A DNA stretch of 64,000 nt from Methylocapsa palsarum (GTDB lineage Bacteria; Pseudomonadota; Alphaproteobacteria; Rhizobiales; Beijerinckiaceae), in assembly GCF_900114285.1 (NCBI RefSeq), contig NZ_FOSN01000003.1:186001-250000 (forward strand). The letters run 5' to 3'. Below the pieces are notes generated by a model. That model searched no databases, was not told where the DNA came from, and worked only from the letters and a program-made list of their open reading frames with translations. Shown piece after piece: positions 1 to 64,000 of the stretch. The translations under genes were made by a program, and so were the position numbers. Within the stretch, counting starts at the first letter, position 1. Every line of letters begins with the position of its first letter.

Positions 1-249
1 GCTTCAACCGATGGAGGGCTCTGGCTGCGGATGTTCGAGGCGCTGACCGAACTCGCGCCGCGCCCAGCCTTTCGCGGCGAAGCTGGAGCAAGGAGGCGGG
101 CGGCTCGGGCCTGCTGGTCTTGCCAACGCGAAACGCCAAAGGCGGCGCTGCCGGGTGAGGAAACACGGTGTCTGCGGCTCAAACCCGCCACAATCGACGC
201 GGTTCGGACGGGCGCAGATCCCGCGCCCGCCGTCAAGTCCGGAGCGGGC
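1..249. other. No recognisable gene (window edge)
   Basis: This stretch lies downstream of ctaE on the minus strand. Open frames exist on both strands, but none gives a protein I recognise. The DUF983 or SURF1 genes that often follow ctaE in related bacteria are not visible here, although they could lie outside the window. Confidence 0.4.
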
Positions 250-1113
250 CTAATGCTCCATCGGGGCGCCCCAAGAGCCCCAAACGTAGATCGCGGCGAA
301 GAGAAACAGCCACACCACGTCGACGAAATGCCAGTACCAGGCGGCGAATTCAAATCCCAGATGATGCTTCGGGGTGAACTGGCCGATGAAAGCCCGATAA
401 AGGCAGACCATCAGGAAAATCGTGCCGACGATCACGTGGAAGCCGTGAAATCCGGTCGCCATGAAGAATGTCGCCCCGAATATCGATCCGCTGAACGAGA
501 AAGGCGCGCTGGAATATTCGTAGGCCTGGACGCTGGTGAAGATCATCCCGAGCAGGATGGTCAGGGCGAGGCCGATTTTCAGGCCTCTCCGGTCGCCGTT
601 GAGGAGCGCGTGATGGGCCCAGGTGACCGTGGTGCCGGAGGTGAGAAGGATCAACGTATTGAGCAGCGGAAAGCGCCACGGATTCAGCGCCTCGGTCCCC
701 TTGGGCGGCCAGACTCCGCCGGTGAATTCCGTCCGCGAATATTCGATGGCTTCGCCAGGGAACAGGCTGGCGTCGAAAAACGCCCAGAACCAGGCGACGA
801 AAAACATCACTTCGGAAGTGATGAACAGGATCATCCCGTAGCGGTGGCTGATCTGCACGACCCTTGTGTGATAGCCGCCGAATTCGGCCTCCTTGACGAC
901 ATCGGTCCACCATGACGCCAGAACGAAGAGGAGGCTGATGACGCCAGCGCCAAACAGGAAGCTGCCGAATTTAACGCCCGCGATCGGAATATGCTTCATC
1001 CATAAGATCGCGCCGAGCGCCATGACAAAGGATGCCGACGCCCCGAGGATCGGCCAGGGGCTCGGATCGACGAGATGATAATCATGACTTGGTTTCGCGT
1101 GGCCGTCCGACAT
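250..1113 (-). CDS. ctaE: Cytochrome c oxidase subunit III
   Basis: Seven-helix subunit III of the aa3-type terminal oxidase, 287 residues, in the cytoplasmic membrane. It stabilises subunit I and supports proton uptake into the D-channel. The product begins MSDGHAKPSHDYHLVDPSPW, the usual start of alphaproteobacterial subunit III. It carries the family signatures WAFFDASLFP, a conserved GVWPP segment, and a C-terminal WYWHFVDVVWLFLF helix. An in-frame extension upstream to 1176 exists, but the ATG at 1113 matches the family N-terminus. It is the last gene of the minus-strand cox cluster, about 140 bases after ctaG. Confidence 0.97.
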   Translation of the reverse strand: MSDGHAKPSHDYHLVDPSPWPILGASASFVMALGAILWMKHIPIAGVKFGSFLFGAGVISLLFVLASWWTDVVKEAEFGGYHTRVVQISHRYGMILFITSEVMFFVAWFWAFFDASLFPGEAIEYSRTEFTGGVWPPKGTEALNPWRFPLLNTLILLTSGTTVTWAHHALLNGDRRGLKIGLALTILLGMIFTSVQAYEYSSAPFSFSGSIFGATFFMATGFHGFHVIVGTIFLMVCLYRAFIGQFTPKHHLGFEFAAWYWHFVDVVWLFLFAAIYVWGSWGAPMEH

Positions 1114-1257
1114 GTAAATGCCCTTTTCCCGCTCGAAGGCTCCTCGAGCCTTGTTTGAAGTACGCCGCCCTCTCAAGCGACGCTGAAATGAGTTTGCCCG
1201 GCGGACCGCCGCCGTTTGCCCCTTTTGAATGCGCCGGTCAAGGCGGCAGGGCCGCGG
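1114..1257. other. Short intergenic gap ctaG-ctaE
   Basis: About 140 bases between the ctaG stop and the ctaE start. I see no conserved small gene. Transcription probably runs through from ctaG. Confidence 0.4.
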
Positions 1258-1890
1258 TCACAACGATTTCTTCCCTGCGTCGGCGCCCCCCGTGGCGACA
1301 GGCTTCGCCGCAAAAAACGTATAGGATAGCGTGACCGAATGAACGTCCCTCATGCCCTGGTCATTCTCGATCGCCGGATCGAGAAAGAACACGACTGGCA
1401 TCTCCATCGTTTCACGGGGCCCGAGGGTCTGTTCCGCGAAACAGAAGCAGCTGATCTTGTCGAAATAGGCGCCGGCGCTCTCCGGACTGACATTGTACAT
1501 CGCTTGTGCCGACGTCTCGTGGTCGGACATGTTGGTCACACGGTAGAATATGGTCGCCGTCTCGCCCGTTCGGAGCTTGATCTCGGGCGTTTCGGGTTCG
1601 AAGCGCCAGGTGAGACCGGGAGCGACATTGGCGTCGAACCGCACGGTGAAATCGCGCAACCCTCTGGTCGAGGGCGCCGTCTTGGCGACCTGGGTGGTGC
1701 CGCCGAACCCGGTCGCGGCGCAGTACATTCGGTATAAGGGCGCTGACGCGAATGAAAGGCCAAGCATCAGGAGGCTTGCGCCGGCGATTGCGATGGCGAT
1801 TCCGCGCCGGCCTTTCACCGGGGACGGCGTCCGCCCCTTTGGGTCCCGCCCTGACGGGTCGGAAGCGGGCAATGGCGCCGAACCCGTCAC
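1258..1890 (-). CDS. ctaG: Cytochrome c oxidase assembly protein CtaG (Cox11)
   Basis: Membrane-anchored copper chaperone that helps deliver copper to the CuB site of subunit I. It has 210 residues: a cytoplasmic Pro-rich tail, one transmembrane segment around residues 30-50 and a periplasmic Cox11 domain. The copper-binding CFCF motif (KISCFCFAEQTLGP) is intact and is followed by the FFLDP strand typical of Cox11. The start codon overlaps the stop of the preceding coxF-like gene by four bases (ATGA), so the two are probably translationally coupled. Confidence 0.96.
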   Translation of the reverse strand: MTGSAPLPASDPSGRDPKGRTPSPVKGRRGIAIAIAGASLLMLGLSFASAPLYRMYCAATGFGGTTQVAKTAPSTRGLRDFTVRFDANVAPGLTWRFEPETPEIKLRTGETATIFYRVTNMSDHETSAQAMYNVSPESAGAYFDKISCFCFAEQTLGPRETMEMPVVFFLDPAIENDQGMRDVHSVTLSYTFFAAKPVATGGADAGKKSL

Positions 1891-2054
1891 AGCGGACGAA
1901 CGAGTACGCCAGGGCCGAGCTTGACGATCGTCACAACATAGAAAAGCACAGCAAAAAACGCCACGGCGAGGCCGATGGCCGTGTTGCGCTGATTCCTGCT
2001 TTTCAGTTGCGCCGGCGTCAAAACGATCCCTTCGGGTTTCTTGTCGCTGGTCAT
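1887..2054 (-). CDS. coxF: CoxF-like small membrane protein of the cox cluster
   Basis: A 55-residue protein with a charged N-terminus ([20 protein letters not shown]), one transmembrane helix (about residues 27-46) and a [10 protein letters not shown] tail. This layout, between ctaB and ctaG, matches the small CoxF-type proteins of Rhizobiales cox operons. Their role in oxidase assembly is presumed from position only. It overlaps ctaB (2051-2054) and ctaG (1887-1890) by ATGA on each side. A longer in-frame reading to 2306 runs inside ctaB and is not believable. Confidence 0.85.
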
Positions 2055-3028
2055 GGGATCACCGTGAAAACATGTAAAAACGGGATGCCGCTGAAGTCTT
2101 GCAATATGACGAGAACGCGTTCGGCGATGATCTCGGCGAACAGAAGAAAAAGGTAGAGGATCGAGAAGCCGAAAAGGCGCTTCGGATAGCGTTCCGACGC
2201 TTCGCCCGTTCGATGGAGAAAGACGCGCGCGGCGCTCAGCAGCATGAGCGCGCCGAGCGCCGCGGCGAGAACGCCGTAGAAGGGCGATGCGAAGCCCAGC
2301 GCCCAAGGAGCCAGTCCGATGGGAAACAGAACGATCGTGTAAAGAAGGATCTCGAGCCGGGTCCGGTCGGCGCCCTTGGCGTTCGGCATCATGGGGACGC
2401 CGGCGCGTTCATAATCCTTGGCCCTCAGCAGGGCGAGCGCCCAGAAATGAGGCGGAGTCCAGAAGAAGATGATCATGAACAGCGCGAAGCTGGCCCAGCT
2501 CACCTCGCCGGAGGCCGCGGCGTAACCGACAATCGGCGGAAGAGCGCCAGCGGCGCCTCCGATGACGATATTTTGCGGCGTGGAGCGCTTGAGCCACATC
2601 GTATAGATCACAACGTAAAACAGGATCGTAAACGCAAGCAGGCTGGCGGCGAGCCAGTTCGCGACAAGCCCCAGGGTGAACACGGAAATAACCGACAGGA
2701 TCGCGCCGAATGCGAGGGCGTCGTCGCGGCTCAATTTGCCAGATGGGATGGGACGCTTGCGCGTGCGCGTCATCAGGGCGTCGATGTCGGAATCGTACCA
2801 CATGTTGAGCGCGCCCGAAGCCCCTGCGCCGACCGCGATCGCGAGAAGCGACGCGAACCCGATCACAGGATGAACATGCGGCGGCGCGATCAGAATGCCG
2901 GCGAGGGCGGTGCAGACGACGAGCGACATGACGCGCGGCTTGAGCAGATCGATGTAATCGCCCGGGCTCGCGATGGAGATCGCAAGACCTGCAGGACGTT
3001 CATTGCCGCTTTCGCTGACCAAGCTCAT
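2051..3028 (-). CDS. ctaB: Protoheme IX farnesyltransferase (heme O synthase)
   Basis: UbiA-superfamily prenyltransferase that adds a farnesyl group to heme B to make heme O, the precursor of heme A for the oxidase. It has 325 residues and about nine membrane helices. The Asp-rich substrate motif [19 protein letters not shown] and the second conserved loop ([18 protein letters not shown]) are present. I chose the ATG at 3028 ([12 protein letters not shown]). The open frame reaches 3181, but that extension contains a tandem duplication and looks non-coding. It sits between ctaD and coxF in the minus-strand cluster. Confidence 0.95.
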
Positions 3029-3342
3029 GTTTTTACCAACTCTATCTTTACTTTCGCCGCTTGCGATGCGCGGCCCGCCTGACAGCAAGGCCCCATGCGC
3101 CCGAAGCGCTTTCCGACCGATGGATTCCTGCGATAAATGGGTTCCTGCGATCAATCCAAAATCCGGTCGATCTGAAATCACTCCATCTTCCAGCTTCTCA
3201 AATCTTCCAGAGCCTCAAAATGAATCGGTCAGATTTCGCTCTGACCGAACCATGCTCAGGCCGCTTCTCGTTCGAGGCGCGGCCCAAGGCCGTGTGAAGT
3301 TCCAAGGTCGCCGCCGCTCCTGCGACGGCGAGACCCATTGGT
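3029..3342. other. Intergenic region ctaD-ctaB
   Basis: About 310 bases between the ctaD stop and the ctaB start, unusually long inside this otherwise tight cluster. It contains a 17-bp tandem duplication (3122-3155) and no believable gene on either strand. It could hold an internal promoter or a processing site, but none is evident. Confidence 0.45.
3122..3155. repeat. 17-bp tandem duplication upstream of ctaB
   Basis: Two adjacent 17-base units (3122-3138 and 3139-3155), core TTCCTGCGAT, differing at two positions. One of the many two-copy junction duplications in this window. Confidence 0.85.
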
Positions 3343-5040
3343 CTAGTGATCCGCGCCCTGAATTTGAGGCAGGGTCTCGAAGGTGTGGAATGGAGGCGGC
3401 GACGACAGCGTCCATTCGAGCGTCGTCGCGCCGGGACCCCAGGGATTGTCGCCGGCGAGGCGCTTCTTCGCGAAGGCGTCATAGATGATGTAGAAGAACA
3501 GGACCATACCCACGCCGGAAAGGTAGGAACCATAGGAGGAAATCCGGTTCCAGAGAGCGAAGGCGTCCGGATAATCGATATAGCGGCGCGGCATGCCCGC
3601 GAGCCCAAGAAAGTGCTGCGGAAAAAAGGTCACGTTGACGCCGATGAACATGATCCAGAAATGCGCCTTTGCGAGCGTCTCATTGTACATGAAACCGCTC
3701 ATTTTCGGGAACCAGTAGTAGAAACCCGCGAAAATCGCGAAAACAGCCCCGAGCGACAAGACGTAGTGGAAATGCGCTACGACGTAATAGGTTTCGTGGA
3801 AGGCGCGGTCGATGCCCGCGTTCGCCAGGACGACGCCGGTGACGCCGCCGACCGTGAACAGGAAGATGAACCCGGTCGCCCAGATCATCGGGGCCCTGAA
3901 CGTGATCGAGCCTCCCCACATGGTGGCGATCCAGGAAAAGATCTTCACGCCGGTGGGAACCGCGATGACCATCGTCGCGAACACGAAATAGCGCTGGGTG
4001 TCGAGCGACATCCCGACGGTGTACATGTGATGCGCCCAGACGACGAGACCGACGACGCCGATAGCGACCATGGCGTAGGCCATGCCGAGATAGCCGAATA
4101 CGGGCTTGCGCGAAAAGGTCGAGATGATCTGACTGATCAGGCCGAAGGCGGGCAGGATCAGAATGTAGACTTCCGGATGCCCGAAGAACCAGAACAGGTG
4201 CTGGAACAACAACGGGTCGCCGCCGCCCGAAGGATCGAAAAAGGTCGTTCCGAAATTGCGGTCGGTCAGCAGCATCGTGATGGCGCCAGCGAGGACGGGC
4301 AGGGTCAGCACGAGCAAAAAGGCGGTGACCAGAACCGACCAAACGAACAGCGGCATTTTATGCAAGGTCATGCCGGGCGCGCGCATGTTGAAGATCGTGG
4401 TGATGAAATTGATCGCGCCGAGGATCGAGGACGCGCCCGCCAGATGGATCGAGAGGATCAGGAAATCCATCGCCGGGCCGGGGGCGCCGGTGTTCGACGA
4501 ATAGGGCGGATAAAGCACCCAGCCACCGCCGAAGCCCATCATCCCGGGCGCGCCTTCGACGAACATGGAGATGACCGCGAGGGTGAGCGAGGCGGGAAGC
4601 AGCCAGAACGAAATATTGTTCATACGGGGGAAGGCCATGTCCGGCGCGCCGATCATGATCGGGACGAACCAGTTGCCGAAACCGCCGATGAGCGCGGGCA
4701 TCACCATGAAGAAGATCATGATGAGGCCGTGAGCGGTGATCATGACGTTATAGAGGTTCTTCGCGGCGTCGATGGCGATATCGGCCGACGCGCCATTGAT
4801 GATCTGGGCGAGATGATTGAAGACCTGAATGCCTGGCTCCTGAAGCTCCATGCGCATCAGGACCGACATCAGGCCGCCGACGACCCCGGCGACCAGCGAA
4901 AAGATAATATAAAGCGTGCCGATATCTTTATGATTGGTCGAAAACAGGTAGCGCCGCCACCCGGTCGGATGGGCTTCCCCGCCGTGTTGCTCCGTCGCGG
5001 CCCCTGTCGCTATAAATTGATCTTTCGTGGTCGTCGCCAA
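3343..5040 (-). CDS. ctaD: Cytochrome c oxidase subunit I (aa3 type)
   Basis: Catalytic subunit holding heme a and the heme a3-CuB centre; 565 residues, 12 helices. Visible landmarks are [11 protein letters not shown] (CuB ligand His and the D-channel Glu), [10 protein letters not shown] (CuB His pair), PTGVKIFSW (K-channel Thr and Lys), GAPDMAFPR (D-channel Asp) and AHFHYV (heme ligands). So this is an A-type proton-pumping oxidase. One oddity: the helix loop that normally reads [13 protein letters not shown] reads [13 protein letters not shown] here (codons 3793-3798). The Mg/Mn-site Asp is replaced by Glu. It lies 33 bases after ctaC in the same operon. Confidence 0.98.
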
Positions 5041-5073
5041 CGGGAATCTCCCTCGAAACTATTGATTTGAAGC

Positions 5074-6012
5074 TCAGCGTTGTCCGGCCGGACCCGCCGC
5101 ACTATACGCCAGACGGAGCGGACCCGCATCGTTCGACGCAAATTTCTTGCTCGCTTCCAGGAGCCAGGCGTCATAATCTTCCTGGCTGACAACATGAAAC
5201 ACGATCGGCATATAGGCGTGGTCTTTGCCGCAGATCTTGGAGCATTGGCCGTAATAGGTGCCCTCTCGCTCCGCCTTGAACCAGCTTTCGTTCATCCGGC
5301 CCGGGACAGCGTCGATGCGGACGCCAAAGGAGGGAATCGTAAAGGAATGAATGACGTCGGCTGCGGTGACGAGAAGCCGGACTGTTTTACCGACCGGGAC
5401 CACGGCCATATTGTCGACGGTCAGGAGACGCATGTCGCCAGGCTTCAGGCTCGCCTCGGGGACAAGATAGGAGTCGAATTCGAAGCCGCCGCCTTGATCC
5501 TTCGGGTAGTTGTAGGTCCAGTACCATTGCTTTCCGGTGGCCTTCAAGGTGATGTCCGCTTCCGGCACCACGACCTGATGGGTGAGAAGACGGAAGGACG
5601 GGATCGCGATGATGACCAGAATCATCACGGGAGCCACGGTCCAGATCACTTCCAGCGTCGAATTGTGGGTCGTCTGCGCCGGGACCGGATTCGCCTTTTC
5701 GTTAAATCTCAGGACCACGTAGGTCAGCAGTCCGAAGACGAAAATGACGATGCCGACGATGATCGGTAGCAAAATCCAGTTGTGGAAAAAATGCATCTCG
5801 TGCGCGATGGGGGTGACGGCTTCGCCGAAGCCGATCTGGCCCGGCGTTGGAAAGCCGTCGGCCCGCGCAGCAGAAATTGCGGACGCGAGGAAAGCCGATA
5901 CCGAGAGTCCCGTGCGCATCAACTGCGCCCGGGAAGCTCGAAAAATCGTCGCCGTGTCGAAATAAGGCGCCGCGGCTGAAGTAATTTTCGCGGCTGCGCG
6001 AGCGGTTTTCAT
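5074..6012 (-). CDS. ctaC: Cytochrome c oxidase subunit II
   Basis: Subunit II binds cytochrome c and carries the CuA electron-entry site on the periplasmic side. The product has a cleavable-type signal (ending near AARADGFPTP), two transmembrane helices and a cupredoxin domain. CuA ligands are visible as H in DVIHSF and as C, C, H and M in GQCSKICGKDHAYMPI. The usual motif is CSELCG; the Glu that also contacts the Mg/Mn ion is Lys here (codon 5236-5238). An alternative start at 5919 (MRTGLSVSAF) would give a more ordinary signal peptide. It is the first gene of the minus-strand cox cluster. Confidence 0.96.
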   Translation of the reverse strand: MKTARAAAKITSAAAPYFDTATIFRASRAQLMRTGLSVSAFLASAISAARADGFPTPGQIGFGEAVTPIAHEMHFFHNWILLPIIVGIVIFVFGLLTYVVLRFNEKANPVPAQTTHNSTLEVIWTVAPVMILVIIAIPSFRLLTHQVVVPEADITLKATGKQWYWTYNYPKDQGGGFEFDSYLVPEASLKPGDMRLLTVDNMAVVPVGKTVRLLVTAADVIHSFTIPSFGVRIDAVPGRMNESWFKAEREGTYYGQCSKICGKDHAYMPIVFHVVSQEDYDAWLLEASKKFASNDAGPLRLAYSAAGPAGQR

Positions 6013-6107
6013 GTCTTTCGGCGCTCCGATTTTGCACGGCTGAATATGCCGCGCCTACCACTTTCCCTAGGACTCGTCTAGCGAGACGTTCCAAATCACA
6101 AAGACGC

Positions 6108-6137
6108 GCATATTGCAACGCGGCGAGCGCCGGTCAA
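6108..6137 (-). promoter_or_regulatory. Candidate sigma70 promoter for the cox cluster
   Basis: On the minus strand a TTGACC (6137-6132) is followed after 18 bases by ATATGC (6113-6108), about 95 bases before the ctaC start. It is found by eye only. The -10 match is modest. Confidence 0.3.
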
Positions 6138-6222
6138 TGTTGCGTCATATGATCGCTTGAAGCGTATCAATTCGTCAGTTCAGCAAGAAGTGTTCCCTAA
6201 ATGCGGCGAACCGGAGGTTTGC

Positions 6223-6250
6223 TTGACACGCTCAAGGGTTTTGTTAGTGG
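6223..6250 (+). promoter_or_regulatory. Candidate promoter for the ialB-like gene
   Basis: A good -35 box, TTGACA at 6223-6228, lies about 175 bases upstream of the IalB-like start. The -10 candidates at standard spacing (TTAGTG or TAGTGG) are weak. The rest of the 6013-6401 gap shows no gene. Confidence 0.25.
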
Positions 6251-6401
6251 TCCATAGCGCCAGCGCGTTCGATGGGACCGAAATCCTGACTTTCGGCCCT
6301 GGTCGCGTTTGGGTTGGCGTCACTGGACAGGCCTGGATGGGCTTTCCTTGGGCTCGTTCTGGAATTGGCGCCGCTCGCAAAGTTCTAATCCTGGAGAAAT
6401 C

Positions 6402-6935
6402 ATGGCGCAGGCGCTTGATCGGTCGCACGGCAAACTCGTCAAGTCCCTCGCTTCGGTGATTTTTGCGGGCGTTTTGCTCGCCTGCGGGAATTTTGCGGCG
6501 TTTGGCCAGGGCATGGTGAAAGCCAAGCACGGCGATTGGGAGTTAAGGTGCGAAACTCCGCCGGGAGCTGCGCGCGAGCAATGCGCATTGCTCCAGAGCG
6601 TCGCGGCGGAGGACAAGCCGAACATCAATCTCGTGGTGATCGTTCTTAAAACCGCCGACGGCAAAAGCCGCTTGTTGCGCGTCATCGCGCCGCTCGGGGT
6701 CCTGCTGCCGTCCGGGCTCGGGCTGAAGATCGATGACGTCGATGTCGGCCGCGCCGGGTTCGTGCGCTGTTTGCCAACCGGCTGCGTCGCCGAGGTCGTG
6801 ATGGAGGAAAAACTGATCGACCAGATGAAGAAAGGCCAGAACGCGACCTTCATCATCTTTCAGACGCCTGAGGAAGGCATCGGCATTCCGCTAGCCCTCG
6901 CGGGATTCAAGGAGGGTTTCGAAACCTTGCCCTGA
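6402..6935 (+). CDS. Invasion-associated locus B (IalB) family protein
   Basis: Predicted periplasmic protein of 177 residues with a signal peptide (hydrophobic run about residues 13-33, ending AAFGQG). The mature part follows the IalB pattern: a GDWELRCE start, a Cys pair (RCETPPGAAREQCAL), and the RCLPTGCVAEVVM segment with a second Cys pair. IalB proteins are widespread in Rhizobiales. Their exact function is unclear outside Bartonella, where the family was linked to red-cell invasion, so no invasion role is implied here. ATG 6402 is preceded by GGAGAAATC. It is divergent from the cox cluster. Confidence 0.88.
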   Translation: MAQALDRSHGKLVKSLASVIFAGVLLACGNFAAFGQGMVKAKHGDWELRCETPPGAAREQCALLQSVAAEDKPNINLVVIVLKTADGKSRLLRVIAPLGVLLPSGLGLKIDDVDVGRAGFVRCLPTGCVAEVVMEEKLIDQMKKGQNATFIIFQTPEEGIGIPLALAGFKEGFETLP

Positions 6936-7014
6936 GCCGCGGGCCTGATTGCCGACTTTTCCGGCGCGGTTTGACGGGGAGCTTTCCGCGTGCGCCGCGC
7001 CAGTCGCCGGGTGT

Positions 7015-7130
7015 TAGAGCATATTCCGATTGGATTGAAGCCATCCAATCGACAAGACTACGCTCAAGCTTTTGACTCTGGAGCGATTTCTGATCGATCG
7101 CATGACTTCATGCGATCGGAAAACGCTCTA
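7015..7130. mobile_element. MITE/REP-like palindromic element, copy 1 (complete)
   Basis: A 116-base non-coding element whose ends are imperfect inverted repeats (TAGAGCATATTCCGAT and, at the right end, ATCGGAAAACGCTCTA). It contains two internal palindromes: GATTGGAT/ATCCAATC on the left and GATCGCATGA/TCATGCGATC on the right. Related sequence occurs at 59362-59431 and 63924-64000. It lies between the IalB-like gene and DUF2093 and may also terminate their converging transcripts. Confidence 0.75.
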
Positions 7131-7373
7131 GTCTTGAGTCTTGACGCCCTTGACCCCGAGTTTGCGCAGCTTCGCCTCGGGGCCGGCGTAAGGCTCCTGC
7201 TGATCAACGTTCCAGTACCGTAAATCTTCAAGACGAATCGCTACCCCCGTGACGGCGCAGCGAACGAAATTTCCCGGACGCAGAACTCGAAATTCTCCAT
7301 CCAGATATTCGAGTTCGGCTTCTCCCGCCGTGATTGGTCGGCGTTCATAACGATTCATGTCGATTTGGCCCAT
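7128..7373 (-). CDS. DUF2093 family protein
   Basis: Small (81-residue) soluble protein. The segment EAELEYLDGEFRVLRPGNFV, followed by RCAVTGVAI and LRYWNVDQQEPYAGPEA, is characteristic of DUF2093, a short family found almost only in Rhizobiales. Function unknown. An internal Met (start at 7358, MNRYERRP) may be the true start. The stop touches the right end of the palindromic element. No operon partner on the same strand. Confidence 0.85.
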   Translation of the reverse strand: MGQIDMNRYERRPITAGEAELEYLDGEFRVLRPGNFVRCAVTGVAIRLEDLRYWNVDQQEPYAGPEAKLRKLGVKGVKTQD

Positions 7374-7489
7374 GCGCGGATTTGTCTGGATAGATTAACG
7401 CAGTTGCAGCAGTTTCGCCACCATTGCCGGCGAACTTCGCGCGCTTTCATACGACGGGCGTTGTCTGGTTCGTGACGCAGGCGCGGCGC

Positions 7490-7531
7490 AACTGCTACGC
7501 CTCCGGTATGAACTGCTACGTCTCCGGTCTG
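7490..7531. repeat. 21-bp tandem duplication
   Basis: Two adjacent 21-base units (7490-7510 and 7511-7531), core AACTGCTACG followed by CTCCGGT, differing at two positions. They lie in the leader of the alpha/beta hydrolase gene. Confidence 0.85.
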
Positions 7532-7554
7532 AACAGCCGCAGGGCGGGCGACGC

Positions 7555-7606
7555 TTCAAGGAGACGTCATTTTCAAGGAGACGTCATTAATGGGAGAGAC
7601 GTCATT
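7555..7606 (+). repeat. 17-bp repeats carrying the hydrolase ribosome-binding site
   Basis: Two identical 17-base units (7555-7571 and 7572-7588) each contain AAGGAGA. A third, partial unit (7589-7606, sharing GAGACGTCATT) runs over the start codon at 7590. The Shine-Dalgarno has therefore been duplicated. The first two codons after ATG (GGAGAG) plus the following ACGTCATT derive from the same repeat. Confidence 0.85.
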
Positions 7607-8372
7607 GTTCGAATTTTCGGGCCAAGGCGCGCGCATCGCCTTCGTAGACGAATGGCCCGAGCGGTTCGACCGCGGCGAGCCAATTCTGCTGATCCACGGT
7701 TTCGCCTCGAACCATGCCGTGAACTGGTTCTTTCCCCAATGGATCAAGACGCTGACGGATGCGGGGCGGCGCGTGATCGCGCTCGACAATCGCGGCCATG
7801 GCCGCAGCGAAAAGTTTTACAAGCCGTCGGACTACGCCGTCTCGAAAATGGCGGCGGACGCGCGCGCGCTGCTCGATCATCTCGACATCGAAACCGCCGA
7901 CGTCATGGGTTATTCGATGGGCGCGCGCATCGCCGCCTTTTTAGCCAAGGGCCATCCTGAACGTCTTCGCTCCGCGATTCTTGGCGGCCTCGGATATCAT
8001 TTGATCGACGGGTCCGGTTTGCCCCTTGGCGTCGCGGACGCCATGGAGGCCGCTTCGATTGAGGACCTGTCCGATCCAGCGCAGCGAGCGTTCCGCAGCT
8101 TCGCCGAAGCCACAAAAAGCGATCTTGCCGCCCTTGCGGCGTGCATGCGCGGCGCGCGCCAACCGATGAGCGAGGCGGAGGCGGGCGCGATCCGCATTCC
8201 GATCCTCGTCGCCGCGGGGACTGAAGACTCTATCGCTGGCGACGCCTCCCGGCTCGCCGCATTGTTTCCCGCCGGACGCGCCCTCGATATCCCGGGCAGG
8301 GACCATAATTCCGCGGTGGGAGACAAGGTGTTCAAGGCCGGCGTCCTTGAATTTCTCGACCAGCGGCCTTGA
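7590..8372 (+). CDS. Alpha/beta-fold hydrolase
   Basis: 260-residue cytoplasmic hydrolase of the esterase/epoxide-hydrolase type. The oxyanion-hole motif HGFASN comes first, then DNRGHGRS. The nucleophile elbow is GYSMG (Ser about residue 112), the acid Asp is in AGTEDSIAG and the His in GRDHNSAV. So a complete catalytic triad is present. Substrate cannot be told from sequence. There is no signal peptide. The start ATG lies at the end of a duplicated ribosome-binding-site repeat. It stands alone; the downstream DUF3126 gene follows after about 100 bases. Confidence 0.88.
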   Translation: MGETSLFEFSGQGARIAFVDEWPERFDRGEPILLIHGFASNHAVNWFFPQWIKTLTDAGRRVIALDNRGHGRSEKFYKPSDYAVSKMAADARALLDHLDIETADVMGYSMGARIAAFLAKGHPERLRSAILGGLGYHLIDGSGLPLGVADAMEAASIEDLSDPAQRAFRSFAEATKSDLAALAACMRGARQPMSEAEAGAIRIPILVAAGTEDSIAGDASRLAALFPAGRALDIPGRDHNSAVGDKVFKAGVLEFLDQRP

Positions 8373-8470
8373 GCGTGCGTTGGACCTGTGAACGTCTGCG
8401 GGTCAAGGTTGCGGCGGCAAGCCTTTTCTGGCAAACGCAATCGTAAGGTCGGCCGTGGAGAAAACACCCT

Positions 8471-8866
8471 TTGGACAAAGCGGAATTGAAGAAATTGCAG
8501 GCTTTCCTGCAGCATTCCCTGGGTAATCAAGGCATCAAGGTGACGCCCGGCAAGAAGAACGCCGACGACGCCGACGTGCATCTCGGCGAGCGGAAAATCG
8601 GGGCCATTGTCGTCGATGACGAGGACGGCGACCGCTCGTTCGCCTTCGAGATGAAAATCCCGGTCGGGCGGCCGGTCCTCCAGGAATATCTGCGGCGGCT
8701 TTTCGAAGCCGAAAGCTTGAAGATCGTTCCCCGCGGTAAGAAAAACGACTCGGTCGAACTCAACAACGGCGAGGAATTTCTTGGCGTCATTTCCGCGGAT
8801 GACGCCAAGCAGTCGAGCTACACGTTGCAAATGGCGATTCTCGATTTCGATCTTGAGGCGTACTGA
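8471..8866 (+). CDS. Tandemly duplicated DUF3126 protein
   Basis: 131 residues, starting with TTG preceded by GGAG. DUF3126 proteins are normally about 70 residues. This one carries the domain twice: residues about 1-62 (LKKLQAFLQHSLG ... VVDDEDGDRSFAFEMKI) and about 68-131 (LQEYLRRLFEAESLKIVP ... SYTLQMAIL). Both halves share the KKxD/ND-acidic-EFxGxI-DD pattern, so this is an internal gene duplication. The family is small, alphaproteobacterial and of unknown function. It lies between the hydrolase and the gamma carbonic anhydrase on the same strand. Confidence 0.8.
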   Translation: MDKAELKKLQAFLQHSLGNQGIKVTPGKKNADDADVHLGERKIGAIVVDDEDGDRSFAFEMKIPVGRPVLQEYLRRLFEAESLKIVPRGKKNDSVELNNGEEFLGVISADDAKQSSYTLQMAILDFDLEAY

Positions 8867-8938
8867 AGCGGGACGGGGGCGGGCCGGAGGCGCGCCGACT
8901 GGAAAGTAACTTTAGTCCTTGCAAAGGGAGCCGGCTGC

Positions 8939-9466
8939 ATGCCTCTTTATTCGCTCAATGGCGTCGGGCCGATCCTTCCGCCCCGGGACAGGTACTGGAT
9001 CGCGCCGGATGCGCAGGTCATCGGTAAAATCCGCCTGGAGGCGGACGTTTCGATCTGGTTCGGCGTGACGCTTCGCGGCGACAATGAAGAGATTTTCATT
9101 GGCGAGCGCTCCAACGTTCAGGACGGGTCGGTGCTGCACACCGATCCGGGCTATCCTCTGACGATCGGAGCGGATTGCACCATTGGCCACCACGCCATAC
9201 TTCACGGCTGCACGATCGGCGACAACAGCCTGATCGGAATGGGCGCGACGCTCTTGAACGGCGCCTCGATCGGCCGCAATTGCCTCGTCGGCGCCAACGC
9301 CCTCGTCACTGAAGGCAAGGCGTTTCCGGACAATTCCCTGATCGTCGGCAGCCCCGCGCGTCTGATCCGTACGCTCGATGAAACGGCTGTCGCGGGTCTA
9401 CGCGAAAGCGCCGCGCATTATGTCGCCAACTGGCGCCGCTACGCCAAGGGCCTCGTCGCGTATTAG
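8939..9466 (+). CDS. Gamma carbonic anhydrase family protein
   Basis: 175-residue left-handed beta-helix (hexapeptide repeat) protein of the gamma carbonic anhydrase / PaaY / YrdA type, expected to be a trimer. The three zinc-ligand histidines are visible: LHTD, and two in IGHHAILHG. The conserved [20 protein letters not shown] segment is also present. Many family members have weak or untested anhydrase activity, so the reaction is not certain. The C-terminus ends with an amphipathic helix ([12 protein letters not shown]). Start ATG 8939 follows AAAGGGAG. Confidence 0.92.
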
Positions 9467-9552
9467 ATCAGAACTTGAGGGTCGCCGGACCGAAGCTTCC
9501 CGCATCCGCGGGCGCATTCGAGAGGCGCCGCGCCCCCCGCGGCCGCGCTGGA

Positions 9553-10758
9553 TCAGCAGAAGGCCAGGAGTCCTGTGATGGCCCGGCCGAGGATGAGCGC
9601 GTGAACGTCATGCGTCCCCTCGTAGGTGTTCACCGTTTCGAGATTGGCGAGATGGCGCATGACGTGGAATTCGGCGGAAATCCCGTTGGCGCCATGCATG
9701 TCGCGGGCGGCGCGAGCGATGTCGAGAGCCTTGCCGCTGTTGTTGCGCTTGATGAGAGACACGGCCTCGTGCGGGGCCCGGCCCTGATCGACGAGCCGAC
9801 CGACCCTCAACGCCCCCTGAAGGCCGAGCGCGATCTCGGTCTCCATGTCGGCGAGTTTCTTCTGGATCAGCTGATTGGCGGCGAGGGGCCTGCCGAATTG
9901 CTTGCGCTCAAGCGTATAGCGCCGCGCCGCCTGAAAGCAGAATTCCGCGGCCCCCATCGCGCCCCAGGCGATGCCAAAACGGGCGAGATTGAGACAGCCG
10001 AATGGTCCCTTGAGGCCTGACGCGCGCGGCAAGAGATTGGCCTCTGGCGCCTCGACCCCGTTCATGACGATTTCGCCAGTGATCGAGGCGCGAAGGGAGA
10101 GTTTGTTCCTGATCGCCGGGGTTTCAAGGCCGCGCATGCCGCGCTCAAGGATAAACCCACGGATCGCGCCGTCATGCGCCTGCGATTTCGCCCAGACGAT
10201 GAAAATATCGGCCACCGGACTGTTTGTGATCCATGTCTTCACCCCGTGAAGACGATAGCCGCCCTGAATCGGTTCGGCGGTGGTCAGCATCGATTGCGGA
10301 TCGGAACCGGAGTCAGGTTCGGTGAGGCCGAAACTGCCGATCCACTCTCCGCTGGCGAGTCTGGGCAGGAATTTTCGTCGCTGATCCTCGTCGCCATACG
10401 CGTAGATCGGATGCATGACGAGGGACGATTGCACGCTTAGGGCCGTTCGGTAGCCGCTGTCGACGCGTTCGATCTCGCGCGTGACGAGTCCGTAGCTGAC
10501 ATGGCTTAGGCCCGCGCCGCCGTATTCCCGCGGCAGGCACAAACCGAGCAGTCCCACGGCGCCCATTTCGGCTATCAGCCCGCGATCGAACCGCTCGTCG
10601 CGATAATCCACCATGACGCGCGGCAGCAAGATGTCCCGCGCGAAGGAACGGGCCGACGCCTGCGCCGCCTTCTCTTCGCCGTCGAGCTGGCCGTCGAGAT
10701 CGAAAGGATCGTCCCATTCGAATTTTTTTGCGGTCTCTTCGGCACCAAAATGGCGCAT
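9553..10758 (-). CDS. gcdH: Acyl-CoA dehydrogenase, glutaryl-CoA dehydrogenase type
   Basis: 401-residue FAD flavoprotein. The sequence matches glutaryl-CoA dehydrogenases, which oxidise and decarboxylate glutaryl-CoA to crotonyl-CoA in lysine/tryptophan and aromatic catabolism. It has [12 protein letters not shown] at the FAD/substrate loop, [36 protein letters not shown], and [20 protein letters not shown] at the C-terminus with the catalytic Glu. It stands alone, divergent from the RND exporter. A partner CoA-transferase is not nearby, so the substrate assignment rests on sequence only. Confidence 0.88.
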
Positions 10759-10865
10759 ACGCCGTTCTCCAACTTTACCTGCCTGTTGATTCTGTTGGGA
10801 AAGTATTTGTTATATAATTGTCAACGCATATCATAACCATCATCGCCGGCAACTTGAAAAGTTTA

Positions 10866-10890
10866 GCTCAAGTTATTGGCTCAGATATTG
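10866..10890. repeat. Possible 13-bp tandem duplication
   Basis: Two similar 12-13-base units around CTCAAGTTATTGG and CTCAGATATTGG in the gcdH/exporter intergenic region. Weaker than the other cases. Confidence 0.4.
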
Positions 10891-11032
10891 GTTTCGCCTG
10901 AGATCAGGAGATATTCCCCTGCGCATCGAGACTTTTGGCAATCGGCGCGCTCCGCTCAAGCCGACGCAAGAAACTGCCGGAAGGCCTCTCCACGCGCTCG
11001 CATTCGGGGCCGAGCGTATCGGCCTGATCGGA

Positions 11033-13270
11033 GTGTTATGGCCGAGGATCGTGGCCCTCCTCACGCTCGCCCTTGTGATCGTCGCCGGCTTTGGCTTCGC
11101 AAGGCTCAAAGTCGACGATTCGCTCAGTCAATTGTTCCGTTCGAACAGCCGGGAGTTCAAGCAATACGAAGACGTCACGCGGCGGTTCCCCTCCAGCGAA
11201 TTTGACGTCCTGATCGTTGTCGAAGGCAAGCAGCTTCTGGCCCGCGAGTCGCTGGAACGCCTGCGCGATCTCGTCACCGACCTTCAGCTAATCGATGGGA
11301 CGCGCGGAATCATCTCGATTTTCTCCGCGAGGCGACCGCCGGAGAACGGCGGGACTCCCGCGCCGTTGTTCCCCGGCGAACTTCCCGAAGGCGCCGCTTA
11401 TTCCGACCTCATCAAACAGGTCATGGAAAACAAGATCATTCGCGGCAAGCTCTTGTCCGAGGACGGTCAGCTCACCCTCATCGTTCTCGCACTCGATCAG
11501 ACCGTAACCGAGGGCCGCGGCTTGCGCGACGTCATCGGCGAGATCCGCAGGACCGTCGCGGACGCTCTTGGCGCGCCGGGCGTTACGGCCGCGCTGTCCG
11601 GCGTTCCGGTGATGCAACTCGAGATACGCGAAGCGGTCGAGCGCGACAGGCTTGTCTACAATTCGATCGGCTTTGCCGGAGGGTGCCTGATCGCCATTCT
11701 CTTCTTCCGCCGCGTGTCGTTCATGATCATCGCCGCCGCGCCGCCGCTGATTGCGATCTTGCTGGCGCTTGGCGCGCTCGGCTGGCTCGGGTTTCGGCTC
11801 AACATGTTCTTGAATGTGATGACCCCCCTCATCATGGTCATCAGCTTCTCCGACAGCATGCAGTTGACCTTCGCGGCGCGGGATCGGCTGATCGCAGGCG
11901 AGACCAAACGCGATGCGCTGCGCAACGCCTTGCTGACCGTCGGCCCGGCCTGCGTTCTGACTCATGCGACCGCCGCGCTTTCGTTCCTTGCCTTGCAATT
12001 TTCGAATTCAGATCTGATCCGCGCGTTCGGCCGGGCGGGGCTCATCGCCACCATCATCGCGCTCGTCACGGTGCTTGTCCTTGCGCCCATGCTTGGGATG
12101 CTGCTGCTGCGCGGCGAGGCCGCCTTCGCGGAAAGCGCGCGAAGGGCGGACATGGGCGTCGAAACGCTGCGACGGTTCTGCGCCTGGATTGCGGCGCGCA
12201 TGGTGAGACGACCCGGACTCTACAGTCTCCTGGCGTTGTTGACCGTGGCTGGCCTCGGCGTCGTCTACGCGCAATTGCAGCCAAGGTACCGTCTCGCGGA
12301 TCAGGTGCCGGATAAGCGCCAGGCCGTCGAAGCCGGCGGACGGCTCGACGCCAAACTGGCGGGCGCCAATCCGATCGACGTGCTGATCGAACTGCCGCAC
12401 GGAGCGCGGCTCTATTCGGATGAGGCGCTCGGCGTCATTGGGGCGGTTCATTCCATCGTCGAGAAGCAGGCGGGAGTCGGCAATGTCTGGTCGCTGGAAA
12501 CCCTGAGACGATGGCTCGCCGCCGCGGGCCATGCCGACGCCGCGACATTGCGGCAATATGTCGATCTTCTCCCGGAGCATCTGACGAGGCGCTTCATTGA
12601 CGCGACGCAGGACGCGGTGGTGGTCTCGGGCCGCATTCCCGACGTCGACGCGAGCCGGCTCTTGCCGGTGATCGACGCGCTGGACAAATCCCTCGACGCC
12701 GTCCGTGCAAGTCGCCCCGGCTACAAGATTTCCGTCACCGGCCTATCTGCGATCGCAGCGCGCAACAGCGCCAAGATGATTCAAAAACTCAGTCTGGGCC
12801 TGACTGTGGAGTTTGTCTTCGTCGCCGCCTTTATCGGCCTCGCCTTTCGCTCCTTCATCGTGATGCTCGTGAGCATCCTGCCCGGAATATTCCCGGTCCT
12901 CGCTTCGGGCGCGCTTCTGGAGGCGACAGGGCTTGGCCTGCAGTTCGCGAGCGTCGTCGCTTTGACGGTGTCGTTCGGGCTCGGGCTCAGCGCGACGATC
13001 CATTTTCTCAACCGGCTGAGACTCGAGGATAATCCCCGCGCGGATCCAGCGGTCGCGGTCGAGCGGGCGACTGTCCTTGTGGGTCCGGCCCTGATCCTGA
13101 CCACGCTGGTGCTGGCGTGCGGCCTCGCCGTGACGGTTCTGTCGGATCTGCCTTCGCTCCGCCTGTTCGGCTGGTTGAGCGCATTCGCCATGGTCGCGGC
13201 GCTTGTCGCCGATCTGCTGATCCTTCGACCAACAGCCATGTTCTTGCGCAGGACGGCCCGTCGCGGATGA
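11033..13270 (+). CDS. RND superfamily (MMPL-type) exporter
   Basis: 745-residue inner-membrane protein of the hydrophobe/amphiphile RND exporter type. It has an N-terminal helix, a periplasmic loop (about residues 30-185), five helices, a second helix-loop unit from about residue 390, and a final helix bundle. Landmarks are LKVDDSLSQLFRS after helix 1, NVMTPLIMVISFSDSMQL in helix 4 and VVALTVSFGLGLSATIHF in the second half. Substrate unknown; relatives move lipids or hopanoids. The GTG at 11033 has no Shine-Dalgarno. Homology-like sequence (LHALAFGAERIGLIG) continues upstream in frame to a CTG at 10919 that has CAGGAG eight bases before it, so translation may start there. Confidence 0.88.
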   Translation: MLWPRIVALLTLALVIVAGFGFARLKVDDSLSQLFRSNSREFKQYEDVTRRFPSSEFDVLIVVEGKQLLARESLERLRDLVTDLQLIDGTRGIISIFSARRPPENGGTPAPLFPGELPEGAAYSDLIKQVMENKIIRGKLLSEDGQLTLIVLALDQTVTEGRGLRDVIGEIRRTVADALGAPGVTAALSGVPVMQLEIREAVERDRLVYNSIGFAGGCLIAILFFRRVSFMIIAAAPPLIAILLALGALGWLGFRLNMFLNVMTPLIMVISFSDSMQLTFAARDRLIAGETKRDALRNALLTVGPACVLTHATAALSFLALQFSNSDLIRAFGRAGLIATIIALVTVLVLAPMLGMLLLRGEAAFAESARRADMGVETLRRFCAWIAARMVRRPGLYSLLALLTVAGLGVVYAQLQPRYRLADQVPDKRQAVEAGGRLDAKLAGANPIDVLIELPHGARLYSDEALGVIGAVHSIVEKQAGVGNVWSLETLRRWLAAAGHADAATLRQYVDLLPEHLTRRFIDATQDAVVVSGRIPDVDASRLLPVIDALDKSLDAVRASRPGYKISVTGLSAIAARNSAKMIQKLSLGLTVEFVFVAAFIGLAFRSFIVMLVSILPGIFPVLASGALLEATGLGLQFASVVALTVSFGLGLSATIHFLNRLRLEDNPRADPAVAVERATVLVGPALILTTLVLACGLAVTVLSDLPSLRLFGWLSAFAMVAALVADLLILRPTAMFLRRTARRG

Positions 13271-13317
13271 TCCAGCTGAGGCGAAGGTCGTTTCCGGGTA
13301 AAGCCCAGCCGCGCGGC

Positions 13318-13821
13318 TTACACTTTACGCAGAGTGATGGACACGCTCGCGACGTCCGTGCCGCTTCCGGGCCGGATCAACACGGTCTGATGCCCGCCCT
13401 TCGTTTTGACGGCGAGCGAAGCGGAAAAACCCTGCCCGCCAACATGCGCCTGTATGTCCGAGCCTGTGGCCCGGCCGGACACGCTGCCGCTGACGTTCCG
13501 CGTCGTCTCCGTCCAGTTGCCCGAAAGCGCGCCTCCTTCCGAGGCGACGCTCGCGTTGATGTCCAGTTTGTAGCTGTCGCTGGCGCAGCGCAGATTCTGC
13601 CGCAAGGTCGTTCCGCCGCCGTTGACGGCATAGGTCGCGCGGCAGCGGATGCGCTCGGATGCGCCGTTCGCCATTGTGATCTCTCCGGCTCCCGACCAAT
13701 GGCCGGACAATTCGCCGAACGGCCCCTCGGCCCGTTGCGCGAGTCCCTGGGACGTAACCAGCATCAATCCGATCGCGAGCGCAAGCTTCTTCAGATCGTG
13801 ATCAATATTAAGGAACGGCAT
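13318..13821 (-). CDS. Secreted protein of unknown function
   Basis: 167 residues with a signal peptide (hydrophobic run LALAIGLMLV, cleavage near SQGLAQ). The mature part is Ser/Gly/Thr-rich and predicted beta-stranded: GELSGHWSGAGEITMANG, RCRATYAVNGGG, then alternating strands to SVSITLRKV. I recognise the general pattern from uncharacterised Rhizobiales envelope proteins but can name no function. Its stop lies 47 bases from the exporter stop (convergent). Confidence 0.75.
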   Translation of the reverse strand: MPFLNIDHDLKKLALAIGLMLVTSQGLAQRAEGPFGELSGHWSGAGEITMANGASERIRCRATYAVNGGGTTLRQNLRCASDSYKLDINASVASEGGALSGNWTETTRNVSGSVSGRATGSDIQAHVGGQGFSASLAVKTKGGHQTVLIRPGSGTDVASVSITLRKV

Positions 13822-13946
13822 CAGCGTAACCTCGTTTTGCCTTAAAACATAAGCTGAACCCGGCAGCTCTCAAGAATATCCATTTTTAAATATAGAATTC
13901 CGAGGCGAACAAATTGGTTCGTTTTCAACGAAAATTCGATGATGAT

Positions 13947-15257
13947 CTACGACGATGTCCGGCCCTGTGATTGGGCGATCGCCAATCCCAGAATGCCCGC
14001 CCCGACCAACGGAATAGCCGACCCTAAAAGGCCAGGATTTATGAAGGCCAGAACGAGCAGAACAATCAGGCTGGCGGCTCCCGCCGCGGGATAAAACGAG
14101 TCGCGGCCCCGCTGCGCCGAAGCGCGCATCAGGCTGATGGAGGCGAAAGCGGCGGCCAGCGCGGCTCCCCAGAGGATCGGCCGCCCCATCTCGATGGAGA
14201 TCTCCGCCGCAGATGTGGCTGCGGGGATGGCGCGCGAATGCGCGTCGCTTGACTGATAGATGGGAGCCAGGGCCGAGAACGTCCCGCCTCCGTTCCCCAG
14301 GAAAGGCGCATCGAGAAGGATCCGCTGGGTCAATTCGATGGAGGCGGCGTCTCTTTTCACGAAGGCGAGCCTCGGATCCTGGCTGGAACCGGCCGCTCCG
14401 CTCACCAGGGCCAAGGCTATGACGCTCGCCGTCACGCCAATGGCGGCCGCGCCCCACCGGCCTAAATCGAGCCGCCGGACCAAAATCACCGCGGCGAACG
14501 CGCCGAACCCGCAACTCGCGGCGAAAATCAACGATCCCGAATGCGCCAGGGCGATCGCTATGGCGCAGATGAGGAATGCGGCGAGCGAGGCCCCTACAGC
14601 CAGAATAAACTCCGGTTCGCGCCGGCCCGACTTGCTTCGCCGTGTTTCGTTGCGTTCGAACACGAGGGAGCAGCAAGCGGCCGACAGGACAATTCCAAGG
14701 CAGGCGCAGTCCCGCGCCTCTTCGCGGTCAGTGACGAAATTGACGCCGAAAAGGTCGCTGCACGCAACCGCGAACGAGATCAGCACGCTCGCGGCGGTCA
14801 GGCTCACAAGGACAGATTCCGCCCGGTCGCGATTGATGGTCAGGGCCGCCGTCAGAAGGACGACGCCGACGATCGACAAATAGCGCACCAGAGCCATCGC
14901 GGTCGCGCCGATATCGACGCTGATGGCGCCATGCGCGCCATTTCGAAACCCAGGCGCAAGGCTTGTCCAGATGGGATTGGCGAGAAGCGAAATTTTCGTC
15001 GAGGGCAGGGGCTGCCACGACGGCAACGGGATGATCTGGATTAAAAGCCAGACCGCCGGGATGGATGCGACGATGACGAACGGCTTGACCAGTCTGGCGA
15101 AACGCTGCGCGTCGCTAAGCGGTAAATCCATCGCCACTAGGATCAGCCCGATCGAGACGAGCAAGGGAACGAGGCAAGGCAGAAAGGGCCCGTCCACGGT
15201 GAGAATCGCGGGACTGAGGCTTATGACGCCGAGAAGAACGCCGAGCGCGATGAACAT
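13947..15257 (-). CDS. Polytopic membrane protein, possible polysaccharide polymerase/ligase
   Basis: 436 residues with about ten transmembrane helices and a larger loop between residues 280 and 340 (LTQRILLDAPFLGNGGGTFSALAPIYQ). A loop of the form GxGGGTF near the C-terminal half resembles O-antigen ligase/polymerase (Wzy/WaaL-like) proteins. The neighbouring GDP-fucose genes on the same strand would fit a surface-polysaccharide role. No clear catalytic Arg/His signature can be pointed to, so this is a tentative class. No glycosyltransferase is adjacent. Confidence 0.65.
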   Translation of the reverse strand: MFIALGVLLGVISLSPAILTVDGPFLPCLVPLLVSIGLILVAMDLPLSDAQRFARLVKPFVIVASIPAVWLLIQIIPLPSWQPLPSTKISLLANPIWTSLAPGFRNGAHGAISVDIGATAMALVRYLSIVGVVLLTAALTINRDRAESVLVSLTAASVLISFAVACSDLFGVNFVTDREEARDCACLGIVLSAACCSLVFERNETRRSKSGRREPEFILAVGASLAAFLICAIAIALAHSGSLIFAASCGFGAFAAVILVRRLDLGRWGAAAIGVTASVIALALVSGAAGSSQDPRLAFVKRDAASIELTQRILLDAPFLGNGGGTFSALAPIYQSSDAHSRAIPAATSAAEISIEMGRPILWGAALAAAFASISLMRASAQRGRDSFYPAAGAASLIVLLVLAFINPGLLGSAIPLVGAGILGLAIAQSQGRTSS

Positions 15258-15559
15258 CGAAATGACTTGCTGGCTGGCCGAGGGATGGAAAATTCGGGGA
15301 GTGCGGAGAAATCGAACGACAGTTTAAGAAAAACGAGCGAAAGCACATCGACAAATACGCAATCTGTCTCAACCGGAGGCTGAACCAGAATCGATCACCT
15401 GTTCCATAGCCTAAGGCCGGTCAAAAGTCACTGCAATGACATTGCGCGGAAGACCAGATGGCTTTTGGTCACGGGCCCCTTTAACCCCTTGGCGCCCCGC
15501 CAGCGAGATCTCGCCATGGCGCGACGCGAGCCAACGGGATTGAACCCGGCCGCCGCCCT
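15258..15559. other. Intergenic region, no gene seen
   Basis: About 300 bases between fcl (stop 15560) and the membrane protein start. Short frames only; no strong hairpin or promoter stands out. Confidence 0.4.
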
Positions 15560-16522
15560 TCAGATTACGGCCGCTTCTGTTTTCGTTTTTCCCAACTCCC
15601 GAAGAAACCAGCCGTAGACGTCGGCGATCCCCTCTTCGAGCGAGGTTTTCGGTTTCCAGCCCAGCGCGGCCATCCGGCTCGAATCCATGAGCTTGCGCGG
15701 GGTCCCGTCGGGCTTGGTCGTGTCGAAGACAAGTTCGCCCGAAAATTTCGTGACGCGACCGACGGTTTCAGCAAGTTCCCGGATGGTCACGTCGGAGCCC
15801 GCGCCGCAATTGATCGGTTCCGCGCCGTCGTAATGATTCATCGCGAAGACGACGCCATCGGCCAGATCGTCGACATAGAGGAATTCGCGGAGCGGCGTTC
15901 CTGTGCCCCAGACGACCACCTCCTTGCGACCCGCTTCCCTGGCTTCGTGGAATTTGCGAATGAGCGCCGGCAGAACGTGACTCGTCGAGAGATCAAAATT
16001 GTCATTCCGGCCGTAAAGGTTGCAGGGCATGACGGAGATGTAGCGTCGGCCATATTGCCGCCGGTAGGCTTCGCACATTTTGAGGCCGGCGATTTTCGCG
16101 ATCGCGTACCATTCGTTTGTCGGCTCGAGCGGGCCGGTCAGAAGCGCGTCTTCCTTGATTGGCTGCGGCGCGAACTTCGGGTAAATGCAAGACGAACCCA
16201 GGAAGACCAGTCGTTCGACGCCGGCGAGATGCGCCGCGTGGATGATGTTGGTTTCAATCGCCAGATTCTCATAAAGGAAGTCCGCCGGATAGGCGTCATT
16301 GGCGTAGATGCCGCCAACCTTGGCGGCCGCGAGGATGATAACGTCGGGCTTCTCCTTCGCGACCCAGACCTGGACCGCCCGCTGATCGCGCAGATCAAGA
16401 TCGGCGCGCCCGACGGTCAAGATCTCGACGTCTTCTCCGGCAAGGCGGCGCACGATCGCGGAGCCGACCATGCCTTGATGCCCCGCGATCCATATCCGCC
16501 GCTTCCCTGTGGAACTGGGCAT
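15560..16522 (-). CDS. fcl: GDP-L-fucose synthase
   Basis: 320-residue SDR-type epimerase/reductase (WcaG) that converts GDP-4-keto-6-deoxymannose to GDP-L-fucose with NADPH. The Rossmann motif is [14 protein letters not shown], the [13 protein letters not shown] segment holds the catalytic Ser, and the YxxxK pair is in [28 protein letters not shown] is also diagnostic. It lies nine bases after gmd on the same strand, so the two form the GDP-fucose branch for glycan synthesis. Confidence 0.96.
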
Positions 16523-16531
16523 GTCGCTCCC

Positions 16532-17590
16532 CTAAACCCGGCCGCGCTGCTTCATCACGATGAGGTCGCTCGCGACCATATCCGAGACGAGCTGGGGAAA
16601 TGTCGTCGTATGTTTCCAGCCGAGCTTGTGGAACGCTTTTGTCGGATCGCCAAGAAGCAGATCGACTTCCGTCGGCCGGAAATAGCGGGCGTCGATTTCG
16701 ACAAGGCACCGTCCGGTCTTGGCGTCGAACCCGCGTTCGGCGACGCCTTCGCCTTTCCATCCGATGATAATCCCGATCTCGGCGAAAGCGCGCTCCACGA
16801 ATTCGCGGACCGTGTGGGTTTCGCCCGTGGCGAGGACATAATCGTCGGCCTCGTCCTGCTGCAGAATGCGCCACATGCCGTCGACATAATCGCGGGCGTT
16901 GCCCCAGTCGCGTTGGGCGTCGAGATTGCCGAGGAAAAGCTTGTCCTGAAAGCCAAGGTGGATGGCGGCGACCGCGCGGGTGATCTTGCGGGTGACGAAG
17001 GTTTCGGCCCGCGTCGGCCCCTCATGATTGAAGAGGATGCCGTTCGAGGCGTGCATGCCGTAGGCTTCGCGGTAGTTCACGGTGATCCAATAGGCGTAGA
17101 GCTTGGCCGCCGCATAGGGAGAGCGCGGGTAGAATGGCGTCGTCTCGCTTTGCGGAACCGCCTGCACCTTGCCGTATAGTTCCGACGTCGACGCCTGGTA
17201 AAAGCGGGTCTTTGCGCCGAGATTGAGAATCCGGATCGCCTCCAGAATGCGGAGGGTGCCGATCGCGTCGGAATTGGCGGTGTATTCAGGCGTCTCGAAA
17301 CTCACCTGGACGTGACTTTGCGCGGCCAGGTTGTAAATCTCGTCCGGCTGAACCTCCTGGACGATTCGAATCAGATTGGTCGAGTCGGTCAGATCGCCAT
17401 AGTGCAGGAAAAAATCGACGTCCGCCTCGTGCGGGTCGTGATAGAGGTGATCAACACGGTCGGTGTTGATGAGCGACGATCGCCGCTTCACGCCATGCAC
17501 CACGTAATTCTTGGAAAGCAGAAGTTCGGCGAGCAATGCGCCGTCCTGGCCTGTAACCCCGGTAATCAATGCTGTTTTTTTTGATGTCAT
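16532..17590 (-). CDS. gmd: GDP-mannose 4,6-dehydratase
   Basis: 352-residue SDR enzyme that makes GDP-4-keto-6-deoxy-D-mannose from GDP-mannose. Signatures: [16 protein letters not shown] (NADP binding), [48 protein letters not shown] (catalytic Thr/Glu) and [10 protein letters not shown] (YxxxK). A frame upstream to 17656 is open, but [11 protein letters not shown] at 17590 fits the family. One small variation: the usual NHESPRR loop reads NHEGPTR. First gene of the gmd-fcl pair. Confidence 0.96.
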
Positions 17591-17762
17591 TCGCGACAAA
17601 AGCCTTTTCTCGCTTGAACCGACGCGGATATGGCCGCGATTTGTGCGCTGCGACAAGCTTAACAGAAAAGGATTCTGATGGCCAGACGCGCGCGCGTTTT
17701 CTTCTGGGCCCGTTTGATGGCGCGAGGGGTTCGCCGCCCGCGGCTATTCCCCCGCCCAGGCC

Positions 17763-20051
17763 TCAATAGGGACCCGGAGCGCCTTGGGCCTCCGCGACCG
17801 AGAACGCGGTCATATTGACAATTCCGCGAGTCGTCGTCGAGGGCGTCAGAATATGCGCCGGCTGGGCGGCGCCGATCAGGATCGGGCCGACCGGAAGCGC
17901 GTCGGCCATGACCATGGTCATCGTATAAGCGATATTCGCCGCATCGAGATTGGGCATGACGAGGACGTTGGCCTCGCCCTTCAGCCGCGAAGACGGCAGA
18001 ACCTGCTCGCGAATGGGTTGCGACAGGGCGGTCCCGGCCTGCATCTCGCCGTCGACCTCGAGATCGGGCGCGGTCTTGCGCAAGATGAGCAGCGCGGCGC
18101 GCATTTTGACGGCGGAGGGCGTGTCGTCGGATCCGAAGTCAGAATGCGAGACGAGCGCGATCTTCGGCTCCAGCCCGAACCGGCGGACGTGGTGGGCGCA
18201 CATCAAGGTCGTTTCCGCGATTTCGGCGGCGGTCGGATCGTCGCGCACATGCGTGTCGGTCAGGAAAAGCGCGCCCTTCGAGGTGATGATCAGGCTCATC
18301 GCGGCGAAGTCCGTCGCGCCGGGCAGCAGACCGATCACGTCGCGGATGTGGTTGAGCCGCGATTTGAACCTCCCGTCGAGGCCGCACAACATCGCATCGG
18401 CGTCGCCGCGCTTCACCGCAATCGCCGCGATCACGGTCGAATTGGTGCGCACCAGCGTCCGGGCGGCGTCGGGCGTGACGCCAAGTCGCCCGGCGCAATC
18501 GAGATAGGTCGCAACATAGTCGCGGTAGCGCGGATCGTCTTCGGGATCGACGAGTTCGAAATCCTTGCCCGCGCGCACCGACAGGCCGAACCTTTCGAGG
18601 CGCTTGTCGATGATGCCGGGACGCCCGATCAGGATCGGCTGAGCGAGCCCTTCCTCGACGATCGTCTGGACGGCGCGAAGCACCCGCTCGTCCTCGCCGT
18701 CCGCGTAGATGACGCGTTTCGGTTCGATCTTGGCCGCCTGCATCAGCGGCTTCATGATGAACCCGGAGCGGAACACAAACCGCGTCAGGCTTTCTTCATA
18801 GGCCGCGAAGTCCTGGATCGGCTTTTTCGCGACGCCGGTCTCCATCGCGGCTCTCGCGACGGCGGGCGCGATCCGCAGGATGAGGCGGGGATCGAAGGGC
18901 GAGGGAATCAGGCTGTCCTTGCCATAGCTTCGGCTTTCTCCGCCATAGGCCTTGGCGACAACGTCCGAAGGCGGCTCGTGCGCAAGCAGCGCGATCGCCC
19001 GCACGGCGGCGATTTTCATCGCCTCGTTGATGGTCGAGGCGGCGACGTCGAGGGCGCCGCGGAAAATATACGGAAAGCAAAGGACGTTGTTCACCTGATT
19101 TGGATGATCGGAGCGCCCGGTGCAGATCATCGCGTCGGGACGCGCGGCGCGCGCTTCGCCCGGCTCGATTTCGGGCGTCGGATTGGCGAGCGCCATCACG
19201 AGAGGCCGCTCGGCCATCTCCTTCACCATCTCGGGCTTCAGGATTCCGCCCGCCGACAGGCCGAGAAAAACGTCGGCCCCGCCTATGACGTCGGCGAGCT
19301 TTCGGGCGTTGGTGTCGCGCGCGAAAGTCTCCATCCGGCTGTTCATCGACGGGCGCCCCTTGTAGACGACGCCGTCGATGTCGGTGACGAAAATGTTTTC
19401 GCGCCTCGCGCCGAGGTCCACCAGGAAATCGAGGCAGGCGAGCGCCGCCGCGCCCGCGCCCGAGGTGACGATCTTCGCGTTCTCGATTGATTTGCCGGCG
19501 AACTCCATCGCGTTGAGGAGCGCCGCGCCGACGATGATCGCCGTCCCGTGCTGGTCGTCGTGAAACACGGGAATCGACATGCGCTCGCGCAATTTGCGCT
19601 CGACCTCGAAACATTCCGGCGCCTTGATGTCCTCAAGGTTGATCCCGCCGAAACTTGGCTCCAGCGCGGCCACCATGTCGACGAGGCGGTCGATGTCCTT
19701 TTCCGCGATCTCGATATCGAACACGTCGATCCCGGCGAATTTCTTGAAAAGGACCGCCTTACCCTCCATCACCGGCTTGGCCGCGAGCGGGCCGATGTCG
19801 CCAAGGCCGAGCACGGCGGTGCCGTTGGTCACGACGGCGACGAGGTTTTGCCGCGCGGTCAGATCGCGGGCGGCGGCCGGATCGGCGGCGATCGCGAGGC
19901 AGGCGGCGGCGACGCCGGGCGTATAGGCGAGCGAGAGGTCGTGCTGCGTGCCGAGCGGCTTGGTCGAGCGGATTTCGAGTTTGCCCGGGCGCGGCCAGCG
20001 ATGATAGGCGAGCGCGTCCGACGCCAAGTCCGACTTGATGGATTCGGCCAT
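17763..20051 (-). CDS. maeB: NADP-dependent malic enzyme with phosphotransacetylase-like domain
   Basis: 762 residues in two parts. The N-terminal ~430 residues are malic enzyme (oxidative decarboxylation of malate to pyruvate), with [16 protein letters not shown], the catalytic region [32 protein letters not shown], and [18 protein letters not shown]. The remainder is a phosphate acetyl/butyryltransferase-like domain (from about residue 445), which in MaeB proteins is usually regulatory, not catalytic. ATG 20051 ([11 protein letters not shown]) is preferred over a TTG two codons upstream. It supplies pyruvate and NADPH for growth on C4 acids. Confidence 0.95.
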
Positions 20052-20218
20052 GATCAACCTTTCATTCGAACGCCTCGCATGATTACGCGGACCTCAACCC
20101 GAAGTCCACCGAGCGCGGGGCGAACGCGGGAGATCGCCAGCGCCGGCGGCTGGTCGCGGCGGCAGCTTGCGAAGGCCAGGACTAGTCATTAGAGGGACTG
20201 CAGGGAAGGCCTGTCAAA

Positions 20219-21082
20219 ATGAACGAATTTTCCGCCGCAAGCCCCGCCCTGGCGCGAGACGTCGCGACCCTGCGAGCGCGGATCGCATCCTGGCGCGGGC
20301 AGGGCGAAAGGATCGCTCTCGTCCCGACGATGGGCGCGCTTCACGCCGGGCATGTTTCGCTCGTCCGCGAGGCGAGGAAACACGCGGGCCGGACCGTCAT
20401 GTCGATTTTCGTCAATCCGACGCAATTCGCGCCGTCCGAGGATCTCAGCGCCTATCCGCGAACCTTCGAAGCCGACGCCGCGCTGTTCCGCGAGGCCGGC
20501 GGCGATCTTTTGTTCGCTCCGCAGCCGGCGGTCATGTACGGCGAGGGGTTCGCGACGAGGATCGAGGTCGGCGGTCCGGCCGCCGCCGGGCTTGAAGACC
20601 GGTTCAGGCCGACGCATTTTTCCGGCGTCGCCACGGTTGTCGCCAAGCTTCTCAATCAGTGCCGCCCCGATGTCGCGATCTTCGGCGAAAAGGACTACCA
20701 GCAGCTGAAGGTCGTCACGCGGATGGCGCGCGACCTCGACGTCGAGACGGCGATCATCGGCGCGCCGACAATCCGCGACCCCGACGGTCTGGCTCTTTCG
20801 TCCCGCAACGTGTATCTGTCCCCTCAGGAGCGTCGGCAGGCGCCGGCCCTGCATGGGGCCCTCGATCAATGCGCCGCGGATCTGAGGGCGGGCGAGAAGC
20901 TGGACGTCGCGCTTGATCGCGCCAGCGCCCGCGTCGCCGCCGCCGGCTTTGTGATTGATTATATCGAGGCGCGCCACGCCGAATCCCTCGCCCGCGTCGG
21001 CGCGCTCGCCGACGGTCCTGTCCGGCTCCTGGCGGCCGCAAGGCTTGGCAAAACGCGGCTGATCGACAATATCGCGGTATGA
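20219..21082 (+). CDS. panC: Pantoate--beta-alanine ligase
   Basis: 287-residue ATP-dependent ligase for the last step of pantothenate synthesis. It has the nucleotidyltransferase HIGH-type motif ([18 protein letters not shown]), the pantoate-binding [18 protein letters not shown] segment, [19 protein letters not shown] and [21 protein letters not shown]. The Shine-Dalgarno GGGAAGG sits 10 bases upstream. No panB is adjacent. Its stop overlaps the acyP start (ATGA). Confidence 0.96.
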
Positions 21083-21447
21083 TTCACTGGCGGGAATCAA
21101 AATCGGGCGCGGGGACGTTGAATATTGTAAACGACGAGAGCGATGCGAAGAAGACCGTCCGTGTCCTTATTGGAGGCCGGGTCCAGGGCGTCGGCTACCG
21201 GGCCTGGGTCCGGGCGGAGGCCGAGGCGCGCGGGATTGCAGGATGGGTCAGGAATTGCTCCAGCGGCGATGTCGAGGCGCTGTTTCACGGTCCAATCGAA
21301 GCTGTTGACGATTTCTGCTCAGCCTGCCGGCGAGGACCCTCGCAGGCGCGGGTCGACCGGGTTGATATCGAGGAAACGGACATGGGCAAGGAAACGGACA
21401 TGGGCGACGTGTCCCACTCTCCCAAGCGTTTTGAAATCAGGTTTTAA
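21079..21447 (+). CDS. acyP: Acylphosphatase
   Basis: 122 residues; acylphosphatases are usually near 90-100. The core has the catalytic Arg in [20 protein letters not shown] and the catalytic Asn in [17 protein letters not shown], which hydrolyse acyl-phosphate bonds. The product is long at both ends. About 25 residues precede the core, and an in-frame 18-bp duplication (21371-21406) adds a repeated ETDMGK near the C-terminus before the final strand RFEIRF. Overlaps panC by ATGA. Confidence 0.9.
21371..21406 (+). repeat. 18-bp in-frame tandem duplication inside acyP
   Basis: Two adjacent 18-base units (21371-21388 and 21389-21406), core GGAAACGGACATGGGC, differing only at the last base. It adds six residues without breaking the frame. 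Confidence 0.9.
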
Positions 21448-21487
21448 CGCGGCGCGCAGTCATGCGTTTGCGCAACAGGATGTGGCG

Positions 21488-22729
21488 ATGACCAGCGGCA
21501 ACCTCTTCGCGGACGTGATCGACCCCGCCGCTCGCCCCGATCCCTATCCGATCTATGCGCGCTTGCGGGAGACGCCCGTCGCGCGCCAGGACAACGGCAT
21601 CTATGTGGTCAGCACATATGATGAAATCCGCGCCCTGTTGCTCGACTCCCGCCTGAGCTCAAAAGTTGTGCCGAAGCCGCAGCATGCAAAGACCGGGAAC
21701 CTGTTCAAGGATTGGATCCTCAATCCGCTCCGGGCGCATATCGTCCACAATCATCGTTCGCTGGTCTTCCGCGATCCGCCGGAGCATGACGCCATGCGTC
21801 GGCATATTCTGGTTCAATTCACCCCGGCGCGGATGCAAAAAATCAAAATCCGCATTCACGAGATCGTCGATGAGCTCATCACAAAGATGCAGGGGCGCAC
21901 GCGAATCGACCTTGTCGCCGATTTCGCCTATCCGCTGCCGGTCACGGTCATATGCGAACTCCTGGGCGTTCCTCATGAGGACGAGAAAAAGTTTCACGGC
22001 TGGTCCACCAGCCTTGTCGCCGGCCTCGACCCGGACCTGCATCTCAGCCAGGAAGCCAAGCAAAGGATCGCGGTCGACAATGATGCGATCAGCTCCTATC
22101 TCGCCGCGCTGATCCGCGCCAAGCGCAGAAATCCGGCGAACGATATCCTTAGCGGCCTTGCTACGCATAAGGACGAGAAGGCCGGAAAATTGCACCGGTT
22201 CGACATCATCTCGACCGCGGTGACGTTGCTTGTCGCGGGGCACGAGACGACGGTCAATCTCATCGCCAACGGTATGCTGACGCTGTTGCGCAATCCTGAT
22301 GTTCTGGCGAAGCTGCGCGCCGATCCGGCCCTCGCGCCAAGGCTTGTCGACGAGATCTTGCGGTTCGAGCCTCCGGCGCAGTTTGTCAAGCGCAAGGCCC
22401 TCGAGGACATCGAGATCGCGGGCGAGCGCATCCCCAGGGACGCGCCCGTCGTTCTGTTGCTGGCGGCGGGCAATCGCGACCCGAAGCGATTCGAAAATCC
22501 CGAACGCTTCGATCCCGACCGCAAGAACAATCAGCATTTCAGCTTCGGCGCGGGCCTGCATTTTTGCATCGGCGCCGCGCTGGCGAAGAGCGAAGCCGAG
22601 GCGGCTCTGACCGCGCTCGCAAAGCGTCTCATTGCGCCAACGCTCGCCGCCGATCCGCCTCCCTATCGAGCCGGCGCCGCCCTGCGCGGTCCGCAGCATC
22701 TCTACGTCGATATCAAGGGCGTCGTCTGA
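21488..22729 (+). CDS. Cytochrome P450
   Basis: 413-residue soluble heme-thiolate monooxygenase. The I-helix oxygen motif is AGHETT, the ExxR motif is EILR (VDEILRFEPPAQF), and the heme loop is FSFGAGLHFCIGAALAK with the Cys ligand. An open frame extends to 21143 through acyP, but ATG 21488 (MTSGNLFADVIDPAARPDPYP) matches class I bacterial P450s. No ferredoxin or reductase is adjacent. The substrate cannot be deduced. It is followed at 22755 by a small lipoprotein gene and then a potassium channel gene on the same strand. Confidence 0.95.
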   Translation: MTSGNLFADVIDPAARPDPYPIYARLRETPVARQDNGIYVVSTYDEIRALLLDSRLSSKVVPKPQHAKTGNLFKDWILNPLRAHIVHNHRSLVFRDPPEHDAMRRHILVQFTPARMQKIKIRIHEIVDELITKMQGRTRIDLVADFAYPLPVTVICELLGVPHEDEKKFHGWSTSLVAGLDPDLHLSQEAKQRIAVDNDAISSYLAALIRAKRRNPANDILSGLATHKDEKAGKLHRFDIISTAVTLLVAGHETTVNLIANGMLTLLRNPDVLAKLRADPALAPRLVDEILRFEPPAQFVKRKALEDIEIAGERIPRDAPVVLLLAAGNRDPKRFENPERFDPDRKNNQHFSFGAGLHFCIGAALAKSEAEAALTALAKRLIAPTLAADPPPYRAGAALRGPQHLYVDIKGVV

Positions 22730-22754
22730 ATATTTCGTCGGAAGGAAAAATGGG

Positions 22755-22898
22755 ATGCGCCGATCTGGTATTTTCATCATAGCCGGTCTTTTGCTCGTGT
22801 CGGTCGCGCTCGCCGGATGCGACAAGTGCGGCGAGCCGGTAAAGTTCAATACGCCGGGTCTACCCAACACCTGCTACGCCGTACCGCATGAGAAGTGA
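22755..22898 (+). CDS. Small putative lipoprotein
   Basis: 47 residues. The N-terminus MRRSGIFIIAGLLLVSVALAGC is a lipoprotein signal with lipobox LAGC. The mature part is only about 27 residues and holds two further cysteines (CDKCGEPVKFNTP and NTCYAVP). Start ATG has GAAGGA 10 bases upstream. Its stop overlaps the GTG start of the channel gene (GTGA), so it is probably co-translated with it. Function unknown. Confidence 0.7.
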   Translation: MRRSGIFIIAGLLLVSVALAGCDKCGEPVKFNTPGLPNTCYAVPHEK

Positions 22899-23890
22899 GC
22901 GGCGAAATCGTTCGTCTTTCGCGCCGCGCCGCCATGCTCCACCGGATTAGCGAGCGTCTGCGCGGCCTCAGGCCGAGCGCGCCGATGCGATCGGGACAGG
23001 ATCGGCGCGGCGAACGCGGCGCGATGCGGATCGGTTCTTTCGGCGAAAGCGTCGTCATCAAGCGCGGCGTGTCGAAATACGATCTTCGCGATCCGTATCA
23101 TGTCGCCATCGACCTGAGCTGGAAGGAATTCGGCCTGCTCTTTATAGGCGCCGAAATCGCGATCAATCTTGTCTTTGCTTTTCTCTACATGATCAATCCG
23201 GGCTGCATCGCCAACGCGCGGCCCGGCGCATTCTCGGACGCCTTCTTCTTCAGCATCGAGACTCTTGCGACCGTCGGATACGGTTTCATGGCGCCGGCGA
23301 CCTTTTATGGGCACGCCGTTTCGGCGATCGAGATCGTAACGGGCATGGCCTTCACCGCGATCATGACCGGCCTGTTGTTCGTTCGCTTTTCGAGGCCACG
23401 CGCCAAAATCATATTCGCCGATCGGGCCGTCATCGCCACTCACAACGGCGCGCCGACCCTGATGTTGCGCATCGCCAATGGCCGGTTCACGTTACTCACC
23501 GGCGCGTCGGCTCAGCTCGGCGTGTTATTGCACGAAACCAGCGCCGAGGGACAAAGCTTCCGGCGGCTCAATTATCTGACGCTTTTGACGCCGAGCATCG
23601 CTCTGTTTCCTTTGACCTGGACCCTGATGCACGTCATCGATTCGTCGAGCCCTCTCCATGGTCGAGATGCGCAAGATCTCGCCAAGAACGACGCCCAGCT
23701 GTTTTTGACCCTCGAGGCGCGCGATGCGGCGCTCGGGGCCTCGGTTCATGATGTGCGCACCTACGGACACGCCGATCTTCTGTTCGGGATGCGATACGCC
23801 GACGCGGTTTCTGTCGACGAAAAAGGCCGCACCATCGCCGATCTCAGCCGGTTGAGTCTTGTTGAGCCGGACCTTGCGGCGCAGGTCTGA
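22895..23890 (+). CDS. Inward-rectifier potassium channel (KirBac type)
   Basis: 331 residues. A slide helix (SKYDLRDPYHVAIDLSW) precedes two transmembrane helices that flank a pore loop with the K+ filter TVGYG (residues 126-130, in IETLATVGYGFMAP). A C-terminal beta-rich cytoplasmic Kir domain follows (from PRAKIIFADRAVIATHNGAP). This is the standard KirBac architecture and length. Start GTG overlaps the lipoprotein stop; an ATG 13 codons further on is an alternative. Stop is six bases from the convergent pseudouridine synthase gene. Confidence 0.93.
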   Translation: MSGEIVRLSRRAAMLHRISERLRGLRPSAPMRSGQDRRGERGAMRIGSFGESVVIKRGVSKYDLRDPYHVAIDLSWKEFGLLFIGAEIAINLVFAFLYMINPGCIANARPGAFSDAFFFSIETLATVGYGFMAPATFYGHAVSAIEIVTGMAFTAIMTGLLFVRFSRPRAKIIFADRAVIATHNGAPTLMLRIANGRFTLLTGASAQLGVLLHETSAEGQSFRRLNYLTLLTPSIALFPLTWTLMHVIDSSSPLHGRDAQDLAKNDAQLFLTLEARDAALGASVHDVRTYGHADLLFGMRYADAVSVDEKGRTIADLSRLSLVEPDLAAQV

Positions 23891-23896
23891 TCCCAA

Positions 23897-24958
23897 TCAT
23901 TCCGGCGCGTCTTCAATAGGATCGTATTGTTTCGCGTCGAATCCGAAAAGGTCGAACGCCGCCTGCATATGCGCGGGCAGGGGAGCGGTGACGTCCAGGG
24001 TTCCGCCGCGCGGATGCGGCAGGACCAGCCGGCGCGCCAGGAGATGCAGCTTACGTTCGACGGCGTCGGGGATCGTCCGCAAAGGGTCGTTGCGGCCGGG
24101 ATCGTTCCTTGGCTTGGAGCCATATTTCGGATCGCCGATGATCGGATGGCCGATCGCCTCGCAATGGGCGCGCAGCTGATGCGTTCGGCCGGTGATCGGC
24201 TTCAGCGAAAGCCAGGCCAGCCGCGGCGCCGCCTTGTCGACGATCGTGTAATAGGTGACCGAGTGGCGGGCGTCCTCGTCGCCATGGCTCGCGATGCGCA
24301 TTTTTTCCATCGTCGCGCGCGCGTCTGGGCTGCGTGCGGACGGCTGGCCGGGGCGCGCGCTGTCCATGCCTTCGCCCTTGGCGAGATACAGCGAGATGCG
24401 CCCCTGCGGCGGCTTGGGCACCCCTTCGACCAGCGCCCAGTAGATCTTGCGGGCCTGACGCGAGCGGAAAACCGCGCCAAGATCAGCCGCGATCTTGCGC
24501 GTCTTGGCGACCAGAAGCACACCGGAGGTGTCGCGGTCGAGGCGATGCGCCAGCATGGGCCGGTCTCCCCTCTCGTTGGGCATGGAGGCCAGCATGCCGT
24601 CGATGTGGCGGGTCATGCCGGAGCCGCCCTGAACGGCGAGGCCGAACGGCTTGTTCAGCACCAGAATGTCCGCGTCCTCATACAGGATCATGTCGCGCAG
24701 GGCGCGCAGGTCGGATTGGGAAATCTCGGACTTCGGCGCTGCGGCGGGCGCGTCCAGCTTCAGGGGCGGAACGCGCACGCTCTGGCCTTTCGCCAGACGG
24801 GTCGCGGTTTTCACCCGGGCGCCGTCGACACGGACTTCGCCGGTGCGCACGATCTTGTTGAGATGCGAGAGGGAGAGCTGGGGCATGCGCCGCTTGAACC
24901 AGCGGTCAAGCCGCATGCCTTCTTCGTCCTCGTTCACTTCGAATGTCTGCACGCTCAC
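23897..24958 (-). CDS. RluA-family pseudouridine synthase
   Basis: 353 residues: an N-terminal S4 RNA-binding domain (RLDRWFKRRMPQLSLSHLNKIVRTGEVRVDG) followed by the RluA catalytic domain with HRLDRDTSGVLLVAKT (catalytic Asp) and the late motif PITGRTHQLRAHCEAIGHPIIGD. S4-bearing members are RluC or RluD, which modify 23S rRNA. RluC is slightly favoured by the layout, but sequence alone does not settle it. Confidence 0.92.
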   Translation of the reverse strand: MSVQTFEVNEDEEGMRLDRWFKRRMPQLSLSHLNKIVRTGEVRVDGARVKTATRLAKGQSVRVPPLKLDAPAAAPKSEISQSDLRALRDMILYEDADILVLNKPFGLAVQGGSGMTRHIDGMLASMPNERGDRPMLAHRLDRDTSGVLLVAKTRKIAADLGAVFRSRQARKIYWALVEGVPKPPQGRISLYLAKGEGMDSARPGQPSARSPDARATMEKMRIASHGDEDARHSVTYYTIVDKAAPRLAWLSLKPITGRTHQLRAHCEAIGHPIIGDPKYGSKPRNDPGRNDPLRTIPDAVERKLHLLARRLVLPHPRGGTLDVTAPLPAHMQAAFDLFGFDAKQYDPIEDAPE

Positions 24959-25008
24959 GGAATGGCCTCGGCCTGAGAAAGGGTTGCGTCAACATTTAAC
25001 ACAGGCGG

Positions 25009-26217
25009 TCAATCGCCGCCGCCTCGAGAATCAAGCAGCGGCGCTGTTTGCGGCTTTCGCCGCAGCGAAATCCATTCCCAGGCTGAAACGACGATAAGGA
25101 TCAAGCTCGTCTCGGCGCCAAGAGCGAGAATAGTCTGGGTTTTCGCCGCCAGCGCGAGCAGCGCCAGCATGACCAGACCGCCGATATGGGACAGCGGCGC
25201 GCGGTTGCGGACCGTCCGCTTGAACAGGAGAACGCCGAAGAGATAAATCAGCGGGCCGCCGACGATCACGGCGACGTCGCGGGTTTGCGGATGCGCCTCG
25301 GGATGACTGAGGACGATCTCGTCCGCGACCGCCGATACGATGATTCCTGCGACAATGAGCAGATGGATATAGGTGTAGGCCAACCGCGCCAGCCGGCCTG
25401 GATCAAAAGACGACGCGATCCTTGCGCTGCCCTCCTCGGCGCCGAGGTCGAAATAGATCCACCAGCTGGCGGCGGCCCCCGCGAAGGCGGCGGCGAAGGC
25501 CGCGGTCGTGGCGGGCGTCCAGGCGGCTTCGCCGAACGCTGCGCCGGTCACGAGCAATGATTCGCCGAGCGCGATGATGATGAACAGCGAACATCGTTCG
25601 GCGAGATGCGCGCCTTCGACATTCCAGTCGCGGGTCGAGGAGCGGCCGAGCAGCGGCGTCCAGAAGCCAAGCGAGGGGCCGGCGTATTCCACCGCCAGCG
25701 CCGCCGCGAAGAAGACGGGCCTGAGATCGTGGCGGGCGAGGCCGCCGGCGAGCCAGAACAGCCCGGACAGGGCGGCCCAAGAAGCGATGCGCTGGAAATT
25801 GAGCGTGTTGCCCGGGTCGGCGTCGCCGAGGGCCCAGAGCATGAACAAAGGCCGTCCGAGCTGCATGAAGACGTAAGCGGAGGCGAACGTGAAGCCGCGT
25901 CCTGCGAAGGCGTCCGGGATCGAAATCGAGAGGATCAAGCCCGCGAACATCAAGGCGAACAGGAGAAACCGGACAGGCGCCCTGTTAGGGTCGAGCCAGT
26001 TTGTCACCCAGGAGGTGTAGATCCAGACCCACCATACGGCGAGGAAGAGGATCAGGGTCTGAAGCGCGCCCGCGAGCGTCAGATTTTGAAGCAGCGAATG
26101 GGAGAGCTGGGTGACGGCGAACACGAAAACGAGGTCGAAAAAAAGCTCGATGGTCGTTACGGGCGTCGTCTCGCCCGCGCGTCTTGGCCTGAGGAGGCTG
26201 CTGTTTTGTTTGGGCAT
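25009..26217 (-). CDS. Low temperature requirement protein A (LtrA) family
   Basis: 402-residue polytopic membrane protein with about ten helices. The N-terminal TTIELFFDLVFVFAVTQLSHSLL and HLAERCSLFIIIALGESLLVTG segments are the LtrA family hallmarks. LtrA was named for growth of Listeria at low temperature; the molecular function is unknown. Alone on the minus strand. Confidence 0.92.
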   Translation of the reverse strand: MPKQNSSLLRPRRAGETTPVTTIELFFDLVFVFAVTQLSHSLLQNLTLAGALQTLILFLAVWWVWIYTSWVTNWLDPNRAPVRFLLFALMFAGLILSISIPDAFAGRGFTFASAYVFMQLGRPLFMLWALGDADPGNTLNFQRIASWAALSGLFWLAGGLARHDLRPVFFAAALAVEYAGPSLGFWTPLLGRSSTRDWNVEGAHLAERCSLFIIIALGESLLVTGAAFGEAAWTPATTAAFAAAFAGAAASWWIYFDLGAEEGSARIASSFDPGRLARLAYTYIHLLIVAGIIVSAVADEIVLSHPEAHPQTRDVAVIVGGPLIYLFGVLLFKRTVRNRAPLSHIGGLVMLALLALAAKTQTILALGAETSLILIVVSAWEWISLRRKPQTAPLLDSRGGGD

Positions 26218-26298
26218 AGAAGATCAATCGCCGTTTGAAACGCCGTGGCGCGTGTCCGAAGCAACGTCTTATCGGATTAACGCTTGAGAGCGCCAATG

Positions 26299-27231
26299 TC
26301 AGGGCATCGGCCGGACAAGGTCGCCTTCACGCAGAAAGGAGCCCGCCCGCACGACGACGACGTCGCCCGCCGCGAGCCCGTCGGTGATTTGCGCGTCGAG
26401 GCCCTGGAACAGTCCGACATTGACGCGCCTCGTCTCGATTTTGTTGTCGCGCACCACCTGAACAATCGCCCCTTGCGGTCCGTAAAGAACCGCCGACAGA
26501 GGCACCGACGCGCCGCAGCTTTGTCCCAGGTCGATCGAGGCGGTCGCGAATGCGCCCGGGCGAGCGGACGTCGCCCCGCGGATCTGGATCCGGGCGTGGC
26601 CGATCTGGGTCATCGGATCGATTTCGGGAAGAATGATCCGCACGGTCCCGGCGGTTTGCGACGAATCGAGCATTTCGATCCGCACCGTTTGCTCGGGTTT
26701 GATCTTTGGCAGGGCGTCCCGCGGCAGGCCGACCAGAAGTTCGAGTTCGCCGTCGCGCACAATGCGGAACAGAGGCTCTCCGCGTGCGGACGCCGGCATG
26801 CCGACTGCGAGCTGGCGATAAAGCAACGTCCCCTTGGCGGGAGAGGTCAGCGTGGCCTTGGCCGGCGTCCCCGGCAGCCAGTCGGGCCGGGCCAACTGGG
26901 CGAGCGGCTGACCGGCGTTCACTGAAGCGCCGTCCTCGGCGAGAAGAGCCGTGACGAGGAGACCCTCCCATTCGGGCCGGACCAGAACCTCCTCGCGCGG
27001 GACGATCAAGCCGCTCAATTGCAAGGCGTCGAGGAAGCAGGCGTTTTTCGCCTTGATGACGCTCACCGCCATGCTTTCGGAAGCGGGGGGGGCTTGCGGC
27101 GCGAGCTTCGAATCAGGCGCGGGGTTCGCCGCGGCGGCCGCGCTGGCGGCGGGCAGAGCCGCAAGGAGGACCAGCGCCGCGAATCGTGCGGATCGCGTCC
27201 CATTTCGCGCGGCCGGAAAAAATCTGCTCAT
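26299..27231 (-). CDS. Periplasmic adaptor (HlyD/RND efflux-like), orphan
   Basis: 310 residues. A signal-type N-terminus (ALVLLAALPAASAAAAA) is followed by a membrane-fusion-protein fold: lipoyl-like halves (VRPEWEGLLVTALLAEDGASVNAGQPLAQLA and SPAKGTLLYRQLAVGMPA), a beta-barrel, and the membrane-proximal end KIETRRVNVGLFQGLDAQITDGLAAGDVVVVR. It is short for an adaptor, with no long hairpin. No RND or ABC pump lies next to it, so its partner is unknown. ATG 27231 is chosen; the frame upstream runs into the tRNA-Cys. Confidence 0.8.
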   Translation of the reverse strand: MSRFFPAARNGTRSARFAALVLLAALPAASAAAAANPAPDSKLAPQAPPASESMAVSVIKAKNACFLDALQLSGLIVPREEVLVRPEWEGLLVTALLAEDGASVNAGQPLAQLARPDWLPGTPAKATLTSPAKGTLLYRQLAVGMPASARGEPLFRIVRDGELELLVGLPRDALPKIKPEQTVRIEMLDSSQTAGTVRIILPEIDPMTQIGHARIQIRGATSARPGAFATASIDLGQSCGASVPLSAVLYGPQGAIVQVVRDNKIETRRVNVGLFQGLDAQITDGLAAGDVVVVRAGSFLREGDLVRPMP

Positions 27232-27306
27232 GGTGACGTCACCGGACAGCACGCCGGCGTCCAGGCCCTTCTCGAGTTTCGCGTTTTGACGATCGCGCAG
27301 AGCGCT

Positions 27307-27348
27307 AAAGAGGAGAGTGCTCAAGAGAAAGAGGAGAGTGCTAAAGAG
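27307..27348. repeat. 21-bp tandem duplication beside tRNA-Cys
   Basis: Two adjacent 21-base units (27307-27327 and 27328-27348), core GAGGAGAGTGCT, one mismatch. They end two bases from the 3' end of tRNA-Cys. Confidence 0.85.
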
Positions 27349-27349
27349 A

Positions 27350-27423
27350 TGGAGGCCTCGCCCGGAATCGAACCGGGATACAAGGATTTGCAGTCCTCTG
27401 CGTAACCACTCCGCCACGAGGCC
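27350..27423 (-). tRNA. tRNA-Cys (GCA)
   Basis: A 74-base cloverleaf on the minus strand. The acceptor stem GGCCTCG pairs with CGAGGCC. The D-arm contains AGTGGTTA. The anticodon loop CTGCAAA (anticodon GCA) sits on a five-pair stem. The T-arm is CCCGG-TTCGATT-CCGGG. Discriminator T and CCA are encoded. Confidence 0.95.
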
Positions 27424-27638
27424 TCCGTCGCGACGAGCCGTCTGCCAGCGCGAATTAGCCTATAGCAAAGGAAGCCGCGTCCGCGCAAGAAATGTTCATA
27501 GACCGGCGCCTGCGGGCTCATTTGAGGCGCGAGCCGGGGGGCAAGCGGGGAAAAGCAAAGCCCTCCCGCAATTCACGCTTTGCAAAGGCGGCACAAGCTT
27601 GCTATATGCGCCCCTCGTCCGCACCAAGTCGCGCGCGA

Positions 27639-27714
27639 TCCCTGATAGCTCAGTTGGTAGAGCAATCGACTGTTAATCGATTTGTCGCAGGTTCGAGTCC
27701 TGCTCAGGGAGCCA
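27639..27714 (+). tRNA. tRNA-Asn (GTT)
   Basis: A 76-base cloverleaf: acceptor TCCCTGA/TCAGGGA, D-arm GCTCAGTTGGTAGAGC, anticodon loop CTGTTAA (GTT) on ATCGA/TCGAT, T-arm GCAGG-TTCGAGT-CCTGC, discriminator G and encoded CCA. A perfect palindrome (27730-27745) follows closely. Confidence 0.96.
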
Positions 27715-27729
27715 AACCTTGTTCGACAA

Positions 27730-27745
27730 GATCCGCTAGCGGATC
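27730..27745. terminator. Possible terminator after tRNA-Asn
   Basis: Perfect 16-base palindrome GATCCGCTAGCGGATC starting 16 bases after the tRNA, followed by ATAATT. The U-tract is poor, so it may be a processing or termination hairpin. Confidence 0.35.
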
Positions 27746-27994
27746 ATAATTCAGCGAAAACAAAGGCTTGTCGCCGGTGCGCAGTCCTCCCCCGCTGGCG
27801 GCTTTCGCGCTTCGTTGCCGCGACGTTAAAACCTAACATGAAAAGAATCTGCTTTCGGCCGCCAACGAAAGGCAAACCATCCGTCAGGATTGACGGCGGG
27901 CGTCATGAAGATTACTTTTATTCATAAGCTATCATTTATCAAATACGATCGCTGCCCAGAATCAAAAATCGCATTTGCCCATGGGGAGGCAGTC

Positions 27995-28216
27995 ATGAAA
28001 AAGCTTTCCGCCGCGCTGCTCGGAGCTCTGATTTTTTCCGCCACCCTCTTGTCGGTGGTCGCCCCTGCATCCGCGCTGGGCGGCTGCGGTCCGAACCGTC
28101 ATCGCAATGCGTGGGGCTATTGCGTCTACGGCGGCCAAAATCAAAACTGGTGCCTGAGAACAACGGGCCATACCGCCACTCGCATGCCCGATGGCACACT
28201 GCGCTGTTTCAGGTGA
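27995..28216 (+). CDS. Small secreted Cys-rich protein
   Basis: 73 residues with a clear signal peptide (MKKLSAALLGALIFSATLLS, cleavage near ASALGG). The mature ~43 residues read GCGPNRHRNAWGYCVYGGQN and end NWCLRTTGHTATRMPDGTLRCFR, with four cysteines. The GCGPxRHR-W-GxC pattern resembles the small GCG-type secreted proteins found in several copies in Rhizobiales genomes; function unknown. The Shine-Dalgarno GGGGAGG is strong. Confidence 0.75.
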   Translation: MKKLSAALLGALIFSATLLSVVAPASALGGCGPNRHRNAWGYCVYGGQNQNWCLRTTGHTATRMPDGTLRCFR

Positions 28217-28225
28217 GGCCTTTAC

Positions 28226-28243
28226 CGCGCGTCTTGACGCGCG
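28226..28243 (+). terminator. Hairpin after the small secreted gene
   Basis: CGCGCGTC-TT-GACGCGCG, a perfect 8-bp stem ten bases after the stop codon. There is no U-run after it, so it may act with Rho or as an RNA stabiliser. Confidence 0.35.
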
Positions 28244-28287
28244 TGCGTGCGCCCCAAGCGCTCGAAATGATCCAAGGGTCCTTGACG

Positions 28288-28315
28288 CCTGTTCGATAAG
28301 ACCTGCTCGATAAGA
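28288..28315. repeat. 14-bp tandem duplication
   Basis: Units 28288-28301 and 28302-28315, core CCTG-TCGATAAGA, one mismatch, with a partial third unit after it. Confidence 0.8.
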
Positions 28316-28752
28316 TCTGCTAAGTCGCGTTCGCCGCGCAATCGACTGTCGACAATGGTGCGCCGGTCCCGCATTGACCCGGCGTCGCGATGTAAACAAT
28401 CACAGAACCCTTAAGGCGCGCGCATGCGCTTCATGTTGTGCTTGTGCTCGCAAGCCCATGGGCGCTCGCGAGCCGCGCCGTAGCGAACAATCGTTGTTGC
28501 CGCCGGCGGCGTTGAGGATGCGCGGTTGTCGAAGGGCGGCTTGAGGGTCTGGCTCGAACGCTGCCTTCATCGGCGATCTGAATCACGTTGAGCGTGGCCA
28601 ATGAACCGCCGCGCCGCAGTTGCCGCAGCCGCCAAAGCGATTTATCGATGATTCAGCCGCGGCGCGCGTCGGGTTTGCGCGACGCGTTTCGAAGAAGAGC
28701 TTTCCGACATCGCTGAAGCAAAAATGAATATAAAGCTCAGGAGGAAAACAAT

Positions 28753-30078
28753 ATGGCGCTTTTCGATACGCTCGTCAGTGATATCGCCGGTCGATTTGGG
28801 CTCGGCGCAAACGCCGCTCCCCTGGTGCGGGAGGTTCTCAAACTGGTGGTCGGAACGCCTGGCGGCTTGATCGGATTTCTAGACAAGTTGCAAGCCTCCG
28901 GGCTTGGCGCTGAGGTCGCGTCCTGGCTCGGCAGCACAAATCCGGCTCCTCTGGCGGACGGTCAGCTTGAGCGTGTTCTGGGCCAGTCCGTCTTTAGCGG
29001 AATTGCGAACAGGCTGGGCCTTGTCCCATCCGTGGTCTCGGCTGCGGTCGGATATGTTTTGCCAAAGTTGATCGGCGCGCTCACGCCCGGCGGCGCTATT
29101 CCCTCGAGCCTGCCCGAGGAAGTGACGAAATTCCTCTCTGCGCCAAGCGCCACGGCGCCGGCTCCACGGAGCGAGTCGCTTATCGTCGAGCCCGCCGCGA
29201 GACGTGAAACTGTTGCGCCGGAGCGCCAGCGGCGATTGTCTGAGGTTCCGCCGAGACCCGTCGAAATCATTCGCGAGGAGCCGAGGAAACCTGCCCCCTG
29301 GCTATGGCCGGCGATCGCCGCCGCAGGCGTTGTGGCGCTTGGAGGCATGATCTATTCACAACAGGAAGCGCCGGCGCCCGAAACGCCGGCGGTCTCCGAA
29401 GCGACTGACTCGCAACCAGCGCCGGTGACGCCAGCGCCAAACGCCTTGGCGAACGCAGAACCACCGGCTGTTGCGCCCGAGGCCTCTGAAACGAAAACCG
29501 TTGAAACACCCGCCGCTGAAACTCCGGCCTCCGAGACTCCCGCAGAGACCCAAGCCTCCGAGACTCCCGCAGAGACCCAAGCCGCCGAGACTCCAGCCGT
29601 GGTGAGCCCCGCCCCGGAAAACGTCGCGGCCGCAGCGGCCGCGAGCGCCGCCGAGATGGCGGCCGCAGCGAACGCAAAGGCCTCGGAGGCCCTGACCTCA
29701 CTGAAAAAAGGCTTCGGCGCAAAAGATCTCGTTGGCGTTCTCAACCTTTCGATCATCAACTTTCCAACCGCCGGCTTCGAGGTTCCTCCGACCGAAAAAG
29801 GATTGTTGCTGAGCGCCGCCGCCAGGATCAAACAACTCAACCCGAAAACCGTGCTGGAAGTCGCCGGGCATACCGACAATACAGGTGATGAATCAGCGAA
29901 TCTGGCTTTATCCCAGAAGCGAGCCGAGGCGGTGCGCAAGGCGTTGATCGCCGCGGGCGTGCGTCCGTCGGCGCTGGTGGCGAAGGGATACGGAAGCTCG
30001 AAACCTGTCGAGCCTAACGATACCGAAGAGGGCCGTTTTCACAACAGGCGCATCGAGTATCGCGTAGTCAAATCGTAG
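28753..30078 (+). CDS. DUF937/YidB-like domain fused to an OmpA C-terminal domain
   Basis: 441 residues. Residues 1-130 resemble the YidB/DUF937 fold (MALFDTLVSDIAGRFGLG and YVLPKLIGALTPGGAIPSSLP). A single transmembrane helix follows at about 182-201, then a Pro/Glu/Thr/Ala linker (about 205-310) and an OmpA-type peptidoglycan-binding domain (about 325-441) with VAGHTDNTGDESANLALSQKRAEAVRKAL. With no signal peptide, the likely topology is N-terminus inside, OmpA domain in the periplasm. The linker contains two identical 27-bp units and a partial third. Strong Shine-Dalgarno CAGGAGG. Confidence 0.88.
   Translation: MALFDTLVSDIAGRFGLGANAAPLVREVLKLVVGTPGGLIGFLDKLQASGLGAEVASWLGSTNPAPLADGQLERVLGQSVFSGIANRLGLVPSVVSAAVGYVLPKLIGALTPGGAIPSSLPEEVTKFLSAPSATAPAPRSESLIVEPAARRETVAPERQRRLSEVPPRPVEIIREEPRKPAPWLWPAIAAAGVVALGGMIYSQQEAPAPETPAVSEATDSQPAPVTPAPNALANAEPPAVAPEASETKTVETPAAETPASETPAETQASETPAETQAAETPAVVSPAPENVAAAAAASAAEMAAAANAKASEALTSLKKGFGAKDLVGVLNLSIINFPTAGFEVPPTEKGLLLSAAARIKQLNPKTVLEVAGHTDNTGDESANLALSQKRAEAVRKALIAAGVRPSALVAKGYGSSKPVEPNDTEEGRFHNRRIEYRVVKS
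29527..29580 (+). repeat. 27-bp in-frame repeats in the OmpA-fusion linker
   Basis: Two identical 27-base units (29527-29553 and 29554-29580) encode ASETPAETQ twice. A partial third begins at 29581. The frame is kept, so the linker length can vary by nine-residue steps. Confidence 0.9.
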
Positions 30079-30098
30079 GGGCGACGTCAAATCATAGG
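30067..30098. repeat. Spaced 13-bp direct repeat over the OmpA-fusion stop
   Basis: GTCAAATCGTAGG (30067-30079) and GTCAAATCATAGG (30086-30098), a 19-base period. The first copy contains the stop codon TAG. Confidence 0.75.
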
Positions 30099-30191
30099 AG
30101 TAAGCGCCAACCTGCCGGATGTGCAAGCGACGACTTCCAACAGTGGCGGCTTTCCACTTCAGTTTTAGCGAGCGGCAATCTGCGCAAAACA

Positions 30192-30219
30192 CGGCAAGCG
30201 GCCAAGGGGCCGCTTGCCG
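30192..30219. terminator. Bidirectional terminator between convergent genes
   Basis: Perfect 12-bp stem CGGCAAGCGGCC/GGCCGCTTGCCG with loop AAGG, between the OmpA-fusion stop (30078) and the PRC-barrel stop (30242). On the minus strand it is followed by TGTTTTG, so it best serves the PRC gene. Confidence 0.65.
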
Positions 30220-30241
30220 CCTGCATGGCGGGGACGAAATT

Positions 30242-30628
30242 TCAGAGTATCGTCTTGCCGTAATAATCGTCGATTTCCCCGCCATATCCGGCGGACCATT
30301 CAGGCGTTTCGTTCTGATGGAACGCCGGTCCTTGCTTCAGTCGATCGGGAGAAATATCGACCACATAACCGCCGAACTGTTCATTGTATTTCAGAACATT
30401 CCAGGGTAGTGGGTGGTAATCTTCGCCGATGCCGAGGAAGCCGCCGAAGGCCATGACTGCGTAGGCGACTCTTCCGGTCATCTTGTCAATCATGACATCG
30501 TAGATTGAGCCCAGCGATTCGCCGTCCGGATTGTATATATTCGTTCCGTTGACTTTGCTCGCGGCGATAAGATTTCCATGTTCAGACTGAGCCATGTCTG
30601 TCGACGTCGTTCCAGCGTATTGTCCCAT
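30242..30628 (-). CDS. PRC-barrel domain protein
   Basis: 128 residues. The segment LIAASKVNGTNIYNPDGESLG, continuing SIYDVMIDKMTGRVAYAVMAFGGFLGIGEDYHPLPWNVL, is a PRC-barrel. This type is common in Rhizobiales stress or envelope-associated proteins. No signal peptide or membrane span. ATG 30628 (MGQYAGTTSTDMAQSE) is preferred to an upstream in-frame start in poorly coding DNA. It sits near DUF1328 and OmpA-fusion genes, which often accompany general stress regulons; that regulation is inferred, not seen. Confidence 0.85.
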   Translation of the reverse strand: MGQYAGTTSTDMAQSEHGNLIAASKVNGTNIYNPDGESLGSIYDVMIDKMTGRVAYAVMAFGGFLGIGEDYHPLPWNVLKYNEQFGGYVVDISPDRLKQGPAFHQNETPEWSAGYGGEIDDYYGKTIL

Positions 30629-30808
30629 GACGAAACTCCGTAAGTGCGAAACATAGTTCCTAAACAGCGAGACAGGGCTCCGGTTCGCGCCACGCTTTAG
30701 CGCGTCTGAAAAATACTTTGCTTTGGACGTTTTTTGCTTGGGACGTTCACAGAAGAAGTTCAGAAGCGCCGACCAACAAAATCTGGGCGGCGGCATGTAG
30801 ACAAAATT

Positions 30809-30840
30809 ACGGCTGACTCCCCGAAGAGGGGGCCAGCCGT
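30809..30840 (-). terminator. Rho-independent terminator after the DUF1328 gene
   Basis: Stem ACGGCTG...CAGCCGT with an inner CCCC/GGGG pairing and a GAAGA loop. On the minus strand it is followed by AATTTTGT. It lies 22 bases after the DUF1328 stop codon. Confidence 0.65.
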
Positions 30841-30861
30841 AAAACTAGCGTTTTGCGCGCT

Positions 30862-31035
30862 TCATACTCGTCGCATCATTCCGGCGATGAGCGACACGAC
30901 GAAGAGCACGATCGCAACCCAGAACAGAATCTTCGCTCCTTCCATCGCGGTTCCCGCGACGCCGCCAAAACCCAGAAAGGCCGCGATCAAAGCAACAACA
31001 AGAAAGACGATTGCATAGTGAATAAGGTTACCCAT
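30862..31035 (-). CDS. DUF1328 small membrane protein
   Basis: 57 residues: [20 protein letters not shown], then [20 protein letters not shown], then [17 protein letters not shown]. Two hydrophobic helices separated by the [17 protein letters not shown] core are the DUF1328 (YtjA-type) hallmark. Function is unknown; homologues are often stress-induced. A terminator follows directly. Confidence 0.9.
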
Positions 31036-31050
31036 CTGGCGTTTCCTTTA

Positions 31051-31080
31051 AAAAAGGCCACTCGTAAAAAGGCCGCTCGT
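31051..31080. repeat. 15-bp tandem duplication
   Basis: AAAAAGGCCACTCGT (31051-31065) and AAAAAGGCCGCTCGT (31066-31080), one mismatch, just upstream of the DUF1328 gene. Confidence 0.85.
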
Positions 31081-31249
31081 ACCGGGCAAACGCGAGCGGC
31101 ATTTCGAAGTTCCGCCGCTCTTGAGCTTCATCGACGACCCTCGAAGCGGGCGCCATTGACCGCTGGAGCAATCCAAAATACGAGCCTTAACCTTGGCAAG
31201 GTCGTTGACGGCGGGACGGGTGGTCTCGCAGACAGGAACGGACGAAAAC

Positions 31250-31891
31250 ATGAGCGCGTCTTTTTCCTGGCAGTACTGGATCGAGGCGTTCTGCGTCGCA
31301 AGCATGTCCGCGACGTCCTATGTTTCGACCAATCTCGACAATCTCGTGGTCATTTCAGCCTATGGCGCGCGTCCGGGCTACAGGCCGTTTTTTGTCAAGC
31401 TGACCTTCGTCGCCGTTTGCTTGATGGTTCTGAGCGTGAGTTACGCCCTCGCCAAGGCGGCGGACGCGCTTCCAGCCTATGACCTCCGCTACCTTGGCCT
31501 TATCCCGATGGCGCTTGGCGCTTATCAGATCGTGGGGCTGGTCATGCGCCGGGGCGCCGATGATGACGAGACGACCGAAGCCGAGGCCAAGGCCGCGATC
31601 GGTTTCTCCGCTTATTTTGGTTTCGCGCTTGTTTTGCTCGCGAACAGCAGCGACAGCGTCAGCGTCATGACTCCGCTTTTCGCCGATCTGAAATCAGCGT
31701 TCGTCCTCGAGTGTTTCGCGACGGCGGTGGTGGCCGCCATCCTCATGGGTTCGCTGGCGGGCGCGCTTGGCCGGCATCCTTTGGCGCGGGTTTATCTCGA
31801 AGCCTTCGCAAAATGGATTTTGCCGTTCGTCCTCATCGCGATCGGCGCGCTGATTTTCGTGGAAGCGCCGTCGGATATTTTCGTCGGCTGA
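31250..31891 (+). CDS. CadD-like transporter (cadmium resistance transporter family)
   Basis: 213-residue membrane protein with about six helices. The N-terminal motif SATSYVSTNLDNLVVISAYGA and the second-half LLANSSDSVSVMTPLFADL are the duplicated half-motifs of the CadD/LysE-type fold, with N-L-D-N and N-S-S-D at the putative ion path. Related proteins confer cadmium resistance in Gram-positives; the ion here is unproven. The frame is open to 31193 but ATG 31250 (MSASFSWQYW) begins the conserved part. Stop lies nine bases before the convergent purN stop. Confidence 0.8.
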   Translation: MSASFSWQYWIEAFCVASMSATSYVSTNLDNLVVISAYGARPGYRPFFVKLTFVAVCLMVLSVSYALAKAADALPAYDLRYLGLIPMALGAYQIVGLVMRRGADDDETTEAEAKAAIGFSAYFGFALVLLANSSDSVSVMTPLFADLKSAFVLECFATAVVAAILMGSLAGALGRHPLARVYLEAFAKWILPFVLIAIGALIFVEAPSDIFVG

Positions 31892-31900
31892 GATTGGCGC

Positions 31901-32560
31901 TTAAATCTCGGGGGGCACCCGCAAAGGCGGGCAATCGACCTCGGCTTCGCCGGCGAACACGCGGTTGCCCTTGATCGTCAATCGGCCTCCCGCAGCGCGC
32001 GCCAGCGCGGCCGGATAAATGATGTGTTCCTGCTCCAGGACGCGGCGGGCGAGGCGCTCGGGCGTGTCGGACTCAAACACAGGAACCGCCGCCTGAGCGA
32101 CAATCGGACCTTCATCCAATGCGGGGACCACGAAATGCACCGTGCAGCCGTGGATCTTCACGCCGTCGGCCAAGGCGCGTTCATGAGTGTCGAGGCCGCG
32201 ATAGGCGGGCAGCAGAGCCGGGTGAATGTTCAGCATCCGCCCGCGCCATTGCGAGACAAACCACGGCGTCAACATCCGCAGGAAGCCCGCAAGGCAGATG
32301 AATTCAATTCTGTGCAGGTCGAGAAGAACCTGCATCGAGCGTTCGAATTCCTCGCGTCCGGCGAAAATCTTGTGATCGACGGCCGCGCTCGAGACGCCAT
32401 TGTCCCGAGCGAACGCGAGGCCTTCCGCGTCCGGCCGGTTCGACAGCACCAAAACGATTTCGGCCGGAAACGAGGGCGCCCGCGCGGCCTCGATCAAGGC
32501 TCTCATGTTTGATCCGCGCCCGGAAATCAAAATAGCCGTCCGCGCGCGCCTCGCCGTCAA
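31901..32560 (-). CDS. purN: Phosphoribosylglycinamide formyltransferase
   Basis: 219-residue enzyme of de novo purine synthesis that transfers the formyl group of 10-formyl-THF to GAR. The phosphate-binding start is [16 protein letters not shown]. The catalytic region is [41 protein letters not shown], with the Asn-His pair, and [24 protein letters not shown] carries the catalytic Asp. Starts with TTG overlapping the purM stop (TTGA), so translation is coupled. Confidence 0.96.
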
Positions 32561-33621
32561 AGCCCGAGCGCTCCCCTGTAGACGACCTGCGAGTCGCCGG
32601 CGCGGGCGGCGATCTCGCCAAGTTCGATCGGCGCTTCGCCGGCTTCGGTCAGCGCCCGCACGACGTCGGCGGCCTTGCTTCTCGCGGCGATCACAACCAT
32701 GCCGACGCCGCAGTTGAACGTGCGGAGCATCTCGGCCTCGCTCGCGCCGCCGCTTGCGGCGAGCCAGCGAAAGACCGGCGGGACGGGGATCGCGGGCAAA
32801 TCGATGACGCAGGCGAGGTCCGTGGGCAAAACGCGCGGGAGATTGTCCGGAAATCCGCCCCCGGTGATATGGGCGAGAGCCTTGATCCCATCATTCTGAC
32901 GCAACGCGAAGAGGATCTGTTTGACATAGATGCGGGTCGGCGTAAGCAGCGCCTCGCCAAGCGTCATCGACGGATCGAACGGAGCGGGCGCGCGCCAGTC
33001 GAGAGCCGCGTTGGCGACAATCTTGCGGACCAGCGAGAATCCGTTGGAATGCACGCCCGAGGAGGGCAGGCCAAGGATCCGATCTCCCGCTTCGAGGTCG
33101 CGGCGCGGGAGCAGGCGGTCGCGCTCGACCGCTCCCACCGCAAATCCGGCGAGATCGTAATCTGCGCCCTGGTAATGCCCCGGCATTTCGGCGGTCTCGC
33201 CGCCGATCAGCGCGGCCCCGGCCTCGACGCAGCCTTTCGCAATGCCGCGCACGACCTCCGCCGCGGCCTTCGGATCGAGCTTGCCCGCGGCGTAGTAATC
33301 CAGAAAAAACAGCGGCTCCGCGCCTTGCACGACGAGGTCGTTGACGCACATCGCGACAAGATCGACGCCGATGGTGTCGTGAACGCCGGTCTCGATCGCG
33401 ATCCGGACCTTGGTCCCGACGCCGTCGTTCGCGGCGACGAGAATCGGATCGCGGAAGCCCGCGGCCTTCAAATCGAATAGGCCGCCGAAGCCGCCGATTT
33501 CAGCGTCGGCTCCGGGGCGCCTTGTCGCGCGCACAAGCGGCCTGATCGACTCGACCATGGCGTTGCCCGCGTCGATATCGACGCCTGCGCCGGCGTAGGT
33601 GAGGCCGTCCTTTTTGGTCAT
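32557..33621 (-). CDS. purM: Phosphoribosylformylglycinamidine cyclo-ligase
   Basis: 354-residue AIR synthetase. The start is [20 protein letters not shown]. Next are the conserved Lys-Val run [51 protein letters not shown] and [23 protein letters not shown]. The C-terminal half contains [19 protein letters not shown]. An open extension to 33675 lacks family similarity. It forms a purM-purN operon on the minus strand. Confidence 0.97.
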
Positions 33622-33914
33622 CTTGATCCTGTCGGGTGATCGCAAAGGGCTAACGCCTCGCGCGGCGCGAGGCAAGACAGGCGTAGCGATTGGGTGTCGT
33701 GAGAGGCGTCAAATGTGCTCGTGGCGCTTGCATCCGGACGATTGAGGGAAAACCGTGCCTAGAAAAGCGGACTTTCATGCCCGTTTTTCAGCCGGACAGA
33801 GTTGATCGGCTCAAATATCAGGCTGGCTGGGGCGAAAAGCGGCGCTGAAGGTTCACAAAGCCTTTTCAATTCGTTAAGCTTCCCCTCAGTGGCGTAGGCG
33901 GTCAAAGGCGGACA
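33622..33914. other. Divergent intergenic region purM/mog
   Basis: About 290 bases, expected to carry promoters for both genes. No coding frame or obvious hairpin was recognised. Confidence 0.4.
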
Positions 33915-34460
33915 ATGACGGAGGAGGCGAAGCGCGCGGCCACTATCGGAGTGGTGACGATTTCCGATCGCGCCAGCATTGGCCTTTACGAAGATCAGAG
34001 CGGCCCGGCGATCATCGCCTATCTCAGCCGCGTGCTGACCAGCCCTTTCCATATTGTCCGGCGGATCATCCCGGACGGGTTTGACTCCGTCCGCGACGCC
34101 TTGATCGGATTGGCCGACGACGAACATTGCGATCTGATCTTGACGACGGGCGGCACGGGACCTGCTCCGCGCGACCTCACGCCGGAAGCGACGCTGGCGG
34201 CGGCCCCACGCGTCCTGCCCGGATTTGGCGAACTCATGCGCCAGGAGAGCCTGAAACAGGTTCCGACCGCGATCCTGTCGCGTCAGATCGCGGCTCATCG
34301 CGGAGCCTGCCTGATCATCAACTTGCCGGGCAAGCCGGCGTCCATCGAGACATGCCTTAACGCCGTCTTTCCAGCGACGCCTTATTGTCTCGATCTCATC
34401 GGCGCCGCCCGGCTCGAAACCGACCCGTTGATCCTGAAATCGTTCCGGCCGAAGCAATAG
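33915..34460 (+). CDS. mog: Molybdopterin adenylyltransferase
   Basis: 181 residues of the MoaB/Mog fold. IGVVTISDRASIGLYEDQSGPAI starts the domain, and LILTTGGTGPAPRDLTPEATL is the adenylyltransferase signature loop. It activates molybdopterin with ATP before molybdenum insertion. The ending, with LINLPGKPASIETCLNAVFPA and PYCLDLIGAA, is Mog-like rather than MoaB-like. It lies 15 bases before the ATP-grasp fusion gene, although a functional link is not evident. Confidence 0.92.
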   Translation: MTEEAKRAATIGVVTISDRASIGLYEDQSGPAIIAYLSRVLTSPFHIVRRIIPDGFDSVRDALIGLADDEHCDLILTTGGTGPAPRDLTPEATLAAAPRVLPGFGELMRQESLKQVPTAILSRQIAAHRGACLIINLPGKPASIETCLNAVFPATPYCLDLIGAARLETDPLILKSFRPKQ

Positions 34461-34475
34461 AATCGAAGATTCCGC

Positions 34476-37004
34476 ATGCCCCTCACCGCGACCCCCCCGG
34501 ATAAGGAGCTGACCGCGGCGCAGCGCCTCGCTGCGTTCGCCGCAGGCTACAAACCGCTCGAGGGCATCCCCGATGAGTTCATCGGCGCCGACGGGCGCCC
34601 GAGGCCGCATTGGCTGCGATACCTCGACCTGCTGACCGATATCGGCGAGGAGGACATCGGCCGCCGGTTCGCGGCGGCGGACAAGCATATCAAGGACTCG
34701 GGCGTCTCCTACCGCGTCTACGGCGACGCCAGCGAGCGGACCTGGCCGCTGAGCCATGTGCCGCTCCTGATCGAAGCCGACGAATGGCGCGACATCGCAC
34801 AGGGGGTCGAACAGCGCGCGCGGCTGCTGGAAATGGTTCTGGAGGACGTTTACGGCGACGGCCGGCTGATCGCGGCCGGGGATCTGCCGGCGGCGGCGGT
34901 GACCGGCTGCCCGGACTTTCTGCATCCTCTTTATGGAATCAAGCCCGTCGGCGGCAAATTTCTGCACGTCTACGCCGCCGACCTCGGACGAGGTCCGGAC
35001 GGACGCTGGTGGGTGATCGGCGACCGCACGCAGGCCCCCTCGGGCGCCGGCTACGCTCTCGCCAATCGGCTCGTCCTGTCGCGCGCATTCCCGGCGCTCT
35101 ACCGCGACATGAACATCGAGCGGCTGGCGCCGTTCTTTCAGGCGTTCCGGTCCGGCCTGACCTCGGCGGCGCAGCGGTCCAACCCGCGCATTTGTCTTTT
35201 GACGCCGGGGCCTCTCAGCGAAACCTATTTCGAACAGGCCTATCTCGCGCGCTACCTCGGTTTTCTTCTCGTCGAGGGCGGCGACCTCACGATGCGCGAC
35301 GGCAAGATCCATGTGCGAACGATCGCGGGACTAAAGCGCGCCGACGTGATCTGGCGGCGCATCGACAGCGATTTCGCCGACCCTCTCGAACTCAACGCCC
35401 GTTCGCGTCTCGGCGTGCCGGGGCTTGTCGAGGCCTTGCGGCAGGATGGCGTCGTGCTCGCCAACGCGCTGGGATCGGGCGTGCTCGAGGCCCCGGTGAT
35501 GATGAGTTTCATGCCGAAACTCTGCAGGAAGCTGCTTGGCGAGGATCTCCGGCTGCCCAATATCGCGACTTGGTGGTGCGGCCAGGAAAGCGAACGCAAG
35601 GACGTCCTCGCCGGCATCGACAGGCTCGCCATCGCCGGAGCCTTTGGCAATCCCGTTCTCGAATTTTCGAGCAATCAGCCGGTGATCGGGGCCGCCCTTA
35701 CGCCCAACGAGAAGGCCCGGCTGTCCACCGCCATTTCGCGTCGCGGAATCGATTTCGTCGGTCAGGAAGTGGTCAATCTGTCGACGACGCCGATCTGGAG
35801 CAACGGCAAGCTCACGCCGCGGCCGTTCGTCCTGCGCGTCTACGCCGCCCGGACGCAGGATGGATGGACGATCATGCCCGGCGGCTTTTGCCGGATTTCC
35901 GATCGCGCCGACGCGCGCGCCGTCTCGATGGGCGAGGGGGTCCAATCGGCCGATGTCTGGGTCGGCGCCGACAAGCCGGTCGAAATGGTCACCCTCCTGC
36001 CGACCGATGAAACGGTCCGCATCCGCCGTATCATGGGCACTTTGCCGAGCCGCGCCGCCGACAATCTGTTCTGGCTCGGCCGTTACCTCGAGCGCGCGGA
36101 AGCGACCTTGAGGGTTATTCGCTGCCTGGCCGGCCGCGCCATCGAGACCGACGCCCAGACCGCCAACAAGGGATTGACCCGTTCGAAGCTCGCCGGCCTG
36201 CTGGTTTCCTGGCATGCGGCGCCGGAGGAGGACGACGACGATGGCGACTCCATCGACCCGCTGAGCGTCGCGGCGCTCGCGCTTCACAGCGAGAAGGAAT
36301 ACGGCTCCGCCCTTTCGCTCGTCCGTGACGCCCGGCGCGCCGCCTCGGTCATCCGCGAGCGCCTCTCGCCCGACGCCTGGCGCCTCATTGGCGATCTCAA
36401 CCAGGCGCTGGAGACGAACGGCGCGACGCTGACCGAGGCCGAGGTGTTCGATCACGCGGACGCCGCGATGCGGACGATCGCCGCGATTTCGGGCCTTGCG
36501 CAGGAAAACATGAACCGAGGCGCCGGCTGGCGTCTGTTCGACACCGGGCGGCGGGTCGAGCGCGCCATCAACGTCTGCCGCTTCGCCCGCCATTTCGCCA
36601 GCCGCGTCGCGCCCGCCGACGATCTCGACGTCCTGCTCGACCTCATCGATTCGCAGATCACCTACCGCTCGCGCTATCTGATGGGCGTCGCGCTGGCGCC
36701 GGTCCGCGACATGGTGGTGCTGGATCCGTTCAATCCGCGTTCGGTCGCGTTCCAGACCGAGCGGCTGCAGGAGCATCTCGAGAATTTGCCGGTGCTCAGC
36801 GACGACGGCATGCTGGAGGCGCCGCGGCGCCAGCTGATGAAGCTCGCGGCGGAAATCGCGACCGCCGTCGCATCGACTCTCGACAACGACAGAATTTTAG
36901 GGTTCGAGAAAAGCCTTTTGCGTCTCGCCGACGCGATCGCCGCGCGCTATTTCCTGCAAGGGCCGCATGTGGCGCACGCCGACAAATCGACGGGGCTCGC
37001 ATGA
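34476..37004 (+). CDS. Circularly permuted ATP-grasp protein fused to an alpha-E domain
   Basis: 842 residues joining two proteins that are often separate. The N-terminal ~480 residues are a circularly permuted type 2 ATP-grasp (DUF404/DUF407): GVSYRVYGDASERTWPLSHVP, LLTPGPLSETYFEQAYLARYLG, MRDGKIHVRTIAG, VNLSTTPIWSNGKLTPRPFVLRVYA. The rest (from about 510, LPSRAADNLFWLGRYLERAEATLR) is the helical alpha-E domain (DUF403). Such sets with a transglutaminase are proposed, from genome context only, to make or cut a peptide-like amide bond. The transglutaminase start overlaps the stop (ATGA). Confidence 0.92.
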   Translation: MPLTATPPDKELTAAQRLAAFAAGYKPLEGIPDEFIGADGRPRPHWLRYLDLLTDIGEEDIGRRFAAADKHIKDSGVSYRVYGDASERTWPLSHVPLLIEADEWRDIAQGVEQRARLLEMVLEDVYGDGRLIAAGDLPAAAVTGCPDFLHPLYGIKPVGGKFLHVYAADLGRGPDGRWWVIGDRTQAPSGAGYALANRLVLSRAFPALYRDMNIERLAPFFQAFRSGLTSAAQRSNPRICLLTPGPLSETYFEQAYLARYLGFLLVEGGDLTMRDGKIHVRTIAGLKRADVIWRRIDSDFADPLELNARSRLGVPGLVEALRQDGVVLANALGSGVLEAPVMMSFMPKLCRKLLGEDLRLPNIATWWCGQESERKDVLAGIDRLAIAGAFGNPVLEFSSNQPVIGAALTPNEKARLSTAISRRGIDFVGQEVVNLSTTPIWSNGKLTPRPFVLRVYAARTQDGWTIMPGGFCRISDRADARAVSMGEGVQSADVWVGADKPVEMVTLLPTDETVRIRRIMGTLPSRAADNLFWLGRYLERAEATLRVIRCLAGRAIETDAQTANKGLTRSKLAGLLVSWHAAPEEDDDDGDSIDPLSVAALALHSEKEYGSALSLVRDARRAASVIRERLSPDAWRLIGDLNQALETNGATLTEAEVFDHADAAMRTIAAISGLAQENMNRGAGWRLFDTGRRVERAINVCRFARHFASRVAPADDLDVLLDLIDSQITYRSRYLMGVALAPVRDMVVLDPFNPRSVAFQTERLQEHLENLPVLSDDGMLEAPRRQLMKLAAEIATAVASTLDNDRILGFEKSLLRLADAIAARYFLQGPHVAHADKSTGLA

Positions 37005-37891
37005 TCTACGATGTCCGCCATGTCACGACCTATGAATACGGCTCGACCGTAACCTTCTCGCATTGCGCGCTGCGGCTGCTGCCCAACGACGCGCCGGGAC
37101 AGACGGTGCTCTCGAGCGAGCTCAGCGTCGATCCCGAGCCCTCGCAGATCGAGGAGCGGATCTGTTTTTTCGGCAATCGCGTGACCTCGCTGACGATCAG
37201 CGCCGAGCATCAGGAGCTGATCGTCACGGCGAGGACCAGTCTCGAGATCGACCGCGCGCCGGCGCCCGCGCCGGACTCGACGCTATCCTTCGAGGCGGTC
37301 CGTGAGCAGGCCTTCGACACCGAGTCGCTCGACAAGGACTCGCCCGCGCATTTTCTGCATCCGAGCCGTTTCGTGCCGAGGTTCCAGCCGGCGGCGGACT
37401 ACGCCAAGACCTGCTTTCTCGACGGCCGGCCGGTTCTCGCCGGCGCGGTCGAACTGATGCGGCGCATCCGCGCGGATTTCAAATACGACACCAAGGCCAC
37501 GGTGGTCTCGACGCCGATCTGGGAGGCGTTCGAGAAGCGCCGGGGCGTGTGTCAGGATTTCGCCCACATCATGATCGCGGGCCTGCGCGGGCTCGGCCTG
37601 CCCGCCGCCTATGTCAGCGGCTACATCCGCACCATCCCGCCGCCGGGCAAGAAGCGGCTCGAAGGCGCCGACGCCATGCACGCCTGGGTGTCGGTGTGGT
37701 GCGGCGGGGACGCCGGCTGGATCGACCTCGATCCGACCAATTCGATGATGATTGGCAACGACCACATCGTGCTCGCGAAAGGGCGCGACTACGCCGACAT
37801 TTCTCCCGTGGCGGGGATCATTCTGGGCACCAGCGAACAGGATGTGGATGTGCAGGTCGATGTGGTGCCGCGCGAGCCGGCGGAGGTTTGA
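37001..37891 (+). CDS. Transglutaminase-like protease family protein
   Basis: 296 residues. The N-terminal beta domain starts MIYDVRHVTTYEYGSTVTFS. The transglutaminase-like catalytic core has Cys in EKRRGVCQDFAHIMIAGLRGLGLPAAYVSGY, His in GADAMHAWVSVWCG and Asp in GWIDLDPTN. The product is cytoplasmic (no signal). It is coupled to the ATP-grasp/alpha-E fusion by ATGA and completes that three-domain module. Confidence 0.94.
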   Translation: MIYDVRHVTTYEYGSTVTFSHCALRLLPNDAPGQTVLSSELSVDPEPSQIEERICFFGNRVTSLTISAEHQELIVTARTSLEIDRAPAPAPDSTLSFEAVREQAFDTESLDKDSPAHFLHPSRFVPRFQPAADYAKTCFLDGRPVLAGAVELMRRIRADFKYDTKATVVSTPIWEAFEKRRGVCQDFAHIMIAGLRGLGLPAAYVSGYIRTIPPPGKKRLEGADAMHAWVSVWCGGDAGWIDLDPTNSMMIGNDHIVLAKGRDYADISPVAGIILGTSEQDVDVQVDVVPREPAEV

Positions 37892-37895
37892 GGGA

Positions 37896-38297
37896 TCAAT
37901 CGGTTGACGGCGGCTCATGGCGACAAACGGCAAGCTTGTTGCCGTCAGGGTCTCTGAAATAAGCCCCATAATAATGCAAGTGATACCACGGCCTTGGTCC
38001 AGGCGCGCCCTCGCATGTCCCACCGTTCGCGATCGCCGCTTTATGGCATGCGTCGACGGAGGCTCTGCTTGGCGCCAGCAATGCGATCATCTGTCCATTT
38101 CCAGCCGAAGCGGCACCGCCGTCGTAAGGAGGGCCGATAAGGAACAGCGGCCTCTCGGCGTCGCATGGACGCCAGCCGGCCCACGGCTTTTCGGCCTCGA
38201 TGAACTTGAGCGTCAGACCAAGCTCTTTGAAAATGGCCGAATAAAAAACAAATGAACGATCGAAATCGCTTACGCCGATATGAACGTGGGAGATCAT
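37896..38297 (-). CDS. VOC (glyoxalase/bleomycin-resistance fold) family protein
   Basis: 133 residues with the paired beta-alpha-beta-beta-beta modules of the VOC fold. MISHVHIGVSDFDRSFVFYSAIF carries the first metal-ligand His, and HLHYYGAYFRDPDGNKLAVCRH the last strand and metal region. Function within this broad family cannot be fixed. A Met six codons upstream (38315) is possible. Its stop is four bases from the transglutaminase stop. Confidence 0.88.
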   Translation of the reverse strand: MISHVHIGVSDFDRSFVFYSAIFKELGLTLKFIEAEKPWAGWRPCDAERPLFLIGPPYDGGAASAGNGQMIALLAPSRASVDACHKAAIANGGTCEGAPGPRPWYHLHYYGAYFRDPDGNKLAVCRHEPPSTD

Positions 38298-38398
38298 CTC
38301 ACTGAGGATAAACATTGCTCTGACTTAAGCAATGTTTTCGTCTCGTGCGGCGCCGTCCGAACAGCCGCGCAACGCTCGGTCCTCTTAACGAAGTCTTT

Positions 38399-38440
38399 AC
38401 CTTAAACTGGGAAGTCTTCCCCTTAAACTGGGAAGCCTTC
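38399..38440. repeat. 21-bp tandem duplication in the VOC/gst divergent region
   Basis: Two adjacent 21-base units (38399-38419 and 38420-38440), core CCTTAAACTGGGAAG, differing at two positions. Confidence 0.85.
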
Positions 38441-38490
38441 GCGTCATGTCTCCGCGTCCGCCTGATCCTTCCTCCCGAACCCGAAGCTGA

Positions 38491-39186
38491 ATGATCACGC
38501 TCTATCATCATCCGCTCTGCCCGCATTCGCGCTTCGTCAGGCTGCTGCTTGGGGAATACACGATCGAGCCGACGCTGATCGAGGAAAACGTCTTCGAGCG
38601 GCGGCGCGAGTTCCTGATGCTCGATCCCTCGGGCCAGACGCCGGTCCTCGTCGAACATCAGACCATCGTCGCGCCGGGCGCCAATGTGATCGCCGAATAT
38701 CTCGACGAGACGCGCGGCCAGTCTCTCGGCCGGCACCGGTTGCTGCCGCAGGATCCGATCGCGCGGATCGAGGTGCGCCGCCTCGCCGACTGGTTCGGGC
38801 AAAAATTCTTCAGCGAGGTCACCGACTGGCTGGTCACCGAAAAGATCTATAAACGTTACATCCCGCGCGAGCGGGGCGGCGGCGGCGCGCCGGACATGGA
38901 GCTGGTGCGGGCGGCGCGGGCGAACATCCGCACCCATCTGCGCTACATCGGCTATCTCGCGGGCAGCCGCAAATGGCTCGCGGGCGATCTCCTGTCGCAT
39001 GCCGATCTGGCGGCCGCGGCGCAGCTTTCGTGCATCGACTTTCTGGGCGACGTGCCATGGGACGAGAACGAAACGGCAAAGCTCTGGTACGCCAGGGTGA
39101 AGTCGCGCCCCTCGTTCCGTCCGCTGCTGGCGGACCGTCTGCCGGGCCTCGCCCCCTCGCCGATCTACGCGGACCTCGATTTCTGA
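38491..39186 (+). CDS. Glutathione S-transferase family protein
   Basis: 231 residues. Thioredoxin-like N-terminus [22 protein letters not shown] has a CPHS site, with [26 protein letters not shown] for the glutathione cis-Pro loop and Glu/Ser pair, and an all-helical C-terminal domain ([27 protein letters not shown]). Substrate unknown. First gene of a tight gst-queG-epimerase operon, an arrangement common in Rhizobiales. The stop overlaps the presumed queG CTG. Confidence 0.9.
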
Positions 39187-40391
39187 CCCCCGCCTTCAAG
39201 GCGCGGCTGCAGGACAAGGCTCTTTCTCTCGGCTTTGACGTGTGCAAGATCGCGCCGCCGCAGGCGCCTGAGGGCGCTCCCGCCCGGCTCGACGCCTGGC
39301 TGCTTTCGGGCGCTGCGGGCGACATGGACTGGATGGCGGCCGAACAGGCGCGACGCGCCGATCCGCGCGTCCTCTGGCCGGAGGTCGAAAGCATTATCGT
39401 CGTCGGCATGAACTACGGCCCGCCCGACAATCCGCTGGCGGCGCTGGAGCACAAATCCGCCGGCGGAATTTCGGTCTATGCGCGCCATCGCGATTACCAC
39501 GACGTCCTCAAGGGAAAACTCAAGCTGCTCGCCTCCTGGTTCGCCTCGGCCGCGCAACGCGACGGGATGAACGGGGCGGAGGTGAAAGTCTTCGTCGACA
39601 CCGCGCCGGTGATGGAGAAGCCGCTGGCGCAGGCGGCGGGCCTTGGCTGGCAGGGCAAGCACACCAATCTCGTCTCGCGCGAGCTTGGGTCGTGGCTCTT
39701 TCTCGGCTCGATGTTCACCAATCTGGCGCTCGCCCCCGATCCGCCGGAGGCGGACCATTGCGGCCATTGCCGCGCCTGTCTCGACAGCTGCCCGACCGGG
39801 GCTTTCCCGCGTCCGTACGTTCTCGACGCGCGGCGCTGCATCTCCTATCTGACGATCGAGCACAAGGGCCATATCGGCGCGGAGTTGCGCCCGCTGATCG
39901 GCAACCGGATCTACGGCTGCGACGATTGCCTCGCGGTCTGCCCGTGGAACAAATTCGCCGAGGCCGCGCGGGAGGCGAAGCTGCAGGCGCGGCCAGAGCT
40001 TTGCGCGCCGCCGCTGGCCGATCTGCTCCGCCTTGACGACGCCGCTTTTCGCACGTTCTTTGCGGGGAGCCCGATCAAACGAATCGGCTCCGCGCGATTC
40101 CTGCGCAATGTTCTGATCGCGGCCGGGAACTCGGGCGAATCTTCGCTGATCGAGCCGGTCGCGGACAAGCTTGCGGCCGCCTCGCCGCTGGTGCGCGCCA
40201 TGGCCGTCTGGGCGCTGGGGCGGCTGGTTTCGCCTGAGCGCCTGCGCGAATGGGCGCGGGCGCAGCGGGCGCAGCGGGCGCGGGAGCAGGATGGTGCTGT
40301 CGCGGCCGAATGGAGCCTGGCGCTCGGTCCCGGGGTGGGCGCCTGCCTGACTTTCGACGCGACTGAACCGGAAGACAAAAGGCCGTCATGA
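39183..40391 (+). CDS. queG: Epoxyqueuosine reductase
   Basis: About 402 residues; catalyses the last step of queuosine tRNA modification using cobalamin. [28 protein letters not shown] contains the conserved Asp and cobalamin-contact region. The two [4Fe-4S] motifs are [20 protein letters not shown] and [18 protein letters not shown]-like repeats end the protein. No ATG, GTG or TTG lies at the family N-terminus ([18 protein letters not shown]). The best fit is a CTG at 39183 that overlaps the gst stop. The frame is open to 38973, well inside gst. Confidence 0.92.
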
Positions 40392-41263
40392 AGCTCTTCG
40401 CGTTTGGACTTGGGTATAGCGCCCTGTTTTTCATCTCCCGCCACGGCGCGGCGTTCGATTCCATCGCCGGGACCGCGCGCACGGCGGAGAAGTTCGACGA
40501 GTTCGCCGCCGGGGGCGTCGAGAGCTTCGTCTTCGGGCCGGAGAAGGAAGATCCGGCCGTCGCGCAAAGGCTGGCGTCCGCCGACGTCATTCTCGTCTCG
40601 ATCCCGCCCGGCGTCTCGGTCGATCCCGTGCTCGCCCGGTTCGGCCACAAGATCGCCAGCCTGCGCCGCCAGCAGACGATCGTCTATCTCTCCACCATCG
40701 GCGTCTACGGCGACCGTGGCGGAGGATGGGTGGACGAAACGATCATTCCGGCGCCCTCGTCCCCGCGCTCGCGGGCGCGGCTGCAGGCCGAGCGGTCGTG
40801 GGCCGCGATGAGCAAGGAGAAGGACAAGAAGGTCCATATTCTGCGCCTCGCCGGGATCTACGGCCCCGGCCGCAACGCGCTTTTGAATCTGCGGGCGGGA
40901 ACGGCGCGGCGGATCGTCAAGGAGGATCAGGTCTTCAACCGCATCCATGTCGAGGATATCGCCCGCGCCATCGGCGCCGTGCTGGCGCATGAGGGAAGCG
41001 GCGGCGTCTGGAACGTCAGCGACGACGCGCCCGCCCCGCCGCAGGATGTCGTCTCCTTCGCGGCGATGGTGATGGGGATCGAGCCGCCGCCGGAGGTCGA
41101 TATCGCGTCGGCGGACATGAGTCCGATGGCGCGCAGCTTCTATTCCGAGAACAAGCGGGTCTCGAACGCCAAGCTCAAACAGGCGCTTGGCGGTGAGCTG
41201 ACCTATCCGACCTACAGGGTCGGCTTGCAGGCGCTCTGGGAGGCCGGGGAGGGGCGGGAGTGA
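40388..41263 (+). CDS. NAD(P)-dependent epimerase/SDR-like protein
   Basis: 291 residues. The Rossmann start is shortened ([29 protein letters not shown]), like the YeeZ-type NAD-binding proteins. [16 protein letters not shown] and [20 protein letters not shown] follow the extended-SDR pattern, but the YxxxK motif is not obvious. Reaction unknown. Third gene of the gst-queG operon; the start overlaps queG by ATGA. Confidence 0.85.
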
Positions 41264-41264
41264 G

Positions 41265-41292
41265 CGCCGGAAAGTGACCGCAGGAAAGTGAC
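41265..41292. repeat. 14-bp tandem duplication
   Basis: CGCCGGAAAGTGAC (41265-41278) and CGCAGGAAAGTGAC (41279-41292), one mismatch, directly after the epimerase stop. Confidence 0.85.
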
Positions 41293-41380
41293 GCAGGCAG
41301 CGTCGACGGCTGTCGGCGGGCGGAGAAATCCATTATGTAACCGCAGGCCGCGCCTTTTTGTCGCGCGACGGAGGCAGAAC

Positions 41381-41890
41381 ATGGAAAAGATACTTCAGGA
41401 ATTCAAAGAATTCGCCATGAAGGGCAACGTCGTCGATCTCGCTATCGGCGTCATCATCGGCGCCGCCTTCGGCGCCATCGTCACCTCGCTCGTCGGCGAC
41501 ATCATCATGCCCCTCATCGGCGCCGCGACCGGGGGCCTCGATTTCTCCAATCACTTCATTCCCCTGTCCAAATCCGTGACCTCGCCGGTCCTGGTCGAGG
41601 CGAAGAAACAGGGCGCCGTCATCGGCTGGGGCAATTTCGTCACCGTGGCGTTGAACTTCCTCATCATCGCCTTCGTCCTGTTTCTCGCCGTGCGCGGGAT
41701 CAACAGTCTGAAGAAACGGTCCGAGGCGGCGACGCCCGCGGCCGAGCCGACAAAGTCCGAAGTTCTGCTGGCGGAAATCCGCGACGCGCTTGCGGCGAAA
41801 AGCGGCGCGGCGGCGTCCTCGCCTTCGTCCTCGCCGGCGCGCGCCGAACTGCTTCTGGAAGAAATCCGGGACGCGCTCGCCAAGAAGTGA
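41381..41890 (+). CDS. mscL: Large-conductance mechanosensitive channel
   Basis: 169 residues. Helix 1 contains [34 protein letters not shown], the MscL signature and gate. Helix 2 is [22 protein letters not shown]. The C-terminal region carries the motif LLxEIRDALAxK twice ([14 protein letters not shown] and [14 protein letters not shown]) separated by a Ser/Ala linker, longer than the E. coli protein. It protects against hypo-osmotic shock. Start ATG 41381 has GGAGGC upstream. Confidence 0.96.
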
Positions 41891-41962
41891 TTTCAACATT
41901 CTCTGAAAGGGGTTCAAGCAAAGCCAGCTCGCACTAGCCTGCGCTCCTGGGAGGAACAAGAC

Positions 41963-44041
41963 ATGACCCACGAGGCCGAGGGCGCCAATCCCCTGCTCGA
42001 GCCTTGGGGCGGGCCGTTCGAGGCGCCGCCGTTCGAGCGCCTGAGCGTGACGCATTTCCGCCCGGCGTTCGAGGCGGCGCTCGGAGAGGCGCGCGCGGAG
42101 ATTGCGGCGATCGCGGCGAATTCCGGGGCGCCGACCTTCACGAACACCATCGAGGCGCTGGAGCGCGGCGGGCGGACGCTCGATAAGGTCGCGAACGTGT
42201 TCTTCAATCTGGCGGGGGCGGACAGCAGCCCCGAGATCGAGGCGATCGAGCGCGAGATCGCGCCCGTGCTCGCCCGTCACCGCAACGAGATTTACCTCAA
42301 CGCGGCGCTCTATCAGCGAATCGCGGGCCTCTACGAAGCGCGCGAGACCCTCGGCCTCGATCCCGAGCAGGCCCGCGTGCTCGAACGCTATCATGTCGCC
42401 TTCTCCCGCGCCGGAGCGGGACTGCCCGACGCGGCGAGAACGCGTCTGGCCGAGATCGGCGAGCGGCTCGCGGTCCTCGGCGCGCAGTTCGGCCAGAACG
42501 TCCTTGCCGACGAAAAGGCCTACACACTGGTTCTGGAGGCTGCGGACGATCTCGCCGGCCTGCCGGACTGGCTCGTCGCCGCCGCCGCCCGCGCCGCCGA
42601 GGATCGCGGCCTTGCGGGCAAACACGTCATCACGCTGGGGCGATCGAGCATCGAGCCGTTCCTGCAATATTCCGCGCGCCGCGACCTCCGCGAGAAAGCC
42701 TTCCGCGCCTGGGCCGCGCGCGGCGAGCAGGAGGGGCCGACCGACAACCGCGCCGTCGCGAGCGAAATCGTGCGGCTTCGCGGCGAGCGCGCGAGGCTGC
42801 TCGGATTCGAGAGCTTCGCGCATTACCGGCTCGCCGACACGATGGCGAAAACTCCGCAGGCCGCGCGCGATCTACTGGACTCGGTCTGGACTCCGGCTCT
42901 CGCGCAGGCCGCCCGTGAAGAGGCGGCGTTGCAGGCGATGATCGCGGAGGAGGGCGGCAATTTCAAAGTCGCTCCCTGGGATTGGCGCTATTATGCGGAG
43001 AAGCGCCGCAAGGCCGAGTTCGATCTCGACGAGAACGCGACCAAGCCCTATCTCCAGCTCGACAAAATGATCGAGGCCGCGTTCTACGCCGCCAACCGTC
43101 TGTTCGGCCTGACTTTCGCCGAGCGCCGCGACATTCCCCTGCATCATCCCGATGCGCGCTCCTTTACCGTCTTTGAGCGCAACGGCGCGCCTGTCGCCTT
43201 GTTCATCGGGGATTATTTCGCCCGGCCCTCGAAACACAGCGGGGCCTGGATGAACGCGTTCCGGGTGCAGGAGAAGCTCGACGGCGAAGTTCTGCCGATT
43301 GTGGTCAACGTCCTCAATTTCGCCAGGGCCGGAGAGGGTTCACCCAGTCTTTTGAGCTTCGACGATGCGCGGACCCTGTTCCATGAATTCGGCCACGCGC
43401 TGCACGGGATGCTCTCGAACGTCACCTATCCGCTGCTTTCTGGCACGAACGTTTCGACCGATTTCGTCGAATTTCCCTCCCAGGTCTACGAGAATTGGCT
43501 GGAGCAACCAGAAATGCTCCGGCGCTTCGCTCGTCACTATGTGACGGATGAGCCGATGCCAGAGCCGCTTTTGGAAAAACTGCTTCTGGCGCGCCGGTTC
43601 AATCAGGGCTTCGCCACAATCGAATACACGGCTTCGGCGTTGGTCGACCTCGACCTGCACCTCACGGTCCCGGAGGATGAGGTCGACGTCGTCGCGTTCG
43701 AAAAGAAGCGGCTGGAACAGCTCGGAATGCCGGAGGCGATCATCATGCGCCACCGCACGCCCCACTTCCAACACATCTTCTCGGGCGGAGGCTACGCGGC
43801 CGGTTACTACAGCTACCTCTGGTCCGAAGTACTTGACGCCGATGGGTTCGAAGCCTTTGCGGAGAGCGGCGACATCTTTCAGCCTCAGCTAGCGGAAAAG
43901 CTGCATGACCATGTCTATTCCGCCGGCAACACCCGCGATCCGGAGGCGGCCTATATCGGGTTTCGCGGCCGCGCGCCGGAGCCGAAGGCGTTGCTCTTGA
44001 AGCGCGGGCTTGTCGACGCGGACTCGGAGGAAGCGAAATGA
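41963..44041 (+). CDS. M3 family oligopeptidase (Dcp/OpdA type)
   Basis: 692-residue zinc metallopeptidase. The HExxH site is in DARTLFHEFGHALHGML, with the third ligand Glu in the following helix (STDFVEFPSQVYENW). The RHRTPHFQHIFSGGGYAAGYYSYLWSEVLDADGFEAF segment is typical of the family. No signal peptide, so a cytosolic role in peptide turnover. Peptidyl-dipeptidase (Dcp) and oligopeptidase A cannot be separated by eye. Confidence 0.94.
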   Translation: MTHEAEGANPLLEPWGGPFEAPPFERLSVTHFRPAFEAALGEARAEIAAIAANSGAPTFTNTIEALERGGRTLDKVANVFFNLAGADSSPEIEAIEREIAPVLARHRNEIYLNAALYQRIAGLYEARETLGLDPEQARVLERYHVAFSRAGAGLPDAARTRLAEIGERLAVLGAQFGQNVLADEKAYTLVLEAADDLAGLPDWLVAAAARAAEDRGLAGKHVITLGRSSIEPFLQYSARRDLREKAFRAWAARGEQEGPTDNRAVASEIVRLRGERARLLGFESFAHYRLADTMAKTPQAARDLLDSVWTPALAQAAREEAALQAMIAEEGGNFKVAPWDWRYYAEKRRKAEFDLDENATKPYLQLDKMIEAAFYAANRLFGLTFAERRDIPLHHPDARSFTVFERNGAPVALFIGDYFARPSKHSGAWMNAFRVQEKLDGEVLPIVVNVLNFARAGEGSPSLLSFDDARTLFHEFGHALHGMLSNVTYPLLSGTNVSTDFVEFPSQVYENWLEQPEMLRRFARHYVTDEPMPEPLLEKLLLARRFNQGFATIEYTASALVDLDLHLTVPEDEVDVVAFEKKRLEQLGMPEAIIMRHRTPHFQHIFSGGGYAAGYYSYLWSEVLDADGFEAFAESGDIFQPQLAEKLHDHVYSAGNTRDPEAAYIGFRGRAPEPKALLLKRGLVDADSEEAK

Positions 44042-44311
44042 TCCCGATAGGTCATCCGCGGGGGTGCGCTTATGAGCGGGAGCGGCAGCAACAAATCTCT
44101 GTGGAGTGTGAAATAAGGCCTATTGATATTTATATGATCGCAATAGGAATACTTGAAATGTTATAGTTATTTAACAGTAATGAGACGGGTGATTTCAGAT
44201 CTATACGCTTTACTTTCTGCGTATTTTCTGATAATACTTTGCTGCGCTGCCAAAGAAAACGTTTGGCGCGGCCGCCGCTTCTGACGCGATGATGTTTGGT
44301 GAGGGTCGCTG
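44042..44311. other. AT-rich intergenic patch
   Basis: About 270 bases with runs such as TTGATATTTATATGATCGC that are much richer in A+T than the flanking genes. No gene is seen. It may be a promoter region or foreign DNA that arrived with the following gene. Confidence 0.45.
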
Positions 44312-44845
44312 ATGGCCTACGGCGAAACTGTGATTAAAATTCTGCAAGAATCCGGTCGCACCCTCAAGGAAAAGGGCTGGACGCGGTTTGCGATGGCGCG
44401 TGACGCCAACGGCGATACGTGCTGTCTGAACAGCGAGCATGCGGTCAGTTATTGCCTCTGGGCCTCCGTGGTTAAGGGCTGGCGAACGGTCGATCCTGAA
44501 AACGAAAAATTTTATTTCCCCTTTTTCGAGAGGAAGTTCCTCGACGTATTGCAGCTGAAATTCGGCTATTCGTTCCCCGTCACGCGCTGGAACGACGAAG
44601 TCGCCGGATCGCTGGAGGAGGTCACACAATTCCTCAATGCCGTCATTGCGGTGATTCCGCCCGATGCAATGATCATCGTTCCTGTTCGCGCGAACGCAAA
44701 GGTTCGGAGGCGGGCGATGGGTTCGTCAAATCCTAAATTTGACGAACGCTCCGCTGAGCCTCATCGGGAACCGGCGTTCCTCTTCTCGGATGCTTGGGCG
44801 TTGTCCGAGATGCGTCAGCCGCCGACCAGGCGCCCGTGCGCATAG
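44312..44845 (+). CDS. DUF6197-like protein
   Basis: 177 residues, soluble. ILQESGRTLKEKGWTRFAMARDANGDTCCLNSEHAVSYCLW and, later, TRWNDEVAGSLEEVTQFLNAVI follow the pattern (GW...C near the front, then W-N-D and a final helix) of DUF6197-type proteins, often encoded in accessory regions; function unknown. The C-terminal ~45 residues are basic and low in similarity. It follows an AT-rich patch, which is consistent with recent acquisition but does not prove it. Confidence 0.6.
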   Translation: MAYGETVIKILQESGRTLKEKGWTRFAMARDANGDTCCLNSEHAVSYCLWASVVKGWRTVDPENEKFYFPFFERKFLDVLQLKFGYSFPVTRWNDEVAGSLEEVTQFLNAVIAVIPPDAMIIVPVRANAKVRRRAMGSSNPKFDERSAEPHREPAFLFSDAWALSEMRQPPTRRPCA

Positions 44846-45009
44846 ATGACTTCAGCAAGAGCAGGTGTATTTTTCCAGGGCGATCGCGTAGCATCTTCAG
44901 TATGGCGCCCCCTAAACGTGTCCTGAAATCCCTTTCCGGAACATTTGGGATCGCCGCCGCGAGCGGCTTACGGCGGGCGGGAGTTGTCCCCCAGGGAAGG
45001 ATTTGAGCG

Positions 45010-45930
45010 ATGCTGCGGCTTGCACTTTCGCGCGCCGCGGCCGCCGCGCCGGTGTTGTTCATCATCGTCCTCCTGACTTTCCTTCTCATGCGCCTCGCGC
45101 CGGGAGGGCCGTTCGACGCCGAACGCACGCTCGATCCGCAGATCGAGGCGAACCTTCGCCGCATCTACAGGCTCGATCTGCCCCTGACCCAACAATTCTG
45201 GCTCTATCTCGTTCATCTTGTTCAGGGCGATTTCGGCCCCAGTTTTCACTGGCGCGATTTTTCGGTGAACGAACTCCTCGCGAAGGCTTTGCCCATCTCG
45301 ATGCGGCTTGGCGCCGAAGCGATGATCATCGCGCTCACGGTCGGCTCCGCGTTGGGGATCGCCGGCGCGTCCTCTCCGCGCGGCATTGGCGCAAGGCTCG
45401 TCGATGGCGTCGCGCTGTTTGGATTAGCCATCCCGCCTCTCGTTGTCGCGCCGCTGCTGCAGCTTGGTTTTGGCCTTGGGCTTCACGCGCTGCCGGTCGG
45501 CGGCTGGAACGGCGGGGCCTGGCGCAACCAGGTTTTGCCGGCGATGACGCTCGCCCTGCCTTTGACCGCGGCCGTCGCGAGGCTGACGCAGGCCGCGTTG
45601 AGCGACGTCCTCTCCATGCCGCATATCAGAACCTTGCGCGGGTTTGGTTTCCCATCATGGCGCATCTACGCCCACGCGCTTCGGTCCGCGCTATTGCCCG
45701 TGCTTTCCTATCTCGGTCTCGCCGCCGCCAATATTTTAACGGGCTCGATCATCATCGAAACGATCTTCGGAATTCCAGGCATGGGCCGGTATTTCATCGA
45801 CGGCGCGCTCGGGCGCGACTACACCCTCGTGATGGCGACCGTCATCATCGTCGCGGCGCTCGTCCTTCTCTTCAATTTGCTTGTAGATCTGACCTATGCC
45901 TGGCTGGATCCGAGGGTGCGCGATGGATAA
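45010..45930 (+). CDS. oppB: Peptide ABC transporter permease, OppB type
   Basis: 306 residues, six helices. The N-terminal helix is followed by FLLMRLAPGGPFDAERTLDPQIEANLRRIYRLDLPLTQQFWLYL and GDFGPSFHWRDFSVNELL, both very close to OppB. A binding-protein-dependent permease EAA-type loop (RTLRGFGFPSWRIYAHALRSALLPVLSYLG) contacts the ATPase. First gene of a three-gene operon with overlapping ends. No substrate-binding protein is found on either side. Confidence 0.92.
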   Translation: MLRLALSRAAAAAPVLFIIVLLTFLLMRLAPGGPFDAERTLDPQIEANLRRIYRLDLPLTQQFWLYLVHLVQGDFGPSFHWRDFSVNELLAKALPISMRLGAEAMIIALTVGSALGIAGASSPRGIGARLVDGVALFGLAIPPLVVAPLLQLGFGLGLHALPVGGWNGGAWRNQVLPAMTLALPLTAAVARLTQAALSDVLSMPHIRTLRGFGFPSWRIYAHALRSALLPVLSYLGLAAANILTGSIIIETIFGIPGMGRYFIDGALGRDYTLVMATVIIVAALVLLFNLLVDLTYAWLDPRVRDG

Positions 45931-47035
45931 AGTCCTCGCGCTTTTCCGATCCGCGAGGCGCGCGCCTCTCTCCGTCCGCGTGAGTCTTACGATCCTTTCC
46001 CTGATCGCGATCCTGTCGATTTGCGGCCCAATGGCGTCTGTGCATCCCTACGATCGGGTGTACCGCGATTACGTGCTCTCTCCTCCTTCCATGAAGCCGC
46101 ATCCGACCGCGGCCGAAGCAAATCGCGCGCTTGAGGACATCGCGCAGCGGATGCGCCTCCATGTCGAAACCATCGACTCACGGGACGGAAACATACGGGC
46201 CGCTTTTTCGAGCGCGCAACCGATCGATCCAAGGGCGTTGCGGGCGTTTGAGCGCTCGGACGTCTTTTCCGTTTCGCGCCTCGTCGACGCCTCCGACGAA
46301 GGCCGCCTTTTACTGCTCGACCTGAACCTCAAGCGTGAGGTGTTCTTGTTCGGGACCGACGTCAACGGACGCGACCTCCTGACGAGGGTTTTGATCGCGG
46401 GCCGCGTATCCCTGTCGGTCGGCCTGCTGGCTTCCTTTGTCGCGCTGTTCGTCGGGGTCGCCTACGGAGCAATCGCCGGATACGCCGGGGGCTGGGTCGA
46501 CGACCTCATGATGCGCGCGATCGAGATCGTCTATGCGCTTCCGTTCATCTTTTTCGTGATTGTCCTCGTCATGTTGTTCGGCCGACATTTCGCCTTGATC
46601 TTCGTCGCGATCGGAGCCGTCGAATGGCTGGACATGGCGCGGATCGTCCGGGGCCAGACTTTGTCGATCAAGCGCCGTGACTATGTCGGCGCCGCCGAGG
46701 CCCTGGGGGCGAACGCCCCCGCGATCATCTGGCGCCACGTCCTTCCCAATGTCGCGGGTCCGGTGATCGCCTATCTTGCGTTGCTAGCGCCGCGTGTGAT
46801 CCTGCTCGAAAGCTTTGTCTCGTTCCTCGGCTTCGGGGTTCAGGAGCCGCTTACCAGTTGGGGCGTGCTGATCGCCGATGGCGCCCGCAACATTCAGGGA
46901 GCCGTTCACCTTCTCATACTGCCGGCGCTTTTTCTTGGAACAACGCTCGCGGCGTTGCAGACGCTTGGCGACAGCTGGCGTCATTCTTTCGACTCAGATG
47001 GAGCGCGCGCCGACGGAGCCTTGTACAAGCTGTGA
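45923..47035 (+). CDS. oppC: Peptide ABC transporter permease, OppC type, with enlarged periplasmic segment
   Basis: 370 residues, longer than a typical ~300-residue OppC. After helix 1 comes an unusual ~100-residue extracytoplasmic stretch (about residues 45-140, including ALEDIAQRMRLHVETIDSRD). Then the normal permease core begins at FGTDVNGRDLLTRVLIAGRVSLSVGL. The EAA loop is RDYVGAAEALGANAPAIIWRHVLPN. ATG 45923 overlaps the end of oppB by eight bases. Confidence 0.9.
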   Translation: MDKVLALFRSARRAPLSVRVSLTILSLIAILSICGPMASVHPYDRVYRDYVLSPPSMKPHPTAAEANRALEDIAQRMRLHVETIDSRDGNIRAAFSSAQPIDPRALRAFERSDVFSVSRLVDASDEGRLLLLDLNLKREVFLFGTDVNGRDLLTRVLIAGRVSLSVGLLASFVALFVGVAYGAIAGYAGGWVDDLMMRAIEIVYALPFIFFVIVLVMLFGRHFALIFVAIGAVEWLDMARIVRGQTLSIKRRDYVGAAEALGANAPAIIWRHVLPNVAGPVIAYLALLAPRVILLESFVSFLGFGVQEPLTSWGVLIADGARNIQGAVHLLILPALFLGTTLAALQTLGDSWRHSFDSDGARADGALYKL

Positions 47036-48684
47036 AACAAGGCGAAGCGGCCGCGGACGCGAATCCGCCTTCAGGGCCGGCCCGCGGGCAAGACGGGGCC
47101 GGCGGGCGGATCCTTTGTTTTCGCAACCTTACGGTCGCCTATGGAAACGCGAATGTCGTGAAGGGCGTGAGCTTTTCGGTCGCGCGCGGCGAAGTCGCCG
47201 CCCTCGTCGGCGAATCCGGCTCGGGAAAAACCCAGACCGTTCTCGCCGCGCTGAAACTCCTGCCGCCGCAGGCGGCGGCGAGCGGCTCGATCGAATTCGA
47301 CGGCGTTGATTTACTTTCGCTTTCGCAAAAGCGGCTTAATTCAATTCGCGGCCGGCGCATTGCGATGATCTTTCAGGAGCCGATGTCCGCGCTCGACCCT
47401 TTGTTCACGGTCGGCGACCAGATCGGCGCGGTCTTGCGCCTGCACGCGGGGCTCAGCCGCCGCGCCGCCGCCCGGCGGACGCTCGAACTTCTTGACCTTG
47501 TCGAGATTCCCGAACCGGGGCGCAGATGTCATTCCTATCCGCATGAATTGTCCGGCGGCCAGCGTCAGCGCGTCGCAATCGCGATGGCGATCTCCTGCGA
47601 CCCGGACGTGCTGATCGCCGATGAACCGACAACGGCGCTGGACGTCACCGTGGCGGCGCGGATTTTCGATCTTCTGGCGGCTCTGAGAAAAAGCCTGGGC
47701 ATGGCTCTGATCTTCATCAGCCACGATTTGGGTCTTGTTCGCGGCGTCGCCGACGCCGTGCATGTGCTGCGCCATGGCGAGTTGGTCGAAAGCGGATCCG
47801 CGGCGCAGGTGTTCCAAAATCCGCGGTGCGATTATACCCGGCTCCTCCTGACCGCTCTGCCGAAGCCGCGCGAGCCGCGCCCCGCGCCCGGCGGGCCGGA
47901 AGTGCTGAGGGCCGAGGGGGTCACGGTCCGGTTTCGTCTGCGCGGCGGCTGGTTCGCCCGCGCGCGCGAGATCAAGGCGGTCGACGGCGCCAGTCTTGTC
48001 GTGCGCGAAGGCCGCACGCTTGGCCTCGTCGGCGAATCGGGGTCCGGCAAGTCGACGCTCGCCCGCGCGCTCCTGCGGCTGGCTCCATTGAGCGGCGCGG
48101 TGATTTTTGAGGGCGAGGACATCTCGCGGCTCGGCCGCGAAGCCCTGCGCGGGCTTCGTCGGTCCATGCAGCTGGTGTTTCAGGATCCCTACGGGTCTTT
48201 GTCGCCGCGGATGACAGCCGGAGACATCGTCACGGAAGGGCTGCGCGTTCATGAGCCGTCGATGAGCCGGGCCGAACGCGACGTCCGCGCCGCCCGCGCC
48301 CTGGAGGAGGTATTGATCGACCCGGCGCTCCGGCGTCGTTTTCCGCATGAATTCTCCGGCGGCCAGCGGCAAAGGATCGCGATCGCCCGGGCGATGATCC
48401 TCAAGCCGCGCCTTGTCGTCCTCGACGAGCCGACCTCCGCTCTGGACCGGACTGTGCAAATAGATATTCTAGCTTTGCTGGAACGCTTGCAGGAGAGACA
48501 CCGGCTGGCATATGTTTTTATTAGCCATGACCTCGCCGTCGTCCGCGCCGTCGCCGACGATATCGGGGTCATGAAAGAAGGGCGAATCATTGAGATCGGG
48601 AATGCGCTCCAGATCTTTGAGAACCCGCGCGAGGCCTATACGCGGACTCTCCTTGCTGCGTCTTTTCACGCCAGCGACATATAA
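47032..48684 (+). CDS. Fused dual-ATPase of a peptide ABC transporter (OppD-OppF / YejF type)
   Basis: 550 residues with two complete ABC ATPase domains in one chain. Domain 1 (about 25-285): Walker A GESGSGKT, signature LSGGQRQR, Walker B VLIADEPTT. Domain 2 (about 300-550): Walker A GESGSGKS, FSGGQRQRIAIARAM, VVLDEPTSALD. A GTG start at 47032 overlaps the permease stop (GTGA). An upstream in-frame extension lies inside the permease gene and is not used. Confidence 0.94.
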   Translation: MKQGEAAADANPPSGPARGQDGAGGRILCFRNLTVAYGNANVVKGVSFSVARGEVAALVGESGSGKTQTVLAALKLLPPQAAASGSIEFDGVDLLSLSQKRLNSIRGRRIAMIFQEPMSALDPLFTVGDQIGAVLRLHAGLSRRAAARRTLELLDLVEIPEPGRRCHSYPHELSGGQRQRVAIAMAISCDPDVLIADEPTTALDVTVAARIFDLLAALRKSLGMALIFISHDLGLVRGVADAVHVLRHGELVESGSAAQVFQNPRCDYTRLLLTALPKPREPRPAPGGPEVLRAEGVTVRFRLRGGWFARAREIKAVDGASLVVREGRTLGLVGESGSGKSTLARALLRLAPLSGAVIFEGEDISRLGREALRGLRRSMQLVFQDPYGSLSPRMTAGDIVTEGLRVHEPSMSRAERDVRAARALEEVLIDPALRRRFPHEFSGGQRQRIAIARAMILKPRLVVLDEPTSALDRTVQIDILALLERLQERHRLAYVFISHDLAVVRAVADDIGVMKEGRIIEIGNALQIFENPREAYTRTLLAASFHASDI

Positions 48685-48874
48685 GGGCGATACGGACTGG
48701 CGGTCTTGCGGGAGATGAGCCGCCAGCGCTCGGCGGCGGCGCGCCCGTTGCATCCTGACTTTGGCGCGGGTTGTTCTGAAATCCCTGCCGGCGCCTGAAA
48801 TGGGACGCAGGACTCCAAAGCCGCTCTGAGGGCCGCAAGGGCGCAAGCTTCATTCTCACATCGCAGGACGCAAC

Positions 48875-51025
48875 ATGCTTTTTGATGGTCAGACGATAAA
48901 AGTCGAAGCGCTGCACGACGGGGTCGTTGAACTGCGCCTCGAGCGGTCCAACGAGACGGTCAACAAGCTCGACAATCTGACCTTCGGCGAACTCCGCCGC
49001 GCGCTTCAGGCGATCGCGGAAACCCCCGCGATCACCGGGGTTCTTGTCACCAGCGGCAAGGAAGCGTTCGTCGTGGGCGCGGATATTTTCGAGTTCAGGC
49101 GCGTCTTCGCCAAATCGGAACAGGAGGTCGAGGATTTCGTCGCGCAGAACAGCCGGATCATCACCGCCCTCAACGATCTGCCGGTGCCGACCGTCGCCGC
49201 CATCAACGGACACGCCCTCGGCGGCGGCCTCGAACTTGCTCTCGCTGCTGATTACCGGGTGATGTCCGCCACCGCGTCGATCGGCTTTCCCGAGGTCAAT
49301 CTTGGGCTGTTCCCGGGCTATGGCGGCACCGTGCGCCTGCCTCGCCTCATCGGCCTTGCGGCGAGCGCCGACTGGATTGTCTCCGGCGCTCCGCAGACTC
49401 CCGGCGCGGCGCTGGCGGCTGGAGCGATCGACAAGGTCGCGCCGCCCGACGCGCTGCGGGCCAGCGCCCTCGCGGAGCTGCAGGAGGCGATCGACGGCCG
49501 CGCGGACTGGCGCCGCCGCCGCGCCGATCTCAATAAGGGGATCGAGGCGACGGCGGGCGAAATCGAGACGTTGCTCGCCCCGGCCAAAGCCGCCGCGGCG
49601 AAAGCGCTACCACACCTCCCTGCGGCGCAGATCGCGGTCGGGCAGCTTGAGGCCTCCGCCAGTCTGCCCCGCGACGAGGCCCTCGCGCTCGAGGCCAAGG
49701 CCTTCGCCAGGGCCGCGAAGACCCAGGCGGCGGACTCCCTCGTCGCGATCTTCATCAACGAACAGGCGCTGAGGAAGATCGCCAGAACCTACGCCAAGAC
49801 GGCGGCGCCGATCCGCAAGGCGGCGGTCGTCGGAGCCGGCGTCATGGGCGGCGGCATCGCCTATCAGAGCGCCGCGCGCGGAACGCCCATCATCATGAAG
49901 GATATCGCCCAGGCGGCGCTCGATCTCGGCATGGGCGAGGCGCAAAAGCTCCTCGCGCGTCAGGTCGAGACCGGAAAGCTGAAACAGGACAAAGCCGACG
50001 CCATCGCCGCCGCGATCTCTCCGGGCCTGACCTACGCGGGCTTTGAAGGAGTGGATATCGTCATCGAGGCTGTGGTCGAAAACATCAAGGTCAAGCATGC
50101 CGTCCTTGGCGAACTCGAACGGGCGATCGGCGATCATGCCATCCTGACGTCGAATACGTCCTCGATCCGGATCGCCGATCTGACCGAAGGCCTCGCTCGT
50201 CCGGAAAATTTCCTCGGCATGCATTTTTTCAATCCGGTTCCCCGAATGCCGCTGGTCGAGGTCATCCGCGGCCCGAAAACCTCCGACGCGGCAATCGCCG
50301 CGACCGTCGGCTACGCCCTCGCCATGGGCAAGATTCCGGTCGTGATGGGCGATTGCCCCGGCTTCGTCGTCAACCGCACCCTCGCGCCCTATTTCCTCGC
50401 ATTCCTTCGGCTCGTGCAGGACGGCGTTCATTACACCGCGATCGACAGGGCGATGGAGCGCTTCGGCTGGCCGATGGGACCGGCCTATCTCATCGACGTC
50501 ATCGGCATGGACATCTCGCACCATCTGATCGAGATCATCTGCGCGGGATTTCCGGACCGGATGCAGGCGCCCTCGCCGGATGCGATCGACATCCTGCTGC
50601 GCGAGAAGCGGCTTGGCCAGAAGAACGGCCACGGGTTTTACGCCTACGCGCCCGACGCCAAGGGCCGGCCGCGCAAAGCCGTCGATCCCGAGACGGATCG
50701 ACTCCTCGCGGCGGCGGCGACAGGGGGCGCCAGGGAAGCGAGCGAAGCCGAGATCGTCGAACGGATGATGCTGCCGCTGATCTTCGAGGTCGCGCGCTGC
50801 GTCGAGGAGGGCGTCGTCAACTCGCCGGGCGAGGCGGACATGTGCCTCATCCTCGGTCTCGGCATGCCGCGCTACCTCGGCGGCGCGCTGAAATACGCTG
50901 ATCACCTCGGGCCGGCCCATTGCGTCGCGCGCGCCGCGAAATGGGCGGATCTTGGCGCGATCTACGCGCCGAGCGAAAAATTCGCGGCGATGGCGGCGAA
51001 GGGCGAGGCTTTTTATCCGCTCTGA
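48875..51025 (+). CDS. fadJ: Bifunctional enoyl-CoA hydratase / 3-hydroxyacyl-CoA dehydrogenase (FadJ/FadB type)
   Basis: 716 residues. The N-terminal crotonase domain has the oxyanion loop NGHALGGGLELALAADYRV and SIGFPEVNLGLFPGYGGTVRLP, both with catalytic Glu. The NAD-binding hydroxyacyl-CoA dehydrogenase domain starts AAVVGAGVMGGGIAYQSAARG near residue 315. HFFNPVPRMPLVEVIRG carries the catalytic His, and the C-terminal domains follow. It catalyses steps 2 and 3 of fatty-acid beta-oxidation. No thiolase is adjacent. Confidence 0.94.
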   Translation: MLFDGQTIKVEALHDGVVELRLERSNETVNKLDNLTFGELRRALQAIAETPAITGVLVTSGKEAFVVGADIFEFRRVFAKSEQEVEDFVAQNSRIITALNDLPVPTVAAINGHALGGGLELALAADYRVMSATASIGFPEVNLGLFPGYGGTVRLPRLIGLAASADWIVSGAPQTPGAALAAGAIDKVAPPDALRASALAELQEAIDGRADWRRRRADLNKGIEATAGEIETLLAPAKAAAAKALPHLPAAQIAVGQLEASASLPRDEALALEAKAFARAAKTQAADSLVAIFINEQALRKIARTYAKTAAPIRKAAVVGAGVMGGGIAYQSAARGTPIIMKDIAQAALDLGMGEAQKLLARQVETGKLKQDKADAIAAAISPGLTYAGFEGVDIVIEAVVENIKVKHAVLGELERAIGDHAILTSNTSSIRIADLTEGLARPENFLGMHFFNPVPRMPLVEVIRGPKTSDAAIAATVGYALAMGKIPVVMGDCPGFVVNRTLAPYFLAFLRLVQDGVHYTAIDRAMERFGWPMGPAYLIDVIGMDISHHLIEIICAGFPDRMQAPSPDAIDILLREKRLGQKNGHGFYAYAPDAKGRPRKAVDPETDRLLAAAATGGAREASEAEIVERMMLPLIFEVARCVEEGVVNSPGEADMCLILGLGMPRYLGGALKYADHLGPAHCVARAAKWADLGAIYAPSEKFAAMAAKGEAFYPL

Positions 51026-51099
51026 AAACGATCGACTCGTCCTCGACGGTTTGTCTGCGGCGCGGGGACCACAATGTGAGATGAAGGCTTGAGGCGACT

Positions 51100-51528
51100 C
51101 TACCCGACCTGATCCGCGGCTTCTTTCGCCTTCTCGCCGGCTTTATTGACTGCTTGCTGAGCGTGCGCTTTCATCTCGCAGATGTCGCGCATGCGGGCGA
51201 TCTGGTCATCGGTCAACTGTTCGATGCCCATGAACACATTCTTGGCGGCGCTGGCGCGGATGAGTTCGTCGAGCTTGACCTGGATCGCGGCGTTGTCCCG
51301 ATTCTGCGAGTTCTGGATGAGGAACACCATCAGAAACGTGACAATGGTGGTGCCGGTGTTGATGACGAGCTGCCACGTGTCCGAATAATGGAAGACGGGG
51401 CCGAACGCCGCCCAGACGACGACGACAAGCGCGGCGGCGACAAAGGCGGCCGGTTTCCCCATGGCTTTCGAGACGAGATTGGCGGCGGCGCTGAAGGTGC
51501 GGGAAACGGGGGAGGATTTATCGGGCAT
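51100..51528 (-). CDS. Low affinity iron permease family protein
   Basis: 142 residues with two membrane helices: AAFVAAALVVVVWAAFGPVF, and TIVTFLMVFLIQNSQNRDNAA (as STDTWQLVINTGTTIV-type context). The IQNSQNRDxxAxxxKLDELIRA segment is diagnostic of this family. The name comes from a fungal iron transporter; iron transport by bacterial members is not established. ATG 51528 (MPDKSSPVSRTFS) is preferred to an open extension to 51660. C-terminus is Lys/Ala/Glu-rich helix. Confidence 0.85.
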   Translation of the reverse strand: MPDKSSPVSRTFSAAANLVSKAMGKPAAFVAAALVVVVWAAFGPVFHYSDTWQLVINTGTTIVTFLMVFLIQNSQNRDNAAIQVKLDELIRASAAKNVFMGIEQLTDDQIARMRDICEMKAHAQQAVNKAGEKAKEAADQVG

Positions 51529-51685
51529 GGCGGCGGCGTCCAAGAGCAAATGATACGCCCGAACGCCAAGCCGACGGTTTTGTTCCCGGCTCGTCTTTGT
51601 TCCGACCCGTCCCTCGGGAGCATCAATAATCGGACGAGGCTGAGCGATCGGTTTGCTCAACGGCGTCCGAGGCGCCGCCGCTTGA

Positions 51686-51709
51686 ACGTAAGGCGTTTTT
51701 GCCTTACGT
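51686..51709 (+). promoter_or_regulatory. Inverted repeat, candidate VapB(C) operator
   Basis: Perfect 9-bp arms ACGTAAGGC/GCCTTACGT around GTTTTT, ending 31 bases before the vapB start. A possible -35 box (TTGAAC at 51683-51688) overlaps its left arm. AbrB-type antitoxins commonly bind such palindromes to repress their own operon. Confidence 0.5.
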
Positions 51710-51740
51710 CTGAACTTGCCGTTTCAATCGTGAGGTCCGT

Positions 51741-51995
51741 ATGACGCGCACGCTCAAGGTCACCGCCAAGGGACAGGTCACCCTCCGCAAGGATCTTCTC
51801 GATCATCTCGGAATTGGTCCCGGGCAAAAGATCGCCGTCGATTTGTTGCCTTCGGGCCGAGTGGAGGTGCGGGCCGCGAATTCTTCGTCCTCGATCGAGA
51901 CGTTCATCGGCTGCCTTGAACGGCCTCGAAAACCTTCCCTTTCGATCGAAGAAATGAAACAGATCGTGGCGGATGGTTGGGCCGGCCGCCGTTGA
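51741..51995 (+). CDS. vapB: AbrB/MazE-family antitoxin of a VapBC pair
   Basis: 84 residues. The swapped-hairpin DNA-binding domain reads LKVTAKGQVTLRKDLLDHLGIGPGQKIAVDLLPSGRVEVRAA. The C-terminal tail (about 50-84, LSIEEMKQIVADGWAGR) should wrap the toxin. It is encoded first, as usual, and its stop overlaps the toxin TTG start (TTGA). An inverted repeat upstream is a likely autoregulatory site. Confidence 0.93.
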   Translation: MTRTLKVTAKGQVTLRKDLLDHLGIGPGQKIAVDLLPSGRVEVRAANSSSSIETFIGCLERPRKPSLSIEEMKQIVADGWAGRR

Positions 51996-52396
51996 GAATT
52001 ACAGCGGACACCAACGTCCTTGTGCGCGCGGCCGTCGCTGACGACAGGAGCCAGGCGAAAGTGGCCGCGGCCGCCTTGCGCAGCGCGGAGGTAGTTGCAG
52101 TGACCCTGCCTGTACTCTGCGAGTTTGTCTGGGTTCTGGCGCGAGGATACAAATTGCCATCCGCCTCGATCGCCGACGCGATCCGGAAGTTGATCGACAG
52201 CGCGACCGTCAAGACCGACAGACCGGCCGTCGAAGCTGGCCTCGCATTATTGGACGCCGGAGGCGATTTCGCCGATGGAATCATCGCCTTCGAAGGAAGG
52301 CGCCTCGGCGGAACGGTGTTTACGAGTTTCGACCGCGCTGCCGTTCAATTGATACAGGCCGCCGATGGCGAGGCGCGGCTTTTGTCCGCGAGGTAA
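51992..52396 (+). CDS. vapC: PIN-domain toxin VapC
   Basis: 134 residues. PIN-domain acidic residues are visible: Asp in ITADTNVLVRA, Glu in VLCEFVWVL, Asp in GGDFADGIIAF and Asp in TSFDRAAVQL. VapC toxins are Mg-dependent RNases that act on tRNA or rRNA. All catalytic acids are kept, so it is probably active. Start TTG at 51992 overlaps the antitoxin stop; another TTG at 51977 is possible. Convergent with polA. Confidence 0.92.
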   Translation: MRITADTNVLVRAAVADDRSQAKVAAAALRSAEVVAVTLPVLCEFVWVLARGYKLPSASIADAIRKLIDSATVKTDRPAVEAGLALLDAGGDFADGIIAFEGRRLGGTVFTSFDRAAVQLIQAADGEARLLSAR

Positions 52397-52463
52397 AACT
52401 GTCTATATAATTACATATCCTGGCTATCGAATGCCCAACCCAGCACGTCAATATTCTGCGTGC

Positions 52464-55400
52464 TCAATGCGCCTCGTCCCAGTTCTGCGCGGCCTTCGCA
52501 TCCACCTGCAACGGGACCGACAGTTGCGCCGCCGGATGCGGCGCATCCACCATCACCCTTCGCACCACTTCGATCGTCGCCTCGACTTCTGAATCGGGCG
52601 CCTCGAACACCAGTTCGTCGTGGACCTGCAACAGCATTTGCGCGGAGAGTTTTTCGCGCTCCAGCGCGGCGTCCATGCGGACCATCGCCCGTCTTATGAT
52701 GTCGGCGGCCGACCCTTGAATCGGCGCGTTGACCGCCGCGCGTTCATTGAAGGCGCGCTCGGATGGGTTTGAGGCGGTGATGCGCGGATAGTGGCATTTG
52801 CGCCCGAAGATCGTGGTCACATAGCCGTTCTCGCGCGCAAAGATCTTGGTGGCGTCGATGTAGGCGCGAATGCCGGGGAAGCGCTCGAAATAGCGCTTGA
52901 TGTAGGCGCCCGCCTCCTCGCGCGGAATGCCGAGCTGGTTCGCCAGACCAAACGCCGAAATGCCGTAGACGATGCCGAAATTGATCGCCTTGGCTCTACG
53001 CCGCACCTCGGCGGGCATGCCCTCGACCGGAACGCCGAACATTTCCGAGGCGGTCATGGCGTGAATGTCGTGGCCCTTGGCGAAGGCGTCCTTGAGCTGC
53101 GGGATGTCGGCGATATGCGCCAGCAATCGCAGCTCGATCTGCGAATAATCCGCCGAGATGAGCTTGCGCCCCGGGCTCGCGATAAACGCCTTGCGGATCT
53201 TGCGGCCCGCCTCGTTGCGTACCGGAATATTCTGCAAATTGGGCTCGGACGACGACAGCCGACCGGTTGTCGTTGCGGCCAACGCGTAGGAGGTGTGCAC
53301 GCGCCCTGTGGAGGGATTGACGAAACCGGGCAGGGCGTCGGTGTAGGTGGATTTCAGCTTCGACAATTGCCGCCAGTCGAGAATGCGCGCGGCGAATGTG
53401 TTGCCCTGTTCGGCGAGTTCGTCGAGCACGCCCGCCGCCGTGGACCAGGCGCCGGTCGCGGTCTTCCTGGCGCCCGGGAGGCCCATCTTGCCGAAGAGAA
53501 TGTCGCCAAGCTGTTTGGGCGAGCCGAGGTTGAAGCTCTCGCCCGCCAGCCCGAAAATTTCCGTCTCGAGCCGCGCCATGTCCTGCGCGAATTCGCCCGA
53601 CAGGCGGGAGAGAATCGTGCGGTCGATTGTTATTCCGCGCCGCTCCATGCGGGCGAGGACCTCGATCATCGGGCGTTCGAGAGTCTCATAAACATGCGTC
53701 ATGCGCTCGGCCGGCAGGCGGGGCTTCAGCACCCGCCAGAGCCGCAGCGTCACGTCGGAATCCTCGGCCGAATATTCGGTGGCGCGGTCCATGGCGACGC
53801 GGGCGAAGCCGATGAAGGTGCGCCCAGACCCGGCGACTTCGCCGAACTGGATGGGCTTGTGGCCAAGATGCTTTTCGCTGAGCACGTTCATGCCGTGGTC
53901 GGTGCGGCCCGCGTCGAGAACATAGGAGAGCAGCATTGTGTCCTCGACCGGCCGCACCTCGATCCCGCGCTGGCGGAACATCAGCCAGTCGAACTTCATG
54001 TTCTGCGCGATCTTGAGGACGCTTGCGTCTTCGAGAAGGGGTTTCAGCCGCGCGAGGACCTCATCCTCCGACAATTGGCCGGGCAGGAGATCGCCGCCGC
54101 CAAAAAGATCCGCTCCGCCTTCGGCGCGATGGCGCAGAGGGATGTAGCCGGCGCTGCCAGACGCGGCGCAAAGCGAAACGCCGATGAGTTCCGCGGTCAT
54201 CGGGTCGAGCGACGAGGTTTCCGTATCGATCGCGACGGCGCCGGCCTCAACGGCGGCGTCGATCCAGACTTGCAGCCGCTCGGGACTGGCGATTGTCTCA
54301 TAGGATTTGACGTCGAAAGGGAGTTCGCGCGCTTGCCGAGCGCGGGCGGCGGCGAGTTCCCCCGAGCCCGTCGCGATGACGCCTGGCGCGGCCGCCTCGC
54401 CGTAGCGGGCGTTTTTTCGCGGACCTGCGGGACTCGCTTCGGGAGAAGCGTTCGCGGCGGCGGAGGGCTGCGGGTCGATCTCCTCGCCATTGCGGCCGCG
54501 CCAGCCCGCAGGTCCGGCGAAGGCGGGGTCGGGGTCGATCAGGGCGGCGTCGATCCCATAGGCCTCCGCCGCGCGTTTGGTGATGGTCGTGAACTCCAGC
54601 GCCTTGAAGAACGACACCAGCGTCTTGCCATCCGGCTGATGCAGTCCGAGATCGTCGATCGGCGTCGCGAGCGGGACGTCGCGGACGAGCGAGACAAGCT
54701 GCTTCGAGACCTTGATGAGTGCAACATTGTCCGGGTCGGTCAGCGTCTCGCGGCGTTTGGGCTGTTTGATCTCGCCGGCGCGGGCCAGCAACGTGTCGAG
54801 GTCGCCGTATTCGGAGATCAACTGGGCCGCCGTCTTGACGCCTATTCCGCGGGCGCCGGGCACATTGTCGGTGGAATCCCCGGCCAGCGCCTGAACATCG
54901 ACGACTTTCTCGGGCGCGACGCCGAAATAGGCGAAGACCTCCTCGGGGCCGATGCGCCGCTCCTCGCGCGCGCCCTTGGCGCCGGCCTCGCCCGACGCGG
55001 GATCGTACATGGCGACGCCCGGGCTGATCAGCTGCATCAGATCCTTGTCGGCGGAAATGATGAGGACGTCCGCGCCCCGTTCGCGGGCCTGCCGGGCGTA
55101 GGTCGCGATCAGATCGTCCGCCTCGAAGCGGTCCTGCTCGACGGGGAGGAGCCCGAAGGCGCGGACGGCCGCCCGCATGAGCGGGAATTGCGGGATGAGA
55201 TCCTCGGGCGGCTCCGAGCGATTGGCTTTGTAGGGAGGGTAGAGTTCCTTGCGGAACGAATGTTCGGATTTGTCGAAAATGATGGCGAGATGGGTCGGCT
55301 TGATCCCGGCCGCGCCGTCGCGCACGAATTGAAACAATTTCGTGCAGAACAGCCTGACGGCGCCGGTGGGCAGGCGGTCGGAGCGGTAATTATATTTCGC

Positions 55401-55502
55401 GTCCTGGCGGATGGATTGAAAATAGGCGCGAAACACGAACGACGACCCGTCGACCAGGAAAATATGGTCTCCTGCTTGAACAGGACGGTGAAGCAGGCTC
55501 AT
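52464..55502 (-). CDS. polA: DNA polymerase I
   Basis: 1012 residues with all three activities. 5'-nuclease: VDGSSFVFRAYF, FEADDLIATYARQARERG, VDVQALAGDSTDNVPGARGIG. Proofreading 3'-5' exonuclease with its DEDD residues: VAIDTETSSLDPMTAELIGV, KIAQNMKFDWLMF, YSAEDSDVTLRLW. Polymerase: motif A ISADYSQIELRLLAHI, motif B RRRAKAINFGIVYGISAFGL, motif C LLQVHDELVFEAP. ATG 55502 (MSLLHRPVQAGDHIFLVDG) is chosen; the open frame to 55577 lies over a tandem duplication. About 80 residues longer than E. coli Pol I through a linker near residues 360-420. Confidence 0.97.
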   Translation of the reverse strand: MSLLHRPVQAGDHIFLVDGSSFVFRAYFQSIRQDAKYNYRSDRLPTGAVRLFCTKLFQFVRDGAAGIKPTHLAIIFDKSEHSFRKELYPPYKANRSEPPEDLIPQFPLMRAAVRAFGLLPVEQDRFEADDLIATYARQARERGADVLIISADKDLMQLISPGVAMYDPASGEAGAKGAREERRIGPEEVFAYFGVAPEKVVDVQALAGDSTDNVPGARGIGVKTAAQLISEYGDLDTLLARAGEIKQPKRRETLTDPDNVALIKVSKQLVSLVRDVPLATPIDDLGLHQPDGKTLVSFFKALEFTTITKRAAEAYGIDAALIDPDPAFAGPAGWRGRNGEEIDPQPSAAANASPEASPAGPRKNARYGEAAAPGVIATGSGELAAARARQARELPFDVKSYETIASPERLQVWIDAAVEAGAVAIDTETSSLDPMTAELIGVSLCAASGSAGYIPLRHRAEGGADLFGGGDLLPGQLSEDEVLARLKPLLEDASVLKIAQNMKFDWLMFRQRGIEVRPVEDTMLLSYVLDAGRTDHGMNVLSEKHLGHKPIQFGEVAGSGRTFIGFARVAMDRATEYSAEDSDVTLRLWRVLKPRLPAERMTHVYETLERPMIEVLARMERRGITIDRTILSRLSGEFAQDMARLETEIFGLAGESFNLGSPKQLGDILFGKMGLPGARKTATGAWSTAAGVLDELAEQGNTFAARILDWRQLSKLKSTYTDALPGFVNPSTGRVHTSYALAATTTGRLSSSEPNLQNIPVRNEAGRKIRKAFIASPGRKLISADYSQIELRLLAHIADIPQLKDAFAKGHDIHAMTASEMFGVPVEGMPAEVRRRAKAINFGIVYGISAFGLANQLGIPREEAGAYIKRYFERFPGIRAYIDATKIFARENGYVTTIFGRKCHYPRITASNPSERAFNERAAVNAPIQGSAADIIRRAMVRMDAALEREKLSAQMLLQVHDELVFEAPDSEVEATIEVVRRVMVDAPHPAAQLSVPLQVDAKAAQNWDEAH

Positions 55503-55930
55503 GGGTTTGGCGAGTTTGGCTTTGGAGCTGATCTGGGGAGCTGATCTGGCCAGCCGTCCTGGCTGGTCTAAGGTCATTTGGATGATCTAGAATAATTTGG
55601 CAGGTCTGTCCGGGCTTCGAGTATCTTGGCCGGGGTTCGCGTAAATTGGGCTTTCGCCCGGACAAGCATGACGCTCCTCCCTCAAACAGGGGCGGCCCTC
55701 CGGCAGACTTTAGACCTCTTGGAACGGGAATTGAGCATTTTAGCCAGATGGATGCAACCAATAACGCAAGGTTGACGTTTCCTGATGCGGACGAGGGAAC
55801 CCATGTCCGTTTGAGCTATGCCTGTGGCCCGGCGGGATCGGAGCAGACGCCTATGGGCTGCCGCTGAGAGGACGTTTGATAGTATGTGTTTTTTGTCGCG
55901 GCCAATATCCTGGCTGCCGGGAGTTTCCGG
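55503..55930. other. Divergent intergenic region polA / HWE kinase
   Basis: About 430 bases with a 13-bp tandem duplication (55524-55549) and short hairpins. Frames here do not look coding. Confidence 0.45.
55524..55549. repeat. 13-bp perfect tandem duplication
   Basis: GGAGCTGATCTGG at 55524-55536 and again at 55537-55549, just upstream of polA. Confidence 0.9.
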
Positions 55931-57457
55931 GTGAGCTTAGATATTGTCGCAACCGACTTCGACTTCGAAGCGCTCTTTGAAAGTCTTCCGTCACCCTACA
56001 TGGTGCTGGACACGAATCTGGACATTGTCGCCATCAACCAAGCTTATCTCGACATGACCAGGCGGTCGCGCGAAAGCCTGCTGGGTCAGAATGTTTTCAG
56101 CGCCTTCCCGGCGTCGGACGAAAGTCGGCGTATCCTGATGGAATCATTTCAGCGGGTCAGGGAATACGGCCTCGTCGATGTGCTTCCGGTCGTCCATTAC
56201 GGGGTCGCTGGAATAGACGGCGCCGAGGAACGATCCTGGAGCTGCACGAATGTTCCGATCCGCGATCGGGAAGGACGCGTCGCATTCGTTCTGAAGCAAA
56301 CGCAGGATATTTCGCAGCTGAGGAAACCGGAGGTTGCGCCGAATCTGATGGAAGCGTCGCTCGATCCCCAGCCAGGCAACCTGTTCGAGCGGTTTGAGAT
56401 GGTTCAGGTTCTCAATCAGACGCTTCTGATGACCTCGAGATACCTGCACCGCCTCTTCATGGAGGCGCCTAATTTCATGTGCGTGCTGCAGGGGCCAGAT
56501 CATGTTTTCGAACTGGCGAATTTGCATTTCTGCACTCTTGCGGGCGACCGTGACCTCAGGAGCAAGCCGATCCGCGAGGCGATGCCGGAAATCGTCGGGC
56601 AGGAATGCTTCGCCATTCTCGATCAGGTGTTCCGGACCGGCGAAGCTTTCAGCGCCCCCAAGATGCGGGTGTTCTTAAAAAACGGGAAGGACGGTGAAAT
56701 CGAGGAGTTTTTTCTTGATCTCGTCTATCAGCCCGTTCTTGACGAGAAGGGCGCGGTCGCCAGCGTTTTCATCGAAGGCTGCGACGTGACCGGCCAGGCG
56801 CGCTCCGAACAGCGGCAGTCGCTTCTCATTCGCGAGCTTCACCATCGCGTCCGCAATACGCTCGCGACGGTTCAAGGGGTCATGAACACGACCGCGAAAA
56901 GCTCAGCGACGATCGAGGAGTTCCAGGAGGCTTTCACAGGTCGGATCGCGTCTCTCGCCAAGACTCATTCGGTCATGACCGAGGAAATGAAACAATCCGT
57001 CTCGTTTCTTCAATTGCTGAACCAGGAGCTTTGTTCGCACTGTGATGGCGAAGGACGCCGTATCCGCCTGTCTGGCCCGGCGGTGGATCTTCCGTCGCAA
57101 ATTGCGGTTCCGATCAGCATGGCGATCCACGAACTGACCACGAACGCTGCGAAATATGGCGCGCTTGCGGTCGAGGAAGGCCGGATCGAGATCGAGTGGA
57201 GCATGATCGAGCTCGAGTCCGGGCCTGGATTGCTGTGCGAGTGGAGGGAGTTCGACGGGCCGACCGTGACCCCGCCGGCCCGGGAAGGATTCGGGACGAT
57301 GCTGCTCGAACGCGTTCTGGCCCAGCAGATCAAGGCGGACGTGAACGCCGCCTATGATCCGGAAGGCTTTCGGTTGCGGATGATCGTTCCTTTGCAATTC
57401 GAGAATTACGCTTTGCAGGCCGGGCGGACGCGCTCGGACTTCCACGCGGGTTTGTAA
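55931..57457 (+). CDS. PAS-domain sensor histidine kinase, HWE family
   Basis: 508 residues. Two PAS domains come first: about 5-125 (FEALFESLPSPYMVLDTNLD) and about 175-295 (NFMCVLQGPDHVFELANLHF). An HWE/HisKA_2 kinase core follows: H-box RELHHRVRNTLATVQGVMN, N-box SMAIHELTTNAAKYGAL, Trp-Arg-Glu in CEWREFDGP. No transmembrane segment, so it is a soluble sensor, as in many light or stress-sensing HWE kinases. GTG 55931 has GGGAG upstream; a GTG at 55886 is an alternative. No response regulator is adjacent. Confidence 0.92.
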   Translation: MSLDIVATDFDFEALFESLPSPYMVLDTNLDIVAINQAYLDMTRRSRESLLGQNVFSAFPASDESRRILMESFQRVREYGLVDVLPVVHYGVAGIDGAEERSWSCTNVPIRDREGRVAFVLKQTQDISQLRKPEVAPNLMEASLDPQPGNLFERFEMVQVLNQTLLMTSRYLHRLFMEAPNFMCVLQGPDHVFELANLHFCTLAGDRDLRSKPIREAMPEIVGQECFAILDQVFRTGEAFSAPKMRVFLKNGKDGEIEEFFLDLVYQPVLDEKGAVASVFIEGCDVTGQARSEQRQSLLIRELHHRVRNTLATVQGVMNTTAKSSATIEEFQEAFTGRIASLAKTHSVMTEEMKQSVSFLQLLNQELCSHCDGEGRRIRLSGPAVDLPSQIAVPISMAIHELTTNAAKYGALAVEEGRIEIEWSMIELESGPGLLCEWREFDGPTVTPPAREGFGTMLLERVLAQQIKADVNAAYDPEGFRLRMIVPLQFENYALQAGRTRSDFHAGL

Positions 57458-57462
57458 GGCGC

Positions 57463-57498
57463 GGCGAGTCCGTCAAGGAAGGCGAGTCGGTTAAGGAA
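57463..57498. repeat. 18-bp tandem duplication after the HWE kinase
   Basis: Units 57463-57480 and 57481-57498, core GGCGAGTC-GT-AAGGAA, two mismatches. Confidence 0.85.
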
Positions 57499-57556
57499 AT
57501 TGTCACGCGGCGCTCGATAAAGCCGCGATAACACTGATTTTACAAGGGAGATGAAC

Positions 57557-58060
57557 ATGGCTGCCAAATCGGATTTCTCGGCGGGTGAGTGGCATTTGAT
57601 TTTGAGCAGCCCCATGCTTGCCGGGATGGCGGTGAGTCTCGCCGACCCGAGCGGGCTTTGGGGAATGATGCAGGAAGCCATGGCGAGCGGCCGCGCGCTT
57701 CTCGACGCCAAGGACGATCCGGCCGCCGGCGCTCTGGTCAAGGCTCTCGTCGCAGATATCGAGACCTCGGAAGGACGGACAGCGGCCAAGGATGCGCTGA
57801 AGGCGGAATTGAGCGGAAAAAGCCCGGTCGAGATCAAGCAGAAGGCCATCGCCACCCTTGCCGACGTCGCCGCGATCCTCGAGGCGAAAGCGCCGCAGGA
57901 GGCGGGTTCCTTCAAATCCTGGCTTTATCACATCGCCCAGAAGGTCGCCGAGGCAGGCGCCGAAGGCGGGTTTCTCGGCTTTGGCGGCGTCAAGGTCAGC
58001 GATGCTGAAAAAGCGACGCTTGCGGAAATCGCGACCGCGCTGAAAGTCGCCGCGGTCTAG
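57557..58060 (+). CDS. Conserved protein of unknown function
   Basis: 167-residue helical, soluble protein. AGEWHLILSSPMLAGMAVSLADPSGLWGMMQEAM and, later, FKSWLYHIAQKVAEAGAEGGFLGFGGVKVSDAEKATLAEI look like a conserved family, but I can give no function. ATG 57557 (MAAKSD) is preferred to 57551 because AAGGGAG sits directly against the latter. The stop codon overlaps a transposase remnant on the other strand. Confidence 0.8.
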   Translation: MAAKSDFSAGEWHLILSSPMLAGMAVSLADPSGLWGMMQEAMASGRALLDAKDDPAAGALVKALVADIETSEGRTAAKDALKAELSGKSPVEIKQKAIATLADVAAILEAKAPQEAGSFKSWLYHIAQKVAEAGAEGGFLGFGGVKVSDAEKATLAEIATALKVAAV

Positions 58061-58190
58061 ATGTTCAGTCCCGGCATTTGATGGATTTGGATTGGATTGG
58101 GTCGATGGTGAATCGATCCGGCTCCAAAGTCCATCGTTTGCAGGTGAACCCGTAGGGCGTGAGGCCTTTTAGCGTCCTTAGCCCTCGAGC
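58057..58190 (-). pseudogene. C-terminal fragment of an IS481-type transposase/integrase, frameshifted
   Basis: Read on the minus strand in two frames, the remnant gives RGLRTLKGLTPYGFTCKRWT, then LEPDRFTIDPIQ, and, after a frame change in a small ATCCAA-type repeat, IHQMPGLNI and a stop. The pattern LKGLTPYEFxCKxWTxEP...HQMPGLNT is the common C-terminus of this transposase type. No N-terminal part is present. The stop overlaps the stop of the 57557-58060 gene. Confidence 0.55.
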
Positions 58191-58330
58191 GCACTGATGC
58201 GGTTGCGCAGGGCATGGATGGGAAAATCGACCGGGAGTTGAACCTTGGGGTTCCGGCGCGTCGGAATGACGCCGCCGGGCCCTTTTCCTCCAAAGTTTTG
58301 CGAATATCATCAACTTCGCCCCCCGTAGCG
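58191..58330 (-). pseudogene. Fragment of an IS5-type transposase, frameshifted
   Basis: On the minus strand, DDIRKTLEEKG in one frame continues, after a one-base shift, as GVIPTRRNPKVQLPVDFPIHALRNRI. That is the xxIRxxLxxxGxxxVIPxRxNRKxxxxxDxxxYxxRNxIER block of IS5-family DDE transposases, including the spacing before the last catalytic Glu, which is lost. The fragment is short and cannot encode a transposase. Confidence 0.5.
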
Positions 58331-58437
58331 ACTAAGGAAGGTCGCAACGGCCCATTCGTTGGCGAGATCTCTCTTGCCGGCTCCAGCGCTCTGTTCAAGA
58401 ATTCGAAACGTCAGCGTTTCAACTGCCTGGACGGGGC

Positions 58438-58466
58438 TTGACTCGGCCGCGCCGCCTCATCTAAAC
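58438..58466 (+). promoter_or_regulatory. Candidate sigma70 promoter of the fluoride riboswitch
   Basis: TTGACT (58438-58443), 17-base spacer, CTAAAC (58461-58466). This puts a start site near 58473, about 30 bases before the riboswitch aptamer. Confidence 0.5.
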
Positions 58467-58499
58467 TCTTGATGGATAAAGATGCGAGGCGGTTCGCCT

Positions 58500-58590
58500 G
58501 GCGTCTAGGGGATGGGGTGCCCCCTATAACCGCCGACTCGGCTGATGACTCCTGCGACGACGTAAAAGTGAGCAGGGAGTCCGTTACATG
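58500..58590 (+). promoter_or_regulatory. Fluoride (crcB) riboswitch
   Basis: The aptamer runs from TAGGGGATGGGGTGCCCCC (58505) through TATAACCGCC and GACTCGGCTGATGACTCCTG to about 58556. This reproduces the crcB-RNA plan: stem GGGG/CCCC around GATGG-GGTG, a short GCCGA-CTCGGC stem, then CTGATGACTCC. The loop GGGGT can pair with ACTCC for the pseudoknot. Downstream, GCAGGGAGTC (58572-58581) can pair with GACTCCTGC and thus hide the Shine-Dalgarno before ATG 58588. That predicts a translational ON switch with fluoride. Assigned by comparison with known crcB motif sequences from memory. Confidence 0.8.
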
Positions 58591-58623
58591 CCTCAAAATA
58601 TCGGAATACTTTTCGCGCAATAG
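58588..58623 (+). pseudogene. 11-codon frame under riboswitch control; possible remnant of a lost gene
   Basis: ATG 58588 has a well spaced Shine-Dalgarno (GCAGGGAG), yet the frame is only MPQNIGILFAQ before TAG. Other frames continue, for example GVLGFGHTPLALELFR from about 58623, but match no fluoride exporter (CrcB or ClC-F) that I know. Either the regulated gene has decayed or the short frame is a leader peptide. Confidence 0.35.
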
Positions 58624-58839
58624 GGGTTCTCGGCTTCGGCCATACGCCGTTGGCGCTTGAGCTCTTTAGAGTCTGCTTGATGAGTCACGCGCCGTCCGCG
58701 CGGGGCTATCGGTCAATCAGGCCGTGCAAAAGCGTAGAGAAATCCCCAGCGCCATTGCCGCTCTAATCTTCGAATACTTCGTTATTCGAGGCGTTGGTAT
58801 TTTTCGAGTCAAGTAAACTCAATCAACAAAGGTGAATCG
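58624..58839. other. Region between riboswitch and small membrane gene
   Basis: About 215 bases. No intact gene. It may hold decayed coding sequence that once followed the riboswitch. Confidence 0.35.
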
Positions 58840-59004
58840 ATGCAACCTACAGAGCCAGTTTCCAAACAGATCAAACCTTCTTCGTCCGAGGACAGATTCA
58901 ACGACCCCGTCGCCCGGGCGTGTTGGCAAATTTTGCTTGCAACGCGCTTCGTTCTTCCAGGAGGAATGCTCTACTTGGCGATCCGCTATTATTTTTGGGG
59001 CTGA
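58840..59004 (+). CDS. Small putative membrane protein
   Basis: 54 residues: a polar N-terminus (MQPTEPVSKQIKPSSSEDRF) followed by NDPVARACWQILLATRFVLP and GGMLYLAIRYYFWG. The last ~30 residues are hydrophobic and aromatic, compatible with one membrane segment. AAAGGTGA lies 5-12 bases upstream of the ATG. Not recognised. It is the first well-formed start after the fluoride riboswitch, 280 bases downstream. Confidence 0.5.
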   Translation: MQPTEPVSKQIKPSSSEDRFNDPVARACWQILLATRFVLPGGMLYLAIRYYFWG

Positions 59005-59080
59005 TCCGAAGGGCAAGCCAAAGCCAAAGGCTTCTGAGAGCCAATGCAAAGACTGCCAAAGAGCCGGCGCCGATTTGGAG

Positions 59081-59106
59081 CCTGCCTTCGTCGACGCGAA
59101 GGCAGG
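59081..59106 (+). terminator. Hairpin between the two small membrane genes
   Basis: Perfect 10-bp stem CCTGCCTTCG/CGAAGGCAGG with loop TCGACG. No T-run follows, so termination is uncertain. Confidence 0.35.
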
Positions 59107-59172
59107 TGAGACGTGTCATCCGCAACATCGGGTAGGCGTAGCTATCGTCCAATTTGCGAAAAGGAATAGTGG

Positions 59173-59343
59173 ATGTTCAAGATGTTCGAAGTGCTCGTTA
59201 TTCTCGTTGCCATTATTCCCATAGTCTATCTTGTAAATCTATTGCCGATCACGAATCACGCAAAAAACATCGGCGGCATATTTGTCGGCGTAACATTGGC
59301 GATGGTTGCGCTTGTCTTTCTGAAACAATTTCTCGCGTTTTAG
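59173..59343 (+). CDS. Small two-helix membrane protein
   Basis: 56 residues: MFKMFEVLVILVAIIPIVYL, then VNLLPITNHAKNIGGIFVGV, then TLAMVALVFLKQFLAF. Two hydrophobic helices are separated by a short polar loop with His and Lys. AAAAGGA precedes the ATG by about 10 bases. No family recognised. It lies on the same strand as the riboswitch and the 58840 gene, and is followed directly by a palindromic-element fragment. Confidence 0.55.
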   Translation: MFKMFEVLVILVAIIPIVYLVNLLPITNHAKNIGGIFVGVTLAMVALVFLKQFLAF

Positions 59344-59361
59344 AGAGTTGTGAAACAGAAA

Positions 59362-59431
59362 ATGCTCAAGCTTTTGAAACTGGACCGATTTCTCATCGAC
59401 CGAATGTGTCCTCCGGTGGGAAAGCGCTTAA
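59362..59431. mobile_element. MITE/REP-like element, copy 2 (right-half fragment)
   Basis: ATGCTCAAGCTTTTGA, CGATTTCT, ATCGA and GGAAAGCGCT occur in the same order as in the right half of the 7015-7130 element, but the central palindrome has diverged and the left half is missing. AAGAGCATATCG follows at about 59429. Confidence 0.6.
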
Positions 59432-59555
59432 GAGCATATCGAAATTCGAAAAATCAGAATACAACCGCGGAGGACGCCCGGGTCATCCCCGTTCCGGGCG
59501 GTGAGAGTCCGATGGTCGCCAGACCAGTCAGAACGGATCCGGACCGGTCGAAGAC

Positions 59556-60437
59556 ATGCTTAAAATCTCGGAATTCAGCCCCAACCCCGGAAATTTGGGG
59601 ATGCTAGAGTTCGTTCCCGCTCGGCTTGCCGCCTCTCCGGCGCTGGTTGTCGCGCTGCACGGCGGACAGCAGACGGCGCAAGACTTTGACAAGACCACCG
59701 GCTGGTCCGAGTTCGCCGATCAAAACGGGTTCGCGGTGCTGTTTCCCGAGCAGAAGGGCGAAAACAATTCGCACAATTGTTTCAACTGGTTCGTAGAGCA
59801 GGACATCGGCCCGGACGGCGGAGAAGTCGCCTCGATCTGCGCGATGATCGCGAACATGGTCTCCCGCTACGGGATAGATCAGAGCCGGATCTTCGTGACG
59901 GGCCTGTCGGCGGGCGGCGCCATGGCGTGTGCGCTGCTGGCAGCTTGTCCGGGCTTGTTTTCAGGCGGCGCGATCATCGCGGGCCTGCCTTATCGCGCGG
60001 CGCTTGGGACGTTCGACGCCTTTTTGGCGATGGCTTTTGCGCCGGTGCGTTCGGGGAAGGAATGGGGCAATTTAATCCGGCGGGTTTCTCCAGACCAGAA
60101 AACCTGGCCCAGGATTTCAATCTGGCATGGCAGCCGCGACGACGTCGTCGCTCCAGCCAACAGTTCGGCCATGGTCCGCCAATGGATCGACCTCCATCAG
60201 GTCGATGAGGCGGATGTGACGCAGGAGGAGGTGGACGGTCAGATCCGGCTCTCCTGGCTGAATGCGTCGGGCCTCGCGGTCGTCGAGCATTATGAGATCG
60301 ACGGCATGGCGCATGGAGTTCCCGTCAACGCAAAGTTGAACGGGGGTCATCAAAAAAGGAATCCCTTTGCTCAGGACGCGGGCATATCCTCAACCTTCCA
60401 TATCGCCCGGTCATGGGGTCTGTTGCAGTCGGTGTGA
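59556..60437 (+). CDS. PHB depolymerase-family esterase
   Basis: 293-residue alpha/beta hydrolase of the esterase/PHB-depolymerase type (LpqC-like). VVALHGGQQTAQDFDKTTGWSEFADQNGFAVLFPEQ opens the domain. The lipase box is GLSAGGAMACALLAA, the Asp is in WHGSRDDVVAPANS, and the His is in YEIDGMAHGVPV. No signal peptide is visible, so it may act on intracellular polyhydroxyalkanoate or other esters; the substrate is unproven. It starts after the palindromic-element fragment. Confidence 0.88.
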   Translation: MLKISEFSPNPGNLGMLEFVPARLAASPALVVALHGGQQTAQDFDKTTGWSEFADQNGFAVLFPEQKGENNSHNCFNWFVEQDIGPDGGEVASICAMIANMVSRYGIDQSRIFVTGLSAGGAMACALLAACPGLFSGGAIIAGLPYRAALGTFDAFLAMAFAPVRSGKEWGNLIRRVSPDQKTWPRISIWHGSRDDVVAPANSSAMVRQWIDLHQVDEADVTQEEVDGQIRLSWLNASGLAVVEHYEIDGMAHGVPVNAKLNGGHQKRNPFAQDAGISSTFHIARSWGLLQSV

Positions 60438-60520
60438 CGGCTCGACCGCCTTTCCGACGCGTTAAGGTCAGGCTGGTTTCGAGCAAGTTTTTGAGCGCGA
60501 AGTTTCTATCTTGACGAATG

Positions 60521-60565
60521 GATTTCTCGTTTCAAGAGCAATGATTTTCTCGTTCCAAGAGCGAA
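60521..60565. repeat. 22/23-bp imperfect tandem duplication
   Basis: Units 60521-60542 and 60543-60565, core TCTCGTTYCAAGAGC, in the leader of the HugZ-like gene. Confidence 0.8.
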
Positions 60566-60574
60566 GTCTTTCCG

Positions 60575-61342
60575 ATGACCGATACGTCTCCCCAATTCCC
60601 GCCCGCTCACGACTCGCCCTATGACGGTCTGGCCGAAGCCAAACAGCTTCTCCGGACAATCCGCAGCGGCGCGCTCGCGACCCTTTCTGCGCCTGACGGC
60701 AAGCCGTTCGTCAGTCTGGTCAATGTCGCGACGATGCCCGACGGGCGCCCGGTTCTGCTCATGTCGAGGCTGTCGGCGCACACGCGGCATCTTGAGGCCG
60801 ATCCGCGGCTTTCGCTCCTTTTGGCCTCCAGCGGCGAAGGCGATCCGCTGTCTCACCCCCGTTTGACGCTCGTTGGAACGGCCGAGCGCGCCAATGACTC
60901 GGCCATGTGGTCGGCGCTGAGGTCGCGGTTCCTCGCGAAGCATCCGAAATCCGCGCTTTACGCCGATTTCACCGATTTTTCCTTTTGGCTTGTTAGTTTC
61001 GAGACCGCGCATCTGAACGGGGGATTTGGCCGCGCCGGAAATTACAAGGGCGCGGCGCTGCTGACCCCGCTCGATGAAGCGGGCGAGGTCGTCGCGGGCG
61101 AGGAACAGGCCCTTGCCCATATGAACGCCGATCACCGGGATGCACTGGCGCTTTACGCCAGAGTCTATGCAGGGAAGGCGGACGGCCCCTGGACGGCGAC
61201 CGGCCTCGATCCGGAAGGGCTTGATCTCGCGCTGGGCGATCAGACGGCGCGAATCCGGTTTCCCGAGTCGGTGGACACTCTGAAGACTCTCCGTTCGGCC
61301 TTGATCAAGCTTGGAGAGAACGCGCGCGCGAAAAATCTGTGA
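60575..61342 (+). CDS. HugZ-like pyridoxamine-phosphate-oxidase-fold protein with DUF2470 domain
   Basis: 255 residues. The N-terminal split-barrel flavin-binding-type domain contains ALATLSAPDGKPFVSLVNVATM and HLEADPRLSLLLA. The C-terminal DUF2470 domain contains ALAHMNADHRDALALYARVY. Two-domain proteins of this kind include HugZ-type heme oxygenases/heme-utilisation proteins. Here neither heme nor flavin binding can be confirmed from sequence. Single gene. Confidence 0.88.
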   Translation: MTDTSPQFPPAHDSPYDGLAEAKQLLRTIRSGALATLSAPDGKPFVSLVNVATMPDGRPVLLMSRLSAHTRHLEADPRLSLLLASSGEGDPLSHPRLTLVGTAERANDSAMWSALRSRFLAKHPKSALYADFTDFSFWLVSFETAHLNGGFGRAGNYKGAALLTPLDEAGEVVAGEEQALAHMNADHRDALALYARVYAGKADGPWTATGLDPEGLDLALGDQTARIRFPESVDTLKTLRSALIKLGENARAKNL

Positions 61343-61400
61343 TTCGCGACTTCAATCATTTTTGAAAAATTCGTCTGAGAAAATTCGTTCAAGGAAGACT

Positions 61401-61460
61401 TCGCGATTTCAGTAAAGACTTCACGATTTCAGTAAATATTTCACGATTTCAGTAAAGCGG
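61401..61460. repeat. Three 20-bp tandem repeats upstream of pckA
   Basis: Units 61401-61420, 61421-61440 and 61441-61460 share TCRCGATTTCAGTAAA. With the following 13-bp direct repeat they occupy the pckA promoter region, so they may also be regulator sites on the same DNA face (20 bp is about two turns). Confidence 0.85.
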
Positions 61461-61507
61461 CCCCATTCGACGACGCTGGGCGACGCGAAAGGGAAACATT
61501 CCCGTCT

Positions 61508-61533
61508 TTTATGCAATCAATTTATGCAATCCG
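61508..61533. repeat. 13-bp tandem duplication upstream of pckA
   Basis: TTTATGCAATCAA (61508-61520) and TTTATGCAATCCG (61521-61533). Confidence 0.85.
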
Positions 61534-61582
61534 AAACTGAACTCTCAAGGTTCAGGCGCGTTTGCGGCATTTGGAGACTATG

Positions 61583-63199
61583 ATGTTTAAATCCGCTGCT
61601 TCAGATCCGGCGTCGAAAGGCGCAAGTTTCGGCCTCGAGAACGCGCGCGGCGTCGCCTGCAACCGCGAGGCGCCGCGGCTCTATGAGGAAGCCATTCAAC
61701 GCGGCGAAGTGAAGATCGCCAGGGGAGGCGCGATCGCGGCCGAGACAGGCGTCCACACCGGACGCTCGCCCAAGGATAAATACATCGTTCGCGACGGCCT
61801 CACCGAAAATTCGATCTGGTGGGAGAACAGCAACGCCATGACTCCCGGGCATTTTGACCTCCTGCATCAGGACATGCTCGCCCACGCTCATGGCGTGAAC
61901 TTGTTTTCCCAGGATCTTTACGCCGGCGCCGAGCCGGACCATCGGCTGAAGGTGCGCGTCTATACCGAATATGCGTGGCACTCGCTGTTCATTCGCCACC
62001 TGCTGATCCGGCCGCCCCAGGCGGATCTCGCCGGTTTCTCCTCCGACATCACAATTCTCGATCTGCCGTCGTTCAAGGCGGATCCCGCGCGTCACGGATG
62101 CCGGTCGGAAACCGTGATCGCGATCGATTTCAGCCGCAAGATCGTTCTGATCGGCGGCACGAGTTACGCCGGGGAAATCAAGAAAGCCGTCTTCAGCTAC
62201 CTGAATTTTGTCCTGCCGGGCAAAGGCGTCATGCCGATGCATTGTTCGGCCAATGTGGGACCTGACGGAAATTCGGCGCTGTTCTTTGGTCTTTCCGGCA
62301 CCGGCAAGACGACTTTGTCGGCGGATGCGTCGCGCACGCTGATCGGCGACGACGAACACGGCTGGAGTCCGGGCGGAATCTTCAATTTCGAGGGCGGCTG
62401 CTACGCCAAGGCGATCAATCTGTCGCGCGAGGCGGAACCCGAAATTTTTGCGGCCGCGCAGCGGTTCGGCGCGATCATGGAAAATGTCGTGCTCGATCCG
62501 CTCACGCGCGAGCCAGACTATTGCGACCGATCGAAGACCGAGAACACGCGGATCGCTTATCCGCTCGACTTCATCGCCAACGCGTCCGCGACAGGCAGGG
62601 CAGGGCATCCGGTCAACATCGTCATGCTCACCTGCGACGCGTTTGGAGTTCTGCCGCCGATCTCGAGGCTCAACGCGGCGCAGGCCATGTATCACTTTCT
62701 TTCCGGCTACACGGCGAAGGTCGCGGGAACGGAAAAGGGCGTGAGCGAGCCGCAAGCGACATTCTCGACCTGTTTCGGCGCGCCCTTCATGCCTCGCCAT
62801 CCTTCGGAATACGGCCGTCTGCTGCGCGACCTCATCGCGACCCATGACGTCAATTGCTGGCTCGTGAATACCGGATGGACCGGCGGCAAATATGGAACCG
62901 GCTCACGGATGCCGATCCATGTGACGCGGAGCCTGCTCGCCGCCGCCTTGAGCGGATCGCTCGCGAAGGGGAGCTTTCGCCGGGATCCATGGTTTGGTCT
63001 GTCGACGCCCTGCTTCGTCGAAGGCGTCGATCCCGGCCTGCTCGACCCGGTCGAGACTTGGGCCGCGCGGGACGAATTCGCCGCGACCGCATCGAAGCTT
63101 GTCGGGATGTTCCGCGAAAACTTCGTCAAGTTCGAGCCTTATGTCGATCGCGAGATTATCGAAGCGCAGCCCGGCGCCGCCGACGCGATGGCGGGATGA
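61583..63199 (+). CDS. pckA: Phosphoenolpyruvate carboxykinase (ATP)
   Basis: 538 residues; converts oxaloacetate and ATP to PEP in gluconeogenesis. Signatures: [45 protein letters not shown] (P-loop kinase motif), [24 protein letters not shown] (metal site), [12 protein letters not shown] 61583 is six bases from GGAG; ATG 61580 is also possible. Repeats in the leader suggest regulation. Convergent with a PtsN-type EIIA gene, recalling the pckA/PTS gene neighbourhood of Rhizobiales, but chvIG and hprK are not here. Confidence 0.97.
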
Positions 63200-63216
63200 G
63201 GGAAACGCGCGAGCCG

Positions 63217-63672
63217 TCAGGAATGCTGGAGGCCGCGAAGAATTCCGCAGAGTTCGTCGGCGTTCGCCGCTTCGCGAAGCCGTCCGGCGCAGCCGCGCTC
63301 GCGTAACTGCCGTGAAATCGCGGCCAACGCCGCGAGATGTTCTCCGCCGGCCTCGGCTGGAATGAGCAACAGAAAAACGAGATCCACCGGAACGTCGTCA
63401 ATTGCGTCATAGGGTACGGGCCGGGCGATCCGTGCGAAAAGGCCGAACATGTGTTGGAGCCCCTCGATTCGCGCGTGAGGAAGGGCGAAGCCGCCTCCAA
63501 GACCTGTGGAGCCAAGCGCTTCACGAGCCTTTATCGCCAGGTAGATGTCGCGGGCGTCGAGTTTCAGCGTCGCCGCGGCGCGCGCGGCAAGATCGCGAAG
63601 CAATTGGTCTTTGTTGGTCGCCTGCGAGGCGGCGATGATCTGGGATGGTTCGAGGTGGCCGACAAGATCCAT
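63217..63672 (-). CDS. PTS IIA-type regulatory protein (PtsN/EIIA-Ntr or fructose-type)
   Basis: 151 residues. The EIIA phosphorylation site His is in GLGGGFALPHARIEGLQ, preceded by YLAIKAREALGSTG. The C-terminal half VDLVFLLLIPAEAGGEHLAALAAISRQLRE is typical. Rhizobiales use such EIIA proteins in the nitrogen-related PTS for regulation, not sugar uptake. ATG 63672 (MDLVGHLEPSQIIA) is preferred to 63714. Its stop is 17 bases from the pckA stop. Confidence 0.9.
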   Translation of the reverse strand: MDLVGHLEPSQIIAASQATNKDQLLRDLAARAAATLKLDARDIYLAIKAREALGSTGLGGGFALPHARIEGLQHMFGLFARIARPVPYDAIDDVPVDLVFLLLIPAEAGGEHLAALAAISRQLRERGCAGRLREAANADELCGILRGLQHS

Positions 63673-63923
63673 GAGTGCGTTTTCCGATGCGCGGAGCGCG
63701 TAAAAGCCATTCACCCGGGCGCAAATTGCGTCTGACGAAATGCGTCAGCTGTTCAGAACTGCAGGCGACTTAAATGCGGCGGCTTCGGCCGCCGGAACAT
63801 GTTTGTAACTCATAGCTTTGTTGAAGTTAATTCAGTATTTCATGTCTTGTTGAGCGCTTCGCCTGTCGCGGCGTTGATCGGCGCCGTCGTCGCGCTCATG
63901 CTTTCAAAGCCGCGGCTTCCGCT
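63673..63923. other. Intergenic region at right edge
   Basis: About 250 bases. It contains a GGCGGC-TTCG-GCCGCC hairpin near 63776-63791. A frame from ATG 63799 stays open to the window edge, but it reads through the repeat element and is not convincing. Confidence 0.4.
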
Positions 63924-64000
63924 TGAGCATATTCCGATTGGATTGAATCCATCCCATCGAGAAGAATATGCTCAAGCTTTTGACTCTGGAGCGATTTCTG
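63924..64000. mobile_element. MITE/REP-like element, copy 3 (cut by window edge)
   Basis: TGAGCATATTCCGATTGGAT through GCTCAAGCTTTTGACTCTGG and AGCGATTTCTG, nearly identical to copy 1. In this copy the left palindrome is better preserved: GAGCATATT pairs with AATATGCTC around a GATTGGAT...ATCC core. Confidence 0.75.

Follow-up and report, generated by a model that had tools for sequence, protein, structure and literature searches.

Two accounts describe fluoride riboswitches as having guided the way to resistance genes encoding exporters, antiporters and enolase (PMC11139923, PMC7266159), and the first of these also counts formate hydrogen lyase among fluoride-riboswitch-linked genes (PMC11139923). 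Translational members of the riboswitch class are named in a third source (PMC13273304). We analysed a 64,000-nt stretch of the Methylocapsa palsarum genome, hereafter the window, that contains an element of this class (Rfam RF01734). Like the translational members, the window element matches the full model, has a tail that can mask a Shine–Dalgarno (SD) sequence and is preceded by a promoter-like pair; unlike them, it is followed by no full gene, and the gene found behind it in relatives encodes neither CrcB nor ClC-F. That gene belongs to a family of proteins of about 148 aa, and a full-length member lies directly behind an RF01734 aptamer on plasmid NZ_CP107560.1 of Methylocystis sp. MJC1, annotated as the hypothetical protein WP_253948149.1 and matching the protein of one sister genome (G002) at 43.9%. 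The plasmid gene has its own aptamer (L112:5889-5950) and is intact beside antiporter, crcB, DUF190 and eno genes, whereas the window keeps the first ten codons. Upstream of the plasmid family gene, behind the first aptamer of the cluster, are genes for a cation:proton antiporter and a universal stress protein, crcB and a DUF190 gene, and further on the cluster holds a third aptamer and eno. On the minus strand, this third aptamer precedes a 321-aa hypothetical protein (L112:7395-8438). CrcB/Fluc proteins (PF02537) are likewise small membrane proteins encoded behind fluoride riboswitches, including in this genus (L012 and L013, by eye), but Pfam searches at E up to 1 gave no match between the 148-aa family and PF02537. 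In the literature searched, no paper ties a fluoride riboswitch to a methanotroph or to Methylocystis; the association may nevertheless have been listed earlier.

An Rfam scan of the whole window returned three matches at the gathering threshold, two tRNAs and the RF01734 aptamer, which covers model positions 1-64 of 64 with an E value of 2.4e-12 (Table 1). The first-pass annotation had called a crcB-type aptamer here, and the RF01734 search places it well above the cut-off. A separate scan of 58300-58800 gave no other Rfam match at E up to 5, and no second RF01734 match was found elsewhere in the 4.1-Mb genome. The aptamer tail is coupled to a candidate expression platform, a tail–SD duplex predicted from sequence only, and in place of a regulated full gene the aptamer is followed by just an 11-codon open reading frame. 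Fluoride riboswitches usually precede a gene that they regulate, although this does not define the class. The absence of that gene is the sole point in favour of dismissing the RF01734 match as chance sequence rather than a riboswitch, a reading to which full coverage of the model and an E value of this size across the window leave almost no probability; judged by its letters, the element is a real fluoride riboswitch.

Table 1 Features of the switch locus, in window coordinates
Feature	Position	Strand	Evidence
Two transposase-like remnants, left flank of the switch	58057-about 58190, about 58196-58312	-	Repeat matches; frame in copies
Promoter-like pair TTGACT-18-TAAACT (TTGACT 58438-58443, TAAACT 58462-58467; spacer 18 nt)	58438..58467	+	Promoter scan; TTGAC position shared among leaders
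Fluoride riboswitch aptamer (RF01734)	58499..58561	+	54.5 bits, gathering 34
Aptamer tail GACTCCTGC, predicted to be able to mask the SD	58547..58555	+	Duplex energy; helix in minimum-energy fold
Shine–Dalgarno stretch GCAGGGAGTC	58572..58581	+	Pairing with tail; precedes ATG 58588
11-codon stub MPQNIGILFAQ*, apparent remnant of the start of a gene of the 148-aa family	58588..58623	+	N-terminus ranking; DNA match to G002
ORF1, 54 aa, may now use the transcript	58840..59004	+	Second copy L073:782-955
ORF2, 56 aa, two hydrophobic segments	59173..59343	+	Second copy L073:1260-1430

RF01734 aptamers are present in 11 of 15 genomes of the genus, and we inspected the sequence downstream of all 26 aptamers. 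In G001, G002, G006 and G010 the aptamer is followed by an open frame of 148-151 aa, with a promoter–aptamer–SD unit similar to that of the window and with the N-termini MEQDVSIFLA, MDQSIGIFVA, MDQDTTVSLV and MDQNISTLLG. Hydropathy analysis of seven members of this family reveals two hydrophobic stretches, at about residues 3-32 and 36-67, and an alignment of seven members contains 22 invariant columns, including four cysteines and a GYEW motif (G-Y-E-W), both located in the C-terminal part of the protein. A topology of two membrane helices with an outward, cysteine-paired domain would fit these features. The protein has no match at cut-off in Pfam (best 15.8 bits against 29.8) or NCBIfam (best 15.6 bits against 783), and no match among PDB sequences at E up to 1. 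Among viral contigs, 89 stretches fitted a search pattern and none was a relative; a plasmid search matched the family in 1 of 72,556 records. The family is probably a fluoride-responsive membrane protein, apparently undescribed, whose role in relation to fluoride we infer.

Aptamers also precede other kinds of frame. Another group of small, hydrophobic-looking proteins lies behind aptamers in three genomes of the genus (L007:209-403, L020:386-622 and L024:217 onward, numbered from the aptamer end). At L006, L016 and L025 the frames behind the aptamers resemble, by eye, membrane subunits of the HyfC/NuoH type. In G006, a DUF347 membrane protein (L050:5734-6567, 203 bits) lies directly 3′ of the aptamer-linked family gene, and a second, divergent aptamer at the same locus stands before an antiporter-like frame.

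When a first profile was run against 397 genomes of the order, the 148-aa family turned up in 3 genomes, two of which gave weak matches with internal stops. Across the taxonomic family, a seven-row profile then detected it in 53 of 397 genomes, spread over 4 of 43 genera, some of the matches being partial; the first search had therefore understated its spread. The genome that contains the window has no copy of the family (seven-row profile; four-row profile, E up to 1). Among 38 family loci, which are those returned for scanning and not every place that the seven-row profile matched, 17 carry an aptamer on the gene strand 32-62 nt before the start (13 of 20 and 4 of 18). Four of these aptamer-linked loci are in the window's own genus, four in g5, the genus that includes Methylocystis, and nine in a genus, g176, that we guess to be perhaps Methylosinus. 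A sub-threshold RF01734 hit of 19.1 bits, downstream of the gene at L035, was left out of the count. A second copy stands in tandem behind the first at all nine g176 loci and in G010, and the aptamer-linked copy at L127 is interrupted by an in-frame stop. Of the 21 loci with no adjacent aptamer, 13 belong to a distinct group within g5, all but one of them with a tRNA in the locus (12 of 13); the others are 4 more distant copies in G252, the G010 tandem copy and 3 partial matches. Some genomes are rich in aptamers, with 13 RF01734 matches in G420 (L083) and 8 in G005.

Comparison of 18 leaders, those of the window and of the 17 aptamer-linked family genes, indicates that the promoter–aptamer–SD leader is a conserved unit. 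TTGAC lies 60-75 nt upstream of the aptamer core in 16 of the 18 leaders, compared with 2 of 310 background bands; in the two other leaders, L123 and L126, the distance is 38-39 nt. The promoter-like TTGACT/CTAAAC pair proposed in the first-pass annotation is present in the window, CTAAAC being the TAAACT site read one base earlier, and the pair alone is weak evidence because 58300-59600 contains 2 promoter-like sites against 0.9 (sd 0.9) in shuffles. Pairing of the SD with the aptamer, also proposed there, was borne out by a predicted GCAGGGAGTC–GACTCCTGC duplex of -14.3 kcal/mol that 5 of 1000 shuffled SD regions equalled. This helix has one bulge and occurs within the minimum-energy fold of the window leader; taken by itself, its longest unbroken run falls short of significance (p 0.07). 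Over the 18 leaders, for which counts are not independent tests because the leaders share ancestry, the longest tail–SD run averages 7.06, compared with a mean of 4.95 and a maximum of 5.72 in 500 shuffles. The pairing partners covary, with TGC facing GCA, TAC facing GTA (L041 and L123) and TGT facing ACA (L125), and pairing is poor in two of the 17 family leaders, L040 and L127 (runs of 4 and 5).

In the window, the promoter-like pair, aptamer, SD-masking helix and start codon all look intact. A dead relic, whose aptamer has lost transcription or fluoride binding, would be compatible with the lack of a full gene and with a whole-leader fold whose stability does not exceed that of shuffled sequences (z -0.85; 40 of 200 shuffles equal or better). 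Such decay is nevertheless improbable, since the 54.5 bits of the window aptamer fall inside the range of 49.9-59.0 bits spanned by the 17 gene-linked copies, and both the promoter-like pair and the SD helix have been kept.

The window aptamer ends 26 nt before the ATG at 58588, and the frame that opens there runs to the stop at 58623 with the 11 codons counted in the earlier reading. We fixed this ATG by its place behind the aptamer before ranking, and scored 10-mers. Against the four N-termini from the genus it ranks first of 1763 ATGs on both strands, with a summed score of 58 (next ATG, 28) and a best single score of 22 (against 14). By this ranking a family-like N-terminus stands at the aptamer-controlled start, and against all 17 aptamer-linked members the stub again comes first, narrowly (mean 10.24 against 9.94). 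At the DNA level, the stub beats shuffles when compared with the G002 gene (1 of 300 equally good), and comparisons with the three other sister genes (G001, G006 and G010) gave p values of 0.27-0.80. Similarity to the family gene stops near 58618, after about ten codons. No remnant of the gene was detected beyond the stub when 58623-58760 was compared with four family genes (p 0.23-0.95), and a tblastn search of the window with four family proteins found only scattered weak hits (best E 0.07). Ending after 11 codons, the frame does not reach the full length of family members, with their two hydrophobic segments and their four cysteines; by these comparisons the stub is a remnant of the family and not a member.

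A CrcB or ClC exporter was considered as the lost partner and rejected, both being encoded elsewhere in the genome and not at the switch. The genome has a single CrcB match, an intact 242-aa frame on contig C55, with no RF01734 match in the 11 kb scanned around it; the ClC-type matches are on C24 and C46; and on the switch contig, C26, no PF02537 or PF00654 match was found at the locus. The search thus agrees with the first-pass annotation that no exporter gene lies nearby. The CrcB/ClC-F partner that the annotation implied is not supported: the stub matches the start of a 148-aa protein that has its own riboswitch in relatives.

In G001 and G002, the aptamer and family gene lie in one common neighbourhood, flanked by frames that we take for pnp and recR. 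Contig C46 of the window's genome is syntenic with the G002 locus, with 55 nt replacing 2769 nt; in G002 those 2769 nt hold a weakly TPR-like frame (27.3 bits, just under cut-off), the aptamer and the family gene. The window switch is at a different site, between a 169-aa frame with no Pfam match and a PHB-depolymerase-type esterase. By eye, the stub resembles the start of this esterase at 59556. The matched parts of the two flanking genes are 441 nt apart in G002, where there is no aptamer, and 1496 nt apart here, and the extra kilobase contains the transposase-like remnants, the switch and stub, ORF1, ORF2 and a dispersed repeat. This repeat (59357-59439) is about 70-80 nt long and occurs many times both here and in several sister genomes.

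The claim that transposase fragments lie upstream of the switch is supported by dispersed copies of the remnants. Repeat matches, both within the window's own genome and in sister genomes, stop at 58312, and a transposase-like open frame is present in the copies; a Pfam search of two window frames of the remnants returned no family. IS family labels for the 58057-58312 remnants are presumptive. We infer that a rearrangement brought the promoter, aptamer and stub to this site, or that a deletion occurred beside an older copy; alternatively, there may have been an insertion in the G001/G002 lineage at a C46-like site. With the family gene absent and the switch at a different site, there is good support for the earlier proposal of a rearrangement that removed the gene and left the switch intact.

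Downstream of the stub, ORF1 and ORF2 each have a second copy in the genome. ORF1 is 76% identical to its second copy, with dN 0.06 and dS 0.87 over the last 37 codons, and ORF2 has dN 0.19 and dS 0.83 over 56 codons; with dN low relative to dS in these single short pairs, both are probably genes. ORF1 has no hydrophobic segment at the hydropathy cut-off used and was not found outside this genome among 149 family genomes, and a DNA search of 15 genus genomes lists the ORF1 and ORF2 stretches in this genome only. The switch might have been co-opted, with a transcript that runs into ORF1 and ORF2 and a fluoride response through transcript supply or through the 11-codon frame as a leader peptide. 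Both frames look like selected genes on the same strand, and ORF1 starts 279 nt past the aptamer; in addition, the aptamer-linked 64-aa protein of L007 is weakly like ORF1 (41% over 27 aa, E 1.8e-4) and has relatives behind aptamers in L020 and L024. However, the L020 and L024 proteins have no direct match to ORF1, no aptamer accompanies the second ORF1–ORF2 pair of the genome (C54), and the sequence common to both copies of the pair begins only near 58748. The masked SD also belongs to the stub and not to ORF1, and downstream of the stub there are 2 terminator-like sites, against 2.0 expected by chance. We therefore regard co-option as unlikely. Of the two alternatives offered in the first-pass annotation, loss of the gene holds, with the lost gene of an unnamed kind, and present control of something new finds little support.

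The window probably holds a translation-controlling fluoride ON-switch that was orphaned by rearrangement and whose cognate gene belonged to the 148-aa membrane-protein family, with fluoride binding, the ON direction and the order of events being presumptive. In the absence of fluoride, the aptamer tail GACTCCTGC would pair with the SD and mask it. In this riboswitch class the tail takes part in a pseudoknot, and in the presence of fluoride the tail would be held there, leaving the ribosome site free. The switch would formerly have driven a membrane protein of this family, which has two hydrophobic segments and four cysteines in its C-terminal part. At present, about ten codons of that gene would survive at another chromosomal site, and the switch would open an 11-codon frame.

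The 148-aa protein could be a new fluoride-resistance factor of Methylocystis and a few genera related to it, induced by fluoride, often encoded in tandem and acting in the membrane with or beside CrcB, of which the window lineage would have lost the protein and kept the switch; we offer this tentatively, as a proposal that could well be right and is slightly more apt to fail. The family has 17 aptamer-linked copies in three genera, one member inside a plasmid fluoride cluster, and no name in Pfam or NCBIfam. The logic by which riboswitches lead to resistance genes points here to this unnamed membrane-protein family, which we consider more interesting than the orphan switch itself. A riboswitch that would have outlived its gene also provides a case for asking how long orphan switches last and whether they are taken over by downstream genes.
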